Shown in pieces: positions 1 through 64,000 of a stretch of 64,000 nt of DNA; position 1 is the stretch's first letter, and each line of letters opens with the position of its first letter. The notes under the pieces were generated by a model, which saw nothing but the letters and a program-made list of their open reading frames with translations, made no database searches and was not told the DNA's origin. This stretch comes from Bacteroidota bacterium (GTDB lineage: Bacteria > Bacteroidota > Bacteroidia > B-17B0 > Aurantibacillaceae): the NCBI GenBank assembly GCA_018267475.1, contig JAFDYI010000023.1, positions 1 to 64,000 on the forward strand. Direction: 5' to 3'. Position numbers and translations under genes: made by a program.

Positions 1-22
1 ACACACTTTATGAAACACTGCC
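1..22. repeat. Copy of a 22-bp dispersed repeat, at the left edge
   Basis: The first 22 bases match the reverse complement of 26490-26511 at 21 of 22 positions (core ACTTTATGAAACACTGCC, 18 bases identical). Here it lies directly downstream of the ABC-F gene; there it lies upstream of a TPR gene. The window edge prevents seeing whether it extends. Confidence 0.45.
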
Positions 23-26
23 TTTT

Positions 27-1892
27 TTATGCCTCTTGTAATTCTAACCAGCGAGTGCTTTTTTGGTCTATATTTTTTAAAACAGTTTCTAGATCGCTGC
101 CTGCCTTTTGCAAAATAAGATGACTGGTTTCACCACTGCTTAGTAGTTGTTCCAGTTCTTGTTTTTTTTGTTCCAGCTCGGCAATTTCTTTTTCCAAACT
201 TTCTATCTCTTTCAAAACCTTGTATGATTTTTTGTTTTGAGGTGTTTGTTGTTGTGCTTGTGCGGGTGTTTGTTCTTTTGATGCAGGTTCTGCTTCTGTT
301 TTGTTTTTTACTTTGTTTTTATCTTTCCAGATGCGGTACTCGGTGTAGGTTCCCGGAAAATCGCGTATGGCTCCATCGCCTTCAAACACAAAAAGATGAT
401 CTATCAGCTTATCCATAAAATAGCGGTCGTGCGATACTACTAGCACGCAACCTCCAAAATCTTGTAAAAAATCTTCTAAGGTTTGCAGTGTTGCAATATC
501 TAAATCATTAGTAGGCTCATCTAAAATTAAAAAATTAGGGTTTTTCATTAAGATGGTAAGTAAAAAAAGCCGGCGTTTTTCGCCTCCGCTAAGAGTAGAT
601 ACTAATTGGTACTGCGTATGCGGAGGGAAATTAAAGCGAGCCAGTAATTTGCCTGCGCTAAGGGTAGTGCCATCGGCTAAAGGAATGTATTCTGCAATAT
701 CGCAAATGGTTTCTATGATTCGTTTGTCGTTTTTTAGCTGCATGCCTTTTTGTGAGTAATAACCAAAAAGCACTGTTTCTCCGGTTTGTACCTTGCCGCT
801 ATCGGCATTTTCTATGCCTTGAATAATGTTGAGTAAGGTGGTTTTGCCCGAACCATTAACCCCGGCTATGCCTATTTTTTCTCCTTTTTTAAAAGTGTAG
901 TCAAAGCGGGTTATAATTTTTTTCTCTCCAAATGATTTATTTATTTTATGAAGCTCTAAAATTTTACTTCCTAAGCGACTCATTTTTACCGAGATTTCTA
1001 TATCGGTATTTTCTTTTTTTTGCTTGGCCTTTTCTTCTACCTCATAAAATGCATCTACTCTTGATTTTGATTTGGTGCCGCGGGCGCGAGGCATTTTGCG
1101 CACCCACTCCAACTCGCGGCGATACAGGTTTTTTGCTTTATCTATTTCAGAGGCTTGTACGGTTTGTCGTTCGGCTTTTTTCTCTAAGTAATACTCAAAA
1201 TTTCCTTTGTAGTTATACAATTGAGTGCCTTCTATTTCTAATACATAATTGCATACGTTATTTAAAAAATAGCGGTCGTGAGTAACAATAAGCAAGGTAA
1301 AGTCTTGGTTTTCTAAATAGGCTTCCAGCCATTCTATCATTTCAATATCCAAGTGGTTGGTGGGCTCATCTAATATCAATAAATCGGGTTTATTTAAAAT
1401 AACCTGAGCCAAAGCTACTCGCTTGCGCTGGCCACCGCTTAAGGTTTTCATAGCTTGTTTTAGTTGGGTTATTTGTAAACGGTGCAGTACTTCTTCTACT
1501 TTGTTTTCGTAGTCCCAGGCATTGAGGTCGCTCATTTGGGTAATGACGTGGTCTAGGTCAATACTGCTATCTCCGCCCATAGCTAAGTTGTATTGTTTGA
1601 TAAGGTCGGTAAATTTATTTTTTGAGTTGAGCAGGGTGTCTATCACGGTAAGCTCTTCGTCAAAGGCAGGCTCTTGCGAAAGAAAGGCTACGTTTAAATC
1701 CTTGCGCCAGGCAATACGCCCCTCGTCGGCTATTTCATTTCCTTTTAAAATACGAAGCAGGGTGCTTTTTCCGCTTCCATTTTTAGCTACCAAGGCTACG
1801 CGGTCGCCTTGATTGATACCAAAACTTATTTTTTCAAAAAGCATTTTATCTCCATACGACTTAGAGATATTTTCTACCGACAAATAATTCAT
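27..1892 (-). CDS. ABC-F family ATPase (Uup-like)
   Basis: Soluble ABC-F protein with two ATP-binding cassettes and no membrane segment. Members act on the ribosome (translation factors) or, for Uup, in branched-DNA or ribosome-related roles. The first cassette has Walker A NGSGKST near residue 40 and signature LSGGQRKR; the second has VNGSGKTT and signature LSGGEKRR. Both have LILDEPTN Walker B/D-loop segments. The C-terminal 70 residues are a Lys/Glu/Gln-rich coiled coil, as in the Uup C-terminal domain. I start at the Met of MNYLSVEN; a start three codons upstream (1901) is also possible. A -7 box (TAAATTTG) lies at 1953-1960. The length of about 620 residues is normal. The exact subfamily is inferred. 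Confidence 0.9.
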   Translation of the reverse strand: MNYLSVENISKSYGDKMLFEKISFGINQGDRVALVAKNGSGKSTLLRILKGNEIADEGRIAWRKDLNVAFLSQEPAFDEELTVIDTLLNSKNKFTDLIKQYNLAMGGDSSIDLDHVITQMSDLNAWDYENKVEEVLHRLQITQLKQAMKTLSGGQRKRVALAQVILNKPDLLILDEPTNHLDIEMIEWLEAYLENQDFTLLIVTHDRYFLNNVCNYVLEIEGTQLYNYKGNFEYYLEKKAERQTVQASEIDKAKNLYRRELEWVRKMPRARGTKSKSRVDAFYEVEEKAKQKKENTDIEISVKMSRLGSKILELHKINKSFGEKKIITRFDYTFKKGEKIGIAGVNGSGKTTLLNIIQGIENADSGKVQTGETVLFGYYSQKGMQLKNDKRIIETICDIAEYIPLADGTTLSAGKLLARFNFPPHTQYQLVSTLSGGEKRRLFLLTILMKNPNFLILDEPTNDLDIATLQTLEDFLQDFGGCVLVVSHDRYFMDKLIDHLFVFEGDGAIRDFPGTYTEYRIWKDKNKVKNKTEAEPASKEQTPAQAQQQTPQNKKSYKVLKEIESLEKEIAELEQKKQELEQLLSSGETSHLILQKAGSDLETVLKNIDQKSTRWLELQEA

Positions 1893-1952
1893 AGGCTGCA
1901 AAAGTACGGTTTCTCTTTGGGCTATCCTTCTTTTATTTCACCCTCAATGGCG

Positions 1953-1960
1953 CAAATTTA
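1953..1960 (-). promoter_or_regulatory. -7 box for the ABC-F gene
   Basis: TAAATTTG on the minus strand followed by C, matching the Bacteroidota TAnnTTTG box, about 60 bp upstream of the start. Confidence 0.5.
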
Positions 1961-2031
1961 TTTTACACCAAAAATAGATGAAAAATGAGGTTTTATGTGC
2001 AAAATATAAGGGTTAAATGTTGTTGGTGTTG

Positions 2032-2175
2032 TCAGCCTATTTCAGCTAAATCTCCATGTGTTTTATTCCCTACAAGCCTCATGGTAAAGATATTACTAAG
2101 GGTATTTACCACTAAATCCCTTTCTTTACTGGCTAAAAGTTTAAATCTTCGTTTAAAATCTTCGTATGGGTTCAT
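2032..2175 (-). CDS. Small ORF, 47 residues, unknown
   Basis: An uninterrupted 47-codon frame begins ATG AAC CCA TAC and ends TGA. The product is charged and probably helical (starts MNPYEDFKRRFKLLASKERD, ends DLAEIG), with no signal peptide or membrane segment. It begins 16 bp after the stop of the cytochrome c gene on the same strand and so could be its cotranscribed tail gene. I do not recognise a family. Support is only the frame, the biased protein-like composition and the position. Confidence 0.4.
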   Translation of the reverse strand: MNPYEDFKRRFKLLASKERDLVVNTLSNIFTMRLVGNKTHGDLAEIG

Positions 2176-2191
2176 ATTTTTGCACCGGTTG

Positions 2192-2809
2192 TTATTTTCC
2201 TTTAATATTTTGACTCACGTATTGCGCAACGGCTTGGGCCTGCTCGGCACTTAAACCTGCTATAGGCGACATGGTATTGCGCCCCTGCAACATAATGGCT
2301 GCCATGCTATCGTTGCTCAGCTGCGTAAGCGATAAGTCAAAAGCGCCTGCCATTTTTAATTTTCCGTCGTTGCCATGACAGGTGCTGCAATTAGCCGTAT
2401 ATAATTCTTGTCCATTTATGGAGCCATCAGCATTTACTGCTTTTTCGCTTACTACTACCTTTGTTTTTTTTAGCATCTCGCCCATACCAAAAGCCGCTGT
2501 TATTAGTAAAAAAGAGATAAGCGCCAAAGCCTTATTTGCTTTTTTAAAACCGATAATAGCTAAAGGAATAGATAAGAGCACAATAGTTACTTTAATGGTA
2601 AGCAAGGGTTTTATTTCTACCTGCGTCATTAAATAAATACCGGTTGCCAAAAATAAAAAACTGATTATCATTTCAGGTACTTTTACCGCTTTGCTAAGTT
2701 TAGCCAAAGGTTCGTTTTTATTTAAAAGCAGTAAAACGGTTTTTATTAAATAAATTAAAAAAAACAAGCTTACTACTACGTAATGTGTTTTTAATAGAAC
2801 TTGATACAT
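2192..2809 (-). CDS. SirB2-like membrane protein fused to cytochrome c
   Basis: The first ~115 residues contain four hydrophobic helices in the pattern of the SirB2 family. A periplasmic C-terminal domain (about 130-205) carries the heme c motif CSTCH at residues 141-145, with Met180 (NTMSPIAG) as the likely axial ligand, as in small class I cytochromes c. This suggests a membrane-tethered electron carrier. The partner oxidase or reductase is not visible nearby. The membrane-part assignment is by hydrophobic pattern; the cytochrome part is firm. A -7 box (TATCTTTG) lies at 2832-2839, 30 bp from the start. Confidence 0.85.
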   Translation of the reverse strand: MYQVLLKTHYVVVSLFFLIYLIKTVLLLLNKNEPLAKLSKAVKVPEMIISFLFLATGIYLMTQVEIKPLLTIKVTIVLLSIPLAIIGFKKANKALALISFLLITAAFGMGEMLKKTKVVVSEKAVNADGSINGQELYTANCSTCHGNDGKLKMAGAFDLSLTQLSNDSMAAIMLQGRNTMSPIAGLSAEQAQAVAQYVSQNIKGK

Positions 2810-2831
2810 GTTTTTATTTTTAAAGTTTGCT

Positions 2832-2839
2832 CAAAGATA
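2832..2839 (-). promoter_or_regulatory. -7 box for the cytochrome c gene
   Basis: TATCTTTG on the minus strand, 30 bp upstream of the ATG at 2809. Confidence 0.55.
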
Positions 2840-2887
2840 CAGATTGTTTTGTTTTTTGGTGCAAATACAGAATGCTTTGTTTTTTAC

Positions 2888-2896
2888 TATTTTTGC
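2888..2896 (+). promoter_or_regulatory. -7 box for the TonB_C protein
   Basis: TATTTTTGC, 24 bp before the ATG at 2912. It overlaps any longer reading of the frame, which is why the downstream ATG is chosen. Confidence 0.5.
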
Positions 2897-2911
2897 AACG
2901 ATACATCAGTT

Positions 2912-3724
2912 ATGTTTTACTTTAAGCGCTTGTTTTTATTACTTGTTTTCAGCACATCGCTTTGGGCGCAGAAAGGTGTATATCAGTTTAATGTAGATAA
3001 TTTTCCAAGCATTGATGGGGGTAACCAGGAGATAAAACGGTTTTTGCACGACCACCTTATATACCCGGCGCAAGAGCTAAAAGAGAAAAAAGAAGGTACG
3101 GTGCGCGTATTTTTTATAGTTACTAAAAGCGGCAAAAGCGAGCAGTTGAAAATAAATCAAACGCTTAGCCCCGCATGCGATAAAGAAGCCCTGCGCTTGG
3201 TAAAATTGATAGAGTGGCAACCCTCTCATAAAGGGGGGACAGCCGTTGATGTTAATTTTTCTTTAGATGTCCCATTCTCGGTGTCTAAATACAAAAAAGC
3301 GGTAAAACAACGAGGGTTTGATAGCACCTTGCACACCGATTTTCCGAGCGATACAGGATTTAGTGTATATGAAACAGCAGAGCGCATGCCTGTTTTTAAT
3401 AACACCGAGCAAACATTTCCTGAATTTGTGTACGCGCAACTACAATACCCCGATGTGGCCATGAGGCAAAATATAGAAGGTAATATGAACGTAACTTTTA
3501 TTATAGAACCCGATGGCATGACCTCTAACATAAAAATACTAAACGGAGGCCTGGCCGGAGGCTGCAACGATGAGGCCATACGAGTTATAGGACTTAGCAA
3601 ATGGATACCTGCCTTACGCGATAAAAAACAGGTGCGCTATCGCATGCACTTTACTATGAAGTTTTCTTTAAAAAATACGTTTAAAGATAATGCCAACGGC
3701 ACCCAACGCAACTGGGGGCAATAA
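2912..3724 (+). CDS. Secreted protein with two TonB C-terminal domains
   Basis: 270 residues. After a signal peptide (MFYFKRLFLLLVFSTSLWAQ) there are two TonB_C-like repeats, about residues 35-120 and 165-255. Each has the family pattern of a YP segment (LIYPAQ; LQYPDVA), then a G-x-V-x-V-x-F strand (GTVRVFFIVTKSG; GNMNVTFIIEPDG) and a C-D/N-E-A helix (ACDKEALR; GCNDEAIR). There is no N-terminal transmembrane anchor or Pro-rich linker, so this is not a canonical TonB energy transducer. Bacteroidota have many periplasmic proteins using this fold. The frame is open further upstream (to 2801), but the promoter and signal peptide favour 2912. Exact role unknown. Confidence 0.8.
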   Translation: MFYFKRLFLLLVFSTSLWAQKGVYQFNVDNFPSIDGGNQEIKRFLHDHLIYPAQELKEKKEGTVRVFFIVTKSGKSEQLKINQTLSPACDKEALRLVKLIEWQPSHKGGTAVDVNFSLDVPFSVSKYKKAVKQRGFDSTLHTDFPSDTGFSVYETAERMPVFNNTEQTFPEFVYAQLQYPDVAMRQNIEGNMNVTFIIEPDGMTSNIKILNGGLAGGCNDEAIRVIGLSKWIPALRDKKQVRYRMHFTMKFSLKNTFKDNANGTQRNWGQ

Positions 3725-3729
3725 GTGTT

Positions 3730-4137
3730 TTATTCAAAGTACTTTTCTATTTCACACATAAACCAATCGGGTGGAATGCAGGGTTTGCCCTTTTCTTTAT
3801 CCACAAAAACTAAGGTAACACTACCTGTATTAAGTAATTCTTTTTTTTCATTAAAACATTGGTAGTGAAAAGTAAGGCGCACATTAGGCACTTCTTTTAT
3901 GGTAGTAATAAGGGTTAGCTCTTCGTCATAAAAAGCCGGTTTTTTATATTGTATATGAAAGTCAAGTACCGGTAAGTGAATGCCACGCTGCTCTATTTCT
4001 TTGTAGCTAAATCCTAATTTGCGAATGGCTTCTACCCGTGCTACCTCGTAATACTGCGCATAATTTCCGTAATAAACATATCCCATTTGGTCGGTTTCGC
4101 CGTACCGTACGCGTATTTTTGTTTCTGATGTAAGCAT
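3730..4137 (-). CDS. Acyl-CoA thioesterase, 4HBT/YbgC-like hotdog
   Basis: 135 residues, the usual size for a single hotdog-fold thioesterase that hydrolyses acyl-CoA (or acyl-ACP) thioesters. The segment RYGETDQMGYVYYGNY at residues 10-25 is the 4-hydroxybenzoyl-CoA thioesterase/YbgC motif, with the catalytic Asp of ETDQMG. It lies 6 bp downstream of the TamB-like gene on the same strand, so it is probably cotranscribed with it. Chain-length preference cannot be read from sequence. Confidence 0.85.
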   Translation of the reverse strand: MLTSETKIRVRYGETDQMGYVYYGNYAQYYEVARVEAIRKLGFSYKEIEQRGIHLPVLDFHIQYKKPAFYDEELTLITTIKEVPNVRLTFHYQCFNEKKELLNTGSVTLVFVDKEKGKPCIPPDWFMCEIEKYFE

Positions 4138-4143
4138 GATTTT

Positions 4144-7100
4144 TTATGGTTTTATGGTCTTGTCGTCTAATTTGTTTTTTTGTTTTTTTCCAAACACACG
4201 TTGGTATAATTCGCTAAGGGTATTAAACTCTTCTTTATATAAAATGCCGGCTCCCTGTGTAAACTGCCCTCCCAGGGTAGCTATTTGAAAGTTATCGTTG
4301 CTTCGGTTAAATGCTTTTATGTGTAGCTTGTTGTTTCTGGTAATCCGGTAGTCCACATTCAAATCGCCAATTAAGGTATTGGTTTTAGTAACCATGCTGT
4401 TGTTTACCCCCAAGTTGCCGTCTAAACTTAATTTATCATTAAAAAGCTGGGTAGAAAGGGCCACGTCCATTTCTTGATTGCTCATAGCCGAGCCGGGGCG
4501 GTAATTAAAACCTACGTTTACCGATTTTGTAAATTTAGACAGCATGCTGCTTAATTGATTAGAGAGCATTTCGGTAGCGTTGCTTCCTGCGGCAATGCCT
4601 GCATCTATAGTGCCTGCGCCCATGCTTAGCGGGGTAACAAAACTACGCAGTAGCAGTAAAGAAAATACTTGACGCGTAAGCTCTTGGTCGGTATTGATGT
4701 ACCCCATTACTTGCGAGCGCATGGCCTCGCTTAGAGTTGGAAATTCAATACCAAAATTAATATCGGGGTTTGTTAAACTGTTTTTTAAAAATAATTTACA
4801 GTTTACCGCATAGCGCTTATTATTATCAGAGCCTCCACTGCTGTTGGAGTTGCTGCCCGACGAGCTTTCAGGGAAAAAGGGAGATAGTGATGCGCGCTGT
4901 TTGTAGGTAGCCGCTACATTGATATCGGCATTATAGGGGTTGCCGCTCCAGCGTATGTTGCTGCCTTCATCTATATCAAATTTTTTATTGATAACATTTT
5001 GTAAGGTAAATAAATACTCACCCTCGGTAAGCGTGTAAAGCCCGTACATTTCAAAATTACCATTGGTGTTTATAGACATCATAATGTTGCCTTTACCTCT
5101 GGCTTTTATTCCATCGCCTCCTTTAGGATCCATAATAAGTTGCACCTCTGCACCGGGTGTAGCTTCTAAATTAAAGTTTAGGTTTATGCCCGACAAATTG
5201 TTTTTTATAGAGTCCTGTTTAGTGGTATCAATCTTTACAAAGCGAATATAACCCTCGTCGCTTACCTCGCTTTGTGTAACCATAGGGATAATAAACTGCG
5301 TGCCTTTTTCGGTTTTGGCGTTAATATCAAAATTTAATAATTGAGGGGTGCCGTATATACCTACTGATCCCGTACCAAAAGCTTTCCCATAAAATAAATT
5401 ATTTTGTTTAGAAGTGGTATTTAAGGCCATAATTTTTTTCATGTTTACGTCAAAGTCTAATTTCATTTTGTTAAAATTAGTATGAAAGATATTACCTGAA
5501 AGTTCGGCTTTATTTTTGTATATATCGGTAAGCACTATGTTGGGAAATTCTATTTGATCGGGATATAGGTTTACGTCTCCTGTTACTTCGTACGAGGTGT
5601 TTAAATAATCTATCATAAAATTTTTCACATCTTCTAAATGTACTTTCCCGTTTATTTTTGGGTTTTTAAAATTTCCTTTTAGGTTAACAGTTCCCGTGGC
5701 CGTTCCCTCTTTGATAGTGAAAATATCTTTTACAAAAGGCTGCAAGGCAGATAGGCCAAACTGATACAGGTGGGCATCTATATTTAAAGCTGTATCTTTT
5801 GCGCTGGGGTAGTAATACCCGTCAAAATAAATGTTATTAAAATTTTGTTCCGAAATTTTTCCTATCTCTCTATTAAAAAAGCCATTAAGCGAAACGGTGT
5901 TTTTTTTCTTATCAAAAAAGCTGTTTATCTCACCGCTGCCTATGGGCGAATTGCTTATTTTTAATTTTTTAAACTCTAAAGCCGAAGTAAAAATAAACTG
6001 CTTGTATATATCAGCCAGGCTAACTGTACCTGATAAGGCCCCATCAAGCGCTACATCAGAGCCCGCCAACAAGGGGTTAAGTTGCGCCAACTTAAAGTTT
6101 TGCAATTCAACAAGAAGTTGGTCTTTTGGGTTTTCTGAAATTTTTCCGGCTACTTTTATTTGTTGGTGGCTGTTAGAAAAAACTAAATTTCTAAAATTAA
6201 TCAACCCCGATGTATCAATGCTTACGGTATCATTATGCGTTATTTGCCAAAGGCTATCGCGCACATATAGAGCCAAAGTGTCAATATCAACATCCAATTT
6301 TGTTTTAGTAAAAGATAGGTTGCCTCCCATATTACCGGTATTTTTGTAGCCCGATTGATTACTCCATGCTAATAAAAAATCTGTTTTATCGTTTTCTGAT
6401 TTCCCATTAAAATTAAAGTTTTCTATAAATACACTATCGGTTAGGTTTATTCGTTTAAAGCCGGTGTTAAAATAAATTTTATGTTTTTCTCCGGTATAGG
6501 CGGCTAAATTCCACTCTTTTATGGGCGTTTTGCTGTAGTTTATTTCGTCAGAAAAACCACTTATTTTTAGCCCGTTATTTTTTGAATTAAATTGTGCTTG
6601 CAAGCCAGTGTTAGGGCTTATGTGAAGGGGCAATTTAAAATAAGTAGCTATAGGTGTAAATTTTTTAATACGTACTTTTATTGTTAAGCTATCATAGATG
6701 GGTTTTTCTTTTTTGTTTTTTTTAGGCTCCGGAAAAAAAGTAGGATAGTAATCATTTAAAAAATCGTTGATGCTAACCGGTAAGTGCGATAGCTTAAATG
6801 CGCCATCTACATACACATCGGCTATAGACGAAATAAGTTGAAGGCTGTTGCTGTTTGCGTTTTGCACTACTGAGGCGCTTACATTATCTACCAGTATAGT
6901 TCCGTTTGATTTTTTGCACACAATATGTTCCGCATTTAGTACTCCGTTTACATCATCTATATTGCTGCCTTTCATACTTAAATCTACCTTACCTGATACC
7001 ACGTTGATACTATCTATTTTTTGCAAATGACACTTGTACAAATCGAAGGTATGTATATTGGCAGCAAAATGCGCTTGGGGTATTTTATGCGAGTAGTCTA

Positions 7101-8658
7101 TATTACCCAAAAAGCTAAAATTAGCATTGCTATCCTGCACATTAAGGCTGCCATTAAACTGTCTGTTTTTTATATCACCATTTATAGAAATGTTTTTATA
7201 GGTGTAATTATTAAACTGCACCGACATGATTTTTCCGTCTATATTTTCTTCCAGGTTATCAAGTTCGGTTCCCTTTCCGTTTATGTTTGCATTGAGTGAA
7301 ATAGTACCTATATTCTTGGCATCAAAAAAAGTACCAACGTCAAAATTCTCGGTTTTAAAAACACCTCCATAGGTCATGTATTGGGGCGAAAAATTATCTA
7401 ATTTTGCTTGCGCGCTTATTTTTCCGAGTTTAGTATTAATGTCGCCCTCTATTTTTAAATCGTTTATCAAGCCTTGCGCCTTTCCTGAAAAGTGTATCAA
7501 TCCTAATTTTGCTACATTATCGGGTATTAAAATTTTTTCCCCATTGGTAAAAGGATACATGGGTATTTGTTTTAAATCGTGGTAGGTGGTAGTTAATTTT
7601 TTGGCTTCTAATACAATGTTGGCTTTGTTGATGTCGTCCAAATCGGTGAGTCTCATTTTTCCTTGAAAAGAAGAGTTTTTCAAGAAAGAAAGCGCTATGT
7701 TTTCTGAACGCAAATCGGCTATGGTGCCGTATATATCGCCGTTTATGTGCACTTTTTCGTTTAGTCCTTGTATTTCTTCGGCAAAAAAAGCAATATCATT
7801 AAGGCCTATATACGAGCTGTCTGTAAAATGCCCTTTCATCAATACTTTGTGCACATAATGGTTGTAATCGTCAAACGATTGGGTGAGCATATAATACGAG
7901 CCATGCAGGTAGCTATTCGGTGTATTGAGAAATAAGTTATCGGTTTTAATATATTTTTCGCAAATAGTGGCATCGGTATTCATTTTCTTTATACAAAAAC
8001 CGGAACGCTCTTGAGCTGATAAATTTTCGATGCGTACTTTTATGGTATCGCCCAAAAATTGTATTTTAGAAAATTGGGCATAAATATGATTTACCTCTAT
8101 ATTTTGGTAATCCATTCCGTATTTAGGAATGTAGTGATTGTCACAATCTTTGTAGATAAAGCGAACGTTTTTTAAATGTAAATTACCATAGCCCAATTTG
8201 AAATCAGAGGGAGTAGTATCGTTTTTATTTTTTTTAGGGGCAGAAAAATAATCAACCAAAAATTGAAAATTCATATCCTTTTCGTTGGGATAGTATTGCA
8301 ATTTGGCAGTTATGTTTTGTAGTTCTGTAATGTCTATTTCAAGTTGCTTTTGTTTTAAGCTGTAATGCTTAATGCTACAGCCAATACTGCCGCCGTATAA
8401 AAGGGTGTCGCCATGCTGGTCTTGAACGTAGATGCCTTGCAGGTTTATTGTTTTAAAAAAATCAATATTCACTTCTTTAATATCAATTTTTGTATTTAGT
8501 TGTTTCGACAAATAAGCCGATGCTTTTTTTCCTAAAAAGGTTTGTACTGTAGGTATTTGCAATAAAACAAAAAGGCTTACTAATAAGATAAGCAACAAAA
8601 GCGCTGTAATTTTTACGCCGCGCCAAATAAAAGCCTTAATTTTGCGAAGAAAATGCAC
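4144..8658 (-). CDS. TamB-like translocation/assembly protein (DUF490)
   Basis: About 1504 residues. A single membrane anchor near the N-terminus is followed by a very long beta-rich periplasmic region of repeated short strands, typical of TamB/AsmA-like bridge proteins that span the periplasm and carry phospholipids or help insert outer-membrane proteins. The last ~400 residues match the TamB domain pattern (GTGSVGIYGTPQLLNFDINA, then GEYLFTLQNVINKKFDI, and SLLLLRSFVTP). The frame extends to 8664 with a TTG. I favour GTG at 8658 because a -7 box occupies 8662-8669. No ATG start exists near the membrane anchor. Divergent from tsaD with about 20 bp between the starts. Confidence 0.85.
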   Translation of the reverse strand: MHFLRKIKAFIWRGVKITALLLLILLVSLFVLLQIPTVQTFLGKKASAYLSKQLNTKIDIKEVNIDFFKTINLQGIYVQDQHGDTLLYGGSIGCSIKHYSLKQKQLEIDITELQNITAKLQYYPNEKDMNFQFLVDYFSAPKKNKNDTTPSDFKLGYGNLHLKNVRFIYKDCDNHYIPKYGMDYQNIEVNHIYAQFSKIQFLGDTIKVRIENLSAQERSGFCIKKMNTDATICEKYIKTDNLFLNTPNSYLHGSYYMLTQSFDDYNHYVHKVLMKGHFTDSSYIGLNDIAFFAEEIQGLNEKVHINGDIYGTIADLRSENIALSFLKNSSFQGKMRLTDLDDINKANIVLEAKKLTTTYHDLKQIPMYPFTNGEKILIPDNVAKLGLIHFSGKAQGLINDLKIEGDINTKLGKISAQAKLDNFSPQYMTYGGVFKTENFDVGTFFDAKNIGTISLNANINGKGTELDNLEENIDGKIMSVQFNNYTYKNISINGDIKNRQFNGSLNVQDSNANFSFLGNIDYSHKIPQAHFAANIHTFDLYKCHLQKIDSINVVSGKVDLSMKGSNIDDVNGVLNAEHIVCKKSNGTILVDNVSASVVQNANSNSLQLISSIADVYVDGAFKLSHLPVSINDFLNDYYPTFFPEPKKNKKEKPIYDSLTIKVRIKKFTPIATYFKLPLHISPNTGLQAQFNSKNNGLKISGFSDEINYSKTPIKEWNLAAYTGEKHKIYFNTGFKRINLTDSVFIENFNFNGKSENDKTDFLLAWSNQSGYKNTGNMGGNLSFTKTKLDVDIDTLALYVRDSLWQITHNDTVSIDTSGLINFRNLVFSNSHQQIKVAGKISENPKDQLLVELQNFKLAQLNPLLAGSDVALDGALSGTVSLADIYKQFIFTSALEFKKLKISNSPIGSGEINSFFDKKKNTVSLNGFFNREIGKISEQNFNNIYFDGYYYPSAKDTALNIDAHLYQFGLSALQPFVKDIFTIKEGTATGTVNLKGNFKNPKINGKVHLEDVKNFMIDYLNTSYEVTGDVNLYPDQIEFPNIVLTDIYKNKAELSGNIFHTNFNKMKLDFDVNMKKIMALNTTSKQNNLFYGKAFGTGSVGIYGTPQLLNFDINAKTEKGTQFIIPMVTQSEVSDEGYIRFVKIDTTKQDSIKNNLSGINLNFNLEATPGAEVQLIMDPKGGDGIKARGKGNIMMSINTNGNFEMYGLYTLTEGEYLFTLQNVINKKFDIDEGSNIRWSGNPYNADINVAATYKQRASLSPFFPESSSGSNSNSSGGSDNNKRYAVNCKLFLKNSLTNPDINFGIEFPTLSEAMRSQVMGYINTDQELTRQVFSLLLLRSFVTPLSMGAGTIDAGIAAGSNATEMLSNQLSSMLSKFTKSVNVGFNYRPGSAMSNQEMDVALSTQLFNDKLSLDGNLGVNNSMVTKTNTLIGDLNVDYRITRNNKLHIKAFNRSNDNFQIATLGGQFTQGAGILYKEEFNTLSELYQRVFGKKQKNKLDDKTIKP
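8637..8645 (+). promoter_or_regulatory. -7 box for tsaD
   Basis: TAATTTTGC, 41 bp upstream of the proposed TTG start at 8678. It lies inside the tamB-like reading frame. Confidence 0.45.
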
Positions 8659-8661
8659 CCC

Positions 8662-8669
8662 CAAAAATA
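8662..8669 (-). promoter_or_regulatory. -7 box for the TamB-like gene
   Basis: TATTTTTG on the minus strand, its first T 11 bp from the GTG at 8658, so transcription would begin at or beside the start codon. Confidence 0.45.
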
Positions 8670-8677
8670 ATCATAAA

Positions 8678-9697
8678 TTGCGAGAAAACGTTTATATATT
8701 AGCTATTGAATCGAGTTGCGACGATACCTCGGCTGCCGTTAGCTGCAATAAAAAAATACTTTCTAATATCGTAGCTACACAAGAAATTCATAAAAAATAC
8801 GGCGGCGTGGTGCCCGAACTAGCCAGTCGCGACCACCAAAAAAACATCGTTCCGGTAGTTGATGCGGCATTAAAAAATGCGCGCATCTCTTTATCGCAAA
8901 TACAAGCTATTGCCTTTACGCGCGGGCCGGGGCTTATGGGATCTTTATTGGTAGGAGCTTCTTTTGCTAAAAGTTTGGCTTTGGCTTGCCGGTTGCCGCT
9001 TATAGAAGTAAATCACATGAAGGCGCATATTATGGCTCATTTTATAGAAGGAGAAAAAAAAGAGCCGGACTTTCCTTTTTTGTGCTTAACCGTTAGCGGC
9101 GGGCACACCCAGTTGGTTATAGTGCGCGATTATTACACCTTTGAACTAGTAGGCGAAACTCAAGATGATGCCGTAGGCGAAGCCTTTGATAAAGCAGCCA
9201 AAATTTTAGGCTTGCCCTACCCGGGTGGCCCCTTAATAGATGCTTATGCAGAAAAAGGAGATGCACAAAAATACCGTTTTCCCATTAGCAATATGCCTCA
9301 TTACGACTACAGTTTTAGCGGAATAAAAACAGCTTTTTTATATTTTATACAAGAGCAAACAAAACAAAATCCTTTGTTTGTACAAGAAAACATGGCTGAT
9401 ATTTGCGCCTCTTACCAGGCCTGCTTAACCGATAGCTTATTAAAAAAAATGATGGAGGCAGCCCGACAATACCGTATTAAAACGCTGTGTATAGCAGGAG
9501 GTGTTTCTGCCAACTCTTTGTTACGCAAGCGTTTGCAAGCACTTGAAGAAACCCAAAACTACCGCATATTCATACCTCCCTTTGCCTACTGCACCGATAA
9601 TGCCGCCATGATAGCCATTAGCGCTTACTTTAAATACCTGAAAAAAGATTTTTGCAGCCTGCAAGTTGCTCCCCTGCCTAGGCTTGAAATAAAATAA
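8678..9697 (+). CDS. tsaD: tRNA threonylcarbamoyladenosine transferase TsaD
   Basis: Kae1/TsaD/Gcp family. It transfers threonylcarbamoyl from threonylcarbamoyl-AMP to A37 of ANN-decoding tRNAs with TsaB and TsaE. The N-terminal ILAIESSCDDTSAAV is the family signature, HMKAHIMAH supplies the metal-binding His pair, and SGGHTQLV, FDKAAKILGLPYPGGP and AGGVSANS follow in order. Length (about 339) is normal. No ATG is available at the right place. TTG at 8678 (giving M-RENVYILAIES) fits family starts and the promoter at 8637; a longer TTG start at 8642 would lie inside the -7 box. Confidence 0.93.
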   Translation: MRENVYILAIESSCDDTSAAVSCNKKILSNIVATQEIHKKYGGVVPELASRDHQKNIVPVVDAALKNARISLSQIQAIAFTRGPGLMGSLLVGASFAKSLALACRLPLIEVNHMKAHIMAHFIEGEKKEPDFPFLCLTVSGGHTQLVIVRDYYTFELVGETQDDAVGEAFDKAAKILGLPYPGGPLIDAYAEKGDAQKYRFPISNMPHYDYSFSGIKTAFLYFIQEQTKQNPLFVQENMADICASYQACLTDSLLKKMMEAARQYRIKTLCIAGGVSANSLLRKRLQALEETQNYRIFIPPFAYCTDNAAMIAISAYFKYLKKDFCSLQVAPLPRLEIK

Positions 9698-9710
9698 TTT
9701 TTATAAAAAA

Positions 9711-9742
9711 TTTGCTTGTAAGCAAAAAGTATCTACATTTGC
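9711..9742 (+). promoter_or_regulatory. Promoter of tRNA-Gly, full -33/-7 type
   Basis: TTTG at 9711-9714, a 19-bp spacer, then TACATTTGC at 9734-9742. It is the best match in the window to the Bacteroidota promoter consensus. The tRNA begins 19 bp after the first T of the -7 box. Confidence 0.8.
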
Positions 9743-9752
9743 AGCCTCAAAA

Positions 9753-9825
9753 GCGGAAGTAGCTCAGTTGGTAGAGCGTAACCTTGCCAAGGTTAAGGTC
9801 GCGGGTTCGAGACCCGTTTTCCGCT
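9753..9825 (+). tRNA. tRNA-Gly (anticodon GCC)
   Basis: 73 nt cloverleaf: acceptor GCGGAAG with TTTCCGC (last pair G-U), D-arm AGCTCAGTTGGTAGAGC, anticodon stem ACCTT/AAGGT with GCC in the loop, T-arm GCGGG/CCCGT around TTCGAGA. No CCA is encoded. Confidence 0.95.
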
Positions 9826-9826
9826 C

Positions 9827-9852
9827 AAAAAAAAGCCGTATAGGCTTTTTTT
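9827..9852 (+). terminator. Terminator after tRNA-Gly
   Basis: AAAAAAGCC, a short loop (GTATA), then GGCTTTTTTT: a stem running directly into a T tract. Confidence 0.75.
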
Positions 9853-9871
9853 ATTAGTAGCCATGCCATTT

Positions 9872-9956
9872 GCCTGGGTGGTGGAATTGGTAGACACGCA
9901 GGACTTAAAATCCTGTGACCTTAACAGTCGTACGGGTTCAAGTCCCGTCCCGGGTA
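9872..9956 (+). tRNA. tRNA-Leu (anticodon TAA)
   Basis: 85 nt, with the long variable arm of class II tRNAs. Acceptor GCCTGGG pairs with CCCGGGT. Anticodon stem CAGGA/TCCTG holds loop CTTAAAA with anticodon TAA. T-arm ACGGG/CCCGT around TTCAAGT. No CCA is encoded. Confidence 0.94.
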
Positions 9957-9960
9957 CTAA

Positions 9961-9997
9961 ATAACAAAGAAGCCTCCAATGGAGGCTTCTTTGTTAT
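9961..9997 (+). terminator. Perfect 17-bp hairpin terminator after tRNA-Leu
   Basis: Left arm ATAACAAAGAAGCCTCC (9961-9977), loop AAT, right arm its exact complement (9981-9997). It can serve both strands: the minus-strand histidine kinase gene ends 27 bp to its right at 10024. Confidence 0.8.
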
Positions 9998-10023
9998 CTG
10001 TATAAAAGTTCTTTCTTACCTTA

Positions 10024-11886
10024 TCACGCCTTTGTTTTTTCTTCTACTCTTACCACCGTACCTTGTTTAATTTCAGAATGAATACTTATATCAAAATTTA
10101 TTTCATTAGCCCTATAGCGCATATTACCAAGCCCGCTATTCCAATTTACTTGGTTCATATCAAACCCTATCCCATTATCTACAATTTCTAACACAATCCT
10201 TTTGTTGCTATATAATGTAAAACTTACCTGGGTAGCGTTAGCGTGCTTAATGATGTTTTGAATAATCTCTTGAACTATGCGGTACAAGTTTAAACTAACA
10301 GAAGGGTTAAGGTATTGTACCGTTGTAATATCCTCAATATAAGTAACTTTTATACTCGCGTTTTTCAATAATTGTTTATCCGTATATGTTTTTAAAAAGA
10401 AAAAAAACTGTTGCCCGGATACTGTTTTTGTTTTTAATATCCATACAGTTTCTCGTAGCGTGCTCATTATGCTTTCTGCATTTACACGCAACTCTTTTAT
10501 TTCCGGCTGATAATGGGCAGGTAAATTGGATTCAATAGAATCAATTTGCGCCAAAAGAGACGTAGTGTATGCCCCCATATTATCATGCAAATCTCTGGCT
10601 ATGCGCTCTCGTTCTTGGTTTTCTGCCTCAAAAACAGCTTTATTTACGTGCAGTTGTTGCTTATGTGTTTGTTTGGCTTGTTTAGTTTTGTATATAAAAT
10701 AAATGGTGGTTCCCATTAATACTAAAATAAGGGCTGCAATTAAAGCCATAAGCTCTTGCTGGTGTAGTTTTTGATTTTGTGTTTTTATTAGTTCGTCTTT
10801 TTTGTTCGTTTCGTATTCTATTTGCAATACTCCCATTTTAGTATTTAAGGTCATATTATTAATCTGTTGTTCAATAGCGTTCGCCGAATCTCCATATAAC
10901 ATAGCTGTTTTATAGTCTTTTTGCGTTTTAAAAAAAGAGTACATCTGCATGTAACAACCGCGCAATTCTCTTTTAATATTATATTGTTTTAAGAGGCTAA
11001 TAGCGCCTTGATAAGTTTGTATAGCCAGCATTTTATCGCCTTTGTAAGCATATATATCAGCTAAGGCAATTAAATTAACCCCCATATTTTTTTTGTCATG
11101 GATGATGGAGTCTATACGGTATGATTTTTTAAAATATACTAAGGCAGAATCTGTTTTTTGCAATGTAAAAAAGCAAGTTGCTTTATTATTATAAAAGGGA
11201 CTTAGCAATATCAAGTGTTTAACACTCGATAAATGGGTAATCATATTATCGTCGATGAGTAAAGCGCTATCTATTTGCCCTAATTCTCCATACAAATTAG
11301 CGAGCAGATGATACGACACGGCATTGTCCACAGTAAAATTATTTTTTACGATATCTCTAAACCATTGCTTTGCTTGATTAAAATCTCCTTTCAATAAAAA
11401 AATATTAGCGATATTAACTTTAACACGATTAACAGATGCAGTTAAACGATGTTTTTCATAAACCGTTAAGGCTCTAAGATTAGCCTGAATAGCTTCAGGA
11501 TAATTTCCGGTATTTTTGTAGGTTTGCGCTATACCGACGTCTGATTTTGACACAAGAGTGTCTAAGTCCGGCCTTAGTCTTACTGATTTTTGTGCTTTGA
11601 GATAATAGTCTTGGCTCGTTTTATATTCGCTTATACGTGAAAATAAATTTCCTTTTAAGTGATTTGATAACCAGTACAATCGGTCGTCTTGGTATAATAG
11701 GGATAGCGAGTCAACTTTATTTAAAAGGATAACGATAGAATCCGCTTCCCCGTTTTTAATATTTTCATATTGCAAATAGCAAGCATTAAATACTACATCA
11801 TTTTTGTTTTTTTGATTTGGTTCAACACAATTTCTAAAAAGAATAAGCAGTGTAAAAAAAAATACAGCCCGTAAAAAATAACTCAT
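10024..11886 (-). CDS. TPR-containing sensor histidine kinase (NarX/HisKA_3 type)
   Basis: 620 residues. The N-terminus is hydrophobic and ends in a possible lipobox (LILFRNC, Cys20). It is followed by a long helical region with TPR-type repeats (about 75-345), a transmembrane helix (378-399), a short coiled linker, the HisKA_3 dimerisation domain with phospho-acceptor His434 in RERIARDLHDN, and a C-terminal ATPase domain (N-box Asn544 in QEIIQNIIKHAN, G1 box DNGIGF at 570-575, G2 GLGNMR). The TPR part is probably periplasmic. Kinases of this type phosphorylate NarL-family regulators, and the only one in this module is at 15543, so they are likely partners. Signal unknown. The gene is preceded by a terminator, so it has its own promoter. 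Confidence 0.9.
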   Translation of the reverse strand: MSYFLRAVFFFTLLILFRNCVEPNQKNKNDVVFNACYLQYENIKNGEADSIVILLNKVDSLSLLYQDDRLYWLSNHLKGNLFSRISEYKTSQDYYLKAQKSVRLRPDLDTLVSKSDVGIAQTYKNTGNYPEAIQANLRALTVYEKHRLTASVNRVKVNIANIFLLKGDFNQAKQWFRDIVKNNFTVDNAVSYHLLANLYGELGQIDSALLIDDNMITHLSSVKHLILLSPFYNNKATCFFTLQKTDSALVYFKKSYRIDSIIHDKKNMGVNLIALADIYAYKGDKMLAIQTYQGAISLLKQYNIKRELRGCYMQMYSFFKTQKDYKTAMLYGDSANAIEQQINNMTLNTKMGVLQIEYETNKKDELIKTQNQKLHQQELMALIAALILVLMGTTIYFIYKTKQAKQTHKQQLHVNKAVFEAENQERERIARDLHDNMGAYTTSLLAQIDSIESNLPAHYQPEIKELRVNAESIMSTLRETVWILKTKTVSGQQFFFFLKTYTDKQLLKNASIKVTYIEDITTVQYLNPSVSLNLYRIVQEIIQNIIKHANATQVSFTLYSNKRIVLEIVDNGIGFDMNQVNWNSGLGNMRYRANEINFDISIHSEIKQGTVVRVEEKTKA

Positions 11887-11939
11887 TATCTGTTTTTGTT
11901 TGTATAGAACTTCTAATATTAAACCATTTTAAATGTAAA

Positions 11940-11974
11940 AAAAACGCTCCATTTTTTATATCTGGAGCGTTTTT
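11940..11974 (-). terminator. Terminator of the secreted-protein operon
   Basis: 12-bp perfect stem: AAAAACGCTCCA (11940-11951) against TGGAGCGTTTTT (11963-11974), read on the minus strand into a further run of T. It separates the T9SS repeat protein gene from the downstream kinase gene. Confidence 0.75.
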
Positions 11975-11995
11975 AAAGTTACTATATTGCTGAAA

Positions 11996-13849
11996 TTATT
12001 CAATAATAATTTTCTTAATTATTTTCTTAATTATTTTATTCCCCTCGTTATCAGCAATATATGCGTAATAAACACCTGGCGCTATGCCTTCTAAATTGCA
12101 ATCAAATATGGTATTACTTACATTCTTCTTTATTTGATTATAAATAGTCTGACCTAAGGTATTAACAATGGTGAATGTTACGTTTGTAGTTTGAGGCATT
12201 GTTACTACCGCATAAAATGCCCCATTATTTGGATTAGGATACACTGCAAATTCTACATTTCGTGCTTCATATTCCGAAATACCTAGACAAGTAGTAACGG
12301 TAACATTTACAGTGTTTTGATTGCTGCATCCGCTTACTGTATTGGTACCTATAACCGTATAAGTGGCACTCAAAGTTGGTGTAACGACAACCGTTGCGCT
12401 TGTTACGCTTCCTGCATTAGCACTCCATATATATGTATTGGCTCCGCTAGCAGTGAGGGTATCAGCCTGCGCCGTGCATATAGTACCGTTGCTTGCTACA
12501 GCTGTTACGCTTGGTAAGGCATTAACCGTAACATTAACTGTGCTTTGTCCTACACAACCATTAATGTCTGTACCTAACACAGTATATGTATCGCTTAGCA
12601 TAGGAGATATTGCTACAGATGAACTTGTTGCACTTCCTGCATTAGTGCTCCATATATATGAAATGGCACCGGTAGCTATTAGTGTATCAGCATGTGAAGC
12701 GCATATCGTGGAATTACTTATTGCAGCCATAACGGAAGGGATTGGGTTTACTACTATAGAAATAGTGTCTATTCCTTGGCAGTTATTCCCATCAGTACCT
12801 ACTACAGTATAAGTGGTTGTTGCCATCGGATTAACTATTGGCCCCGAGGGGGTATAACTATAAACGTTAGCTCCCGAAGGGCTAATGGTATAAGTATTTC
12901 CTGCACAAATAGTACCACTATTGGCGCTAATTACAGGGTTCGGATTTACGGTTACAGTAGTTACAACGGTATTAGTACATCCGGCAGCGTTAGCTCCCGT
13001 TATTGTGTATGAACTGGTTGTTGTAGGGGTTACTACGCTTGTGCCCGAGCTGTATGTGTATGTGGAAGCGCCGCCAGGCACCATCGTGTAAGTGCTACCA
13101 CTACATATAGCAGCACTGCTAACTGTAACGGTTGGTACCGCATTTACAACAATATATCCTGTTTTAACAACCGTATTACTACCGTTATAGTTTGTTGCAG
13201 TAAGCGTTACGTCGTAAACACCGGGTATATTGTAATTTACTGTTGGGGTTGCAACTGTAGATACGGAAGGAGTACCGGCAGTAAATATCCAGTTCCAGTT
13301 GGAAGGATTGTTTTGCGATACATCAGTAAAAACAACGGTGCTTCCTGCACAAATGGTGTTAGCATTTACCGTAAAGTCAGCCACGGGAGTTAAGGTAGTG
13401 CAATAGATGACTTTATCTAAAGAAAACCCATCGCCTGAACTACCCATATAGGCATAAAACTGAGGTGGAGTACCACAACTGCTATTATTCTGTACATCGG
13501 TAACAGCACCATCGGCTGCCCCCCCCATGTATGCAAAGTACTGAGGCGGTGTAGAACAAGTTGCGTTCGTTAATAAATCTGTATGAGCGCCATCAGCCAT
13601 ACCTCCCATATAAGCAAAAAACTGCGGAGGTGATGAGCAACTGGCTTGCACTAATGCATCTGTATGAGCGCCATCAGCCATTCCGCCCGTATAGGCAAAA
13701 AATTGTGATGGAACGGAACAACTGCTTTGAGTAAGTGCGTCTGTGTGCGCACCATCAGCCATTCCGCCATTATATTGCGAAAAAGCAAATAATGGAAACA
13801 TACAGAGCCATACATACAGCCATTTTTTATATGATGTTATTCTTATCAT
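11996..13849 (-). CDS. T9SS-exported cell-surface protein with 27-residue tandem repeats
   Basis: 617 residues. A signal peptide (ends FPLFAFSQ) is followed by four 27-residue repeats (about 26-133), each Y-x-GG-x-ADGA-x-TD then Cys then P-x-Q-F/Y-x-A, and a shorter fifth copy (YMGSSGDGFSLD). Next come a PKD-like domain (about 155-240, ending in the GVYDVTLTATN strand) and four Ig-like repeats of roughly 70-80 residues with a conserved C-A/S-G/H start and TTTYTV-x-GT strand. A type A T9SS sorting domain (YPNPNNGAFYA to the end) closes the protein. It should be exported by T9SS and attached to or released from the surface. It follows the FGE-like gene by 37 bp and is likely in one operon under the operator at 15379-15406. 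Function unknown; an adhesin is the natural guess. Confidence 0.85.
   Translation of the reverse strand: MIRITSYKKWLYVWLCMFPLFAFSQYNGGMADGAHTDALTQSSCSVPSQFFAYTGGMADGAHTDALVQASCSSPPQFFAYMGGMADGAHTDLLTNATCSTPPQYFAYMGGAADGAVTDVQNNSSCGTPPQFYAYMGSSGDGFSLDKVIYCTTLTPVADFTVNANTICAGSTVVFTDVSQNNPSNWNWIFTAGTPSVSTVATPTVNYNIPGVYDVTLTATNYNGSNTVVKTGYIVVNAVPTVTVSSAAICSGSTYTMVPGGASTYTYSSGTSVVTPTTTSSYTITGANAAGCTNTVVTTVTVNPNPVISANSGTICAGNTYTISPSGANVYSYTPSGPIVNPMATTTYTVVGTDGNNCQGIDTISIVVNPIPSVMAAISNSTICASHADTLIATGAISYIWSTNAGSATSSSVAISPMLSDTYTVLGTDINGCVGQSTVNVTVNALPSVTAVASNGTICTAQADTLTASGANTYIWSANAGSVTSATVVVTPTLSATYTVIGTNTVSGCSNQNTVNVTVTTCLGISEYEARNVEFAVYPNPNNGAFYAVVTMPQTTNVTFTIVNTLGQTIYNQIKKNVSNTIFDCNLEGIAPGVYYAYIADNEGNKIIKKIIKKIIIE
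12011..12037 (-). repeat. 12-bp tandem duplication at the 3' end of the T9SS protein gene
   Basis: A 12-bp unit (TTTCTTAATTAT on the plus strand) occurs twice in a row plus three bases of a third, encoding IIKKIIKK in the last strand of the sorting domain. Confidence 0.7.
13451..13774 (-). repeat. 81-bp coding tandem repeats (27 residues x 4)
   Basis: The reading frame repeats every 81 bp four times in the N-terminal part of the T9SS protein, with GGMADGAHTD nearly identical in units 1-3 and diverging in unit 4 (GGAADGAVTD). Confidence 0.85.
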
Positions 13850-13886
13850 GTATGTCGTGTTTTAAAATATTTGTGATATAACTATT

Positions 13887-15329
13887 TTATCTAACACCAC
13901 GCCCGCCAAGGCTTGAATAATGAGTAGTATTTGTATAGACATTATTTGCCCTATCTGATGTTCTTACATATGAAGCTCCATCTACATAACTGCCTCCGCG
14001 TAAGCCGGCGCCCAAACCAGTTGTAGCTGGCCAGTTGGCTTGATTGGCGTCACCTACTGCATTCAAGGTGCCATCGCCCAAAACACCTGTATAAGCTATG
14101 CCCTGTGCGTTCCCTGCCGAAACAACGTTTTCCCATAGGTTTCCTCCCATTTCCATAGCACCATAATAAGCAGCGCCCGCCGATGCCCGACCTGAAGAGT
14201 TAGTTGCAAAAATACCTACACGTAAAGGGCGGTAAGCCGGATTGGCGGTACCATAATCACACATTCCATTAGCCACAGCATTAGTGTAAGTTTCGGTTGC
14301 TGTTAGTGGAGTAGCTAATGCTACGCCGCTATATATTTGAGTAATGGCCGTAGTTCCCCAAACGTATTCGCCAGCCACGGGTGCCATTGTTCCACGGCAT
14401 ACTTTTTCATACTCAAGTTCTGTCATAGGGCGTAAGGCTGCCCAATCTAAATAAGCGTTAACATCTGAACTGGTTAAAAAGCCGCATGCAATATTTTGCC
14501 CATCGTTTGAATTGTTTAAAACGCCATCGTGCGTTACATCACAAGCAAAAATGGCCGGAACGGTATTGTTAAATCCTGAAGTGCCAATAACAATACCACT
14601 GCCGCTGGCATTAGAAAAAGCGTAGGTGCCAGATGCAGAAATAGGATCGGAAATAACTCTTGTTTTTTGTTGGTCATAGGTTAAGGTGTTTAAAAACTCA
14701 ACATATTGTTCTTGAGTAATTTCGTACTTCATACAATAAAAACTATTGTATCCGGTAGGGTAAGAAGACGATACCCCTGGTGATGAGCCACCTAAAGCGG
14801 CCGCTGTAATACCTCCTGACTGAGAAGAGGCTGTAACCGTATAGGTATTAAAAGTACTAGACGATGTTCCATCACCTAATACAAAATTACCTTGTGGCAC
14901 ATTAACCATTTCAATACCAAAAACTTTAAAATTATAAGCACCAGCGGGCATCGTCATTTTTAATGATACAGCCACGCTACCGGTACTGCCTCCGCCGGCA
15001 GCACTGCGACGAATAAATACTCCTTTGCCATCGGTAACAGCATCAACTTGTAATGGTGATCCTGCAGTGTGATCAGCACTAATTGTACTTAAAGGCGCCT
15101 GATACCATTGCTTCGTTGCGCAATCTTGATATTTAATAAATACCCAAGCCGCATCCCAATTACTAGGAGCGACGCTGGCATTCCAACTGTTATCCCAACT
15201 GATGTTAAAACTTACTACCGAGCCTGTTGCAGCGGTTCCACTAATTTGAATGTTATTTGCCTTAACGTCTGTAGCTGTTACAGCTAACAAACCTGCAATA
15301 CAACTCATTGTTTTGAAGATTTTTTTCAT
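13887..15329 (-). CDS. Secreted FGE/SUMF1-fold protein, catalytic cysteines absent
   Basis: 480 residues with a signal peptide (MKKIFKTMSCIAGLLAVTATDVKA). Residues 25-140 form a beta-rich domain; 140-480 match the formylglycine-generating enzyme (SUMF1/EgtB/PvdO) fold: YCMKYEITQEQYVEFLN, then MTELEYEKVCRG, GNLWENV, and LRGGSYVDGASYVR. In active FGE the last segment carries two cysteines (GGSW-x-C-x4-C); here the equivalent positions appear to be Asp449 and Val454, and the usual GFRC end reads GGRGVR. So it probably lacks FGE chemistry and uses the C-type-lectin-like fold for binding or structure. No T9SS sorting domain is seen. First gene of the operon controlled from 15354-15406. Confidence 0.85.
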   Translation of the reverse strand: MKKIFKTMSCIAGLLAVTATDVKANNIQISGTAATGSVVSFNISWDNSWNASVAPSNWDAAWVFIKYQDCATKQWYQAPLSTISADHTAGSPLQVDAVTDGKGVFIRRSAAGGGSTGSVAVSLKMTMPAGAYNFKVFGIEMVNVPQGNFVLGDGTSSSTFNTYTVTASSQSGGITAAALGGSSPGVSSSYPTGYNSFYCMKYEITQEQYVEFLNTLTYDQQKTRVISDPISASGTYAFSNASGSGIVIGTSGFNNTVPAIFACDVTHDGVLNNSNDGQNIACGFLTSSDVNAYLDWAALRPMTELEYEKVCRGTMAPVAGEYVWGTTAITQIYSGVALATPLTATETYTNAVANGMCDYGTANPAYRPLRVGIFATNSSGRASAGAAYYGAMEMGGNLWENVVSAGNAQGIAYTGVLGDGTLNAVGDANQANWPATTGLGAGLRGGSYVDGASYVRTSDRANNVYTNTTHYSSLGGRGVR

Positions 15330-15353
15330 GTTTATTTGTTTTTAATTTGGGAA

Positions 15354-15361
15354 CAAAAATA
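15354..15361 (-). promoter_or_regulatory. -7 box of the FGE-like/T9SS operon
   Basis: TATTTTTG on the minus strand, 32 bp from the ATG at 15329. No TTTG at -33; instead the palindromic operator sits upstream with its centre 31.5 bp from the first T. Confidence 0.6.
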
Positions 15362-15378
15362 CTTTGGGTATAAACGGG

Positions 15379-15406
15379 ATAAAATACTCATTAAGGAGTA
15401 TTTTAT
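15379..15406. promoter_or_regulatory. Operator 1 of the NarL-type regulator
   Basis: Inverted repeat with 11-bp arms: ATAAAATACTC, six bases, GAGTATTTTAT. Its core TACTCAT-TA-AGGAGTA has the 7-2-7 geometry of NarL sites, and both heptamers fit the TACYYMT consensus. It serves the minus-strand operon starting at 15329. Confidence 0.8.
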
Positions 15407-15487
15407 TGACGCAACTAGATAAAGCAAACAACTTTACTGCTACAATATAGCGCTCCGCATTTTTCAACTTTTTAAAGTTATGAAATG

Positions 15488-15507
15488 AAAATACTCTAAA
15501 ATGAGTA
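15488..15507. promoter_or_regulatory. Operator 2, in front of the response regulator gene
   Basis: AAAATACTC, six bases, GAGTA (left arm identical to operators 1 and 3; right arm conserved over five bases). Right heptamer reads TACTCAT on the opposite strand. Its centre (15499.5) is 31.5 bp from the first base of the -7 box at 15531. Confidence 0.75.
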
Positions 15508-15530
15508 CAGTTTGTTTTTACAGAAAGATA

Positions 15531-15538
15531 TACCTTTG
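15531..15538 (+). promoter_or_regulatory. -7 box of the response regulator
   Basis: TACCTTTG, first T 12 bp before the GTG start at 15543, predicting a leaderless transcript. Confidence 0.6.
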
Positions 15539-15542
15539 GCAA

Positions 15543-16202
15543 GTGGATATTAACATCGGCATAGTAGATGATAAAACGATAAATCGTAATACCGTTAAAC
15601 ATAAGTTAGCGCTCTACTCCCAAATAAATATTGTACTTGAAGCAAATAATGGTAAAGATTTTTTAGAGCAGTTAAAAAATATCCCCGACAAAAAAAAACC
15701 AAAACTAATTTTAATGGATTTAGATATGCCGATTATGGATGGCATCGAGGCTATTAAAGTTTCTGCAGCGGCATACCCAGAAATTAAAATTATTGTACTA
15801 ACTATATTTGAAGACACGGATCGTATTTTTGAAGCTATAAAAGCGGGTGCAAGCGGGTATTTATTGAAAGATGATAAAGCTGTAAACATCATGGACGCAA
15901 TCACTAATGTTATTGAGCATAATGGGGTTCCGATGAGCCCTACAATTGCTCGAAAAGCAATGGAAATGCTTATTAACAAACCAATCACAAAAAAAACAGA
16001 AGAAAACACACTGGGCTTATCCGAAAGAGAATTAGAAATTTTAAAAAATCTATCTAGTGGAAGTACTTACAGTCAAATTGGGGAAAAACTTTTTATTAGC
16101 CCTTTAACCGTGCGAAAACATGTAGCTAATTTATACGCTAAACTTCATGTCAATAATCGGGTGCAGGTAATTAATATCGCACAAAAAAATAATTTGATTT
16201 AA
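15543..16202 (+). CDS. NarL/FixJ-family response regulator
   Basis: 219 residues. A receiver domain (VDD at 8-10, phospho-acceptor Asp59 in LMDLDMPIMDG, conserved Lys in GYLLKDD) is followed by a LuxR-type helix-turn-helix (LSERELEILKNLSSG to the end, with SPLTVRKHVANLYAKL as recognition region). Such proteins activate transcription as dimers on inverted repeats once phosphorylated by HisKA_3 kinases; the kinase at 10024 is the probable donor. The frame is open to ATG 15501, but that would lie upstream of the promoter; GTG 15543 gives the normal receiver start (MDINIGIVDD). Operator 2 in its promoter implies autoregulation. Confidence 0.9.
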   Translation: MDINIGIVDDKTINRNTVKHKLALYSQINIVLEANNGKDFLEQLKNIPDKKKPKLILMDLDMPIMDGIEAIKVSAAAYPEIKIIVLTIFEDTDRIFEAIKAGASGYLLKDDKAVNIMDAITNVIEHNGVPMSPTIARKAMEMLINKPITKKTEENTLGLSERELEILKNLSSGSTYSQIGEKLFISPLTVRKHVANLYAKLHVNNRVQVINIAQKNNLI

Positions 16203-16213
16203 AGCATAGTAAT

Positions 16214-16235
16214 AAAATACTCTATAGAGAGTATT
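16214..16235. promoter_or_regulatory. Operator 3, in front of the second T9SS gene
   Basis: AAAATACTC, six bases (TATAGA), GAGTATT. It lies in the 76-bp gap after the response regulator. The centre (16225.5) is 31.5 bp from the -7 box at 16257. Confidence 0.78.
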
Positions 16236-16256
16236 GGGATTTATTTCTATACAGCC

Positions 16257-16265
16257 AATCTTTGC
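16257..16265 (+). promoter_or_regulatory. Weak -7 box of the second T9SS gene
   Basis: AATCTTTGC: the TTTGC part is intact, but the leading TA is AA. No -33 TTTG, so activation from operator 3 is plausible. ATG follows at 16279. Confidence 0.5.
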
Positions 16266-16278
16266 AAAAAAAAACGTA

Positions 16279-18039
16279 ATGAAAAAAACAATACTTCTAT
16301 TTTTGTTAGCGCCCATTATAAATTACGCGCAAAACTTTGGTTGGTTTAAGCAATTTAAAAATGACGGCGGTATAACAGCCATTTACAATCATGGCGCTAG
16401 TGTTAATCATAATAATGAGATTGTAAGTTGTGGGCTTATTACAAGTGGATTAGCTAGCGGTATAGGCGAAGACTTTGATCCGGGATCAGCTACACACGAT
16501 GTGTTTCCAATAGGCACAGCGGCCTATAATATTTGGGTAAGCAAGCTGGATTCTAACGGAAACTATATGTGGCTAAGCAATTTTGCAGTAAACAATGATG
16601 GGGTAGGGCAAGTGTTTGCTAAACAAAATGGTGCCGGCGAAGTTTTTGTTGCCGGGCGGTTTAACCAAACAGCCGATTTTGACCCAGGCACAGGAACTTA
16701 TACGATGACTAGCGTTGCCATATCAGCAGGAGATAACGGTTTTTATGCTAAACTAAATAATGATGGAACTTTTGCTTGGGCAAAACAGCTTACAGCTATA
16801 CCGGGACAGACCTTGTTTTCTGATATTGAAATAGATAATCAAGGAAACCTTTTTTTAATTGGCCAATACCAATCGGGTTATTTTATGGCAAAAATAAATG
16901 GCAGCACTGGAAATACTATATGGACAAAAAAAATAACCAGCAGTTATGCTAAATTTTGCGCTCTTACAATAGATAAGTCGGCTAACTTACTAGTTTTTGG
17001 ATATGTTTCAAGCAATTCTCCCGTTGATGTTGATCCAAGTACTACAGGTACATATACTATTTCCGGGTTAGGTTATTTTTCTAATTGCCCGTTTATTTTA
17101 AAATTAGATTCTGGTGGAAATTTTTTATGGGCAAAGCAATTTAATGATTACTCCAGCTCTTCAGCGTACAATTCCGTTAATCCTTCTGTTTGTAGTGATA
17201 TTCAGGCAGATAAGCAAAATAACATTTACGTGTCGGGACAAACAAGGATACCCATGGATTTTGATCCAAGCTCTGCGATAGATAGTCTTACTCCCAAAAA
17301 CAACAGTACTGATATTTACATTGTTTCATTGGACTCGAACGGAAATCATAAATGGGCAAAAATGTACGGCGGCTCTGCTAACGATTATACTACGCGCTTG
17401 TTGATAGGTAATAATAATGATGTTTACATACCTACAGAAATGGCATCATACAGTTATGATATTGATTTTGACCCTGGGGTAGGAACCTATACAGTGCCTT
17501 ATTCTTATTTTGGCGCAAACACCAATATGGCGTTAAATCATTTAACAACAAATGGTAATTTTTTGTCCGTAAGTTTTTTTGTATCTAATTACAACAACGA
17601 CAATGATATTATGAATGGGCTTGCCTTAACAAGCGGTGGCAACATCATTGCCACTGGCGAGTATAATGTAGGAAATAGCGGAAATTATTGGGTTGATTTT
17701 GACCCAGGTCCAGGCACATCTAATCAAATGGGAGGGAATATTTTTATTTTAAAATTATTAAGCGATGCTACCAGTGGTATCGTCATAAATCAAGAGGCAA
17801 TTTCTAGTTTTCAAATTTATCCCAACCCGGCGCAAAAAAACATTTGGATTTCTAACAAAACAAACGATAAAGCAAATTCAAAATTATATATAGTTAATAT
17901 GCTTGGTGAAATGGTATATACCCAAATGCTACAACAGGAAAGCCAAGAAATAAATATAAGTTTTTTACCTGCTGGCAGTTATTTTCTAAAATTAGAAAAT
18001 ATAAATGGAGTAGTTTGTAAAAAGCTTATTAAAGAATAA
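16279..18039 (+). CDS. T9SS-exported beta-propeller-like surface protein
   Basis: 586 residues. Signal peptide MKKTILLFLLAPIINYAQ, then about 500 residues of repeats that alternate a D-FDPG-x-G-T-Y segment with strands such as WVSKLDSNGNYMWLSNF and FILKLDSGGNFLWAKQF. This is the pattern of SBBP-like/delta-60-like beta-propeller proteins. A type A T9SS sorting domain (FQIYPNPAQKNIWI to KKLIKE) ends it. The frame is open to 16234, but the signal peptide fixes ATG 16279. Controlled from operator 3, so likely a target of the adjacent response regulator. Binding partner unknown. Confidence 0.85.
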   Translation: MKKTILLFLLAPIINYAQNFGWFKQFKNDGGITAIYNHGASVNHNNEIVSCGLITSGLASGIGEDFDPGSATHDVFPIGTAAYNIWVSKLDSNGNYMWLSNFAVNNDGVGQVFAKQNGAGEVFVAGRFNQTADFDPGTGTYTMTSVAISAGDNGFYAKLNNDGTFAWAKQLTAIPGQTLFSDIEIDNQGNLFLIGQYQSGYFMAKINGSTGNTIWTKKITSSYAKFCALTIDKSANLLVFGYVSSNSPVDVDPSTTGTYTISGLGYFSNCPFILKLDSGGNFLWAKQFNDYSSSSAYNSVNPSVCSDIQADKQNNIYVSGQTRIPMDFDPSSAIDSLTPKNNSTDIYIVSLDSNGNHKWAKMYGGSANDYTTRLLIGNNNDVYIPTEMASYSYDIDFDPGVGTYTVPYSYFGANTNMALNHLTTNGNFLSVSFFVSNYNNDNDIMNGLALTSGGNIIATGEYNVGNSGNYWVDFDPGPGTSNQMGGNIFILKLLSDATSGIVINQEAISSFQIYPNPAQKNIWISNKTNDKANSKLYIVNMLGEMVYTQMLQQESQEINISFLPAGSYFLKLENINGVVCKKLIKE

Positions 18040-18072
18040 CGAGGGCGCTACTCGCTGTGTAATTACTGTTAA

Positions 18073-20172
18073 CTACTGTTCGCGTTTTTTTACCATGGTT
18101 AAGATGGTGGCAATACCTACGGTTTGTCCGGCTTGGTCGGTGGCATCATACTTGGCTAGCACTTCGGGGCTGCTGGCATCGTAAATATCTACCACCCATT
18201 TTACAATCCCAACTTTCACTTCAGTGCCGTTGGCGGCAGCAAGGGGTTTGTCATTTTCTATTTTTTCTTTGCAGGTAAAACGCACGCCAATAGTCATGCC
18301 AGGGTAAATGGGTTTGGTAAAGCGGCACTCGTCGATACCATAGTTTAATAGCACAGGGCCCTTTGGCGGATCCACAAACAAGCCGGCTGCTTTTGACAAT
18401 ACAAAGTAGCCATGCGCTACAGTTCGTTTAAAGATGGTGCCTTCTAAAGCTTCGGGTTGCAGGTGTGCGTAAAATTTATCGCCGCTTAGGTTAGCAAAAT
18501 TGACAATATCGTCTTCGCTTACGGTATGGGTAGGAGTGATGGTGGTTTCACCTACTTCTAAATCTTCAAAATACTGACGGAAAGGGTGCACCTCTTTTAT
18601 AATTTGCTTAGCTCCTACTTGATAGCTGTTTAAGATAGACGTTATCATGCTTGGCGAACCTTGTATAGCGGTACGCTGCAAATAGTGAAATACGCCGCGC
18701 TTGCCACCCATTTCTTCACCGCCGCCCGCACGCCCAGGGCCTCCATGTACCAACATAGGCATGGGCGAGCCGTGTCCGGTGCTTTCTTTAGCACATTCTG
18801 CGTTTAGCACTAAAATGCGCCCGTGCATACAAGCCGCACCAATGGTGTAGGTGCGTGCTACTTTTTCGTCGGCAGTAACAATAGAGCTTACTAAAGAGCC
18901 TTTGCCCATTTTGCTTAGTTCAACGGCTTCGTAAATATCTTTGTAAGGCATTAGGGTGCTTACCGGGCCAAAGGCTTCTATATTATGGCAATCGGTATTG
19001 GTAAACGGTTTTTCGTTTAAAAAAATAATAGGAGGCATAAAAGCCCCTTTGTTTTTGTCGGCACCTTTTACTTCAAAGTTTTCAAAGTTTCCTATAATTA
19101 TTTTTTGTGTTTTACTTAGTTGCTCTACTTTTTCTTTTACTTCTGTAAGTTGGGCTTTTCCTGCTAAACTACCCATGCGTACCCCCTCTACATTAGGGTC
19201 GCCAATTATGTTTGAAGACAATCTTTTTCCTAAGGCAATGTGTACCTCTTCAATCATTTTTTCAGGTACTATAATGCGGCGTACGGCCGTGCATTTTTGT
19301 CCGGCTTTAGTAGTAATTTCGCGGGTAATTTCTTTAATAAAAATATCAAATTCGGGTTTGTCCGGGGTAACATCGGGGCCTAACACACAGCAGTTTAGCG
19401 AGTCGGCCTCCATGTTAAAATGCACACTTTCCTCTAGCAAGCGCGGGTGCGATTTTAGCATTTTACCTGTTGAGGCAGAGCCTGTAAAGGTAATTACATC
19501 TTGATTTGTTACGTGGTCTAACAAGCCATTTGCCGAGCCACAAATAAGTTGTAACGCACCTTCGGGTATAATGCCACTGGCAATAATTTCTTGTACTACG
19601 GCTTCGGTAAGAAAAGAGGTAATGGTAGCTGGCTTTACAATAGCGGGTACGCCGGCCAGCCAATTTACGGCTACTTTTTCTAACATGCCCCACACCGGAA
19701 AGTTAAATGCGTTGATGTGAATAGCCACGCCCTCTTTAGGCACACAAATATGATGTCCTATAAAAGTGTTGTTTTTACTTAATTTAGCTACATCTCCGTC
19801 ATAACAAAAGCTTTCGTTAGGGAATTGGCGGCGTAGCGAAGCGTAAGCAAATAAATTACCAATACCGCCTTCTATATCCACCCAACTGTCTGCGCGGGTG
19901 GCACCCGTAGCCCAACTTATTTTGTAAAATAGTTCTTTTTTGCTTTGCAGATGCAGAGCGAGTGCTTTGAGCATGAGGCCGCGCTCTTGAAACGTCATCT
20001 TGCGAAGTTTCGGTCCTCCTACGGTTCGTGCATATTCGCACATTTTAGCAAAATCCAAACCTTTTGAAGAAGTATGTGCTACCACTTCGCCGGTAATAGC
20101 GTTAAACAATTCTTGTCCTTTATCAGCACCGGCTACCCACTGCCCGCAAGTATAGTTATGTAATGTGTTCAT
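18073..20172 (-). CDS. paaZ: Bifunctional PaaZ: aldehyde dehydrogenase + enoyl-CoA hydratase
   Basis: 699 residues. In phenylacetate degradation PaaZ hydrolytically opens the oxepin-CoA ring (MaoC-like hydratase domain) and oxidises the resulting aldehyde with NADP (dehydrogenase domain). Dehydrogenase domain, about 1-520: Glu255 (NMEADSLN) and nucleophile Cys294 (AGQKCTAV). Hydratase domain, about 530-690: FANLSGDKFYAH with Asp565 and His570, the spacing found in E. coli PaaZ (561/566). Both active sites look intact. No other paa genes are in the window. A -7 box (TACTTTTG) lies at 20191-20198. The TetR gene upstream on the same strand may control it. Confidence 0.92.
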   Translation of the reverse strand: MNTLHNYTCGQWVAGADKGQELFNAITGEVVAHTSSKGLDFAKMCEYARTVGGPKLRKMTFQERGLMLKALALHLQSKKELFYKISWATGATRADSWVDIEGGIGNLFAYASLRRQFPNESFCYDGDVAKLSKNNTFIGHHICVPKEGVAIHINAFNFPVWGMLEKVAVNWLAGVPAIVKPATITSFLTEAVVQEIIASGIIPEGALQLICGSANGLLDHVTNQDVITFTGSASTGKMLKSHPRLLEESVHFNMEADSLNCCVLGPDVTPDKPEFDIFIKEITREITTKAGQKCTAVRRIIVPEKMIEEVHIALGKRLSSNIIGDPNVEGVRMGSLAGKAQLTEVKEKVEQLSKTQKIIIGNFENFEVKGADKNKGAFMPPIIFLNEKPFTNTDCHNIEAFGPVSTLMPYKDIYEAVELSKMGKGSLVSSIVTADEKVARTYTIGAACMHGRILVLNAECAKESTGHGSPMPMLVHGGPGRAGGGEEMGGKRGVFHYLQRTAIQGSPSMITSILNSYQVGAKQIIKEVHPFRQYFEDLEVGETTITPTHTVSEDDIVNFANLSGDKFYAHLQPEALEGTIFKRTVAHGYFVLSKAAGLFVDPPKGPVLLNYGIDECRFTKPIYPGMTIGVRFTCKEKIENDKPLAAANGTEVKVGIVKWVVDIYDASSPEVLAKYDATDQAGQTVGIATILTMVKKREQ

Positions 20173-20190
20173 GTGTTTTTATTTAAAAGT

Positions 20191-20198
20191 CAAAAGTA
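20191..20198 (-). promoter_or_regulatory. -7 box of paaZ
   Basis: TACTTTTG on the minus strand, within the perfect palindrome AAAAGTACTTTT (20192-20203), 26 bp upstream of the ATG. Confidence 0.5.
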
Positions 20199-20336
20199 CT
20201 TTTTTTTCTACTTCAAGCGCCTAAAAAATACGTAAAAAGTAATAAACCTAAAACTTGATGCTACAGCAAATGGCAATACGCACACCTGCCTTAAAAGGCA
20301 AAGAAAAAAACAGAAATAAACGAGAGCATACTGTCT

Positions 20337-20948
20337 TTATTTTTGTATGAGATGACACTGAAGTATGCCAGTAAGATGCTTTTTTAAGCGCAGCTTCAGC
20401 TCGTTTTCTTTTTCTTTATCTTCCGTTTCTATCTTATATACTTGGTACAATATGTCGTTGGGATTTACCACCTGCCCTATGGTTCCTACCAAAGTAGCTA
20501 TGGTTAGCTCCACATCTATATCTGCCTTAAAAATTTCTTTTTGTTGCCCATCGTTAATGATTTTTTTTAAACTTTCATAGTTGCGGGTGTGCATTTCAAT
20601 GATATGCTTATTAAGCTCGGGGCTGTTGCGCGAAATAAGCTCGCGGTAAATAATACCAAAAAAACGACGTTGCGAAAAAATTCGATCTACATACATGGTG
20701 ACTAATGCTTCCAATTTTTTTTCGGCGGGCGCTTCGGTGTTGCCTATGTACTCTATCTTATTAAAGGCATTTGTTGCGTTTTCTTCTATTATGGCTGCAA
20801 AAAGTTTTTCTTTGGAGCCAAAATAATACGAAATCATGGCTACGTTGGCCTTTGCTAAATTAGAAATATCGCGCACAGTGGTGTTCTCATATCCTTTTTC
20901 GTATATAAGTTCTTTGGCTGCAGCTAAAATCTGTTCTTGTTTGTTCAT
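20337..20948 (-). CDS. TetR-family transcriptional regulator
   Basis: 203 residues. N-terminal TetR helix-turn-helix: ILAAAKELIYEKGYENTTVRDISNLAKANVAMISYYFGSKEKLFAAI, residues about 6-50 (shown in parts: ILAAAKELIYEKGYE, TTVRDISNLA, ISYYFGSKEKLF). The C-terminal ligand domain is all-helical, of the TetR_C type seen in fatty-acid/aromatic acid repressors. It sits upstream of paaZ on the same strand and divergent from kup. A candidate auto-operator (20991-21007) overlaps its -33 region. Confidence 0.9.
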   Translation of the reverse strand: MNKQEQILAAAKELIYEKGYENTTVRDISNLAKANVAMISYYFGSKEKLFAAIIEENATNAFNKIEYIGNTEAPAEKKLEALVTMYVDRIFSQRRFFGIIYRELISRNSPELNKHIIEMHTRNYESLKKIINDGQQKEIFKADIDVELTIATLVGTIGQVVNPNDILYQVYKIETEDKEKENELKLRLKKHLTGILQCHLIQK

Positions 20949-20971
20949 ATTTTTTGTTGTTGGTGGGAGGC

Positions 20972-20979
20972 CAAATGTA
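20972..20979 (-). promoter_or_regulatory. -7 box of the TetR gene
   Basis: TACATTTG on the minus strand, 31 bp upstream of the ATG. Confidence 0.55.
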
Positions 20980-20990
20980 TAAAATTATTC

Positions 20991-21007
20991 AAACAAACGT
21001 TTAGTTT
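20991..21007. promoter_or_regulatory. Candidate TetR operator
   Basis: AAAC-N9-GTTT around a perfect AAACGTTT core, placed at the -33 position of the TetR promoter, where binding would block transcription. Inferred from symmetry and position only. Confidence 0.4.
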
Positions 21008-21098
21008 TTTCGCTGTTTGCTTCAAAAAGTACTACCAATTTTTTTTATAGGTACAAAAAACTTCTTTTTAAGATTTATTTGGCATTTGTTTTTTTACA

Positions 21099-21107
21099 TA
21101 CCTTTGC
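21099..21107 (+). promoter_or_regulatory. -7 box of kup
   Basis: TACCTTTGC, 28 bp upstream of the GTG at 21127. Confidence 0.55.
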
Positions 21108-21126
21108 CGTTCTAAAAAAAATTGCT

Positions 21127-23091
21127 GTGAGCAACCCTTCTTCTTCCGACCACTTAAATAAAATCACATTAAGCGGTTTAATCATAACCTTAGGCATTGT
21201 TTATGGAGATTTAGGCACATCGCCTTTATACACCATGAGTGCTATTATTGGCCAACAAGCCATCAACACCGATGTAGTGCTGGGAGGCATATCTTGTATT
21301 TTTTGGACGCTTACCCTACAAACTACCGTAAAATATGTGCTTCTTACTTTAAGAGCCGATAACAAAGGCGAGGGTGGGATTTTTGCTTTATATGCTTTGG
21401 TTCGTCGGTTTAAAATTAAATGGCTGTTAGCACCTGCTATTATTGGTGGCAGTGCTTTATTAGCCGATGGTATTATTACGCCTCCTATCTCTATAGCGTC
21501 AGCCGTAGAGGGCTTGCGCGCCTTTAACCCGGGTATAAACACAGTACCTATTGTTATTGGTATTTTAATCGCTCTGTTTGCTATTCAGCAATTTGGAACC
21601 AAATTTATTGGCAAATTTTTTGGCCCCGTTATGTTTCTATGGTTTTTAATGTTAGGCGTTTTGGGTTGCATGCAACTGGCTACTGATGTAAGCGTACTAA
21701 AGGCTTTAAACCCCTACTATGGCATCAAGCTATTAAGCATACACCACGAAGGTTTTTTTGTACTGGGGGCTGTTTTCCTTTGTACTACCGGTGCCGAAGC
21801 TTTGTACTCCGATATGGGTCATTGCGGGCGCAATAACATACGCATCAGTTGGATTTTTGTAAAAGTAATGTTAGTGCTTAATTATTTCGGGCAAGGCGCC
21901 TACCTCATTCAGCACAGCGGACAAACCTTAGCGCAAATAGGAGGGGCCTCTACCAACCCTTTTTATTTAATCATTCCTTTAAGTTTTTTGCCCATCGGTA
22001 TTGTTATTGCTACGTCAGCCGCTATCATTGCTTCTCAAGCTTTAATTAGCGGTGCTTATACCCTGATGAACGAGGCTATGCGCCTAAACTTATGGCCTAA
22101 AGTTTTGGTAAAATACCCTACCGAAGAGCGCGGGCAGCTATACATTCCTTCTATAAACTGGCTCTTATTAGCAGGCTGTATCATGGTGGTAGTAAAATTT
22201 AGAGAGTCGGCCGAGATGGATGCCGCCTACGGCTTATCTATCATTATTTGTATGCTCATGACTACTCTGTTGCTGTTTCATTACATGTGGATGAAAAAAT
22301 TTAACCGCATTTTATCCATACTGGTAATAACAGCGTATATGCTTATAGAATTGAGTTTTTTGTATGCCAACTTGTCTAAGTTTATGCACGGCGGTTATGT
22401 TACGCTATTCATAGCTCTTGTTTTAATTTCTATAATGAGCGTATGGCACTTTGCAAAAAAAATTGGAAGCCGCTACACCGAATTTACCAAAGTAGATAAA
22501 TACAAGGAAGTACTGGCAGAGTTGAGCCGCGACCTTACCATACCCAAGTACGCCACCCACCTGATATACCTAACCAGCGCCAGTCGTATAGACGAAATAG
22601 AGTCGAAAGTAATATACTCTATCCTACAAAAACGCCCAAAAAGAGCCGATGTATATTGGTTTATACACGTAGATGTGGCCGATGAACCCTACCGTATGGA
22701 ATACCGCGTACACGAAATTATGAAAGACGACGTTATACGAGTAGATTTTAAATTAGGTTTTAGGGTGCAACCCAAAATAAACATCATGTTTAGGAAAGTA
22801 GTGCAAGATATGGTAAAAGCAGGCGAGGTAGATATTACCAGCCGCTACGAGTCATTAAGTAAAAACAACGTGATAGGCGATTTTAAATTTGTGCTAACCG
22901 AAAAATTTTTATCGTACGATAATGAATTACCTTGGACAGAGAAAATTATTTTAGATGTTTATTTTTTCCTAAAAAAATTAAGTGCCGGCGAAACAAGAGC
23001 TTTTGGTTTGGATAGCAGTTCGGTAAAAGTAGAAAAATTTCCTTTGGTGCTAAACCCTTCAAAAGATTTACCTCTAAAACGCATTGAATAA
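21127..23091 (+). CDS. kup: Kup-type potassium uptake protein
   Basis: 654 residues. Inner-membrane K+/H+ symporter of the Kup/HAK/KT family. The first helix region ITLGIVYGDLGTSPLYT is the family signature, followed by LRADNKGEGGIFALYAL and LADGIITPPISIASAVEGL. About 12 membrane helices occupy residues ~15-455, with a soluble cytoplasmic tail from ~460. The frame continues upstream to 21079, but the -7 box at 21099 lies within that extension; GTG 21127 (M-SNPSSSDHLNK) is the best start. Confidence 0.93.
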   Translation: MSNPSSSDHLNKITLSGLIITLGIVYGDLGTSPLYTMSAIIGQQAINTDVVLGGISCIFWTLTLQTTVKYVLLTLRADNKGEGGIFALYALVRRFKIKWLLAPAIIGGSALLADGIITPPISIASAVEGLRAFNPGINTVPIVIGILIALFAIQQFGTKFIGKFFGPVMFLWFLMLGVLGCMQLATDVSVLKALNPYYGIKLLSIHHEGFFVLGAVFLCTTGAEALYSDMGHCGRNNIRISWIFVKVMLVLNYFGQGAYLIQHSGQTLAQIGGASTNPFYLIIPLSFLPIGIVIATSAAIIASQALISGAYTLMNEAMRLNLWPKVLVKYPTEERGQLYIPSINWLLLAGCIMVVVKFRESAEMDAAYGLSIIICMLMTTLLLFHYMWMKKFNRILSILVITAYMLIELSFLYANLSKFMHGGYVTLFIALVLISIMSVWHFAKKIGSRYTEFTKVDKYKEVLAELSRDLTIPKYATHLIYLTSASRIDEIESKVIYSILQKRPKRADVYWFIHVDVADEPYRMEYRVHEIMKDDVIRVDFKLGFRVQPKINIMFRKVVQDMVKAGEVDITSRYESLSKNNVIGDFKFVLTEKFLSYDNELPWTEKIILDVYFFLKKLSAGETRAFGLDSSSVKVEKFPLVLNPSKDLPLKRIE

Positions 23092-23128
23092 ACCCCTACC
23101 TTTTTTAATCTCGTAGCGTATTTTTTTG

Positions 23129-23136
23129 TATATTTC
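23129..23136 (+). promoter_or_regulatory. -7 box of porQ
   Basis: TATATTTC, 15 bp upstream of ATG 23144. Confidence 0.4.
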
Positions 23137-23143
23137 GGCTTTT

Positions 23144-24229
23144 ATGATCCTGAAAAAAGGCATTATTTTTTTTGTTTTATATCTCTTTTTTGAGAACGCA
23201 TTTTCTCAGGTAGGAGGCAATTCTACTTATTCGTATTTAAACCTACCCATACCGGCACGTACGGCCGCCTTAGGAGGCTCCTCTATTGCATTAAAAGATG
23301 ATGACATTAACATGGCCGCTCAAAACCCCGCCCTGTTATCCGAAAAAACAAGCAACTCTCTTTCCGGAAGCTATATCAACTTTTTAGGAGCTGTAAACTA
23401 TGGCTACGTAACCTATGGGCGCAGTTTCAATAAAATAGGGCATTTTGCCTTAGGCATACAAGATGTAGGCTATGGCACCATTCAAGAACGCGATGAGTAC
23501 GGAAACCTTACCGGAAACACCTACAAATCAAACGACTATAACTTCAGCATCATGTATGCTCGCGATAAAGATTCTTTATGGAGTTGGGGTGTGGCCTTAA
23601 AAACGTTATATTCCAAATACGGCATGTACAGCTCGGTAGGCAATGCGGTTGATTTTGGTATCACCTACCACAAAGCATCTAAGCTATTTACGGTATCGGC
23701 CGTGCTGCAAAATTTGGGTGTGCAGTGGAAATCCTATACCGGAGGCCCGCGCGAACCGCTTCCCTTTAACTTCGCTGTTGGCCTTTCAAAAAAATTGAAA
23801 CACGCGCCTTTTCGTTTTATTCTAACATACGACTATCTTAATAAATGGAATTTAGCCTACCAGCTGCCTACCGATACGCAAACGGTAGATCCATTTACGC
23901 ATCAGCCCATAAAACAACATCCTTTTGGAAAATTTATGGACAAGCTAGGCAGGCACTTTATCGTTGCCACCGAGATTGTTGTAACCAAGAATATATTTTT
24001 ACGTGTAGGGTTTAACTATAAAATGCGCAAAGAACTTTCTTTAGAAAACAAACAAGGGCTTGCCGGCTTTTCTTTTGGGCTTGGCTTCAAAGTTTCTAAA
24101 ATACAAATTAGCTATGCGTACACACAAATAAGCCCCGTTTTTAGCATGAACAGCATTACCCTTGCTACCAACTTTGGCTCGTATGTAAAATCAAAACCGG
24201 CGCCCACAAGCCCAACCACAACCCCTTAA
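23144..24229 (+). CDS. porQ: Type IX secretion system protein PorQ
   Basis: 361 residues. A PorV/PorQ-family outer-membrane beta barrel. In Porphyromonas, PorQ anchors PorZ in the T9SS attachment complex that processes exported proteins at the surface. Signal peptide (ends ENAFSQ), then YSYLNLPIPARTAALGGSSIALKDDD at the mature N-terminus, NMAAQNPALLS, and regular alternating strands to the end. It provides export context for the four T9SS cargo proteins in this window. A Pro/Thr-rich tail closes the protein. An upstream TTG (23126) extends the frame but precedes the signal peptide. Confidence 0.85.
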   Translation: MILKKGIIFFVLYLFFENAFSQVGGNSTYSYLNLPIPARTAALGGSSIALKDDDINMAAQNPALLSEKTSNSLSGSYINFLGAVNYGYVTYGRSFNKIGHFALGIQDVGYGTIQERDEYGNLTGNTYKSNDYNFSIMYARDKDSLWSWGVALKTLYSKYGMYSSVGNAVDFGITYHKASKLFTVSAVLQNLGVQWKSYTGGPREPLPFNFAVGLSKKLKHAPFRFILTYDYLNKWNLAYQLPTDTQTVDPFTHQPIKQHPFGKFMDKLGRHFIVATEIVVTKNIFLRVGFNYKMRKELSLENKQGLAGFSFGLGFKVSKIQISYAYTQISPVFSMNSITLATNFGSYVKSKPAPTSPTTTP

Positions 24230-24239
24230 TGTTTTTCTT

Positions 24240-25718
24240 GTGAGCGAAAATCCGGTACTCAGCAAAACCTCTTTTGTAAAATTTATACAGTGCCCAAGGG
24301 CTTTTTTTCTATACAAAAACCATCAAGAATTAAAGGATCCCCTATCAAAAGAAAGACAAGCTACCTTTAACCGCGGGCACCAAGTAGGGGAGTTGGCTCA
24401 AAAACTATTTCCGGGCGGTATTGATGTAAGCTTTGCTCATGCACAAAAAAAAATGGAATCGGTGCAAAAAACACAGCAGCTTATAGCAGAGAAATATCCC
24501 GTTATTTACGAAGCCTCTTTTATATTTAACAGCGTATTTGTAGCCGTTGATATTTTGGTGTTGCATGAAGACAAATGGTACGCCTATGAAGTAAAAAGCT
24601 CTTCGCGCATATCAGCTACTTATGTGTTAGATGCTTCCTTGCAATACTACGTAATATCCAATTGCATTGCTTTAGAAGATTTTTTTTTAGTAACCATAAA
24701 TGCCTCTTATGTAAGGAAAGACACATTAGATGTACGTGACTTATTTAAAACAAAATCAGTAAAAGCAGATGCCCGGAAAAACAACGAATACATAAGCTAT
24801 CACGTACAACAAGCCCAGCAACTAATAAAAGAAGACCGCTTGCCGCATACCCCAATAGGTGGGCACTGCTTTGCTCCTTATCCCTGCGACTTTATAGGAA
24901 CCTGTTGGAAAAATGAGCCCAATAACAATGTGTTTGAGTTTTCGGGCATTACCAATAAGCAAGCAAAAGATTGGTACGAAAAAGGCTTAAAAACCATATA
25001 CTACATTCCGGAAGAAGAACTAAATGAGCCTATAAAAAAGATGGTACAAGCTTACAAAAACCACCAAGAAATAATAGACAGCTCGGCTCTAAAAAAATTT
25101 TATTCAAAAATACAATATCCGGTAGCTTTTTTTGATATAGAGATGTATGCGCCGGCAGTACCTCAATACAAAGGAACCAGCCCCTTTGAGGCTTTGCCTT
25201 TTTTATTTTCGTGGCATTATATAGAGCACGAAAACGCACAACCTACACACCATTATTTTTTTGAAGAAGAGCAATTGATTGGGAACACACGCTTGATAGA
25301 AAAACTACTTTTATATACCGAACAAGTATCCAGTATTGTAATGTTTGATGTTACACAGGATTTAAAATCTTTAAACCAAATAGTGTTACATGCCCCTGAA
25401 TACGAAAAAGCGATTGCCGAAATAAAAAATAAAGTGATTGATTTAAAAGAAATTTTTACTCACTTATGGTATTACCACCCGCAGGCAAAAGGATCTACCT
25501 CCTTAAAAAAAATACACGAAAGTATTTTTACAAACAGCGTTTTCAGCTCGTTGGATATAAATTCAGGGCTTTTGGCCTCCTACAAATACGGCGATTACTT
25601 GAAAGAAAGCGACCTTTTTACGAAAGAAGAATTAAAACAACAACTTATAGCCTACTGCAAAGCCGATACTCAAGCCATCTACGATTTGTTTTGGTATATC
25701 TTAATGCTGTTAAAATAA
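24240..25718 (+). CDS. Fused Cas4/RecB-like Fe-S nuclease and DEDDy exonuclease-like protein (DUF2779)
   Basis: 492 residues, GTG start, 10 bp after porQ. Residues 1-230 are a PD-(D/E)XK nuclease: Asp104 and Glu117-x-Lys119 (VDILVLHE, YEVKSS), with Cys18 (QCPRAF) and Cys210/216/222 (C-x5-C-x5-C) spaced like the 4Fe-4S cluster of Cas4/AddB nucleases. Residues 290-492 look like an RNase H-fold exonuclease: FFDIEMY (Asp299-x-Glu301), MFDVTQDLKSL and YCKAD (Tyr472-x3-Asp476) give DEDDy-type motifs. The best family description is DUF2779. A role in DNA processing or repair is inferred; no CRISPR array or cas gene is present. Confidence 0.75.
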   Translation: MSENPVLSKTSFVKFIQCPRAFFLYKNHQELKDPLSKERQATFNRGHQVGELAQKLFPGGIDVSFAHAQKKMESVQKTQQLIAEKYPVIYEASFIFNSVFVAVDILVLHEDKWYAYEVKSSSRISATYVLDASLQYYVISNCIALEDFFLVTINASYVRKDTLDVRDLFKTKSVKADARKNNEYISYHVQQAQQLIKEDRLPHTPIGGHCFAPYPCDFIGTCWKNEPNNNVFEFSGITNKQAKDWYEKGLKTIYYIPEEELNEPIKKMVQAYKNHQEIIDSSALKKFYSKIQYPVAFFDIEMYAPAVPQYKGTSPFEALPFLFSWHYIEHENAQPTHHYFFEEEQLIGNTRLIEKLLLYTEQVSSIVMFDVTQDLKSLNQIVLHAPEYEKAIAEIKNKVIDLKEIFTHLWYYHPQAKGSTSLKKIHESIFTNSVFSSLDINSGLLASYKYGDYLKESDLFTKEELKQQLIAYCKADTQAIYDLFWYILMLLK

Positions 25719-25786
25719 AGTGCGTTTGGCGTTCACACTTAAGGGGATACTACCCAATGAGGATCAAGCGCTGTCTGGGCGTTGAT

Positions 25787-25808
25787 AAGTATAATCTACC
25801 TTATACTT
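25787..25808. repeat. Small hairpin in the 25.7-25.9 kb gap
   Basis: AAGTATAA, six bases, TTATACTT. It lies between convergent genes and may be a weak terminator; there is no T tract. The remainder of the 146-bp gap shows nothing else. Confidence 0.35.
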
Positions 25809-25864
25809 GTTTCTGCCATTAATAAAATCCTGAATTGTCATAGGTTTGCTCTTGGTTCAAAATA

Positions 25865-26443
25865 TTAAGAGAGTAGTGGTTTTTCTTTAACAATGTTTTG
25901 TAAAATCATGCCAGCTTCAAAATCGCCATATGATTGTGCTTTTTTCAAATCTTCAATTCCGTCCGTATCTTTAAAAATAGAATATTTTAGATTACCTCTA
26001 TTGCAATAAGCCAATGGATTATTCTCTTCGAGAATTATTGAAATAGTGTAGTTATCAAGGGCTTTTACATATTGCTCGGATAAAAAATATGCGTAGCCTA
26101 GATTATTGTAAACTAAATAATCAACAGAATCATTAGCTTTCATCCTTTCTAATATCTCTATTGCCTCTCTATAGTTTTTACTTCCAATTAAAACACAAGA
26201 GTAATTCACCGTCGCTCTATCATCGTGTTCCCCGTAAAGTGAATATGCTTTAAAAGCAAACTCCTTTGCATTATCATACAATTTCATTTTTAGAAAACAG
26301 TCTGAAATATTTATTAACGCTTCAATATTCGTACTGTCAAATTGAAGAACTTTTTTATAAATCTCTATTTGTTTTAAGAAATTGTCAGCATACGAAATGT
26401 CGTCCGCTTCTGTGAGTAGTTTTGTTATTTCGTCTTTATTCAT
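25865..26443 (-). CDS. TPR-repeat protein, unknown function
   Basis: 192 residues starting MNKDEITKLLTEADD. Most of the chain is TPR-type helix pairs (FLKQIEIYKKVLQFDSTNIEAL, then YDNAKEFAFKAYSLYG, YREAIEILERMKANDSVDYL, YVKALDNYTISIILEENNPLAY). There is no signal peptide, so it is likely cytoplasmic. The frame is open to 26536, but that stretch includes the dispersed repeat copy at 26490-26511 and does not look like a protein N-terminus. More AT-rich than its neighbours. No operon partner. Confidence 0.75.
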   Translation of the reverse strand: MNKDEITKLLTEADDISYADNFLKQIEIYKKVLQFDSTNIEALINISDCFLKMKLYDNAKEFAFKAYSLYGEHDDRATVNYSCVLIGSKNYREAIEILERMKANDSVDYLVYNNLGYAYFLSEQYVKALDNYTISIILEENNPLAYCNRGNLKYSIFKDTDGIEDLKKAQSYGDFEAGMILQNIVKEKPLLS

Positions 26444-26489
26444 TTTGAACTTATTTGTCTTCTTAATATGGCTGGTAACGAGCCGCGTA

Positions 26490-26511
26490 GGCAGTGTTTC
26501 ATAAAGTATGT
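26490..26511. repeat. Second copy of the 22-bp dispersed repeat
   Basis: Reverse complement matches 1-22 of the window at 21 of 22 positions. It sits about 50 bp upstream of the TPR gene start. Confidence 0.45.
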
Positions 26512-26571
26512 AACACGCTTTTTTCATTTCAAACACTTGGTTTTTGTAAATACCCCATTATCCTAAAGGCA

Positions 26572-26579
26572 AATATAAC
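26572..26579 (-). promoter_or_regulatory. -7 box upstream of the TPR gene
   Basis: TATATTTG on the minus strand followed by C (AAATATA on the plus strand around 26571-26578). If used, the transcript would contain the repeat copy in its leader. Position is good to about one base. Confidence 0.4.
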
Positions 26580-26632
26580 TTTATTTTCTCACGATGTGTT
26601 TAAAACGCCGCCAACAAAATGAGCCCTCTTTC

Positions 26633-26670
26633 AAGTCGCCCCAAAAAGGCGGCTTTTCTTTAATTTTATG
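26633..26670 (+). terminator. Hairpin upstream of the arginase promoter
   Basis: AAGTCGCC (26633-26640), 7-base loop, GGCGGCTT (26648-26655), then a T-rich tract. One G-T pair. It may insulate arginase from upstream transcription. Confidence 0.5.
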
Positions 26671-26678
26671 TATCTTTG
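26671..26678 (+). promoter_or_regulatory. -7 box of the arginase gene
   Basis: TATCTTTG, 52 bp upstream of ATG 26723. Confidence 0.55.
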
Positions 26679-26722
26679 TATCATATAACCTGCGTTTGGG
26701 CAGGTGGTTAAAACATGGATAT

Positions 26723-27679
26723 ATGATAAAACCAATTAAAATAATAGAAGTAAAATCTGAGATAGGAGCAGGGACTCGCGGCGCTTCTTTAGGGGTAGAT
26801 GCTATAAAAATAGCTGCCTTGGATTTTGGCAGCAACTTTTTTAAAAAATTTAAAACCGTTGAAATAAAAAACGAAAACCATCTTTTGCTAGAGCCTGTGG
26901 TACACGATTATGCTAAACGTATAAAAGGTGTTTTTTCTTTAAACGAACGCCTGGCTAACGAAATTCACAAAACCATTAGCAAAGAAAATACGCTGCCTAT
27001 AGTGCTGGCCGGCGACCACAGTTCGGCTATTGGGGCTATATCCGGTATAAAAATGGCTCACCCCGACAAAAAAATTGGCGTGATATGGATAGACGCCCAT
27101 ACCGATATTCACTCGCCTTACACAACCCCATCGGGCAATATGCACGGTATGCCCATAGCCTGCCTGCTAAACGAAGACAACCGCGATAGACAGCAAAATA
27201 AATTAGACGATGAAACCTCGGAATACTGGGAAAAATTAAAACATTTAGGAGGAATATCGCCGAAAATAGAGTATAACGATTTGGTTTACATAGCGATAAG
27301 AGATTATGAGCCGGCCGAAGAATATCTATTAAAGAAAAACAAAGTACGTGTATTTAACCTGCAAGAAATACGCAAAAAAGCAGTAGAACGCATTGCTATT
27401 GATGCTTTAAACTACTTAGACCATTGCGACTTAATTTATGTGAGTTTTGACGTAGATAGCATGGACAGCCGCATCAGCAGCGGAACGGGAACCCCTGTGC
27501 CCAATGGTATTACCGAAAAAGAAGCCGGAAACCTTATTTATTATATCATGCGCAGCAAAAAAATTATTTGCTTTGAAATGGTAGAAATAAACCCTACTTT
27601 GGATAGAGAGAATCGTATGGCTGAGAACGCGTTTGAAATACTGCAAAAAGCCACCAATCAGCTAAGCAACGATTTTTAA
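26723..27679 (+). CDS. rocF: Arginase-family hydrolase
   Basis: 318 residues. Ureohydrolase: binuclear Mn enzyme that splits arginine to ornithine and urea (arginase being the closest reading; agmatinase or formimidoglutamase are alternatives). All ligand motifs are intact: GDHS (His99), DAHTD (Asp124, His126, Asp128), SFDVD (Asp243, Asp245), and EMVEINP with Glu288. GTGTPVPNGIT matches the arginase-type loop. The frame extends to 26594, but the promoter at 26671 excludes that. Confidence 0.85.
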   Translation: MIKPIKIIEVKSEIGAGTRGASLGVDAIKIAALDFGSNFFKKFKTVEIKNENHLLLEPVVHDYAKRIKGVFSLNERLANEIHKTISKENTLPIVLAGDHSSAIGAISGIKMAHPDKKIGVIWIDAHTDIHSPYTTPSGNMHGMPIACLLNEDNRDRQQNKLDDETSEYWEKLKHLGGISPKIEYNDLVYIAIRDYEPAEEYLLKKNKVRVFNLQEIRKKAVERIAIDALNYLDHCDLIYVSFDVDSMDSRISSGTGTPVPNGITEKEAGNLIYYIMRSKKIICFEMVEINPTLDRENRMAENAFEILQKATNQLSNDF

Positions 27680-27712
27680 ATAAGGGCTAAAAGCGCGATA
27701 AAACAGAAAAAA

Positions 27713-28729
27713 TTATTTTCGTAACAACCACGCGCTGGGGTATTGCTCTTTTATTTCTGTAAGTTTGGCACGCGCCTCTTTTTCATTAGTAAAACCGGCT
27801 ACACTTACTATGTACATATTTTTAGCGTTTTGGCCTGCAATTTGGGCTTGTAAGTTTTGGTTAGATAGTTGGTTAATAAGCTTAAACGCATTTTGTTTCA
27901 CCGAAAAACAGCCTACTACAATTTGATACGGCTGCTGATACCATGCTGTAGTCAGTGTTTCTACCGATTTTACTACGGTTGTTTTGTCGGCTCGCGCAGT
28001 ATCTATATCTGGTTTTTTGTTTACCGATAGAGTGGCTTTAGTTTCTGAAAGGGTGGGAGAGGGCGTGGAATTGGTATCTTTGGGTACCGTGGTTTTATTT
28101 TCTGTTTTTACAAATGGATTTAAAGTTGCTTCTACCTTTTTTATAGGGTTTTGATGTGTTACCCAAAACATAAGAGCAATAATACAAGCGGCTAATGAAG
28201 CGGCTGCCACAATACGGCGCACCGGCTTTTGATGTGTTTGCTTGGCTACAGGTGCTTTTAAACTGCGGTATTGTAGTGTTTTTTCTTCTGTCTTTTTTTC
28301 TTCTTTAATGAGGCGCTTTGTTGCTTGCACCACAGGCAGGCCAAACGAAAAAATATGATGGTTTTGATGCGTATATTGTTCAAATAAAAGGGTGTTTTCG
28401 GCGCTTTTGTACAAAATGCCTAGCTCGCTAAATTCATAGCGTTTGTATTTTTCTATGTGTTGGGTGCAATGCTGCACAAACTGCTCTATAAGTGCCACGG
28501 CTTGTGGGTACGGCAAGCCTTCTTTTTCCATAACGTAACCGGCCAAAAGGCCATCGTTATTAGTAAGGTTTTTATTAAACACAATAGACTTTGAAGGAGG
28601 CACCAGCGTATTGCCTGTTTTAGTAAAATGAGCCGAAGCATTACGAGCAATAAACCCTCCAAAAGCGGGGATTAGAACGCAGTCGTGTTCAAAAAGCAAT
28701 TCACTTATATATGACTCTATGTTTTTCAA
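27713..28729 (-). CDS. HU-like domain protein with SPOR domain
   Basis: 338 residues, TTG start. Residues 1-130 match the CCDC81-like prokaryotic HU domains common in Bacteroidota (ISELLFEHDCVLIPAFGGFIARN in parts: SELLFEHDCVLIPAFGGF, KNLTNNDGLLAGYV, RYEFSELGILYKS). A membrane helix lies at 173-190, a Thr/Pro/Lys-rich linker follows, and a C-terminal SPOR domain (about 262-338, YQIVVGCFSVKQNAFKLINQL start) probably binds denuded peptidoglycan at division sites. So it links a DNA-binding-like domain in the cytoplasm to the septal wall. It converges with arginase. Confidence 0.8.
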   Translation of the reverse strand: MKNIESYISELLFEHDCVLIPAFGGFIARNASAHFTKTGNTLVPPSKSIVFNKNLTNNDGLLAGYVMEKEGLPYPQAVALIEQFVQHCTQHIEKYKRYEFSELGILYKSAENTLLFEQYTHQNHHIFSFGLPVVQATKRLIKEEKKTEEKTLQYRSLKAPVAKQTHQKPVRRIVAAASLAACIIALMFWVTHQNPIKKVEATLNPFVKTENKTTVPKDTNSTPSPTLSETKATLSVNKKPDIDTARADKTTVVKSVETLTTAWYQQPYQIVVGCFSVKQNAFKLINQLSNQNLQAQIAGQNAKNMYIVSVAGFTNEKEARAKLTEIKEQYPSAWLLRK

Positions 28730-28760
28730 ACCTTTAAAGATGTGTTGTGCGTTCTTGCAA

Positions 28761-28768
28761 CAAAAATA
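28761..28768 (-). promoter_or_regulatory. -7 box of the HU/SPOR gene
   Basis: TATTTTTG on the minus strand, 39 bp from the TTG start, downstream of the trmB stop. Confidence 0.5.
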
Positions 28769-28785
28769 CGCTTTTCGTTCAAACC

Positions 28786-29454
28786 TCAGCTAATTTTAAA
28801 GCAGCAATATTTTATTTTTTCTCCTTTTGCCGAAAAAAGCTGCTCGTAGTATGTTTGTATGTCGGTAAGCTCTGTGTTTTCAGAAGGATTATTTTCGTAT
28901 AAATCACTTGTACAGAATAAGATAGGTCGTTTTTCTTCTAGTAATACTTCTAGCGTGTATTCATAAAAAAAAGTGCTGTCGGTTTTTAGATGCACGAGGC
29001 CGTCTTTTTTTAAAAACTTTTTATAGCGGTTTAAAAATAGGGGGTTGGTTAAGCGCTTTCTGGTTCTATTTTTTTGGGGTTGTGGGTCTGGAAAGGTAAT
29101 CCAAATTTCGTCTATTTCGTTTTCAGAAAAGCAGAATTCAATAAAGTCAATACGGGTGCGTACAAAGGCTACGTTGTTTAATTTATTTTCAATGGCGAAT
29201 TTGGCACCGGTCCATATACGGTTTCCTTTTATATCAACTCCTATATAATTTTTTTGAGGATTTTTTGTGGCTAAGCCTACCGTGTATTCACCACGACCAC
29301 AGCCCAGTTCCAACACAATGGGATTGTTGTTTTTAAAATAGGCTTGATGCCAGGTTCCTGCTAAGGGGTGGCGTTCTTTTGTTTTTTCGAAAGGAAGGTA
29401 CGAGCAATTTTTGAATGTATTGAATTCAGCAAATTTTTCTAATTTATTGGGCAT
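28786..29454 (-). CDS. trmB: tRNA (guanine-N7-)-methyltransferase TrmB
   Basis: About 222 residues. It makes m7G46 in tRNA using S-adenosylmethionine. Motif I VLELGCGRGEYT, GVDIKGNRIW, and the family-specific ITFPDPQPQKNRTRKRL (TrmB signature near residue 125-140) are all present, as is the C-terminal TDSTFFYEYT. An in-frame GTG two codons upstream (29460) is an alternative start. It follows the 90-residue gene by 28 bp and may be cotranscribed with it. Confidence 0.93.
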   Translation of the reverse strand: MPNKLEKFAEFNTFKNCSYLPFEKTKERHPLAGTWHQAYFKNNNPIVLELGCGRGEYTVGLATKNPQKNYIGVDIKGNRIWTGAKFAIENKLNNVAFVRTRIDFIEFCFSENEIDEIWITFPDPQPQKNRTRKRLTNPLFLNRYKKFLKKDGLVHLKTDSTFFYEYTLEVLLEEKRPILFCTSDLYENNPSENTELTDIQTYYEQLFSAKGEKIKYCCFKIS

Positions 29455-29482
29455 AAGCACCTCATTTTTTTAGGTCTAAAAC

Positions 29483-29755
29483 TTAAAACTGCTGCATTAA
29501 GTTATGGTACTCTATTTTAGCCATATAAGGGAAGTAAGGCAGCACTTCAATAAGCGCTTTTATTTGACTTTCGTTACTGTTTTTAAACACTAAAACAGCA
29601 TCTTTTTTAGATACGGATATAAAAAAGCTTTCTAAAATTCCCTCATCTTTCCATTTATTAACAAATTCCATTTCTTTTTTTGGAAGTTCGGCATTCGATT
29701 TTATCGTTTCTATCCCACTATCCGAAAGGGTTATAAGAACCAGTATTTTATTCAT
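29483..29755 (-). CDS. Small protein, dimeric alpha/beta-barrel type (muconolactone-isomerase-like)
   Basis: 90 residues starting MNKILVLITLSDSG. Pattern beta-alpha-beta-beta-alpha-beta: an N-terminal strand, a helix with KKEMEFVNKWKDEGILESFFIS, a strand KKDAVLVFKNSN, a helix ESQIKALIEVLPYFPYM, and a final strand KIEYHNLM. This resembles muconolactone-delta-isomerase/YciI-like stand-alone ferredoxin-fold proteins, but specific catalytic residues are not recognisable. It follows gyrA by 50 bp and has its own -7 box (29782-29789). Confidence 0.65.
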   Translation of the reverse strand: MNKILVLITLSDSGIETIKSNAELPKKEMEFVNKWKDEGILESFFISVSKKDAVLVFKNSNESQIKALIEVLPYFPYMAKIEYHNLMQQF

Positions 29756-29781
29756 AGTTTCATTTTTTATATAGGTTAATT

Positions 29782-29789
29782 CAAAGATA
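29782..29789 (-). promoter_or_regulatory. -7 box of the 90-residue gene
   Basis: TATCTTTG on the minus strand, 34 bp upstream of ATG 29755. Confidence 0.5.
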
Positions 29790-29805
29790 TAGATTAGCAC
29801 AAAAA

Positions 29806-32319
29806 TTACTCAACCACAGGGGGTGTACTGTCTGTACTTCCTCCCTCGGTGTTTGCGTTTTCATCGTTTTCTTCTTCGTGTTCTACTTTGGTTACAGCAG
29901 CAATGGCGTCTTCATCGCTTATGTTTATTAAACGAACTCCCTGCGTAGCCCTGCCCATAACGCGAAGCGATTTTATAGCCATACGGATGGTAATACCCTC
30001 TTTTGTAATAATCATTAAGTCGTCGGCATCGGTTACTGATTTTATAGCAATGAGGTTTCCGGTTTTGTCGGTTATGTTAATGGTTTTTACGCCTTTTCCG
30101 CCTCGGTTGGTTATGCGGTATTCATCTATTTCGCTGCGTTTGCCGTATCCTTTTTCTGACACTACCAATACGTTAGCGTTCATATCATTAAGGCATACCA
30201 TGCCTATCACTTCGTTGTTGCTCCCTTCTTCATCATCTAAGTTTATACCGTTTACGCCTGCGGCATTTCGGCCCATAGGGCGCACTTTTTCTTCAGGAAA
30301 ACGACACACTTTTCCTAACTTAGTAGCCAGCATAATTTCGTTTTTGCCGTTGGTAAGAGCAGCCTCCAGCAGTTGGTCGCCTTCGCGAATTGTGATGGCG
30401 GTAATACCGTTGGCGCGGGGGCGCGAGTAGGCTTCTACGGTTGTTTTTTTAATAACTCCGTTTTTGGTACATAATATAATGTAGTTGTTGTTGATAAACT
30501 CTTCATCTTCCAGCGATTTTACGTTGATGTAGGCTTTTACCTTATCATCGGGTGGAATGCTTAAAATATTTTGTATGGCACGACCTTTAGATGTTTTATT
30601 ACCTTCGGGTATTTCATATACTTTTAACCAAAAGCAGCGGCCTTGCTCGGTAAACAACAATAAGTAATTATGAGTAGAGGCAATAAACATGTGTTCTATA
30701 AAATCTTCTTCGCGGGTAGAAGAGCCTCTGGAGCCTCTGCCTCCGCGGCGTTGCGCCTTATATTCATCTAAAGAGGTGCGTTTTATGTATCCTAAATGCG
30801 AAATGGTAATTACCACGTTTTCGTCTGCAATCATATCTTCCATACGAATATCGTCGGCGCTATATACAATTTCTGTTTTTCGGGTGTCGCCAAATTCTTT
30901 TTTCACGCTTATCAATTCGTCTTTAATGATTTGCATGCGCAGGGTTTCGTTGGATAAAACATCTTTTAGGTAGTCAATATGCTTCATTAATTCGGCATAT
31001 TCTTCTTTCAGTTTGTTTATTTCCAATCCGGTAAGGGCGCGCAAACGCATATCTATAATGGCGCGTGCTTGTATTTCGGATAGGTTAAATGTTTTCATCA
31101 ATTCATCTCGGGCGGCATCGGGTGTGGCGCTTTCACGAATTGTTTTTATCACCGCATCGATGTTGTTGATGGCTATTATCAGCCCTTGTAGTATGTGGGC
31201 GCGTTTTTCGGCTTGTATTAAATCGTATTTGGTGCGGCGTACTACTACTTCGTGCCTAAAATCTATAAAGTGATGAATTTGGTCTTTCAGATTCAACATC
31301 ATAGGGCGGCCGTTTACCAGGGCTATGTTATTAACCGAAAACGAGGTTTGCAGGGCGCTGTATTTATATAGGTTGTTTAGTACTACGTTGGATATAGCAT
31401 CGCGTTTTAGGTCGTACACAATGCGCATGCCTTCACGGTTGCTCTCGTCTCTGATGGCGGTAATGCCTTCAATTTTTTTCTCTTCGCATAAGTCCCACTG
31501 ATGTTTTACTAAGTCCGCTTTGTTTACCTGATACGGTATTTCGCTTACTACAATACGTTCGCGGTCTTTAAATTGTTCAATGGTAGCCTTTGCGCGAAGC
31601 ACCACTCGTCCGCGTCCTGTTTCAAGGGCGTCTTTTACGCCTGCGTATCCATATATAATGCCTCCGGTAGGAAAATCGGGGGCTTTTACAAAAGTCATAA
31701 GGTCTTTTACCTCTATGTTTTTATTTTCTATATAGGCGCAGCAGGCATCAATTACTTCACTAAGGTTGTGAGGGGCCATATTGGTAGCCATACCCACGGC
31801 AATGCCGGAGGCTCCGTTTATCAACAAGTTAGGAATGCGGGTAGGCAGCACACTGGGCTCGGTAAGCGAGTCGTCAAAGTTAGGACGAAAATCTACCGTG
31901 TCTTTTTCTATATCAGCCAGCATTTCTTCTGTTATTTTACGCAAGCGCGCTTCGGTGTAACGCATAGCTGCGGGCGAGTCGCCGTCCATACTGCCATAGT
32001 TTCCTTGTCCATCTACCAAGGGGTAACGCAGGCTCCAGTCTTGCGCCATACGCACCATAGTATCATAAACAGAGGCATCGCCATGGGGGTGGTATTTTCC
32101 TAACACTTCCCCAACAATACGAGCCGATTTTTTATAGGCACGGTTGTGCAGCACGCCTAGCTCTAGCATACCGTATAATACACGACGATGTACGGGTTTT
32201 AAACCATCGCGCACATCGGGCAACGCGCGCGATACAATTACCGACATGGAATAATCAATGTAGGCGGTTTTCATTTCGTCTTCTATATTTATAGGAATTA
32301 TTTTTTCTCCGTTACTCAT
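29806..32319 (-). CDS. gyrA: DNA gyrase subunit A
   Basis: 837 residues. Type IIA topoisomerase subunit that cuts and rejoins DNA to introduce negative supercoils with GyrB. N-terminal [17 protein letters not shown], active-site Tyr121 in [10 protein letters not shown], and GyrA box QRRGGRG (distinguishing it from ParC) at the start of the beta-pinwheel C-terminal domain. The acidic tail is typical. The quinolone-contact region reads [12 protein letters not shown], with Ala82 at the place of Ser83 of E. coli. No clear TAnnTTTG box immediately upstream. Confidence 0.97.
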
Positions 32320-32452
32320 ACGCTTCTTGTATTATTTGTTTTAGTGTTAATTTTATGCTGTTTTTTGTCGTAAAATAAGAGGTTGAAAGTACTAAAAATA
32401 ATATGTTTTTATCGTTATAATTTATTAACAGTTCTCTTGTTGAAAAATACTG

Positions 32453-32460
32453 TACCTTTA
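32453..32460 (+). promoter_or_regulatory. -7 box of clpC
   Basis: TACCTTTA, 88 bp upstream of ATG 32541, giving a leader of about 75 nt. Confidence 0.45.
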
Positions 32461-32540
32461 TGGTGTAAAATAACATTTGACCTCTACCTTTGAGTTTGGC
32501 ATAAAATCTGATAACAACTAAATTATTAAAATATATAATT

Positions 32541-35084
32541 ATGGAAGCTAATTTCTCATCACATGTAAAAGAAGTCATTAACCACAGCCGCGAAGAGGCT
32601 TTGCGCTTAGGTCATGCAGAAATAGGATTAGAACACTTGTTGCTGGGTATGATACGAGACGGAGAGGGTTTGGGTGTGAAAATTTTGAAAAACATGGGCG
32701 TAAATATGCCGGAGTTGCGCAAAATCATAGAACAATCAACCTCTATACCCACTAGAAAGGTAAGCAACTTAGCCAATATACCCTTGCTTAGGCAAACGGA
32801 ACGCGCCCTAAAGCTGACTTACATAGAAGCACGAGTGTATAAAGCAAATACCATTGAAACAGAACATCTATTGCTTTGTATATTAAAAGATAACGATAAT
32901 ATAGCTACCAAATCTTTAGCACGCTTTGGGGTAGATTACGACGCTTACCGGGCAGAGCTGGAAGATATTTTAAAAAACCCAACTCGTATGGAGGGGCCTA
33001 TGCCCTCTGACGACGATGATTCAGACTCAGATTCGGGCGGAGGCATGGGTACAGGCAGCACCCAAAAGAAAGGCGAAAACAAAAGCAAGACACCGGTGTT
33101 AGACAATTTTGGCAGAGATTTAACCAAAATGGCAGAAGATGGTAAGCTAGATCCTATTGTGGGGCGCGAAAAAGAAATAGAGCGGGTTTCTCAAATTCTT
33201 TCTAGAAGAAAAAAGAACAATCCCATCTTAATTGGCGAGCCCGGCGTAGGAAAATCAGCCGTGGCCGAAGGTTTAGCCTTACGCATTGTTCAAAGAAAAG
33301 TATCGCGCGTGTTGTTTAATAAACGTGTAGTTACTTTAGATTTAGCCAGCTTGGTAGCAGGAACCAAATACCGAGGGCAGTTTGAAGAACGCATGAAAGC
33401 CGTTATGAACGAATTAGAAAAATCGCCCGATGTTATTTTATTTATAGACGAAATACACACCATTATAGGAGCCGGCAGCGCCAGTGGCAGCTTAGATGCC
33501 AGCAATATGTTTAAACCGGCGTTGGCCCGTGGCGAAATACAATGTATTGGTGCCACCACTTTAGATGAATACCGCCAATATATAGAAAAAGACGGAGCCT
33601 TAGAGCGCCGCTTTCAAAAAGTATTGATAGAGCCCGCTACCGTTGATGAAACCATTCAAATTCTTCAAAATATAAAACCCAAATACGAAGAACACCATAA
33701 TGTTGTTTATACCGAAGAAGCACTAAAAGCCTGCGTGCTGCTAACACAACGATACATAACCGACCGCCACCTACCGGATAAAGCCATTGATGCCTTAGAT
33801 GAGGTAGGCTCGCGTGTGCACATCACCAACATTCATGTTCCTAAAACTATTTTGGATATAGAGAAAAAAATAGAAGACTTAAAAGAACAAAAAAATAAAG
33901 CCATTCGCAACGAAAAATACGAAGAGGCGGCCGCTTTTAGAAATGCCGAAAAACCATTAAATGCCGATTTAGATTCAGCTAAAAAAGCGTGGGAAGAAGA
34001 AACAAAACAAAACCGCATCACCGTTACCGAAGATAATGTGGCAGAGGTGGTAGCGATGATGAGCGGCGTACCGGTGCAGCGCGTATCGCAAAACGAAACA
34101 GCCAAACTGGTGAATATGGGCGAGGAACTAAAAGGAAAAGTAATTGGGCAAGATGAAGCGGTAGCTAAAGTGGTAAAAGCCATACAGCGCAACCGCGCCG
34201 GATTAAAAGATCCCAATAAACCTATTGGTTCTTTTATTTTCTTGGGGCCAACCGGAGTAGGAAAAACACAGCTCGCTAAAATTTTATCGAAATACTTATT
34301 TGAAAATGACGACGCGCTGATACGTATTGATATGAGCGAGTATATGGAAAAATTTGCCGTAACCCGCCTAATAGGAGCCCCTCCGGGCTACGTAGGCTAT
34401 GAAGAAGGCGGGCAGCTAACTGAAAAAGTACGCCGCCGCCCTTATTCCGTAGTTTTGCTGGACGAAATTGAAAAAGCGCACCCAGACGTGTTCAATATGT
34501 TATTGCAAGTGTTAGATGATGGGCTTCTAACCGATAGCTTAGGCCGTAAAATAGATTTTAAAAACACGATTATTATTATGACCTCTAACATCGGTGCCCG
34601 ACAATTAAAAGACTTTGGGCAAGGGGTAGGTTTTGGTACTCAAACCCGCAAAGAAACTACCGAAGACCATAGTAAAGGGGTAATAGAAAACGCTTTGAAA
34701 AAAGCTTTTGCCCCCGAATTTTTAAATCGTATTGATGATGTGGTTATGTTTAATGCACTGGATAAAGAGGGTATTCATAAAATTATTGACATTGAACTAA
34801 AAGGCTTGTATGCTCGCGTAGCTCAATTAGGTTATCAAATAAAAATGAGCGAAGCTGCAAAAGATTACATAGAAGAGCGTGGGTACGACCCTCAATACGG
34901 AGCGCGCCCGCTAAAACGAGCCATACAAAAATACGTAGAAGACCCATTAGCCGAAGAAATGATAAAAAACCCGGCTGCAGAAGGAGATGTTATTGAGGTG
35001 GACTATGATAAAACAAAAAAAGAAATAACAGTAAGTATTAGCAAACCTAAAGAGAGTAAACCCAAAAAGAAAAAAGAAGAATAG
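32541..35084 (+). CDS. clpC: ClpC-type AAA+ protease ATPase subunit
   Basis: 847 residues. Hsp100 unfoldase that feeds proteins to ClpP. N-domain repeats (HAEIGLEHLLLGMIRD; ETEHLLLCILKD), an acidic Asp/Ser linker near 155-168, AAA1 Walker A GEPGVGKSAVAEG, a UVR-type middle segment (NEKYEEAAAFRNAEKPL) that distinguishes ClpC from ClpA/ClpB, AAA2 Walker A GPTGVGKTQLAK, APPGYVGYEEGGQLTE and the arginine finger region FLNRIDD. Lys-rich C-terminal tail. clpP is not in the window. Confidence 0.95.
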   Translation: MEANFSSHVKEVINHSREEALRLGHAEIGLEHLLLGMIRDGEGLGVKILKNMGVNMPELRKIIEQSTSIPTRKVSNLANIPLLRQTERALKLTYIEARVYKANTIETEHLLLCILKDNDNIATKSLARFGVDYDAYRAELEDILKNPTRMEGPMPSDDDDSDSDSGGGMGTGSTQKKGENKSKTPVLDNFGRDLTKMAEDGKLDPIVGREKEIERVSQILSRRKKNNPILIGEPGVGKSAVAEGLALRIVQRKVSRVLFNKRVVTLDLASLVAGTKYRGQFEERMKAVMNELEKSPDVILFIDEIHTIIGAGSASGSLDASNMFKPALARGEIQCIGATTLDEYRQYIEKDGALERRFQKVLIEPATVDETIQILQNIKPKYEEHHNVVYTEEALKACVLLTQRYITDRHLPDKAIDALDEVGSRVHITNIHVPKTILDIEKKIEDLKEQKNKAIRNEKYEEAAAFRNAEKPLNADLDSAKKAWEEETKQNRITVTEDNVAEVVAMMSGVPVQRVSQNETAKLVNMGEELKGKVIGQDEAVAKVVKAIQRNRAGLKDPNKPIGSFIFLGPTGVGKTQLAKILSKYLFENDDALIRIDMSEYMEKFAVTRLIGAPPGYVGYEEGGQLTEKVRRRPYSVVLLDEIEKAHPDVFNMLLQVLDDGLLTDSLGRKIDFKNTIIIMTSNIGARQLKDFGQGVGFGTQTRKETTEDHSKGVIENALKKAFAPEFLNRIDDVVMFNALDKEGIHKIIDIELKGLYARVAQLGYQIKMSEAAKDYIEERGYDPQYGARPLKRAIQKYVEDPLAEEMIKNPAAEGDVIEVDYDKTKKEITVSISKPKESKPKKKKEE

Positions 35085-35107
35085 GTTTTGTTTTTTATAC
35101 AACGAAT

Positions 35108-35141
35108 ACACGAGCCGTTTTCTTTAGCGGCTCGTGTTGTT
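35108..35141 (+). terminator. Terminator of clpC
   Basis: Perfect 10-bp stem ACACGAGCCG (35108-35117) with CGGCTCGTGT (35128-35137), then T-rich sequence. The gap onward to 35332 is AT-rich and contains the promoter and a ~95-nt leader of the next gene. Confidence 0.75.
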
Positions 35142-35225
35142 TTCATTTAATAATTATTAACAGTTTTTAATCTGTTTCTGTAGTTTTTTTAACAAAAAGT
35201 TTTTGCTCTATTTTTTTTATCACAA

Positions 35226-35233
35226 TACCTTCG
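35226..35233 (+). promoter_or_regulatory. -7 box of the phospholipase-D-like gene
   Basis: TACCTTCG, one base off TAnnTTTG, 107 bp upstream of ATG 35333. Confidence 0.35.
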
Positions 35234-35332
35234 CGAAACTTTTTACAAGGTGAACATCCTATAAGAATTTACAAGTTCTTAAACCGCCTTTGAAGTATTA
35301 TTAAATAAAAAAAATAAACTTTAAAAAAACCG

Positions 35333-36760
35333 ATGAAAAAGAACTACACCTTAACATTAACTCTTGCCCTATGCTTGAGCACAGCTGCTTTACTAGCACA
35401 AACCAAAAGAATAAAAGTATATTTTACCCAGCCGGTAGATAATTCGTATTCTACCACGGGAGTAAACGCTATTCAATCAACCTTAGTGTTTGATACTTTA
35501 GCGGCGTATATCAATAGAGCGCAAAAAACCATTGATATTTGCCAATATGAATACAAAACTTGGCCGGGCGACCCTATTTATACTGCTATAAACAACGCTT
35601 ACTCGCGTGGTGTAAAAATACGTTACATTCAAGATGGCAGTTATGCTTCGCAAAATACAGGGGTAGCGGCACTCAACGCTTCTATACCGGTAACGGCAAG
35701 CCCAACAGGCTCCCCTTATGGAATTTGCCACAATAAATTTGTCATTATAGATGTAAACGCCCACGACACCAGTACTTCTTATGTGTGGACGGGATCTCCT
35801 GATTGGGATCAAACCATGCAGCAAGGTGATTATAACAACATTATTGTGTTTCAGTCTAGACAATTAGCCCAAGCCTACACGCATGAGTTTAATATCATGT
35901 GGGGCGATACCACACACGGTGGTGCTTTTAATGCTACCAACTCTTTATTTGGACCCCATAAACCCAATTCAGGTAAACACCAATTTAATATAGGTGGTAC
36001 CTTGGTAGAGCTTTACTTTAGTCCTTCAGATACGGTGAATAATCACCTCATAAGCACTATCAACAGCGCTACCCTTGATATGTACTGCGGCATGTTTACC
36101 TTTACCGAAACTACTAATGCTAACGATATAGTAAGTAAATCCAGCGCGGGGGTATATACGGCGGCCATTTTAGACCATTACAGCAGCGGCAGTTACACAC
36201 CTTATACCAGTATTTTTCCAACCGGACTAGGAAGCAATTTTGCCGGTTATGTAGCCAGTAACACCTTGTATCACAATAAATATCTAATAGTAAACCCTTC
36301 GGCTACTATATGCGACGACCCTAAAGTGCTTACCGGTTCGCATAATTGGACTAGTGGTGCCAACTCAAAAAATGATGAAAACACTGTAATTGTACACAAC
36401 GATACCATTGCTAACGTGTATTTACAAGCCTTTGCTAAAGATTTTGAAACCATTGGCACGCACTCTTTATCTATGATTGCGAATCCTTGCAGCACCACGG
36501 GTATTGCTTCTATAAAAAGCAATCAGGCTTATGCTGTTTATCCAAACCCTACAAAAGATAATCTGAACATTGCTATACAAAATGGGAGCGGAGCTTTAAA
36601 AATGGCCATGTACAACGTGGTAGGGCAATTAGTGAAAAAAGTAGAAGCTTCTGATACACATGAAGTAACAATCAATATGCAAGATATGGCACAAGGAATT
36701 TATTACCTGCAAATAAGCCAAGGTGGAAAAATATATACGCAAAAAGTGGTGAAAGAATAA
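35333..36760 (+). CDS. T9SS-exported phospholipase-D-like protein
   Basis: 475 residues. Signal peptide (MKKNYTLTLTLALCLSTAALLAQ), two PLD-like domains, and a type A T9SS sorting domain (AVYPNPTKDNLNIAI to QKVVKE). First HKD motif is intact: His133-x-Lys135-x4-Asp140 with TGSPDW. The second is His314-x-Lys316-x4-Asn321 with TGSHNW and NDEN, so Asp is replaced by Asn. PLD-family enzymes hydrolyse phosphodiester bonds in lipids or nucleic acids; with one degenerate half the substrate cannot be told. Exported, so it may act on extracellular DNA or phospholipids. Confidence 0.85.
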   Translation: MKKNYTLTLTLALCLSTAALLAQTKRIKVYFTQPVDNSYSTTGVNAIQSTLVFDTLAAYINRAQKTIDICQYEYKTWPGDPIYTAINNAYSRGVKIRYIQDGSYASQNTGVAALNASIPVTASPTGSPYGICHNKFVIIDVNAHDTSTSYVWTGSPDWDQTMQQGDYNNIIVFQSRQLAQAYTHEFNIMWGDTTHGGAFNATNSLFGPHKPNSGKHQFNIGGTLVELYFSPSDTVNNHLISTINSATLDMYCGMFTFTETTNANDIVSKSSAGVYTAAILDHYSSGSYTPYTSIFPTGLGSNFAGYVASNTLYHNKYLIVNPSATICDDPKVLTGSHNWTSGANSKNDENTVIVHNDTIANVYLQAFAKDFETIGTHSLSMIANPCSTTGIASIKSNQAYAVYPNPTKDNLNIAIQNGSGALKMAMYNVVGQLVKKVEASDTHEVTINMQDMAQGIYYLQISQGGKIYTQKVVKE

Positions 36761-36795
36761 AAGCAAACGATTCTTATTTTATTGCGTCCTAAAAA

Positions 36796-36841
36796 AACAC
36801 GCAAACTTTATGTTGTGGAAACCACACAGTTATGGCGTGTT
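36796..36841 (+). other. 46-nt segmented hairpin
   Basis: Nested arms: AACACGC/GCGTGTT (outer), AACT/AGTT (middle), TGTGG-AAA-CCACA (inner). It lies 36 bp after the phospholipase gene and 56 bp before the tRNA-Phe promoter box. No T tract follows, so it is not a standard terminator; it may be a 3'-end or processing structure. Confidence 0.4.
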
Positions 36842-36875
36842 GCCGTTGCAGCGGGGTTAAAATCAAAAATATTTT

Positions 36876-36905
36876 TTTGAGATAAAATAAAGTTTATATC
36901 TTTGC
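36876..36905 (+). promoter_or_regulatory. Promoter of tRNA-Phe
   Basis: TTTG at 36876-36879, 17-bp spacer, TATCTTTGC at 36897-36905; the tRNA begins 24 bp after the first T of the -7 box. Confidence 0.65.
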
Positions 36906-36920
36906 ACCCCTAAAAAGGCT

Positions 36921-36993
36921 GGTACCTTAGCTCAGTCGGTAGAGCAAAGGACTGAAAATCCTTGTGTCCCTGGTTCGATTCCTGGAGGTACCA
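36921..36993 (+). tRNA. tRNA-Phe (anticodon GAA)
   Basis: 73 nt: acceptor GGTACCT/AGGTACC with discriminator A, D-arm AGCTCAGTCGGTAGAGC, anticodon stem AAGGA/TCCTT around CTGAAAA with GAA, T-arm CCTGG/CCTGG-type stem around TTCGATT. No CCA is encoded. Confidence 0.95.
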
Positions 36994-36994
36994 C

Positions 36995-37023
36995 AAACCC
37001 ACTCAAAACGAGTGGGTTTTTTT
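36995..37023 (+). terminator. Terminator of tRNA-Phe
   Basis: Perfect 10-bp stem AAACCCACTC (36995-37004) with GAGTGGGTTT (37010-37019) followed by T residues. Confidence 0.85.
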
Positions 37024-37078
37024 ATATAAACTTGTGCATTACCCCTTAGGTTTTAGTGTAGCATTCGTTTTTATAAAA

Positions 37079-38122
37079 CTAAAAATAGGTATTTACAGCA
37101 AAAGAAAATTGCTCTGTAAAAATTTGTTTGAAGGCAGCAAGATTATTTTGTTCATAAAACAACAGCATCGCTTTTTTGTAATCAATGCTATTAACGGTAC
37201 GAAACGAAATAGGGCAGCACTTGTAATGAATAAGTAAGGCATTGCTTACAATGCGAGCGGTGCGTTTATTACCGTCCATAAATGGCTGTATGTAAGAAAT
37301 TAAAATTAATACCAGCAGTGCTTTTTCAAAAATATTTTCTTTTTTGTTTATGAGTGCGCACATATCACGCATAGCTTCTTTAATTTGAAATTCGTTATCA
37401 AGCGGGCGGTAGTTTGTTCCCGAAATACCCACACTTCTTGTGCGTACATTTTTTTCAACTAACAATTCTTTTATTAAAATACTATGAATACCCTCTATTT
37501 TATTGACGCTAAGCGGTGTTAAATAATCGGGATTTGCTACGATAAAATCAATCGCTTCTTTATGGTTCAACAACATTACGGCCTCCTCTTTTGTTTTGCC
37601 CGAAGCGGTTTCTTTTTCTTTTAATAGCCTTTCCGTTTCTAATAACGAATATGTATTGCCTTCTATTTGTGATGATTTCCAACTCAAATCAATAGCTAAT
37701 CGTTCTAGTTCTTTCTGATACTCAGTAGCAGAAAGTTGTTTAATGTTTCGTTCATATTGTAATTGTAGTGATTGTAGTTGCTCTTGCTCGATTGCTGTAA
37801 ATAGAGAAATTTTTGGTAGTATATTCGTTATTATTTCAAAATTAAAATGTTTTTTTATTGCTCGTTCGTCAATTTCTTTTTGATAGTAGGTTTCTAAATT
37901 TATTGGGCAGAGCAACTCATAAACGGAAGAAATAATATACTTTGTACCCTTTCCTTTACCTATAGTGGCAATTAAATTTTCAGTTGCAAGTTTTTTTAAA
38001 ATTCGTTTTACAGTAGCATAGCTTACACTTTGCAAAATGCTGTTGTGAATTTCCTTAGAAGATAATTCCTTGCCGCGTTTCAGCAATTCTATAATAGTTA
38101 TTTCGGTTGTATCTAACGTCAT
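37079..38122 (-). CDS. Fic-domain protein with N-terminal winged helix; catalytic His replaced by Gln
   Basis: 347 residues. Residues 1-66 form a winged-helix DNA-binding domain (LSSKEIHNSILQSVSYATVKR is the helix-turn-helix region, given here as two parts: LSSKEIHNSIL and SYATVKRILKKL). The Fic domain follows, with the inhibitory helix motif S-x3-E-G (Ser150 to Glu154 in SSQIEGN), the flap region and the core motif QPFMDGNKR at 279-287. Active Fic AMP-transferases have HPF; here the codon is CAG (Gln279). Fic enzymes normally transfer AMP to Thr/Tyr/Ser of partners. With Gln the activity may be lost, altered, or the protein may act mainly as a regulator. I start at M-TLDTTEIT; a longer frame to 38230 exists but lacks similarity. 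Confidence 0.85.
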   Translation of the reverse strand: MTLDTTEITIIELLKRGKELSSKEIHNSILQSVSYATVKRILKKLATENLIATIGKGKGTKYIISSVYELLCPINLETYYQKEIDERAIKKHFNFEIITNILPKISLFTAIEQEQLQSLQLQYERNIKQLSATEYQKELERLAIDLSWKSSQIEGNTYSLLETERLLKEKETASGKTKEEAVMLLNHKEAIDFIVANPDYLTPLSVNKIEGIHSILIKELLVEKNVRTRSVGISGTNYRPLDNEFQIKEAMRDMCALINKKENIFEKALLVLILISYIQPFMDGNKRTARIVSNALLIHYKCCPISFRTVNSIDYKKAMLLFYEQNNLAAFKQIFTEQFSFAVNTYF

Positions 38123-38251
38123 TTGTAGCTCACGAATATACAAAATAAAGCTCAAAAAACACCTAAAATGAGCCGTATATGTGTTTCGCATGAGCCACAA
38201 ATCACATCGGGCTATATCCAAATAAGCCAAAATAGCTTTAAAAGCACCTAA

Positions 38252-39106
38252 TCATTCCACAAATAAGTCGGGCGGGTAGGAGGCTATAAGTTGGCTTGTT
38301 ATTGCTTGGTCAAACAGTTGGGTAACGGCTTTTTTACCTTCGGCTTTTAAATCCACCGAGTATGCGTTTACATACAAATCAATATGCTGTTTCATCACCG
38401 TTTCATCCATAGCTTGTGCGTGTTTTTTTACAAAAGGCATCACGTCATTGGCGTGAGAAAAAGCATATTCTACGCTTTCTTTCATTAATTGATTGATGTG
38501 CTTTTGCGTTTCTATAGGTATATTGCGTTTTACTACAATACCTCCTAAGGGTATGGGCGATTGGCTGCGATTTTCCCACCATTGCCCTAAATCCATTATT
38601 TTTTCTAAGCCTTTTTGTTGATATGTAAATCGGTTTTCGTGTATAATAAGTCCGGCATCTACTTGTTGGTTTAGCACGGCATTTTCTATATCCGAAAAAA
38701 CCATTTCTATCTTATTGCTTAATTTAGGATAGGCCAACGATAATAAAAAATGAGCCGTAGTATAGCGTCCCGGAATGGCTACTTTTAGGTTTTGTATATG
38801 CTGCGGGTTTTGGTTTAATTTTTCTATAGTTTGCGGCAGGGCTATAAGCAAAGGCCCACAATTAAAGCCCAAAGCGCTTCCTGAAGTAAGCAGCCGATAG
38901 TGCTGCGTTAGGTAAGCAAAGGCATGATAACTTAGTTTGGTAATTCCTAAAGAACCCTCAAATGCCATTCGGTTTAGCGTTTCTACATCTTCTATAACGG
39001 GCGCAAAACGCAGCGAGTGTGTGTCTATTTTTTGATGAATGAGCGCATCAAAAATAAAACAATCGTTAGGGCAAGGAGAAAAACCAATTTCTATAAGTGA
39101 ATTCAC
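38252..39106 (-). CDS. mqnD: 1,4-dihydroxy-6-naphthoate synthase (futalosine pathway)
   Basis: 284 residues. It converts cyclic dehypoxanthine futalosine to 1,4-dihydroxy-6-naphthoate in menaquinone synthesis. The N-terminal GFSPCPNDCFIFDALIH is the MqnD signature, followed by EDVETLNRMAFEG and the periplasmic-binding-protein-like fold (VAIPGRYTTAHFLLSLAYP). Start is GTG 39106; no other start fits the conserved N-terminus. A -7 box at 39111-39118 lies 12 bp from it. mqnB is about 15 kb away at 54060. Confidence 0.9.
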   Translation of the reverse strand: MNSLIEIGFSPCPNDCFIFDALIHQKIDTHSLRFAPVIEDVETLNRMAFEGSLGITKLSYHAFAYLTQHYRLLTSGSALGFNCGPLLIALPQTIEKLNQNPQHIQNLKVAIPGRYTTAHFLLSLAYPKLSNKIEMVFSDIENAVLNQQVDAGLIIHENRFTYQQKGLEKIMDLGQWWENRSQSPIPLGGIVVKRNIPIETQKHINQLMKESVEYAFSHANDVMPFVKKHAQAMDETVMKQHIDLYVNAYSVDLKAEGKKAVTQLFDQAITSQLIASYPPDLFVE

Positions 39107-39110
39107 GGCG

Positions 39111-39118
39111 CTAAAGTA
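39111..39118 (-). promoter_or_regulatory. -7 box of mqnD
   Basis: TACTTTAG on the minus strand, first T 12 bp before the GTG start. Predicts a leaderless transcript. Confidence 0.45.
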
Positions 39119-39256
39119 CCATTTTTTCCTATTTAAGGGAATTCTTACATTTAACTAATATTTATATTATGTTAAATATAAAAGCGTTGTATTTTTTTTA
39201 ACAATTAAAAATCAATAGCTTACAAAAAATAACATTGTTGCTCGGCAAAAAAGCAG

Positions 39257-39264
39257 TATATTTG
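39257..39264 (+). promoter_or_regulatory. -7 box of rpsA
   Basis: TATATTTG, 99 bp upstream of ATG 39356, giving a leader of about 85 nt, a length compatible with translational self-control by S1. Confidence 0.5.
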
Positions 39265-39355
39265 TAGCCCCATTTTTCAGGGAATATTGGGATTAAAAAA
39301 CAAAAAGTAAAACCACTCTTACCACCCTGCATGCGTAAGATACAAGAAATGTAAC

Positions 39356-41146
39356 ATGACAAAAAACGCTGACACCAACACCCACGATTTTGACTGGAAT
39401 TTGGTAGGAAAAAAACAAGACGGGTACTCAAACGACGACCGTCAAAAATTAGAAGATTTGTACGAAAAAACTTTAAAAACAGTACAAAACTTAGAAGTAA
39501 TGGAAGGAACCGTTGTGGCTGTAAACCCACGCGAAGTAGTAGTAAACATTGGCTACAAATCAGACGGTGTGATTCCTCGCAACGAATTTAAGTACAACCC
39601 GGAGCTTAAAGCTGGAGATAAAATTCCGGTATTTGTAGAACAACAAGAAGATTTAAAAGGACAACTTATTTTATCGCACAAACGCGCCCGCGCTACCGCA
39701 TCATGGGATAAAGTATGCGCTGCCCATCACAGCGATGAAATTATAAAAGGCTATATAAAATGCCGTACCAAAGGCGGCCTAATAGTAGATGTATTTGGTA
39801 TCGAAGCTTTCTTGCCAGGCTCACAAATAGACGTAAAACCCATTCGTGATTACGATGTTTACGTAGGCAAAACAATGGAATTTAAAGTGGCTAAAATAAA
39901 TCACGACTTTAAAAACGTAGTAGTATCGCACAAAGCCCTTATTGAAGCTGAAATTGAAACCCAAAAACGCGAAATTATATCCAAACTTGAAAAAGGTCAG
40001 GTATTGGAAGGTATTGTTAAAAACATCACCTCTTACGGCGTGTTTATTGACTTGGGCGGCGTAGATGGCTTAATACATATCACCGACTTATCATGGGGCC
40101 GCATTTCGCACCCAGAAGAATTGGTAAAATTAGATGAAAAAATAAACGTTGTAATTCTTGATTTTGATGACGACAAAAAACGCATCGCACTTGGATTAAA
40201 ACAACTTACCCCCCACCCTTGGGACGGATTGAGCGCCGACCTAAAAGTAGGCGATAAAGTAAAAGGAAAAGTAGTGGTTTTAGCCGACTACGGCGCCTTT
40301 ATAGAAGTACAACCCGGCGTAGAAGGATTGATACACGTAAGCGAAATGAGCTGGAGCCAACACCTACGCACCGCACAAGACTTTATGAAAGTGGGTGAAG
40401 AAGTAGAAGCCGTTGTACTTACCCTAGACCGCGAAGAACGTAAAATGAGCTTAGGCGTAAAACAACTAAGCCCCGATCCTTGGTCTTTTATAACAAGCAA
40501 ATACCCTAAAGGTTCTAAACATACCGGTACGGTACGTAATTTTACCAACTTTGGTATCTTTATTGAGTTAGAAGAAGGCGTAGATGGCCTGGTGCATATC
40601 TCCGACTTATCTTGGAGCAAAAAAATAAAACACCCATCAGAATTTACCAAAATAGGCGACAAAATAGAGGTGGTAGTGTTAGAAATTGATGCCGAAAACC
40701 GCCGTTTATCGTTAGGGCACAAACAATTAGAAGAAAACCCTTGGGACGTATTTGAAACCATCTTTACCGAAGGCTCTGTACATCAAGGCACTGTAATGTC
40801 AGTAAATGATAAGGGTGCTGTGATAGGCCTGCCCTACGGTGTAGAAGGTTTTAATCCTAGCAAACATTTGGTAAAAGCCGATAAAAAACAAGCGCAAATA
40901 GAAGAAGTGTTGGATTTTAAAGTAATTGAATTTAACAAAGACTCTAAACGTATTGTAGTATCGCATGCCCGCACCCACGAAGAAGAAAAACACGCCGCTG
41001 CTTCATCAGAAAAAAACACTAAGGCTGATGAGAAAGAAGAAACTAAAAAAGCGGTGAAAAAGGTAAAAGAAGCGCAAGAAAAAACCACCTTAGGTGATAT
41101 TTCTGCCCTATCTGACCTAAAAGATAAAATGAACGCTAAATCATAA
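39356..41146 (+). CDS. rpsA: 30S ribosomal protein S1
   Basis: 596 residues. Binds mRNA on the 30S subunit; in Bacteroidota, which rarely use Shine-Dalgarno pairing, it is likely important for initiation. Repeated S1 OB-fold domains are visible from residue ~45 (VMEGTVVAVNPREVVVNIG; GLIVDVFGIEAFLPGSQ; GIVKNITSYGVFIDLGGVDGLIHITDLSW in parts; GKVVVLADYGAFIEVQPGVEGLIHVSEMSW in parts; GTVRNFTNFGIFIEL; GTVMSVNDKGAVIGL), six in all. The C-terminal Lys/Glu tail is Bacteroidota-like. Confidence 0.96.
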   Translation: MTKNADTNTHDFDWNLVGKKQDGYSNDDRQKLEDLYEKTLKTVQNLEVMEGTVVAVNPREVVVNIGYKSDGVIPRNEFKYNPELKAGDKIPVFVEQQEDLKGQLILSHKRARATASWDKVCAAHHSDEIIKGYIKCRTKGGLIVDVFGIEAFLPGSQIDVKPIRDYDVYVGKTMEFKVAKINHDFKNVVVSHKALIEAEIETQKREIISKLEKGQVLEGIVKNITSYGVFIDLGGVDGLIHITDLSWGRISHPEELVKLDEKINVVILDFDDDKKRIALGLKQLTPHPWDGLSADLKVGDKVKGKVVVLADYGAFIEVQPGVEGLIHVSEMSWSQHLRTAQDFMKVGEEVEAVVLTLDREERKMSLGVKQLSPDPWSFITSKYPKGSKHTGTVRNFTNFGIFIELEEGVDGLVHISDLSWSKKIKHPSEFTKIGDKIEVVVLEIDAENRRLSLGHKQLEENPWDVFETIFTEGSVHQGTVMSVNDKGAVIGLPYGVEGFNPSKHLVKADKKQAQIEEVLDFKVIEFNKDSKRIVVSHARTHEEEKHAAASSEKNTKADEKEETKKAVKKVKEAQEKTTLGDISALSDLKDKMNAKS

Positions 41147-41162
41147 GCGTTTGCCACACTAC

Positions 41163-41182
41163 GCGCCGTTTGCCAACGGCGC
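41163..41182 (+). terminator. First hairpin after rpsA
   Basis: GCGCCGTT-TGCC-AACGGCGC immediately after the stop. It has no T tract; probably a 3'-end structure. Confidence 0.5.
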
Positions 41183-41189
41183 TAGTTAG

Positions 41190-41220
41190 AACTAAAAACT
41201 GTGGTGGTTTTTAGTTTTTT
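41190..41220 (+). terminator. Second hairpin after rpsA, terminator-like
   Basis: AACTAAAAAC (41190-41199) with GTTTTTAGTT (41207-41216) followed by TTTT. Confidence 0.6.
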
Positions 41221-41225
41221 GAGAG

Positions 41226-41265
41226 GAAAGAGCCGTTCTAAAAAGAACGGCTCTTTCTGTTTTTA
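41226..41265 (+). terminator. Third hairpin after rpsA, strong terminator
   Basis: Perfect 14-bp stem GAAAGAGCCGTTCT / AGAACGGCTCTTTC with AAAA loop, then a T-rich tract. Confidence 0.8.
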
Positions 41266-41335
41266 TTACCTTGCCAAGCTAGTTTAAAATAAGCGGCCAA
41301 TAAATTGTATTGAAAACAAAATCCATATTATTGCT

Positions 41336-41343
41336 TACTTTTG
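41336..41343 (+). promoter_or_regulatory. -7 box of the second kinase operon
   Basis: TACTTTTG, 30 bp upstream of ATG 41366. The AATACTC operator is not present here. Confidence 0.5.
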
Positions 41344-41365
41344 AAAAAAAACTACCTTATGCTAT

Positions 41366-43333
41366 ATGCCTTATCTTAAAACCATAGCGCTATTATTTTT
41401 TCTTTTTTTTGTTGCAGCGATAGCAAAATGCAACCGATATAGCTTAGATTCGTTGAATGCCCTTGCAAAAAAAGGAACTCATGATACGGACAAGATATTT
41501 AATATAAATCTACTAGCTTGGGATTTTTTTCAAAATGGATTTTACGACAGCGCGCTAAAAAAAGCCACGCTTGCCCTGTCCTTGTCGGAAAACATACAGT
41601 ACCAAGAAGGAAAAGCCGATGCTTATAATAATTTAGGTGTGGTATATTACAGCAAAAGCGATTACAATCAGGCGCTTCAATGTTTTTTTAATGGTTACAA
41701 AATAAGAGAAGATATTGACAAAAAGCGGGCTAATATCAAAAACACAAAAGCCTTAGCGGCTATGCTTAACAATATAGGTTTAATTTATTGGAGATTAAAC
41801 AACGCCGCCTATGCTCTTAGCTATCTAAAAAAAGGATTAAAAATAAGAGAAACTACTACCGATAAAAAAGACATAGCATCATCGCACAACAATATCGGAA
41901 ATGTGTATTTTGATAAAGGAAATGCCTATTTACAAAACAAAGATAGTCTGGCGGCAAAAAAAGAGTATCAAGAAGCCTTAGCTCATTACCTTGTTGGCTT
42001 TTCGTTAAAAAAAGAAGTGAATGATAAACGCGGCATCACCTCCTCATACAGCAACATAGGGCTTACCTACACACGTTTAGCAAGCTTTGAAAACAATAAA
42101 GACTCTGCCTATAAAAATTATCAAACCGCCCTTTATTACCTAAATACTAATTTAAGCCTGAGGCAACAAGCTAAAGACACCAATGGTATAGCCGCCGCCT
42201 ATAACCTTATAAGTGTCGTTTATACCGATTTAAGGCAGCCTGAAAAAGCCTTATCTTTTGCTTTAAAAGCATTAAGTTTATCCAAGAGTATTCCAAAAAA
42301 AGAAATTATTAAAGAATCGTATGAGAGCCTTTCGGATATATACGAGCAAAAAAAAGAGTACAAAAAAGCACTTGAATACAGAAAACTATACTCGCAATTA
42401 AAAGACAGCATATACAACAGCAGCACGAACGAACAAATAATGAATTACCAAGAAAAATATGAGTACGAAAAAAAATCGAAAGAAGTGCTACAGCTGCTAA
42501 GGCAAAACGAGCTACAACAAATAGCCATACAATCAGAAAAAGAAAAACGCTACATACAGTTGTCGGTTTTAGTACTTGTGTTGGTACTTAGTTTTTTAGT
42601 TTTCCTTTTTCTAAACTATCGGAACAAAACCATTCAAAAAGCAGAAATAGAACGGGAGATTAACCATCAAGAAAAAATACGATTTAAAGAGGTGTTGGAG
42701 GCAGAAGATAAAGAGCGAAGAAGAATATCCAGTGAGTTGCACGACAGTTTAGGCCCCCTTCTATCGGCCATAAAATTAAATTTATCTGCCAGTGCCGGCA
42801 TTCCTGACAAGCAGATTAATAACAGCATTCATTTAATAGACCATGCGGTATCAGAGGTGCGCAGCATATCGCATAACTTAATGCCGGGCGTACTGATACA
42901 GTTAGGTTTATTAGCATCGGTGCGCGATTTGGTTAGAAAAATAAACGATACAGGGCAAATAAAAATTACCTTTGAATCAAATTTTACCGAAACAATAAAT
43001 GAATTTTCTGAAGTAAATTTGTACCGAATTATTCAAGAAATGATTAACAATACCCTAAAACATGCACAGGCCACTACCCTATTTATCACTCTTGAAAAAA
43101 CACAAAATCATTTATTTATGACCATAAGCGACGATGGCATTGGACTAAAATCCAAAACGCTGAATGAAAAAGATGGCATCGGTTGGAAAAATATACAGTC
43201 TAGAACGGCTTTTTTAAAGGGGACGATAGAAATAATGCCGGCCTTGCCTACACTAAAAGAAAATATACAAAAACCGGGCACCCAAGTTTGTTTTATCTTT
43301 GAGAACCTATTTGCAGAAAATAATATATCTTAA
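41366..43333 (+). CDS. TPR-containing sensor histidine kinase, second copy type
   Basis: 655 residues. Signal-like N-terminus (LLFFLFFVAAIAKC), TPR repeats over about 80-345 (including the NNLGVVYYSKSDYNQAL, NNIGLIYWRLNN and SNIGLTYTRL units), coiled coil, transmembrane helix 398-417, HisKA_3 domain with His459 in RRRISSELHDSLGP, and ATPase domain (QEMINNTLKHA; SDDGIGL; GIGWKNIQSR). Architecture equals the kinase at 10024. It is followed after 6 bp by its NarL-type regulator, forming a clear two-component operon. The TPR part is probably periplasmic; its ligand is unknown. Confidence 0.9.
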   Translation: MPYLKTIALLFFLFFVAAIAKCNRYSLDSLNALAKKGTHDTDKIFNINLLAWDFFQNGFYDSALKKATLALSLSENIQYQEGKADAYNNLGVVYYSKSDYNQALQCFFNGYKIREDIDKKRANIKNTKALAAMLNNIGLIYWRLNNAAYALSYLKKGLKIRETTTDKKDIASSHNNIGNVYFDKGNAYLQNKDSLAAKKEYQEALAHYLVGFSLKKEVNDKRGITSSYSNIGLTYTRLASFENNKDSAYKNYQTALYYLNTNLSLRQQAKDTNGIAAAYNLISVVYTDLRQPEKALSFALKALSLSKSIPKKEIIKESYESLSDIYEQKKEYKKALEYRKLYSQLKDSIYNSSTNEQIMNYQEKYEYEKKSKEVLQLLRQNELQQIAIQSEKEKRYIQLSVLVLVLVLSFLVFLFLNYRNKTIQKAEIEREINHQEKIRFKEVLEAEDKERRRISSELHDSLGPLLSAIKLNLSASAGIPDKQINNSIHLIDHAVSEVRSISHNLMPGVLIQLGLLASVRDLVRKINDTGQIKITFESNFTETINEFSEVNLYRIIQEMINNTLKHAQATTLFITLEKTQNHLFMTISDDGIGLKSKTLNEKDGIGWKNIQSRTAFLKGTIEIMPALPTLKENIQKPGTQVCFIFENLFAENNIS

Positions 43334-43339
43334 CGCCTG

Positions 43340-43987
43340 ATGAAACCGAAAATAAAAATACTGATTGTAGATGACCACCAGATATTTATAGATGGATTAA
43401 AAGCCTTGCTGCAGCAAGAAGATGAAATACAAATTGTGGGGCAAGCGCTAAATGGAGAAGATGCCCTATTGGCCCTGCAAGAAACCACTACCGACCTTTT
43501 AATTACCGACATTAGCATGCCGGGTATGAGTGGGATAAAACTAACTCAGAAAGTAAAAGAAAAATATCCTGAAATAAAAGTATTGGTAATATCGATGCAC
43601 AACGACCGCGAAATAGTAAGTGAAATTTTACTGGCTGAAGCCGATGGTTATATCTTAAAAAATGCAAACCGTGCCGATTTAATGGATGCCGTAAGCAAAA
43701 TAGCCGACCACGGTACCTACTACAGCAAAGAGATTTTAGCCATTATGCTAGAGCGTGTAAAACGAGGAAAAAAGCAAGAAGATAAAGCCCAACTACTATC
43801 GCCGCGCGAAACGGAAATTGTAAAACTTATTATGCAAGAAAACTCCAGCGAACAAATAGCCCAAAAACTGTTTATAAGCAAAGGAACCGTTGATACCCAT
43901 AGAAAAAATATATTAGAAAAATTGCAAATAAAAACCTTAGTAGGTTTATGTAAGTTTGCTTTTCAAAATCACTTAGATTCGTTGTAA
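43340..43987 (+). CDS. NarL/FixJ-family response regulator
   Basis: 215 residues. Receiver with Asp11-Asp12, phospho-acceptor Asp57 (LLITDISMPGMSG) and conserved Lys (GYILKNA), followed by a LuxR-type helix-turn-helix (LSPRETEIVKLIMQENSSE, SKGTVDTHRKNILEKL). Cognate of the kinase 6 bp upstream. It differs in sequence from the regulator at 15543, so it should recognise different sites. Converges with bshA, 7 bp between the stop codons. Confidence 0.93.
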   Translation: MKPKIKILIVDDHQIFIDGLKALLQQEDEIQIVGQALNGEDALLALQETTTDLLITDISMPGMSGIKLTQKVKEKYPEIKVLVISMHNDREIVSEILLAEADGYILKNANRADLMDAVSKIADHGTYYSKEILAIMLERVKRGKKQEDKAQLLSPRETEIVKLIMQENSSEQIAQKLFISKGTVDTHRKNILEKLQIKTLVGLCKFAFQNHLDSL

Positions 43988-43994
43988 TGCTTCG

Positions 43995-45116
43995 CTACTT
44001 TAGTACTTGTTTGTACAAGTGTTCATATTGCTTTAAAATTACCGATATATCAAATTTTTGAGCGCGCTGGTATGCCGCTTCTTTAAATGTTTTCAGGCGT
44101 TTTTCATCAGATAAAATATAAAGAGCATGCTCCGTCATATCATCTATAGCTCCTACCCCACTCATAAAACCGGTAACTCCATTTATATTGAGTTCGGGCA
44201 AGCCACCGGTGTTGGTAGATAGTACCGGTATTTTTGTAGCCATTGCCTCTAATGCAGCCAAACCAAAACTTTCGGTTTCGGAGGGAAGTATAAATAAATC
44301 AGCTATGGAAAGCACTTCTTTTGGGTCTGCAATTTTCCCTACGGATATAATATCCCCACAGGTATTCAGTTCGCGGCACAACCGGTCTATGTTAGCACGC
44401 TCCGGCCCATCGCCCACTAAAATAAGCTTGCAAGGAATTTGTTGGCGCACTTTATTAAACACCTGCAACACATCTTCTACTCGCTTTACTTTCCTAAAGT
44501 TAGACACGTGTATCATTATTTTTTCCCCTTTAGGCGCGTAATGATGTCTGCTGCATTTGTTGGCAGAAGCAGTGTATTCACTTATATCTACAAAGTTGGG
44601 AATAACACTTATTTCTTTTTTTAATTTAAAGATGGATAAAGTATCTTGTTTCAAACTTTCAGAAACCGAAGTAATAGCATCGCTGTTTTCAAGCGAATGA
44701 CATATAACGGGCAAGAAAGCGGGATCGCGCCCCACCAAGGTGATGTCGGTGCCGTGTAAGGTAGTAATATAGGGTATATGAATGCCTTCGGAGGCTAAAA
44801 TATTTTTTGCCATTAACGCTGCCGAGGCATGAGGAATGGCGTAGTGTACATGCAGTACATCTAACTTTTCGTATTTTACCACATCTACCATTTTGCTTGC
44901 CAAGGCCGATTCGTAAGGCTGGTATTCAAACAAAGGATAATCGCTTACCGATACCTCATGATAAAATAAATTTTCGGTAAAATGCCCCAATCTAAAAGGC
45001 TGACTGTAGGTAATGAAATGTACTTGGTGTCCCTTTAGAGCCAAGGCTTTTCCTAACTCGGTGGCTACCACTCCGCTGCCACCAAAGGTGGGATAACAAA
45101 CCATTCCTATCTTCAT
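43995..45116 (-). CDS. bshA: N-acetyl-alpha-D-glucosaminyl L-malate synthase BshA
   Basis: 373 residues. GT4 glycosyltransferase that joins GlcNAc to L-malate in the first step of bacillithiol synthesis. MKIGMVCYPTFGGSGVVATELG at the start (in parts: MKIGMVCYPTFGGSG) is the BshA signature. HVHYAIPHASAALMA, TLHGTDITLVG and the E-x7-E motif in PSETESFGLAALEAMA are all present. It starts 15 bp after lon and is probably cotranscribed. Confidence 0.93.
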   Translation of the reverse strand: MKIGMVCYPTFGGSGVVATELGKALALKGHQVHFITYSQPFRLGHFTENLFYHEVSVSDYPLFEYQPYESALASKMVDVVKYEKLDVLHVHYAIPHASAALMAKNILASEGIHIPYITTLHGTDITLVGRDPAFLPVICHSLENSDAITSVSESLKQDTLSIFKLKKEISVIPNFVDISEYTASANKCSRHHYAPKGEKIMIHVSNFRKVKRVEDVLQVFNKVRQQIPCKLILVGDGPERANIDRLCRELNTCGDIISVGKIADPKEVLSIADLFILPSETESFGLAALEAMATKIPVLSTNTGGLPELNINGVTGFMSGVGAIDDMTEHALYILSDEKRLKTFKEAAYQRAQKFDISVILKQYEHLYKQVLK

Positions 45117-45131
45117 CTGTATTTGTGCTAT

Positions 45132-47570
45132 TTAGTTAACGGCCACTTTCGTTTTTTCTTTTAGTAAGGCTATATCCAGCACCTGATGCATTTGAGTAAC
45201 GTAGTATATCTGCAATCCTTTTAGATACTGCGGATTGATATCTTCTACATCTTTTTTGTTTTCTAAACACAGAATAATGTCTTTAATGCCGGCTCGTTTG
45301 GCAGCTAATAGTTTTTCCTTTAATCCGCCCACGGCAAGTACTTTGCCGCGTAGCGTTATTTCGCCCGTCATAGCTAAATTTTTCCGTACCTTTCTTTTAG
45401 TAAACGCCGAAGCTAAACTGGTAAGCATGGCTATACCTGCACTGGGGCCGTCTTTTGGAGTGGCGCCTTCGGGCACGTGTACATGTATGTTTTTTCCTTT
45501 AAATGTTTCGGGAGTGGCCTCTATAAGATGTGGGTGCGCTTTTAAAAATTCCAAAGCTATTACGGCGCTCTCTTTCATCACATCGCCTAAACTACCGGTT
45601 AGGGTTAGCTTCTGTTCATTGCCTTCAGAAAGGCTGGTTTCTATAAATAAAATATCGCCGCCCACCTGCGTCCATGCCAAGCCTGTAACTACCCCCGGCA
45701 CGTCATTGCCTTGGTATTTATCCTTGCTGTGTATAGGACCTAAAATTTTAGAGATGTTTTCTTCGTTTAGTTTGCTTAGCTCTTTTTTGTTTAAGGCTAC
45801 TTCTTTGGCTATAAAACGAGCTATTTTTGATAACCGTTTTTCTAAGGTTCTAACACCGCTTTCGCGGGTATAGTCTTCTATAATTTTATCTAAAAGTTTA
45901 TCGGTTATTTTTAACTGGTTTTTTTTCAAACCGGTATCCTCTGCTATTTTAGGTATGATGTGTTTTTGTGCTATTTGTATTTTTTCTTCGGTGGTATATC
46001 CGCTTATTTCTATCATTTCCATACGGTCGCGCAGGGCAGGCTGTATGCTGTTTAATGAGTTGGCCGTAGCAATAAAAAATACGCTGCTTAAATCAAAATC
46101 CAATTCTAAATAATTATCATAAAAGGTATTGTTTTGTTCGGGGTCTAGCACCTCGAGTAAAGCTGATGAGGGGTCTCCGTGATAGTCGCTGCCTAGTTTG
46201 TCTATTTCATCTAACACAAAAACAGGGTTGCATGATTGTACTTTTTTTATGTTTTGTACTACGCGCCCCGGCATGGCTCCTATATACGTTTTTCTATGTC
46301 CGCGTATTTCACTTTCGTCGCGCAAACCTCCTAAACTCATTCGCACATATTTTCTGCCTAAAGCTTTGGCTATGCTTTTTCCTAAAGACGTTTTTCCTAC
46401 GCCAGGTGGGCCGTACAAGCACAGTATAGGCGATTTTAGGTTTCCTTTTAATTTAATAACGGCTAAATGTTCTAAAATACGCTCTTTTACTTTTTCTAAG
46501 CCATAATGGTCTTCGTTTAAAATAGTTTCTGCATTTTTTAAATCAAAATTATCTTTTGTTTTTTCGTTCCAGGGTAACTCAAGCAACAGTTCTATATAGT
46601 TTGTTTGTATGGCATATTCGGCTGCATTCGGATTCATGCGGTGCAGCTTGGCTATTTGCTTTTCAAACACATCTTGTACTTCTTTGCTCCACTTTTTTGT
46701 TTTGGCTTTTTCGTTAAAACTGTTTATCTCTTGTTCGTATTGATTGCCTCCCAGCTCTTCTTGTATGGTTTTTATTTGCTGATTCAAAAAATATTCGCGC
46801 TGTTGTTTATCTATATCGGTGCGTACCTTACTCTGTATTTCGTTTTTTAGTTGCAACATTTGCAACTCTTGTGTAAGGCTTTTTAGCACTACCGTTGCCT
46901 GCTCCATTAAATCAGGCGTTTCCAACATTTTTTGTTTTTCAGCGGAAGAAACATGCGTGTTTGACGAAATAAAATTAATTAAAAACGAAGGGCTTTCTAT
47001 ATTGTTAATAGCAAAAACCGCTTCGCCCGGCATGTGCGGCGATTGTTTAATAATTTGTGTAGATAAATCTTTTAGTGAAGATACTAAGGCTAAAAATTCC
47101 TTATCGTTTTTTTCAGGGCGTTTTTCTTCAAAAGGCAACACTTTGGCTTTAAAGTAAGGTTCCGTTTGAGTAAACTCTCCCGTTTTAAAGCGTTTTTTTC
47201 CTTGTAAAATAACGGTTGTGCTGCCATCGGGCATACGCAATTGCTTGATGATGCGGGCTACCGTTCCTACTTCATTAAAATCGGTGATTTTTGGGTCTTC
47301 TACTACATCGTTTTTTTGGGCTACTACCCCTACAATTTTATTACCCTTGTAGGCATCTTTTATTAAACGAATGGATTTATCGCGCCCTACCGTAATGGGT
47401 ATTACCACACCCGGAAATAGCACGGTGTTTCGCAAGGGAAGGATAGAAATTTCTTCCGGAAGTTTTTCGTTTTGCATCGCATCTTCATCTTCTTGCGATA
47501 AAAGTGGAATAAACTCGGCATCTTCTTCTAAAGGGTTAAAAGGTCTGTTTTTTAAAAAATCGTTCATCAT
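45132..47570 (-). CDS. lon: ATP-dependent protease La (Lon)
   Basis: About 812 residues from M-MNDFLKNRPF. N-terminal substrate domain (LPLRNTVLFPGVVIPI), coiled coil (DKQQREYFLNQQIKTIQEELG), AAA+ Walker A GPPGVGKTSLGKSIA, and the serine-lysine protease domain with the catalytic Ser in KDGPSAGIAM and the Lys in GGLKEKLLAA. The frame is open to 47732 but that extension crosses the -7 box at 47631-47639, so the later Met pair is the likely start (second Met at 47567 is equivalent). Confidence 0.95.
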   Translation of the reverse strand: MMNDFLKNRPFNPLEEDAEFIPLLSQEDEDAMQNEKLPEEISILPLRNTVLFPGVVIPITVGRDKSIRLIKDAYKGNKIVGVVAQKNDVVEDPKITDFNEVGTVARIIKQLRMPDGSTTVILQGKKRFKTGEFTQTEPYFKAKVLPFEEKRPEKNDKEFLALVSSLKDLSTQIIKQSPHMPGEAVFAINNIESPSFLINFISSNTHVSSAEKQKMLETPDLMEQATVVLKSLTQELQMLQLKNEIQSKVRTDIDKQQREYFLNQQIKTIQEELGGNQYEQEINSFNEKAKTKKWSKEVQDVFEKQIAKLHRMNPNAAEYAIQTNYIELLLELPWNEKTKDNFDLKNAETILNEDHYGLEKVKERILEHLAVIKLKGNLKSPILCLYGPPGVGKTSLGKSIAKALGRKYVRMSLGGLRDESEIRGHRKTYIGAMPGRVVQNIKKVQSCNPVFVLDEIDKLGSDYHGDPSSALLEVLDPEQNNTFYDNYLELDFDLSSVFFIATANSLNSIQPALRDRMEMIEISGYTTEEKIQIAQKHIIPKIAEDTGLKKNQLKITDKLLDKIIEDYTRESGVRTLEKRLSKIARFIAKEVALNKKELSKLNEENISKILGPIHSKDKYQGNDVPGVVTGLAWTQVGGDILFIETSLSEGNEQKLTLTGSLGDVMKESAVIALEFLKAHPHLIEATPETFKGKNIHVHVPEGATPKDGPSAGIAMLTSLASAFTKRKVRKNLAMTGEITLRGKVLAVGGLKEKLLAAKRAGIKDIILCLENKKDVEDINPQYLKGLQIYYVTQMHQVLDIALLKEKTKVAVN

Positions 47571-47630
47571 TTTTTTAGTAAAGTAAAAAGATAACACGCA
47601 TACTCTCATATACGAAGTGTTATTTGCGCT

Positions 47631-47639
47631 GCAAAGGTA
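47631..47639 (-). promoter_or_regulatory. -7 box of lon
   Basis: TACCTTTGC on the minus strand, 69 bp upstream of the start. Confidence 0.6.
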
Positions 47640-47764
47640 CTTTTTTAGCACAGAAAAAGCAAGCCACATTCTTGCTTTGTTTAAGAATGCGTAGTGTTTT
47701 TTTATATTATTAGCTAACAGTGCTTTGTACAAAGAAAAAATTAGTCAGATTAAAGGCGCTTTAG

Positions 47765-47772
47765 TATTTTTG
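47765..47772 (+). promoter_or_regulatory. -7 box of the ABC exporter operon
   Basis: TATTTTTG followed by C, first T exactly 12 bp before ATG 47777. Predicts a leaderless transcript. Confidence 0.5.
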
Positions 47773-47776
47773 CTGC

Positions 47777-48724
47777 ATGAGTTTATTATCGGTACAAAAC
47801 GTAAGCAAGCGTTATGCCAACCACACCGCCCTAAAAAATGTAAGTATTGAAGTGCCTGAGCAATCTATCTTTGGCTTATTAGGGCCTAATGGAGCTGGAA
47901 AAACATCGCTTATACGCATCATCAATCAAATAACGGCGCCCGACGAAGGTTCTATTTTGTTGAACGGAAAAAAATTGGCACCTCAAGATGTCAGTCGCAT
48001 TGGCTATTTACCCGAAGAGCGTGGTTTATACAAAAAAATGAAGGTAGGCGAACAAGCGCTTTACTTTGCTCAGCTAAAAGGTATGAGCAAAGCAGACGCC
48101 ATGGGCAAACTAAAAATATGGTTTGAAAAATTTGAGATGGTAAACTGGTGGAATAAGAAAGTAGAAGAGCTAAGCAAAGGCATGCAGCAAAAAGTGCAAT
48201 TTATCATTACCATTATTCATAATCCCAGCTTACTGATATTAGACGAGCCTTTTAGCGGCTTCGATCCCATTAACGCCAATCTGATCCGAAATGAAATTTT
48301 AGAACTTCGTAAACAGGGTACTACTATTATTTTTTCCACTCACAATATGGGCTCCGTAGAAGAGCTTTGCGACTATATTGCCCTTATCAATAAATCAGAA
48401 AAGATATTAGATGGTGCTGTAAAAGAAATTAGAAAAACGTATCGTTCTAATATATACGATACCACCTTTAAAGGAAACCTTATGGGCTTTACCAATGCCA
48501 TGTGGAGCGGCGGCGAACTTTTAGAAAAAAACAGCGAAGGCGAACTGCATACCGTGCGTATAAAACTAACTGCAAACAACACGCCCAACCAATTGCTGCA
48601 AACCGTGCTGCCCACTATTGAAATACATTCGTTTAAAGAAGTAATACCCAGTATGAATGATATTTTTATAGCAAAAGTAAATTCGCAGGAAGTATTTGGC
48701 ACCCAATCAAATTATACCGAATAG
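47777..48724 (+). CDS. ABC transporter ATP-binding protein (NatA-like)
   Basis: 315 residues. Walker A GPNGAGKTS, signature LSKGMQQKVQFI, Walker B LLILDEPFSGFDP, and a C-terminal ~80-residue extension, as in the DUF4162-bearing exporters of the NatA group. Pairs with the permease 29 bp downstream. Substrate unknown (sodium, antibiotics and lipids are known for the family). Confidence 0.92.
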   Translation: MSLLSVQNVSKRYANHTALKNVSIEVPEQSIFGLLGPNGAGKTSLIRIINQITAPDEGSILLNGKKLAPQDVSRIGYLPEERGLYKKMKVGEQALYFAQLKGMSKADAMGKLKIWFEKFEMVNWWNKKVEELSKGMQQKVQFIITIIHNPSLLILDEPFSGFDPINANLIRNEILELRKQGTTIIFSTHNMGSVEELCDYIALINKSEKILDGAVKEIRKTYRSNIYDTTFKGNLMGFTNAMWSGGELLEKNSEGELHTVRIKLTANNTPNQLLQTVLPTIEIHSFKEVIPSMNDIFIAKVNSQEVFGTQSNYTE

Positions 48725-48753
48725 AACGTAAAGTAACAACTAATAACACACCG

Positions 48754-50097
48754 ATGAATAAAATTTTCTTAATTATTTGGCGCGAGTATTTTGAACGCAT
48801 CCGAAAAAAAAGCTTTTTAGTGATGTCTATCTTAGGTCCCGTTTTAGTGGCAGGAGGCTTTGCTTTGATGATATGGCTATCCAACCAAGATAAAACAGAA
48901 CAAAAAGTGTTGGTGGTGGACGAAAGCATGGCTTTTTACAAAAACATTCCCGACAACGATTTTATTCGTTTTTATTTTCCGGACGTAAAACTGCAACAAG
49001 CCATCAAAGATTTTTACAAGAATGATTATACCTGCATCTTATACATTCCTTACAATATCGCGCAAAGCGGTAATGCACCCGTAAAATTATTTTACAAAAA
49101 AACACCGGGCTTTGCTGTATCTCAATACCTACGCGATGTGATGGAACGAAAATTATACGAGTTTAAATTAGCCGCCAACAACATAAATCCAGATGTAATA
49201 CGAAACGCCCGACAAAGCATTCATGTAGTAAACGAAAAAATTTACGAAAACGGCGATAGCAAAGAAAGTAAAACCGATGCGATGAGTTTTATTGGTTTTG
49301 CTTGCGGGGTACTTATTTTTGTGTTTCTTACCATATATGGCGCACAGGTAATGCGCAGCGTAATGGAAGAAAAAACCAACCGCGTAGTAGAAATTATTGT
49401 GTCGAGCGTACGCCCTTTTCAGCTGATGATAGGAAAAATTATAGGTATCGCCTTAGTGGGAGTTACTCAGTTTGCTATTTGGCTCATACTAAGCTCGGTA
49501 CTTACTACTGCCGTATCTGCCACCTTGCTCAAAAAAATTACAGCCGATGCCAACAAGCAAATAGAGCAAAAAGAAATTATTTACAAACAAGGCAGCAATA
49601 CCAATATAAAAGAGTTGCAAAAGGCCGATAGTCGCTTAGAAGCTATTGAAATAATAAACGACCTAAAAGGGCTTGATTTCACTGAAATTATTCTCTGTTT
49701 TTTTATTTATTTTGTGGGAGGTTATTTGTTTTACAGCGCCCTCTTCGCCGCCATTGGCTCTGCTATTGACAGCGAAAGCGATACACAGCAATTTATAATG
49801 CCCATTACCTTGCCCTTAGTAGTAGCCTATATGATGTCCATAAGTGTGATGCAAAACCCCGAAGGCAGTATTGCTTTTTGGGGCAGCATGATACCCTTTA
49901 CCTCGCCGGTAGTAATGCTGGTGCGCTTGCCCTTAGGGGTGCCCCTGTGGCAAGTATGCACCTCTGTAGTACTGCTTATTGCCGGATTTATTCTAACCAC
50001 CTGGCTTGCCGGAAGAATATATAGAACCGGCATTTTAATGTACGGAAAAAAAGTAAGCTGGAAAGAAATGATCAAATGGATTTCATATAAAGGCTGA
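48754..50097 (+). CDS. ABC-2 type permease (NatB-like)
   Basis: 447 residues. One N-terminal membrane helix (FLVMSILGPVLVAGGFALMIW), a large extracytoplasmic domain (about 50-165), then five or six helices (FIGFACGVLIFVFLTIYGAQ onward) with the EEKTNRVVEIIVSSVRP loop typical of ABC-2 exporters. Probably the partner of the ATPase just upstream. Its stop overlaps the next start (TGATG). Confidence 0.9.
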   Translation: MNKIFLIIWREYFERIRKKSFLVMSILGPVLVAGGFALMIWLSNQDKTEQKVLVVDESMAFYKNIPDNDFIRFYFPDVKLQQAIKDFYKNDYTCILYIPYNIAQSGNAPVKLFYKKTPGFAVSQYLRDVMERKLYEFKLAANNINPDVIRNARQSIHVVNEKIYENGDSKESKTDAMSFIGFACGVLIFVFLTIYGAQVMRSVMEEKTNRVVEIIVSSVRPFQLMIGKIIGIALVGVTQFAIWLILSSVLTTAVSATLLKKITADANKQIEQKEIIYKQGSNTNIKELQKADSRLEAIEIINDLKGLDFTEIILCFFIYFVGGYLFYSALFAAIGSAIDSESDTQQFIMPITLPLVVAYMMSISVMQNPEGSIAFWGSMIPFTSPVVMLVRLPLGVPLWQVCTSVVLLIAGFILTTWLAGRIYRTGILMYGKKVSWKEMIKWISYKG

Positions 50098-50825
50098 TGC
50101 GCCCTCCTTTGTGTTTTATATGGTTGTTTTTTATAGCCTTTTTTGCTTACGGGCAGGGGCAAAAAGCCGGCGATCCTAAAATATGCTATACACGCATTTC
50201 TTTTGGCCCTGCTATTGGTTTTTATGGCAACAACCCGTTCCATACAGCTAATACACGGGCAGGCATCGCCATAGGAGCGCAAGCCCTTGAAGAAGTGCGC
50301 CTACCTAAAAACATGTTTTTTGTGGGTGGTTTAGAATATATGTACAGCACTTTTATGTTTAATTCCTACTACTTTCCTAACAACTCACAACCCATGTTGT
50401 ACACCGATAAATTTACCTATAATTATTCTTTAAAAGTACACGAATTGCGCCTCAACTTATTACTCCGCTACCCTTTTGGTAACGAAACACGCAACAGCCT
50501 TACCGGTTATATAGAAGGAGGGTATGTATTGCGCGGCCTGGTACTCACGCATCTTAACATTATTTCCGACCTAAACAGCCAACCTGTGTTTAACGGGGCT
50601 GTTCAACCAAGTTATAACGGCGTCATGTTAGGGGGGCGTTTTTCCTCCGGATTAAAGATAAATATAGGGTTGCAGCACAACTTTTTACGCTCGCACATGG
50701 CTTGGTTTGCACAAATAAGCTATATGCAGGGTTTGGCAAAGTTTTTGATACAAGAAAGTTTTACCCCATCAGCCTTGTATATAAGCAGTGGTTTTTTACA
50801 ATTTTCGGTGGGATATAAATTTTAA
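50097..50825 (+). CDS. Outer-membrane beta-barrel protein, unknown
   Basis: 242 residues. Signal peptide (ends FAYGQG), then alternating amphipathic strands (YTRISFGPAIGFYG, FVGGLEYMYSTF, YSLKVHELRLNLLLRYPF, SGYIEGGYVL-like, FLQFSVGYKF with terminal Phe). The terminal aromatic is usual for outer-membrane barrels. It overlaps the permease by one base, so it may belong functionally to the exporter. No named family recognised. Confidence 0.75.
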   Translation: MRPPLCFIWLFFIAFFAYGQGQKAGDPKICYTRISFGPAIGFYGNNPFHTANTRAGIAIGAQALEEVRLPKNMFFVGGLEYMYSTFMFNSYYFPNNSQPMLYTDKFTYNYSLKVHELRLNLLLRYPFGNETRNSLTGYIEGGYVLRGLVLTHLNIISDLNSQPVFNGAVQPSYNGVMLGGRFSSGLKINIGLQHNFLRSHMAWFAQISYMQGLAKFLIQESFTPSALYISSGFLQFSVGYKF

Positions 50826-50830
50826 AAACG

Positions 50831-50839
50831 TATCTTTGC
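50831..50839 (+). promoter_or_regulatory. -7 box of the cysteine-rich peptide genes
   Basis: TATCTTTGC, 22 bp upstream of ATG 50853. Confidence 0.6.
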
Positions 50840-50852
50840 AAGTATAGAATCT

Positions 50853-51197
50853 ATGCGCATGAAAATTTTAATACGGCTGTTTTTAGCTTTTTTCTGCTTG
50901 TTTACCTTGCAGCCCTTGATGACTTTTGCCATGCCCGCCCCCACCGAAACAGAAACCTGCGTTAAAAATTGCTGCCATACACCAGACAAAAAAGAAAAAA
51001 CAAAAACACGAAACTGCTGCGAAAACGGAGTATGCAACCCACTAAGCGTTTGTTCTTGCTGTTTGCATGCCGTACAAAAAAGCAACGATATAGTATTAAC
51101 AAGAATGGCTTTAGAAGAAAAAAGGAGTTTTACAGAACCCTCTTTTACTTTAAAAAAAGTATCCTTTTCTTGCTTCCACCCTCCCGAAATAAATTAG
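50853..51197 (+). CDS. Cysteine-rich secreted peptide, 114 residues
   Basis: Signal peptide MRMKILIRLFLAFFCLFTLQPLMTFA, then a mature part with nine Cys between residues 36 and 70 (C-x3-CC, CC-x4-C, C-x-CC) and one at 107, in a Lys/Glu-rich chain. No family is recognised. The paired Cys suggest metal binding or several disulfides. It is followed 48 bp later by a second small Cys-rich secreted peptide with the same orientation. ATG 50859 is an alternative start. Confidence 0.7.
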   Translation: MRMKILIRLFLAFFCLFTLQPLMTFAMPAPTETETCVKNCCHTPDKKEKTKTRNCCENGVCNPLSVCSCCLHAVQKSNDIVLTRMALEEKRSFTEPSFTLKKVSFSCFHPPEIN

Positions 51198-51245
51198 TTT
51201 TTTTTACAAAAAAATAATTTATTTAACCTATTAAAAACACAAAAA

Positions 51246-51401
51246 ATGAAAAAAATAATTTTCGGCGTTTCTGCTATTATTATGTTAGCAGCCGCCACCG
51301 TATATGCAAGCACACAAGTAAGCAAAAAAACAACCTGCACCTGCCAAAGCGGATCGTGCAGCAGCTGTAACGATTGCTCTGCTTGTACTTGCAGCAAATA
51401 A
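51246..51401 (+). CDS. Cysteine-rich secreted peptide, 51 residues
   Basis: Starts MKKIIFGVSAIIMLAAATVYAS (a clean signal peptide, positions 1-21), then TQVSKK and about 24 residues with seven Cys (C-x-C-x4-C-x2-C-x2-C-x2-C-x-C) ending in SK. It is metallothionein-like in Cys density, but it is secreted. No family recognised. The strong terminator at 51424 follows it, closing the transcription unit that begins at 50831. Confidence 0.65.
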   Translation: MKKIIFGVSAIIMLAAATVYASTQVSKKTTCTCQSGSCSSCNDCSACTCSK

Positions 51402-51423
51402 ACATTGATTTTTTTTCAATGCA

Positions 51424-51455
51424 AAAAGCCGAGGACACGTTCTCGGCTTTTGTTA
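51424..51455 (+). terminator. Terminator after the cysteine-rich peptides
   Basis: Perfect 10-bp stem AAAAGCCGAG (51424-51433) with CTCGGCTTTT (51442-51451), then T-rich sequence. Confidence 0.8.
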
Positions 51456-51470
51456 TTATCTTAATGCTAT

Positions 51471-51526
51471 AACTATCTTGCGCCATAAACTACTTGCAAT
51501 GCTGTTAAAATAAAGCGCAGATAGTT
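51471..51526. promoter_or_regulatory. Long-spaced inverted repeat upstream of pepT
   Basis: AACTATCT-T-GCGC (51471-51483) and GCGCAGATAGTT (51515-51526), 12-bp arms with one bulged base and 31 bp between. It ends 26 bp before the pepT -7 box. It may be an operator or an RNA stem; no evidence favours one. Confidence 0.4.
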
Positions 51527-51551
51527 CTTGCTTTTCTTTCAAACTGTTATG

Positions 51552-51559
51552 TACCTTTA
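51552..51559 (+). promoter_or_regulatory. -7 box of pepT
   Basis: TACCTTTA followed by C, first T 12 bp before ATG 51564. Predicts a leaderless transcript. Confidence 0.5.
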
Positions 51560-51563
51560 CCCT

Positions 51564-52814
51564 ATGATACATTTTGAAAAATACGCTTACACCGTAAGCC
51601 CTCGTTTTTTACGATACGTAAAAATAGATACCCAATCAAACCCCAACTCCAACACCACGCCCAGCACCGAAAAGCAAAAAAACTTAGGACGCTTGCTTAC
51701 ACAGGAGTTGTTAGAGCTGGGATTAACCGATGCACACCTAGACGAGCACGGATACGTATATGCCACCTTGCCAAGCAATACAAACAAAAAAGTACCGGCC
51801 GTGTGTTTTTGTTCGCACATGGATACCAGCCCCGATTGCAGCGGAGAAAATGTACACCCCGTGATTCACGAAAAATATCAGGGACAAGACATCGTACTTG
51901 AAAAAGACCAAACACAAATTATTCGGTTTCATGAACACCCCGACTTAAAAAACCAGATAGGGAACGATATTATTACCACCGATGGCACTACCCTGCTGGG
52001 CGCCGATAACAAAGCCGGTCTTGCTGAAATTATGGACGCAATTTGCTTTTTTACTAAACACCCCGAAATAAAACACGGCGATATTAAAATTTTATTTACC
52101 CCCGATGAAGAAATAGGAAGAGGTGTAGATAAAGTAGATATGAAAAAGTTAGCCGCAGATGTAGCTTATACTGTGGACGGAGAATCCTTAGGTCATATAG
52201 AAAATGAAACCTTTTCGGCCGATGCGGTAACCCTTACCATTAAAGGATTTTCTACGCACCCGGGCTTTGCAAAAAACAAAATGCAGCATGCTATAAAAAT
52301 AGCCGCCGAAATCATTCATCAAATTCCTAAAAACAAAACGCCGGAAACTACCGAAAAAAAAGAACCCTTTATGCACCCCACCTCTATTATTGGGGGCTTA
52401 GAAGAAGTTACTATTAAATTTATTATACGCGCCTTTGATACCCCCACCCTGCATGCCTTGGAAAATGAATTAAAAAGCATAGCACAGCAGGTTTTATCGG
52501 CCTATAATAAATGCAGCTTCACTTTTGAAGTACACGAACAGTACCGAAATTTTAAAGAAGTATTGGATAAAAACCCCGAAATAATTGAATATGCTGTAGA
52601 AGCCGTAAAACGAGCCGGCGTACAACCTGTTTTAAGCAGCATCAGAGGCGGTACCGATGGCTCTAGACTTTCATTTATGGGTTTGCCTTGCCCCAATATC
52701 TTTGCCGGCGAACACGCTTTCCACAGCAAGCAAGAGTGGGTGTCCATACAGGATATGCAAAAAGCCGTACAAACCATCGTGCACATAGCTTCCATTTGGG
52801 AAGAAAAAGCATAA
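51564..52814 (+). CDS. pepT: Peptidase T (M20 tripeptidase)
   Basis: 416 residues. Cytoplasmic di-zinc aminopeptidase that removes N-terminal residues from tripeptides. RFLRYVKIDTQSNPNS at the start matches PepT. Metal and catalytic residues: SHMDTSPD (His, Asp), LLGADNKAG (Asp), TPDEEIGRG (Glu-Glu), YTVDGE (Asp) and FAGEHAFHSKQEW (His). The frame begins at 51528, but ATG 51564 gives the family N-terminus. Confidence 0.93.
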   Translation: MIHFEKYAYTVSPRFLRYVKIDTQSNPNSNTTPSTEKQKNLGRLLTQELLELGLTDAHLDEHGYVYATLPSNTNKKVPAVCFCSHMDTSPDCSGENVHPVIHEKYQGQDIVLEKDQTQIIRFHEHPDLKNQIGNDIITTDGTTLLGADNKAGLAEIMDAICFFTKHPEIKHGDIKILFTPDEEIGRGVDKVDMKKLAADVAYTVDGESLGHIENETFSADAVTLTIKGFSTHPGFAKNKMQHAIKIAAEIIHQIPKNKTPETTEKKEPFMHPTSIIGGLEEVTIKFIIRAFDTPTLHALENELKSIAQQVLSAYNKCSFTFEVHEQYRNFKEVLDKNPEIIEYAVEAVKRAGVQPVLSSIRGGTDGSRLSFMGLPCPNIFAGEHAFHSKQEWVSIQDMQKAVQTIVHIASIWEEKA

Positions 52815-54047
52815 ATGACTATTGCAGTAATAGGCGGCGGAGCTGCCGGATTTTTTTCAGCTATACAGGCAGCAAACTTGCACCCACAAGCAGAAGTAGT
52901 TCTTTTAGAAAAAACAAAAAAATTACTGAGCAAAGTACTTGTTTCGGGAGGCGGCCGATGCAACGTTACACATGCCTGCTTTGATACACAGCTATTGGCA
53001 AGCAAATACCCCCGTGGCGAAAAAGAATTGCGAAGCGCTTTCCGGCAATTTTCTCCAACCGATACCATACAATGGTTTAAACAACAAGGCGTAACCTTAA
53101 AAACAGAACCTGATGGCCGCATATTCCCAACCAGCAACCACTCCGAAACCATTGCCGATTGTTTATTACAAACCGCACACAACTTAGGGGTAAAAGTAAA
53201 AACAGGTGTTTTTGTAAAAGAACTCATTACTCACTCCAATCAAACTTTTACATTAAAAACAGAAACAGAATACACCCTGTTGTGCAACAAGCTGATTGTA
53301 GCTATTGGAGGGAATGCAAAAAGCGAGCATTACAATTGGCTGCGCCAAATAGGGCACAACATTATTGAGCCCGTTCCTTCTTTATTTACTTTTAATATAC
53401 CGAATGATGCTATTACCAAACTCATGGGACTTTCTATGCCCAAAGTAAAAATAAAAATAGCCCACACTAAACTACAAAACGAAGGCGCCCTGCTTATCAC
53501 ACACTGGGGACTAAGCGGCCCTGCCGTACTAAAACTGTCGGCTTGGGGTGCGCGGCAACTGCATGATATGAACTACAAGGCCGAGGCGCTTATAAATTGG
53601 TTACCCGATTACAACGAACAACAAATACGAGAAACGCTATTATTAAAAAAAGACAACGAAGCCTCTAAACAAATTCAAAACACCAACTTGTTTGATATAC
53701 CCAAACGTCTATGGGCTTTTTTTTGTGCTAAAGCAAGCATGAGCGAACAAACACGCTGGGCTGAAACCACAAAAAAACAAATAAATGAATTGGTGCAAGT
53801 ACTGCAAAACGACCGCTATGGCATACAGGGTAAAACTACTTTTAAAGAAGAATTTGTAACCTGCGGCGGAGTATCTTTAAAAGAAATTGATTTTAATACG
53901 ATGCAAAGCAAAAAAGTACCCAACTTATTTTTTGCCGGAGAAGTATTGGATATAGACGGAATTACCGGCGGCTTTAATTTTCAAAATGCTTGGACAAGCG
54001 CATGGATTGCAGCCCAAAATTTGGTACCGCATGTTAAAAAAATATAG
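52815..54047 (+). CDS. YhiN/HI0933-type flavoprotein
   Basis: 410 residues, starting immediately at the base after the pepT stop, so cotranscribed. FAD-binding GxGxxG segment IGGGAAGFFSAIQAA, LLEKTKKLLSKVLVSGGGRCNVTH (in parts; SGGGRCNVTH is the family signature), GGVSLKEID and LFFAGEVLDIDGITGGFNFQ. Members are predicted NAD(P)/FAD oxidoreductases (BaiN-like); the substrate is not established. Confidence 0.9.
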   Translation: MTIAVIGGGAAGFFSAIQAANLHPQAEVVLLEKTKKLLSKVLVSGGGRCNVTHACFDTQLLASKYPRGEKELRSAFRQFSPTDTIQWFKQQGVTLKTEPDGRIFPTSNHSETIADCLLQTAHNLGVKVKTGVFVKELITHSNQTFTLKTETEYTLLCNKLIVAIGGNAKSEHYNWLRQIGHNIIEPVPSLFTFNIPNDAITKLMGLSMPKVKIKIAHTKLQNEGALLITHWGLSGPAVLKLSAWGARQLHDMNYKAEALINWLPDYNEQQIRETLLLKKDNEASKQIQNTNLFDIPKRLWAFFCAKASMSEQTRWAETTKKQINELVQVLQNDRYGIQGKTTFKEEFVTCGGVSLKEIDFNTMQSKKVPNLFFAGEVLDIDGITGGFNFQNAWTSAWIAAQNLVPHVKKI

Positions 54048-54055
54048 TTCCTTTG
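54048..54055 (+). promoter_or_regulatory. Weak -7-like box before mqnB
   Basis: TTCCTTTG (consensus TA replaced by TT), 12 bp before ATG 54060. mqnB may equally be read from the upstream operon. Confidence 0.3.
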
Positions 54056-54059
54056 TGTT

Positions 54060-54713
54060 ATGCAAATACTCTTAGTTTCGGCTACTTTTTTAGAGATAAG
54101 TCCCTTTTTAAACAACCTAAAAATAAACACAAACAACCGTGTTTTTTCATCGCATGTATATAAACAACATACTGTAGATGTACTTATTACAGGTGTTGGG
54201 GCAAGCCTTAGCTCTTTTTATTTAGGAAAACACATGCAAAAAAAATACGACCTTGCGGTTAATGCCGGCATTTGCGGCAGCTTTTCTCGCAGTTTGGCAC
54301 TTGGCGAGTTGGTTGTTATTAACCACGATTGCTTTGCCGATTTAGGCGCTGAAGACGATACCCGTTTTTTATCGGTAGAAGAGTTGCAACTGCCTGCTCC
54401 TTACTTCATATCCAATCAACATGTTTTTGAGCACCCTTTTTTACAGCCTATCAAAAGAGTACGGGGCGCTACGGTAAACACGTCTCACGGGCAAATTGCC
54501 AGCATAGAAGCGTTTTTACAAAAAAATACATTTGATACCGAAAGCATGGAAGGAGCCGCTTTTTTGTTTGCTTGCAACCAATACCAAATTCCCAATGTGC
54601 AACTGCGAAGCATCTCGAATTATGTAGAAAAACGAAATAAAAACGCCTGGGATATTCCACTGGCCATAAAAACATTAAACAACTATTTAACCCTGTGGTT
54701 TGATCTTTTTTAA
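54060..54713 (+). CDS. mqnB: Futalosine hydrolase
   Basis: 217 residues. Nucleosidase of the PNP/MTAN fold that removes hypoxanthine from futalosine in menaquinone synthesis. VDVLITGVGASLSSFYLGKHM, AVNAGICGSFS, DLGAEDDTRFLSVEEL (MqnB-type) and DTESMEGAAFLFACN, which holds the ribose-binding Glu, are all seen. The Asp of the usual catalytic S-D motif is replaced by Asn in RSISNYVEKR, a pattern also seen in MqnB proteins. It belongs with mqnD at 38252. Confidence 0.88.
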   Translation: MQILLVSATFLEISPFLNNLKINTNNRVFSSHVYKQHTVDVLITGVGASLSSFYLGKHMQKKYDLAVNAGICGSFSRSLALGELVVINHDCFADLGAEDDTRFLSVEELQLPAPYFISNQHVFEHPFLQPIKRVRGATVNTSHGQIASIEAFLQKNTFDTESMEGAAFLFACNQYQIPNVQLRSISNYVEKRNKNAWDIPLAIKTLNNYLTLWFDLF

Positions 54714-54778
54714 AAAAAACAGGTAGAATACAAAAAAAACACTTATTTTTACTTGTCAAAAAGTTACTTGCTTTTTTA

Positions 54779-57700
54779 ATGAACAAAAAAAGTACGCGCA
54801 TAGTATTGTCTGTTTTATGCTGTTTTTATATGACTTCCTTTTCGCAGTCGTATATGAACTATATTAAAAACAAAGGGCAGTGGAACAGTAAGGTGTTGTA
54901 CCAGGCGGGCTTTGCAGGCGGAAAGGTTTTTTTAGAGAAAAATGGATTTACCTATTTGTTTTACCCTCAAGATGGGTTAAGCAGGTTGCACCCCCACGAT
55001 AGAAATAACGGAACTCAGCGCCAATCCTATTCAGAAAGCACAACCCTTAATTTTCATGCCGTAAAAATGGAATTTGTAGCAAGTAATGATGTTGCGGTTG
55101 AGCAAAACAAAATAAAACCCTTTTATCATAATTATTTTTTAGGAAATAACAGCAGCAAATGGGTAAGCCAAGTACCCCTTAGCGAAGAAGTACAATATCC
55201 CAACTTATATGAAGGCATTTCTTTAAAAGTATTCAGTGATGGAAACAACCCTCGGTACGATTTTTTAATAGCTCCGGGTGCCGATGCCTCTGCCATACAA
55301 TTAAAATTTACCGGACAAGAAAAACTTTCGGTGCAAAACAAGCAACTGGTTATAGGGACCAGTAATGGCGATATTACCCTGCAAGAACCCTATGCCTATC
55401 AAGAGGTAGATGGAGAACAAAAAAAAGTAGCTTGTCGTTATGAAATAGAAAAAAACAGGGTTCGTATAAAAACAACAGAAGAATACAACCACAATCTTCC
55501 TTTAGTTATAGATCCTACATTGGTGTTTGCCACGTTTACCGGTTCCACTGCTGATAACTGGGGTATGTCTGCCAGTTACGACAATGCAGGGAACGGTTAT
55601 ACAGCTGGCATCTGCTTTGGGGTGGGCTACCCACTTACCCCCGGCGCTTTTCAGCAAACCTTTGGAGGGGGTACCAACCCGCTTAACTACCCCTATCCCG
55701 ATACGGCAGGCTTTGATATTGTAACTTCAAAATTTGACCCCACGGGGCACAATCTTTTGTTTTCTACTTACTTAGGCGGAGCCAACAACGAAGAGCCGCA
55801 AAGCATTATTGTAGATAACGGCAACAACTTGCTTATTTTAGGTAGAACCTATTCCAATAATTTTCCGGTAACGCCGGGTGCCTACGATGTTACCCATAAC
55901 GGAAATGCCGACATCATTGTTACTAAGTTTAATGCCACCGGTACGGCTCTAATCGGCTCTACCTATATTGGCGGCAGTGGCGATGATGGCGTAAATTATT
56001 CGAGTGTAGAGTGGGTTTTAGGTTCTTTAAAATACAATTATGCAGATGATGGGCGGGGCGACCTTATTTTAGATGCAGCTAACAACGTGTATGTGGCAGC
56101 CTGCACCCAATCTACCGATTTCCCTGCTACATCGGGCTGTTATCAAGCAAGCAACAAGGGGCAGCAAGATGGTTGCGTGTTTAAATTTAATGCCAACTTA
56201 ACGGCTCTGCACTGGAGCACTTACCTAGGCGGTTCGCAAAACGATGCTGCTTACAATTTAGCGTTGGATAATACGAACAACGGCGTGTTTGTTACAGGCG
56301 GCACCGAAAGCCCTAATTTCCCTACTACCGCAGGCGCTATGCACCCCTCCTACATGGGCAACATAGATGGTTTCCTTACGCATATTTCATCTACCGGAAA
56401 CAGCTTAATACAATCTACTTTTATAGGTACTTCCGGTTACGACCAATCATACTTCGTTCAATTAGACCATCAAAAAAATGTATATATTTATGGACAGACC
56501 AGCGGCGCTTACCCCATCTCATCGGGTGTGTATTCCAATCCTAACAGCGGGCAATTTGTTCATGCATTTACTCCCACATTATCAAGTACTTTATTTTCTA
56601 CCGAATTTGGCACCGGAAAGGGAACGCCTGATATAGTGCCTTCCGCCTTTTTGGTTGATAATTGCCAGAATGTGTATATATCGGGTTGGGGCGGCCCTTT
56701 GTACGGATATAATAACGCCACCAGCTCTACTAACGGAATGCCTCTAACGGCTAACGCATTTCAACCTACTACCGATGGAAGCGATTTTTATTTTATGGTA
56801 TTTAATCCTTTTGCCACCTCGCTGTGGTACGCTACTTTTTTTGGAGGTACCCTTCACAGCCAAGAACACGTAGATGGGGGCACCAGTCGTTTTGATAAGT
56901 CGGGGGTTATTTACCAAGCTATTTGCGAGGGTTGTGGTGCTTATTCGGATATGCCTACTACCCCGGGTGCTTGGTCGGCCACCAACCAATCTCCCAACTG
57001 CAACAACGCTTTAGTAAAATTTAGTTTTAATTTGGTGCAAACGGTAGCCGCCTTATCTATCAATCCTGCTTCAGCTACGGGCTGCGCTCCTTTTAATGTG
57101 GCGTTTACAAACCAAAGTCAAAACGCTACTCAATTTAATTGGCACTTTGGCGATGGAGCTACTTCAACGGCTGTAAACCCCACGCATACATATACCGCAC
57201 AAGGTACTTACACCGTTACGCTTTCGGCTAAAGACACGCTTACCTGCAACATGTTGGATACCTTAGTGGCTGTTATTACCGTAAACGGCCCTCCTACCCT
57301 TACAGTAAACAATCCTACTATTTGTGTAGGACAAGCAGCGGTGCTTACCGTTAGCGGCGCCAGCACTTATACGTGGAGCAACCACCACACCACTGCCAGC
57401 ACCGTAGAAAGCCCTACTATTACCACCGTATATACGGTAACCGCTACCAGTGCAGCTACTTGTACCAATGCGGCTACTTCTACTGTTACAGTAAATTCAT
57501 TGCCCGCCATAACACTGGCAAGCGACACTATTTGCAGAGGACAAACCGCCCTTCTTTCCGCAAGCGGAGCCGTTACTTACACATGGAACTCCGGGCAAAC
57601 AACAGCTACCCTTTCTGTGTCCCCTAACGTAAGCAGCCATTACACTGTTACCGGAACGGACATTCACTCCTGCGTAAATACAGCAACGGCCAACATTATA

Positions 57701-59284
57701 GTAAAACCTACACCCGTTATTAGTATAAGCAGCCTTCCTATATGCATGGGTGGTACCGCCACTATAACGGCCAGCGGAGCCAACACCTACACATGGAATA
57801 CGGGCAGCCAAGCAAGCAGTTTTACAGCTTCGCCTACACAAAGCACCAGTTACACCGTAGTAGGCACTAACACCAACAACTGCGTAAGCAACCAAACCGG
57901 TACCCTTACTGTATATGCGCTGCCGGTGGTAAGTGTTAACAGCCCTACCTTATGTATGTGGAGTGTAGCTACTCTTACGGCACAAGGAGCGTCTTCGTAT
58001 GTGTGGAGCAACGGGGCATTGTCGGCCAGTACAGCCGTATCGCCTACAACAACGACAAACTATACGGTAATAGGCACCGACGTGCATAATTGCAAAGATA
58101 CAGCCGTAACTACCGTACAAGTATTTTTATCGCCCACTCTTTTTGTAAGTAACGATACGATATGCAAAGGCAACACCGCCACGCTAACGGCAGTAAGCAA
58201 CGACAACAACTATTATTGGAATACCGGAGACACCTCTGCCACTATTTATCCACAGCCTGCAAGCACTACTGTATATACAGTATCCAGTCACAACAACATC
58301 TGCACTACCTACAAAACAGCTACCGTAGTGGTACTACAAAACCATACCCACCTAAACGCTAATTTAATAGGTATGTGCGTGGGTGATAGTATTAATCTGC
58401 ACACTACTACCCCTTTTATTTCCTATTTATGGAGTACCGGACAAACCACAGCCAGCATAGAAGCCAGCCAAATAGGCACTTACGTGGTTCAAACTATTGA
58501 TGCTCACGGCTGTAAAGGAAAAGACAGTGTAAAGGTGGTGCAAGACTCTAAAGTAGCTATACCGTTGTATAATGATAGCATCTGTAAAAAAGAGAAGCTT
58601 CAGCTATCTGTTACGCAGGGTAATTATACTTATCTTTGGCTTCCGGGCAACTCATTAAATAACAACAGCATTTACAACCCGGTTGCAAGCCCGCAAAGCA
58701 CTACTGTTTATACCGTATGGGTAACTAATGGCTGGTGTGTAAACACCAATACCGTACAAATAAAAGTAAACCCCCTGCCTACTATAAGCGTAAACCCTAC
58801 CTATACTTTGTTGATGCAGGGAGAGGCCGTTACCTTATATGCACACGCTACCGACAGTTGCCTGTGGTGGCCCAACGATTGGCTTAGCTGCAACGCTTGC
58901 AATACCAACACAGCCATAGCCAACCAAGATATAACCTATACGGTAACCACTACCAACTATTTAGGGTGCAGCAACTATGCTTATGCTACCATAAAAGTAG
59001 ATTTAGAATCTACCTTTTATTTGCCTAATAGTTTTACCCCAAATGGAGATGGAAGAAACGAAACTTTTAAGCCTGCCTATACTAATATATACAATTACAA
59101 AATAACTATTTTTGATAGATGGGGCTTGCAACTCTATCAATCATCTAACCCTGATATAGGATGGGACGGCACCTATAAAAATCAACTATGTCAAGAAGAT
59201 GTGTATGTGTATAAAGCCGAATATCAATCCGTTTCGGATAGCCGGTACCATACCCTTTCGGGCACCGTTACTATTGTGCGCTAA
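54779..59284 (+). CDS. Giant T9SS surface protein: DUF7948/SBBP, PKD, Ig-like repeats, CHU_C sorting domain
   Basis: 1501 residues. Signal peptide (MNKKSTRIVLSVLCCFYMTSFSQ). Residues 25-245 are the DUF7948 domain (GQWNSKVLYQAGFAGGKVFL). Residues 245-755 are SBBP beta-propeller repeats (TYLGGANNEEPQSIIVDNGNN type). Residues 760-840 are a PKD domain (WHFGDGATSTAVNPTHTY). About seven Ig-like repeats follow, each with TICxGxTATLTAS and TTxYTVxGTDxxxC. The C-terminal ~90 residues (FYLPNSFTPNGDGRNETF to the end) are the gliding-motility-associated (CHU_C, type B) T9SS domain. Likely an adhesin or glider. It is the largest gene after tamB. Confidence 0.9.
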   Translation: MNKKSTRIVLSVLCCFYMTSFSQSYMNYIKNKGQWNSKVLYQAGFAGGKVFLEKNGFTYLFYPQDGLSRLHPHDRNNGTQRQSYSESTTLNFHAVKMEFVASNDVAVEQNKIKPFYHNYFLGNNSSKWVSQVPLSEEVQYPNLYEGISLKVFSDGNNPRYDFLIAPGADASAIQLKFTGQEKLSVQNKQLVIGTSNGDITLQEPYAYQEVDGEQKKVACRYEIEKNRVRIKTTEEYNHNLPLVIDPTLVFATFTGSTADNWGMSASYDNAGNGYTAGICFGVGYPLTPGAFQQTFGGGTNPLNYPYPDTAGFDIVTSKFDPTGHNLLFSTYLGGANNEEPQSIIVDNGNNLLILGRTYSNNFPVTPGAYDVTHNGNADIIVTKFNATGTALIGSTYIGGSGDDGVNYSSVEWVLGSLKYNYADDGRGDLILDAANNVYVAACTQSTDFPATSGCYQASNKGQQDGCVFKFNANLTALHWSTYLGGSQNDAAYNLALDNTNNGVFVTGGTESPNFPTTAGAMHPSYMGNIDGFLTHISSTGNSLIQSTFIGTSGYDQSYFVQLDHQKNVYIYGQTSGAYPISSGVYSNPNSGQFVHAFTPTLSSTLFSTEFGTGKGTPDIVPSAFLVDNCQNVYISGWGGPLYGYNNATSSTNGMPLTANAFQPTTDGSDFYFMVFNPFATSLWYATFFGGTLHSQEHVDGGTSRFDKSGVIYQAICEGCGAYSDMPTTPGAWSATNQSPNCNNALVKFSFNLVQTVAALSINPASATGCAPFNVAFTNQSQNATQFNWHFGDGATSTAVNPTHTYTAQGTYTVTLSAKDTLTCNMLDTLVAVITVNGPPTLTVNNPTICVGQAAVLTVSGASTYTWSNHHTTASTVESPTITTVYTVTATSAATCTNAATSTVTVNSLPAITLASDTICRGQTALLSASGAVTYTWNSGQTTATLSVSPNVSSHYTVTGTDIHSCVNTATANIIVKPTPVISISSLPICMGGTATITASGANTYTWNTGSQASSFTASPTQSTSYTVVGTNTNNCVSNQTGTLTVYALPVVSVNSPTLCMWSVATLTAQGASSYVWSNGALSASTAVSPTTTTNYTVIGTDVHNCKDTAVTTVQVFLSPTLFVSNDTICKGNTATLTAVSNDNNYYWNTGDTSATIYPQPASTTVYTVSSHNNICTTYKTATVVVLQNHTHLNANLIGMCVGDSINLHTTTPFISYLWSTGQTTASIEASQIGTYVVQTIDAHGCKGKDSVKVVQDSKVAIPLYNDSICKKEKLQLSVTQGNYTYLWLPGNSLNNNSIYNPVASPQSTTVYTVWVTNGWCVNTNTVQIKVNPLPTISVNPTYTLLMQGEAVTLYAHATDSCLWWPNDWLSCNACNTNTAIANQDITYTVTTTNYLGCSNYAYATIKVDLESTFYLPNSFTPNGDGRNETFKPAYTNIYNYKITIFDRWGLQLYQSSNPDIGWDGTYKNQLCQEDVYVYKAEYQSVSDSRYHTLSGTVTIVR

Positions 59285-59330
59285 AACTTTTGTAACGTTC
59301 TTCTAAATAAAAAAATGCGTAAACTTGCCG

Positions 59331-59338
59331 TATATTTC
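59331..59338 (+). promoter_or_regulatory. -7 box of the TlpA-like gene
   Basis: TATATTTC, 43 bp upstream of ATG 59374. Confidence 0.35.
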
Positions 59339-59373
59339 TTAATCAAAAGAGGCAAGCTTAATTACAATACTAT

Positions 59374-59919
59374 ATGAAAACACTCCCTTTTATTTTTTGT
59401 TGTTTGATGTTATTAAATCATACACAAGCCCAAAATACTCAATGGGAAGCTCCTTTAAATGTGTTTGAAGGATTGAAGCCCGGTAAAAAAGCGCCGGAGT
59501 TGGCCTACAAAAACCCTAATGATTCTGTTATTCCTTTATCTTCTTTGCGCGGAAAAATAGTGTTAATTGATTTTTGGGCTAGTTGGTGCCCGCCATGCCG
59601 TGCCGAAAACCCTCATGTAGTAGCCGCCTACAAACAGTTTAAAGACGCTTCTTTTAAAGGTGGGGAAAAAGGTTTTACCATATATGGCGTATCGCTTGAT
59701 ATGGGTAAAATAGCGTGGAACAGGGCTATCGCCGCTGATAGCCTGGTATGGAAATACCACGTATCGGATTTAAAAAAATGGGATTCGGAGGCCGCGCAAA
59801 AATACGATGTAAGCGCTATTCCTTCTAACTGGCTTATAGACGGGCGAGGCGTTATTATAGCAACCAACCTGCGCGGAGAAGAGTTACTAAAAAAACTAAA
59901 AAGTATCAGTCTGCATTAA
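59374..59919 (+). CDS. TlpA-like periplasmic thioredoxin
   Basis: 181 residues. Signal peptide (MKTLPFIFCCLMLLNHTQAQ), then an AhpC/TSA-Redoxin-type domain with FWASWCPPCRAENP (active site Cys72-x-x-Cys75) and cis-Pro in VSAIPSNWLID. Thiol-disulfide exchange in the periplasm or outer surface; usually a reductase for cytochrome c maturation or a general reductant. Converges with the next gene, 8 bp between the stops. Confidence 0.9.
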   Translation: MKTLPFIFCCLMLLNHTQAQNTQWEAPLNVFEGLKPGKKAPELAYKNPNDSVIPLSSLRGKIVLIDFWASWCPPCRAENPHVVAAYKQFKDASFKGGEKGFTIYGVSLDMGKIAWNRAIAADSLVWKYHVSDLKKWDSEAAQKYDVSAIPSNWLIDGRGVIIATNLRGEELLKKLKSISLH

Positions 59920-59927
59920 CCCTGCTC

Positions 59928-61019
59928 TCACAAAGCATTCGCAAAAGTTTTGAAAAAAGAAAGCCAATCTATTCCGGCTTCGTTTTTGCTGAGTTTTACT
60001 ATTACCATGTTTTTTTGAGGCAGCACCACTATGTATTGCCCTAAAAAGCCTTGTGCCATGTAGTTTCCTTTTTTATCCAACCACCACTGATATTTGTAAT
60101 ACGGTTTTGCCCCCTGCGTGGTATCGGGTTTGGTGCTCTCTTCTACCCAAGATGCGGGTATTAACTGTTTGCCGTTAAACGTTCCTTTGTTCAAATACAA
60201 TTTTCCAAACTTGGCAAAATCGCGAGCGCGAGCGTTGATGCAACAAAATGTTTTTTCTAAACCGTTGTTTTTTTGGTCTATGCTCCACGAGGCGTCAAAC
60301 TCCATTTGGCAGGGTGTCCAAATTTTTTCTTGTAGGTATTGGGTAATGGTTTTCCCTTTCAAGGCTCGCTCCAATACCAAGCCTAAAAGTTCGGTGTTCC
60401 CGCTTTTATATTCAAATTTAGTACCGGGTTCATAGGCTAATTTCAATCGGGTAACCTGCTTGCGTAAGCGCAAACCGTAATAAAAGCTAGCTACCTTACC
60501 GAAAGGATTAAAATAGTTTTCGCTAAATTTTAATCCACTAGTCATTTGCAACAGATATTTAATTTTTACTTTATCAAAACCATGCTTTTTCAATTCGGGT
60601 ATGTAGGTACTTACAGGCTCCTCTACCGATTGTATCAAGCCATCTTGTATGGCGCAGCCAATAAGGGCCGAAGTAAACGATTTGGCCATAGAAAAAGAGG
60701 GTACTATTAGCTTTTCGTCTTTGCCTTGAAAATACTTTTCATACAACAGCGTATCGTTTCTAATAATTAAGAGCGCTAGGGTGTTGTTTTTCGCTAAAAA
60801 AGTATCTATTTGGTATTTTTTATTGTTGTAGCTAAGGTGTTGCGGGATTTTTTGATTGGTTTTTGGATAAAAAACAAAAGGAGTGGCGGAGGCTGTTAAA
60901 TCTCTTTTGGGAAATTTTTTATAGTCGTGTATATCGGCAAAATTGTAAAAGATATAACGTCCTACTTTGCATGAGCTTATCAAGAAAAGACATAGTATAA
61001 AAAAAAATACTTTTTTCAT
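59928..61019 (-). CDS. Serine hydrolase, class C beta-lactamase-like, lipoprotein
   Basis: 363 residues. Signal ending in a lipobox (LCLFLISSC), so membrane anchored. Beta-lactamase/transpeptidase-like domain with S-x-x-K in FSMAKSFTSALIG and a Y-x-G-N segment YKSGNTELLGL. Members include penicillin-recognising peptidases and esterases; no evidence points to resistance. It follows rpe by 7 bp on the same strand. The frame is open to 61079, but the lipoprotein signal fixes the start at MKKVFFFIL. Confidence 0.85.
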   Translation of the reverse strand: MKKVFFFILCLFLISSCKVGRYIFYNFADIHDYKKFPKRDLTASATPFVFYPKTNQKIPQHLSYNNKKYQIDTFLAKNNTLALLIIRNDTLLYEKYFQGKDEKLIVPSFSMAKSFTSALIGCAIQDGLIQSVEEPVSTYIPELKKHGFDKVKIKYLLQMTSGLKFSENYFNPFGKVASFYYGLRLRKQVTRLKLAYEPGTKFEYKSGNTELLGLVLERALKGKTITQYLQEKIWTPCQMEFDASWSIDQKNNGLEKTFCCINARARDFAKFGKLYLNKGTFNGKQLIPASWVEESTKPDTTQGAKPYYKYQWWLDKKGNYMAQGFLGQYIVVLPQKNMVIVKLSKNEAGIDWLSFFKTFANAL

Positions 61020-61026
61020 TATCTGT

Positions 61027-61680
61027 TTACGGAAATTGCAATAGTTGAGCAATAGTATCCGTTGGGTTTTTAGATGCAAAAACGGTATTGCCCGCTACCA
61101 ATACATCGGCTCCGGCATGTAATAGATTTTTATAATTATTCAAATCTACTCCGCCATCAATTTCAATACGTGTATCGGTTTCTTTTTGCTTAATGAGTTG
61201 TTTTAGTTGTTTTACTTTAGAGTAAGTATTTTCAATAAACTTTTGCCCACCAAATCCCGGGTTTACACTCATCATACACACCAAATCGGCTTCTGCAATA
61301 CTATCTTCCAATAAAGATATGGGGGTGTGGGGATTTATGGCTACGCCGGCGTTCATTCCGGCTTGTTTTATTTGTTGCAAGGTACGGTGCAGGTGGGTAC
61401 AAGCTTCATAATGCACGGTAAGCGTTTGTGCTCCCGCGTCCTTAAACGCTTCGATATAGCGCTCAGGCTGTATAATCATTAAATGTACGTCCAATGGTTT
61501 TTTAGCATATTTAGCAATGGCTTTTAACACCGGAAATCCAAAGGATATATTGGGTACAAAAACGCCGTCCATAACATCTATATGAAACCATTGTGCTTGG
61601 CTTTTATTTACCATTTCTACATCGCGTTGCAGGTTGGCAAAATCAGCCGAAAGAATAGAGGGCGCTACAATATGTTGCAT
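61027..61680 (-). CDS. rpe: Ribulose-phosphate 3-epimerase
   Basis: 217 residues. Interconverts D-ribulose 5-phosphate and D-xylulose 5-phosphate. TIM-barrel motifs: SILSADFANLQ, HIDVMDGVFVPNISFG, DVHLMI, MSVNPGFGGQKFI and IEIDGGV hold the metal and phosphate ligands. It starts 1 bp before the end of the preceding gene and is part of the minus-strand operon. Confidence 0.95.
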   Translation of the reverse strand: MQHIVAPSILSADFANLQRDVEMVNKSQAQWFHIDVMDGVFVPNISFGFPVLKAIAKYAKKPLDVHLMIIQPERYIEAFKDAGAQTLTVHYEACTHLHRTLQQIKQAGMNAGVAINPHTPISLLEDSIAEADLVCMMSVNPGFGGQKFIENTYSKVKQLKQLIKQKETDTRIEIDGGVDLNNYKNLLHAGADVLVAGNTVFASKNPTDTIAQLLQFP

Positions 61681-61681
61681 A

Positions 61682-62341
61682 TTACCAATCGGCTTTTGTA
61701 GCAGTTTCGCTGCTTAGTTTATTCATCATTGCTTTCAACTCATCGGCAACCATTCGGGCATCGCCCAAAGCGGCTCCTTTTATTCGCTTCCAGGTAACAG
61801 AGCTTAGCTTGTTCGAACCGCATTCCGGTACCACATTATATACATCGCCGCCGCTGGTAAGGCCATCATTGGCTACGTGTTTTATATTGTTGATGGTGTA
61901 GCGATATTTACCTTCTTTAGCCTCTATGGTAATCGTCATGGTAATTTTACCGTCCACCTTTTCGGTAGGGTTCAACTCTTTTGTTTTATATTCAAAAACA
62001 GCCTGGCAAGTGGCGGTATTTCCGTTGTGCGAACAATTCTCTTTGCTGTACTTACCCGCTGCTTTGGCTGCGGCATAGTTTTGCATGCGTTTTTGTATTT
62101 CGCTGAGGGGTGCCGGTATCAAAGGGTTGCTGGTATCGGGTGCTGCCTCTGCCGGTTCAATTGTTTTTTTTCCTTTTTTAGTTGTTACCGGAGCCGGCTT
62201 TACTGCAAATTGGGTTTTATCTACTTGCAGGTTTACTACTTCGCGTATCATTTTGCTTTCATCTTCTTTGGCTTGCTCTTGGGCAAATACTAATGAAGAC
62301 ATTAAGGAGGAAAACAAGATGGTTGAAATTATTTTTTTCAT
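61682..62341 (-). CDS. Secreted protein resembling DUF4468, unknown function
   Basis: 219 residues. Signal peptide (MKKIISTILFSSLMSSLVFAQ), a disordered Lys/Pro/Ala-rich region, then a beta-rich domain with GKITMTITIEAKEGKYRYTINNIKHV, similar to TBP-fold DUF4468 proteins of Bacteroidota. Three Cys (near 104, 112 and 174). Between the E1 gene and rpe in one operon. The family call is tentative. Confidence 0.6.
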   Translation of the reverse strand: MKKIISTILFSSLMSSLVFAQEQAKEDESKMIREVVNLQVDKTQFAVKPAPVTTKKGKKTIEPAEAAPDTSNPLIPAPLSEIQKRMQNYAAAKAAGKYSKENCSHNGNTATCQAVFEYKTKELNPTEKVDGKITMTITIEAKEGKYRYTINNIKHVANDGLTSGGDVYNVVPECGSNKLSSVTWKRIKGAALGDARMVADELKAMMNKLSSETATKADW

Positions 62342-62361
62342 TTCTTTTTTAATTTTTATTT

Positions 62362-64000
62362 TTAATAGATGAGGGGATATTCTGTTGGCTTGGCTTCGTG
62401 CATGATGCTATATACGGCATCAAACACATCGTCGGCACCGGGTTTGCTAAAATAGTCGCCATCGGTACCATAAGCGGGGCGATGCTCTTTTGATGCTAAG
62501 GTAGCGGGCTGCGCATCTAAGTAACGATAGGCATTTTGAGTTTCAAGAACTTGTTGCATCATATAAGCCGAGGCCCCTCCGGGTACATCTTCGTCTAAAA
62601 ACAACACTCGGTTGGTTTTTTTTATGGACTCTACAATGCTATGGTGTATATCAAAAGGAAGCAGAGTTTGCACGTCTATTAACTCTACCGATATGTTGTG
62701 TTCTTGCAACATCCTCATCGCCTCTTGCGCTACACGAATGCAAGAGCCGTAAGTAACCAGTGTAATATCGGTTCCTTCATTCAACACTTCGGGTATGCCC
62801 AAGGGTGTGGTAAAATGGCCTATGTTATCGGGTGTGTTTTCTTTTAGGCGATAGCCGTTTAATGGTTCTACTATAAGGGCAGGCTCATCGGCTTGAAGCA
62901 AGGTATTGTAAAAGCCGGCGGCTTTAGTCATGTTGCGAGGTACACACACATGAATGCCTCGGCAAGCGCTTACAATCATACCCATAGGCGAGCCGCTATG
63001 CCATACGCCTTCTAAGCGGTGCCCGCGTGTGCGAATAAGCACCGGTGCCTTTTGTTGCCCTTTGGTACGCCACTGCACGGTAGCCAGATCGTCGCTCATA
63101 ATTTGCAGAGCGTATAACAGGTAGTCTAGATATTGTATTTCGGCTATAGGGCGCAGGCCGCGCATAGCTAAGCCAATAGCTTGCCCCATAATAGTACACT
63201 CGCGTATGCCGGTATCAAACACGCGGTGTTCGCCGTATTTTTTCTGCAAACCTTCTAAGCCTTGATTTACGCCCCCTATTTTTCCGGAATCTTCTCCAAA
63301 AATAAGCACTTGTGGGTAGCGGGTTAAAATACGATCAAAGTTATCGCGTAAAATTTCGCGGCCATCTATTTGTTTGGCTTCTTCTCCGTACACGGCCGGC
63401 ACTTGTGGCACTTGTAATGCGGTATTAGAATAAAGGGTAGAGCTGTAACGCTCGCTATTTTCTATACGAGATAGGTGCAACCAATCTATCAATTTATTTT
63501 TTGCCGGACTATTTTCTGTTTTTATTAAGCGTAATACTTTCTTCACAGCCGTGTGTACGTCTTTGCGTATCGGTTCTTTTATGCTTTGTAATTCTTTTTT
63601 TATACCTGCTATAAAAACTCCTTTTTCGCTTGTTTCTAGTTCGGTAAGTAAAGCAGCTACCTCATTTAACTCTTCTTTTATAGGCTTAAGGTAGGCAGCC
63701 CAGGCTTGTGTTTTGGCGGTGCTTATGGTAGTTTTAGCGTTTTCTTCTATTTCATTCAGTTGGGCTTCTGTAGCCAAGGCATTTTGCAAAATCCAGTCGC
63801 GCATTTTTTTTACGCAGTCAAAATCGGTTTCCCACTGCAAGCGTTCTTTGCTTTTGTATCGTTCGTGCGAACCACTGGTGCTATGCCCTTGCGGCTGGGT
63901 TACTTCTTCTACGTGTACCAATACCGGTACATGCTGTTCTCTGCAAATTTGGGCTGCTTTTTCATACGTTTCGCATAGATGGGCGTAATCCCAACCTTTT
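62362..64000 (-). CDS. Fused 2-oxoacid dehydrogenase E1 alpha/beta, 5' part outside
   Basis: The gene runs off the right edge; 546 codons are visible, from K-G-W-D-Y at the edge to the stop. It contains the end of the E1 alpha half (GWDYAHLCETYEKAAQ, VTQPQGHSTSGSHERYKSKERL) joined to the E1 beta half (DNFDRILTRYPQVLIFGEDSGKIGGVNQGLEG in parts; FDTGIRECTIMGQAIGLAM; TRGHRLEGVWHSGSPMG; DEDVPGGASAYMMQQVLE). E1 uses thiamine diphosphate to decarboxylate pyruvate or branched 2-oxoacids; which one cannot be judged without the 5' part. An internal TTG at 63921 is not the start. Confidence 0.9.
   Translation of the reverse strand, partial: KGWDYAHLCETYEKAAQICREQHVPVLVHVEEVTQPQGHSTSGSHERYKSKERLQWETDFDCVKKMRDWILQNALATEAQLNEIEENAKTTISTAKTQAWAAYLKPIKEELNEVAALLTELETSEKGVFIAGIKKELQSIKEPIRKDVHTAVKKVLRLIKTENSPAKNKLIDWLHLSRIENSERYSSTLYSNTALQVPQVPAVYGEEAKQIDGREILRDNFDRILTRYPQVLIFGEDSGKIGGVNQGLEGLQKKYGEHRVFDTGIRECTIMGQAIGLAMRGLRPIAEIQYLDYLLYALQIMSDDLATVQWRTKGQQKAPVLIRTRGHRLEGVWHSGSPMGMIVSACRGIHVCVPRNMTKAAGFYNTLLQADEPALIVEPLNGYRLKENTPDNIGHFTTPLGIPEVLNEGTDITLVTYGSCIRVAQEAMRMLQEHNISVELIDVQTLLPFDIHHSIVESIKKTNRVLFLDEDVPGGASAYMMQQVLETQNAYRYLDAQPATLASKEHRPAYGTDGDYFSKPGADDVFDAVYSIMHEAKPTEYPLIY

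Follow-up and report, generated by a model that had tools for sequence, protein, structure and literature searches.

In Escherichia coli, a single NarL site of the 7-2-7 type, just upstream of the -35 element, is enough for activation. The ogt1052 promoter carries such a site at -44.5, 32 bp upstream of the -10 element, and drives NarL/NarP-dependent transcription that is poorly coupled to nitrate, and the natural yeaR-yoaG promoter has one next to its -35 element (PMC7419079, PMC9314961). In Bacteroidota, two-component control has been tied to type IX secretion in Porphyromonas gingivalis, where PorX/PorY, together with the sigma factor SigP, controls genes for the T9SS machinery (PMC4800418, PMC8265659). 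The system described here shares that tie and differs in having a NarL-type regulator, genes for cargo-like proteins and sigma-A promoters. Regulators of the VraR/LiaR type have the same domain order as the one studied here, and VraR (5hev) is its best match among solved structures (E 4e-31), but they belong to another phylum and another promoter type. VraR and LiaR operators also have other arm sequences.

The locus lies in a 64-kb stretch of DNA, hereafter the window, and is centred on a regulator gene starting at 15543. Its product has an N-terminal receiver domain (PF00072, E 6e-20) and a C-terminal GerE/LuxR helix-turn-helix (PF00196, E 2e-16) in Pfam. The phosphorylation residues D9, D10, D59, T87 and K109 are all present and are invariant among three aligned orthologues. 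It resembles E. coli NarL in combining a receiver with a LuxR-type helix-turn-helix and in being associated with 7-2-7 inverted heptamers of equal arms and distance, and these domains, heptamers and the distance known from published NarL promoters together support the NarL-type reading of the original prediction. The NarL protein itself is only distantly related (1a04, E 8e-20), and it acts at sigma-70 promoters in nitrate respiration, whereas the promoters here are of the Bacteroidota sigma-A type (TAnnTTTG) and belong to genes for exported and T9SS proteins, with a TPR-sensor kinase nearby. Given the TPR N-terminus of this kinase and the exported targets, the protein is not classed as an orthologue of the nitrate regulator NarL. 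No earlier description of this layout in Bacteroidota was found in the literature searched, which subscription journals mostly lie outside.

Table 1. Features of the regulator locus, in window coordinates.
Feature	Position	Strand	Sequence or domains	Remarks
TPR histidine kinase	10024-11886	minus	HisKA_3 PF07730, HATPase_c PF02518	
Terminator-like hairpin	11937-11971	minus	AACGCTCC...GGAGCGTT + T run	between operon and kinase gene
PKD-domain protein with T9SS sorting tail	11996-13849	minus	PF18911, PF18962	second gene behind operator 1
FGE-sulfatase-like exported protein	13887-15329	minus	PF03781	first gene behind operator 1
-7 box 1	15354-15361	minus	TATTTTTG	first base 15361
Operator 1	15379-15406		ATAAAATACTC-ATTAAG-GAGTATTTTAT	inverted repeat, perfect 11-bp arms; centre 15392.5; predicted to serve the minus-strand FGE-like operon
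Operator 2	15488-15509		AATACTC-N6-GAGTACA	centre 15499.5; predicted to serve the regulator gene itself
-7 box 2	15531-15538	plus	TACCTTTG	first base 15531
Response regulator, NarL/LuxR-type	15543-16202	plus	receiver + GerE HTH	GTG start
Operator 3	16214-16235		AATACTC-N6-GAGTATT	centre 16225.5; G next, giving TTG 20 bp before box
-7 box 3	16257-16264	plus	AATCTTTG	first base 16257
Exported protein with T9SS C-terminal sorting domain	16273-18039	plus	PF18962 (E 9e-16)	frame from 16273; first ATG a few codons downstream

Three TACTC-N6-GAGTA cores lie inside 850 bp, and the claim that all three palindromes stand at one fixed distance was confirmed, with exactly 31.5 bp between the operator centre and the first base of the -7 box at each site. 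The boxes were also correctly placed, but the third is not a TAnnTTTG, as an A replaces the first T in this one departure. The exact 14-position palindrome AATACTC-N6-GAGTATT was found twice, against 0.0006 copies expected in 64 kb at the window's composition, and the third window copy has two changes. As predicted, the 64-kb window holds no other exact palindrome, and a one-mismatch copy within the kinase gene (10826-10845) has no box. The two heptamers of site 1, TACTCAT-TA-AGGAGTA, with 2 bp between them, are both perfect matches to TACYYMT, as had been claimed; at sites 2 and 3, TACTC is kept in both arms and the inner positions depart from TACYYMT. Behind operator 1, the PKD gene starts 37 bp after the FGE-like gene. 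Membership of the kinase gene in the same operon is weakened by the strong terminator-like hairpin between the PKD and kinase genes (fold -16.1 kcal/mol, z -6.8), and the kinase is therefore probably a separate unit, though it is likely to be the partner of the 15543 regulator.

The original prediction had pointed to the whole genome for further sites, and pattern searches were performed for the operator followed by 21 bp and TAnnTTTG, allowing up to 3 mismatches in 20 positions. Four genome sites were recovered, namely the three window sites and C4:35326, against none in the genome for the reversed-pattern control; the only other match was site 3 read on the opposite strand. The C4:35326 site, AATTCTC-N6-GAGTAGT (AATTCTCTATAAAGAGTAGT), stands before a perfect box, TATTTTTG, and precedes the gene for a weakly CAP-like protein of 200 aa with a signal-peptide-like start. 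The genome contains five TACTC-N6-GAGTA cores, two of which (C8:11648 and C24:94255) were set aside, having no -7 box at the distance.

The three closest orthologues of the regulator are those of G007 (Sediminibacterium sp. MAG03; 73% identical), G056 (SZAS-4; 71%) and SZAS-36 (64%), and conservation in relatives, on which the original prediction had been made to depend, was borne out in those that keep the regulator. The palindromes before the three regulator genes, AATACTCCATAACGAGTATA in G007, AATAGTCGTTTTCGAGTATT in G056 and AATACTCCTTTTTGGGTATT in SZAS-36, are each centred 31.5 bp from a box (GATTTTTG, TATTTTTA and AATATTTG, respectively), and each box is one base off TAnnTTTG. The predicted self-regulation is thereby supported from sequence, as the regulator gene has its palindrome at the same place in the orthologues too. 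In G007 and G056 the gene immediately upstream of the regulator's orthologue encodes a homologous kinase, and in SZAS-36 the kinase found there is of the propeller type. G056 possesses five further sites with zero mismatch over 20 fixed positions, where about 0.00003 are expected, and these precede genes for predicted exported or outer-membrane proteins, two of these being an OmpA/PD40 protein and a BNR protein with a T9SS tail. The second site of G007 has two mismatches and is followed by a short open frame only. In SZAS-36, clear additional sites at 31.5 bp are few, and one perfect palindrome stands at 30.5 bp. Autoregulation of this kind does not appear to be the rule among NarL-type regulators of the family, since none of 59 regulator upstream regions combines a perfect box with a palindrome at 31.5 bp, suggesting that it is particular to the present group. 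Among more distant regulators, a 39% identical regulator gene in G009 (L036:1445-1492) is preceded by TATACGAATAAATTCGTATT, 30.5 bp before TAATTTTA; the layout is the same with another arm sequence, and the arms may diverge with the regulator. A further palindrome, AATACTGCATATGCAGTATT, lies directly after a 52% identical regulator gene and before the next gene (L130:6732-6751).

An unbiased scan of 87 genomes of the family was performed with CAAANNTA-N{13,33}-TACYC-N6-GRGTA, which covers 21 gaps. At gap 22 or 23 lie 53 of the 64 TACYC-N6-GRGTA sites (30 at gap 23, 23 at gap 22, and 11 at the other 19 gaps together), a peak that occurs in many genera, although matches from one genus are not independent and the binomial p values are indicative only. 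The reversed control gave 11 matches over all gaps. Genus g7 has 18 of its 20 gap 22-23 sites at gap 22, a one-base operator shift by lineage, and other genera have mostly gap 23. Elsewhere in the class (about 285 further genomes), 53 of 93 sites lie at gaps 22-23, mostly as TACCC, or 39 of 79 when two genomes with seven copies each are left out. In G208 and G267 (L178, L179 and L181), seven copies per genome of a TACCCA-N4-TGGGTA...GGATTGGGTATGTTTG promoter precede genes that by eye encode intracellular, defence-like proteins (nuclease-like, SIR2-like and CopG-like); with the same spacing and another kind of target, these repeats may mark gene cassettes that share one promoter.

The TACTC form tracks the 15543-type orthologue, with seven sites at gap 23 in the three family genomes that have the orthologue versus three in the 84 that do not, and the TACCC form dominates overall. 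As many genomes that lack a close orthologue carry TACCC-N6-GGGTA at this gap, other regulators appear to use the same layout, and the presence across genomes of regulators 42-50% identical to 15543 coincides only in part with that of TACCC sites. The proteins behind a TACCC site of G049 (L091) and a TACTC site of G056 (L122) look alike by eye, both with lipoprotein starts and the same motif order, which suggests a change of operator in front of a retained target.

If several proteins recognise such sites, the palindrome could belong to a different regulator, either NarL-type or a dimeric factor of another kind, with the 15543 gene also under its control, and the window does encode a second NarL-type response regulator (43352-43975, in the stretch 43340-43978; 36% identical to 15543). 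This explanation is unlikely, given that the TACTC form follows the orthologue across the family and precedes the regulator gene in each of the four genomes, and that no such operator is present at the sigma-A box TATCTTTG (43294) upstream of the second regulator. The link between the sites and the 15543 protein rests on this co-occurrence with orthologues in four genomes and on the autoregulatory placement.

The base just outside the downstream arm bears on how such a regulator would act. At gap 23, G occupies this position on the promoter strand at 12 of the 29 sites in the family and at 16 of the 25 in the class, against an expectation of about 20%; within this regulator group it does so at 7 of 13, among them site 3. 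A G at this position turns TATT into TATTG and thereby places a TTG 20 bp ahead of the box. About half of the group's sites carry a TTG 19-20 bp ahead of their box. The left flank of the operators shows no enrichment of the mirrored base, and the G therefore appears to be selected for the -33 TTG that it creates. The original prediction had held that no TTTG -33 element is present and that the activator replaces -33 recognition. The first part stands for TTTG (the one at site 2 lies 16 bp before the box), but with a TTG at -33 at site 3 and in many relatives, the second holds only in part: the predicted activator would abut or share the -33 region rather than simply replace it, and may replace it at sites 1 and 2.

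An operator that touches -33 could also be read as the seat of a repressor, the 15543 dimer blocking RNA polymerase there, and with a TTG in about half of the sites some promoters may work without an activator. Repressors, however, tolerate variable positions, whereas exact phasing at 31.5 (or 30.5) bp and a gap histogram confined to two values suit an activator that touches RNA polymerase, and NarL activates from the same place (PMC7419079, PMC9314961). Repression is thus unlikely. Chance clustering of AT-rich palindromes can be dismissed: a bare palindrome search at 3 mismatches is uninformative, being barely above shuffles (6 in the window versus 3.5), but the exact and spaced forms exceed chance by a wide margin, with 0.03 exact copies of AATACTC-N6-GAGTATT expected in the 2.76-Mb genome, and independent sites in other genomes refute it.

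Taken as a whole, the preferred explanation, with a probability of roughly 85%, is a chain from kinase to regulator to an operator at fixed distance, leading to activation of the regulator's own gene and of genes for exported proteins. The TPR histidine kinase would phosphorylate the 15543 regulator, which would then bind TACTC-N6-GAGTA as a dimer on NarL-like 7-2-7 inverted heptamers. The operator centre would lie 31.5 bp from the first base of the -7 box and some 43.5 bp ahead of the point where transcription starts; with the bases of the box placed at -12 to -5 (PMC6847099), it falls at -43.5 or -44.5. The downstream half-site would abut or overlap the -33 region, and the bound regulator would recruit Bacteroidota sigma-A RNA polymerase to intrinsically weak promoters. 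The predicted targets are its own gene, the FGE-like/PKD operon, the T9SS-tailed 16273 gene and at least one distant gene for an exported protein, and most targets encode exported proteins. The sites, their spacing, their conservation and the class of target are established by computation; from these we infer binding, its dependence on phosphorylation, activation rather than repression, and the pairing of kinase and regulator.

The regulator transcript itself is probably leaderless, as its start codon lies 4 nt after the -7 box and Flavobacterium johnsoniae transcripts begin 4-5 nt after the box (PMC6847099); the same spacing of box and start codon is found in the G056 and SZAS-36 orthologues, for which the same is probable. 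Leaderless mRNAs are a minority type, since leaders exceed 10 nt in 87% of predicted F. johnsoniae transcripts and 5.5% of F. psychrophilum mRNAs are leaderless (PMC9723704).

Across the class Bacteroidia, the odds are about even that many NarL-type regulators activate sigma-A RNA polymerase from one rigid architecture, in which TACYC-type heptamers are centred 30.5 or 31.5 bp from TAnnTTTG and often share bases with a -33 TTG. The primary sigma factor of Bacteroidota is divergent and its -33 element weak, and little is known about the way activators cooperate with it; such an architecture, if true, would amount to a general activator grammar for promoters of the phylum. The fixed distance between operator and box in many genomes offers a rule, open to testing, by which regulons of the phylum could be predicted, and the finding connects two-component control with genes whose products are exported or T9SS-tailed.
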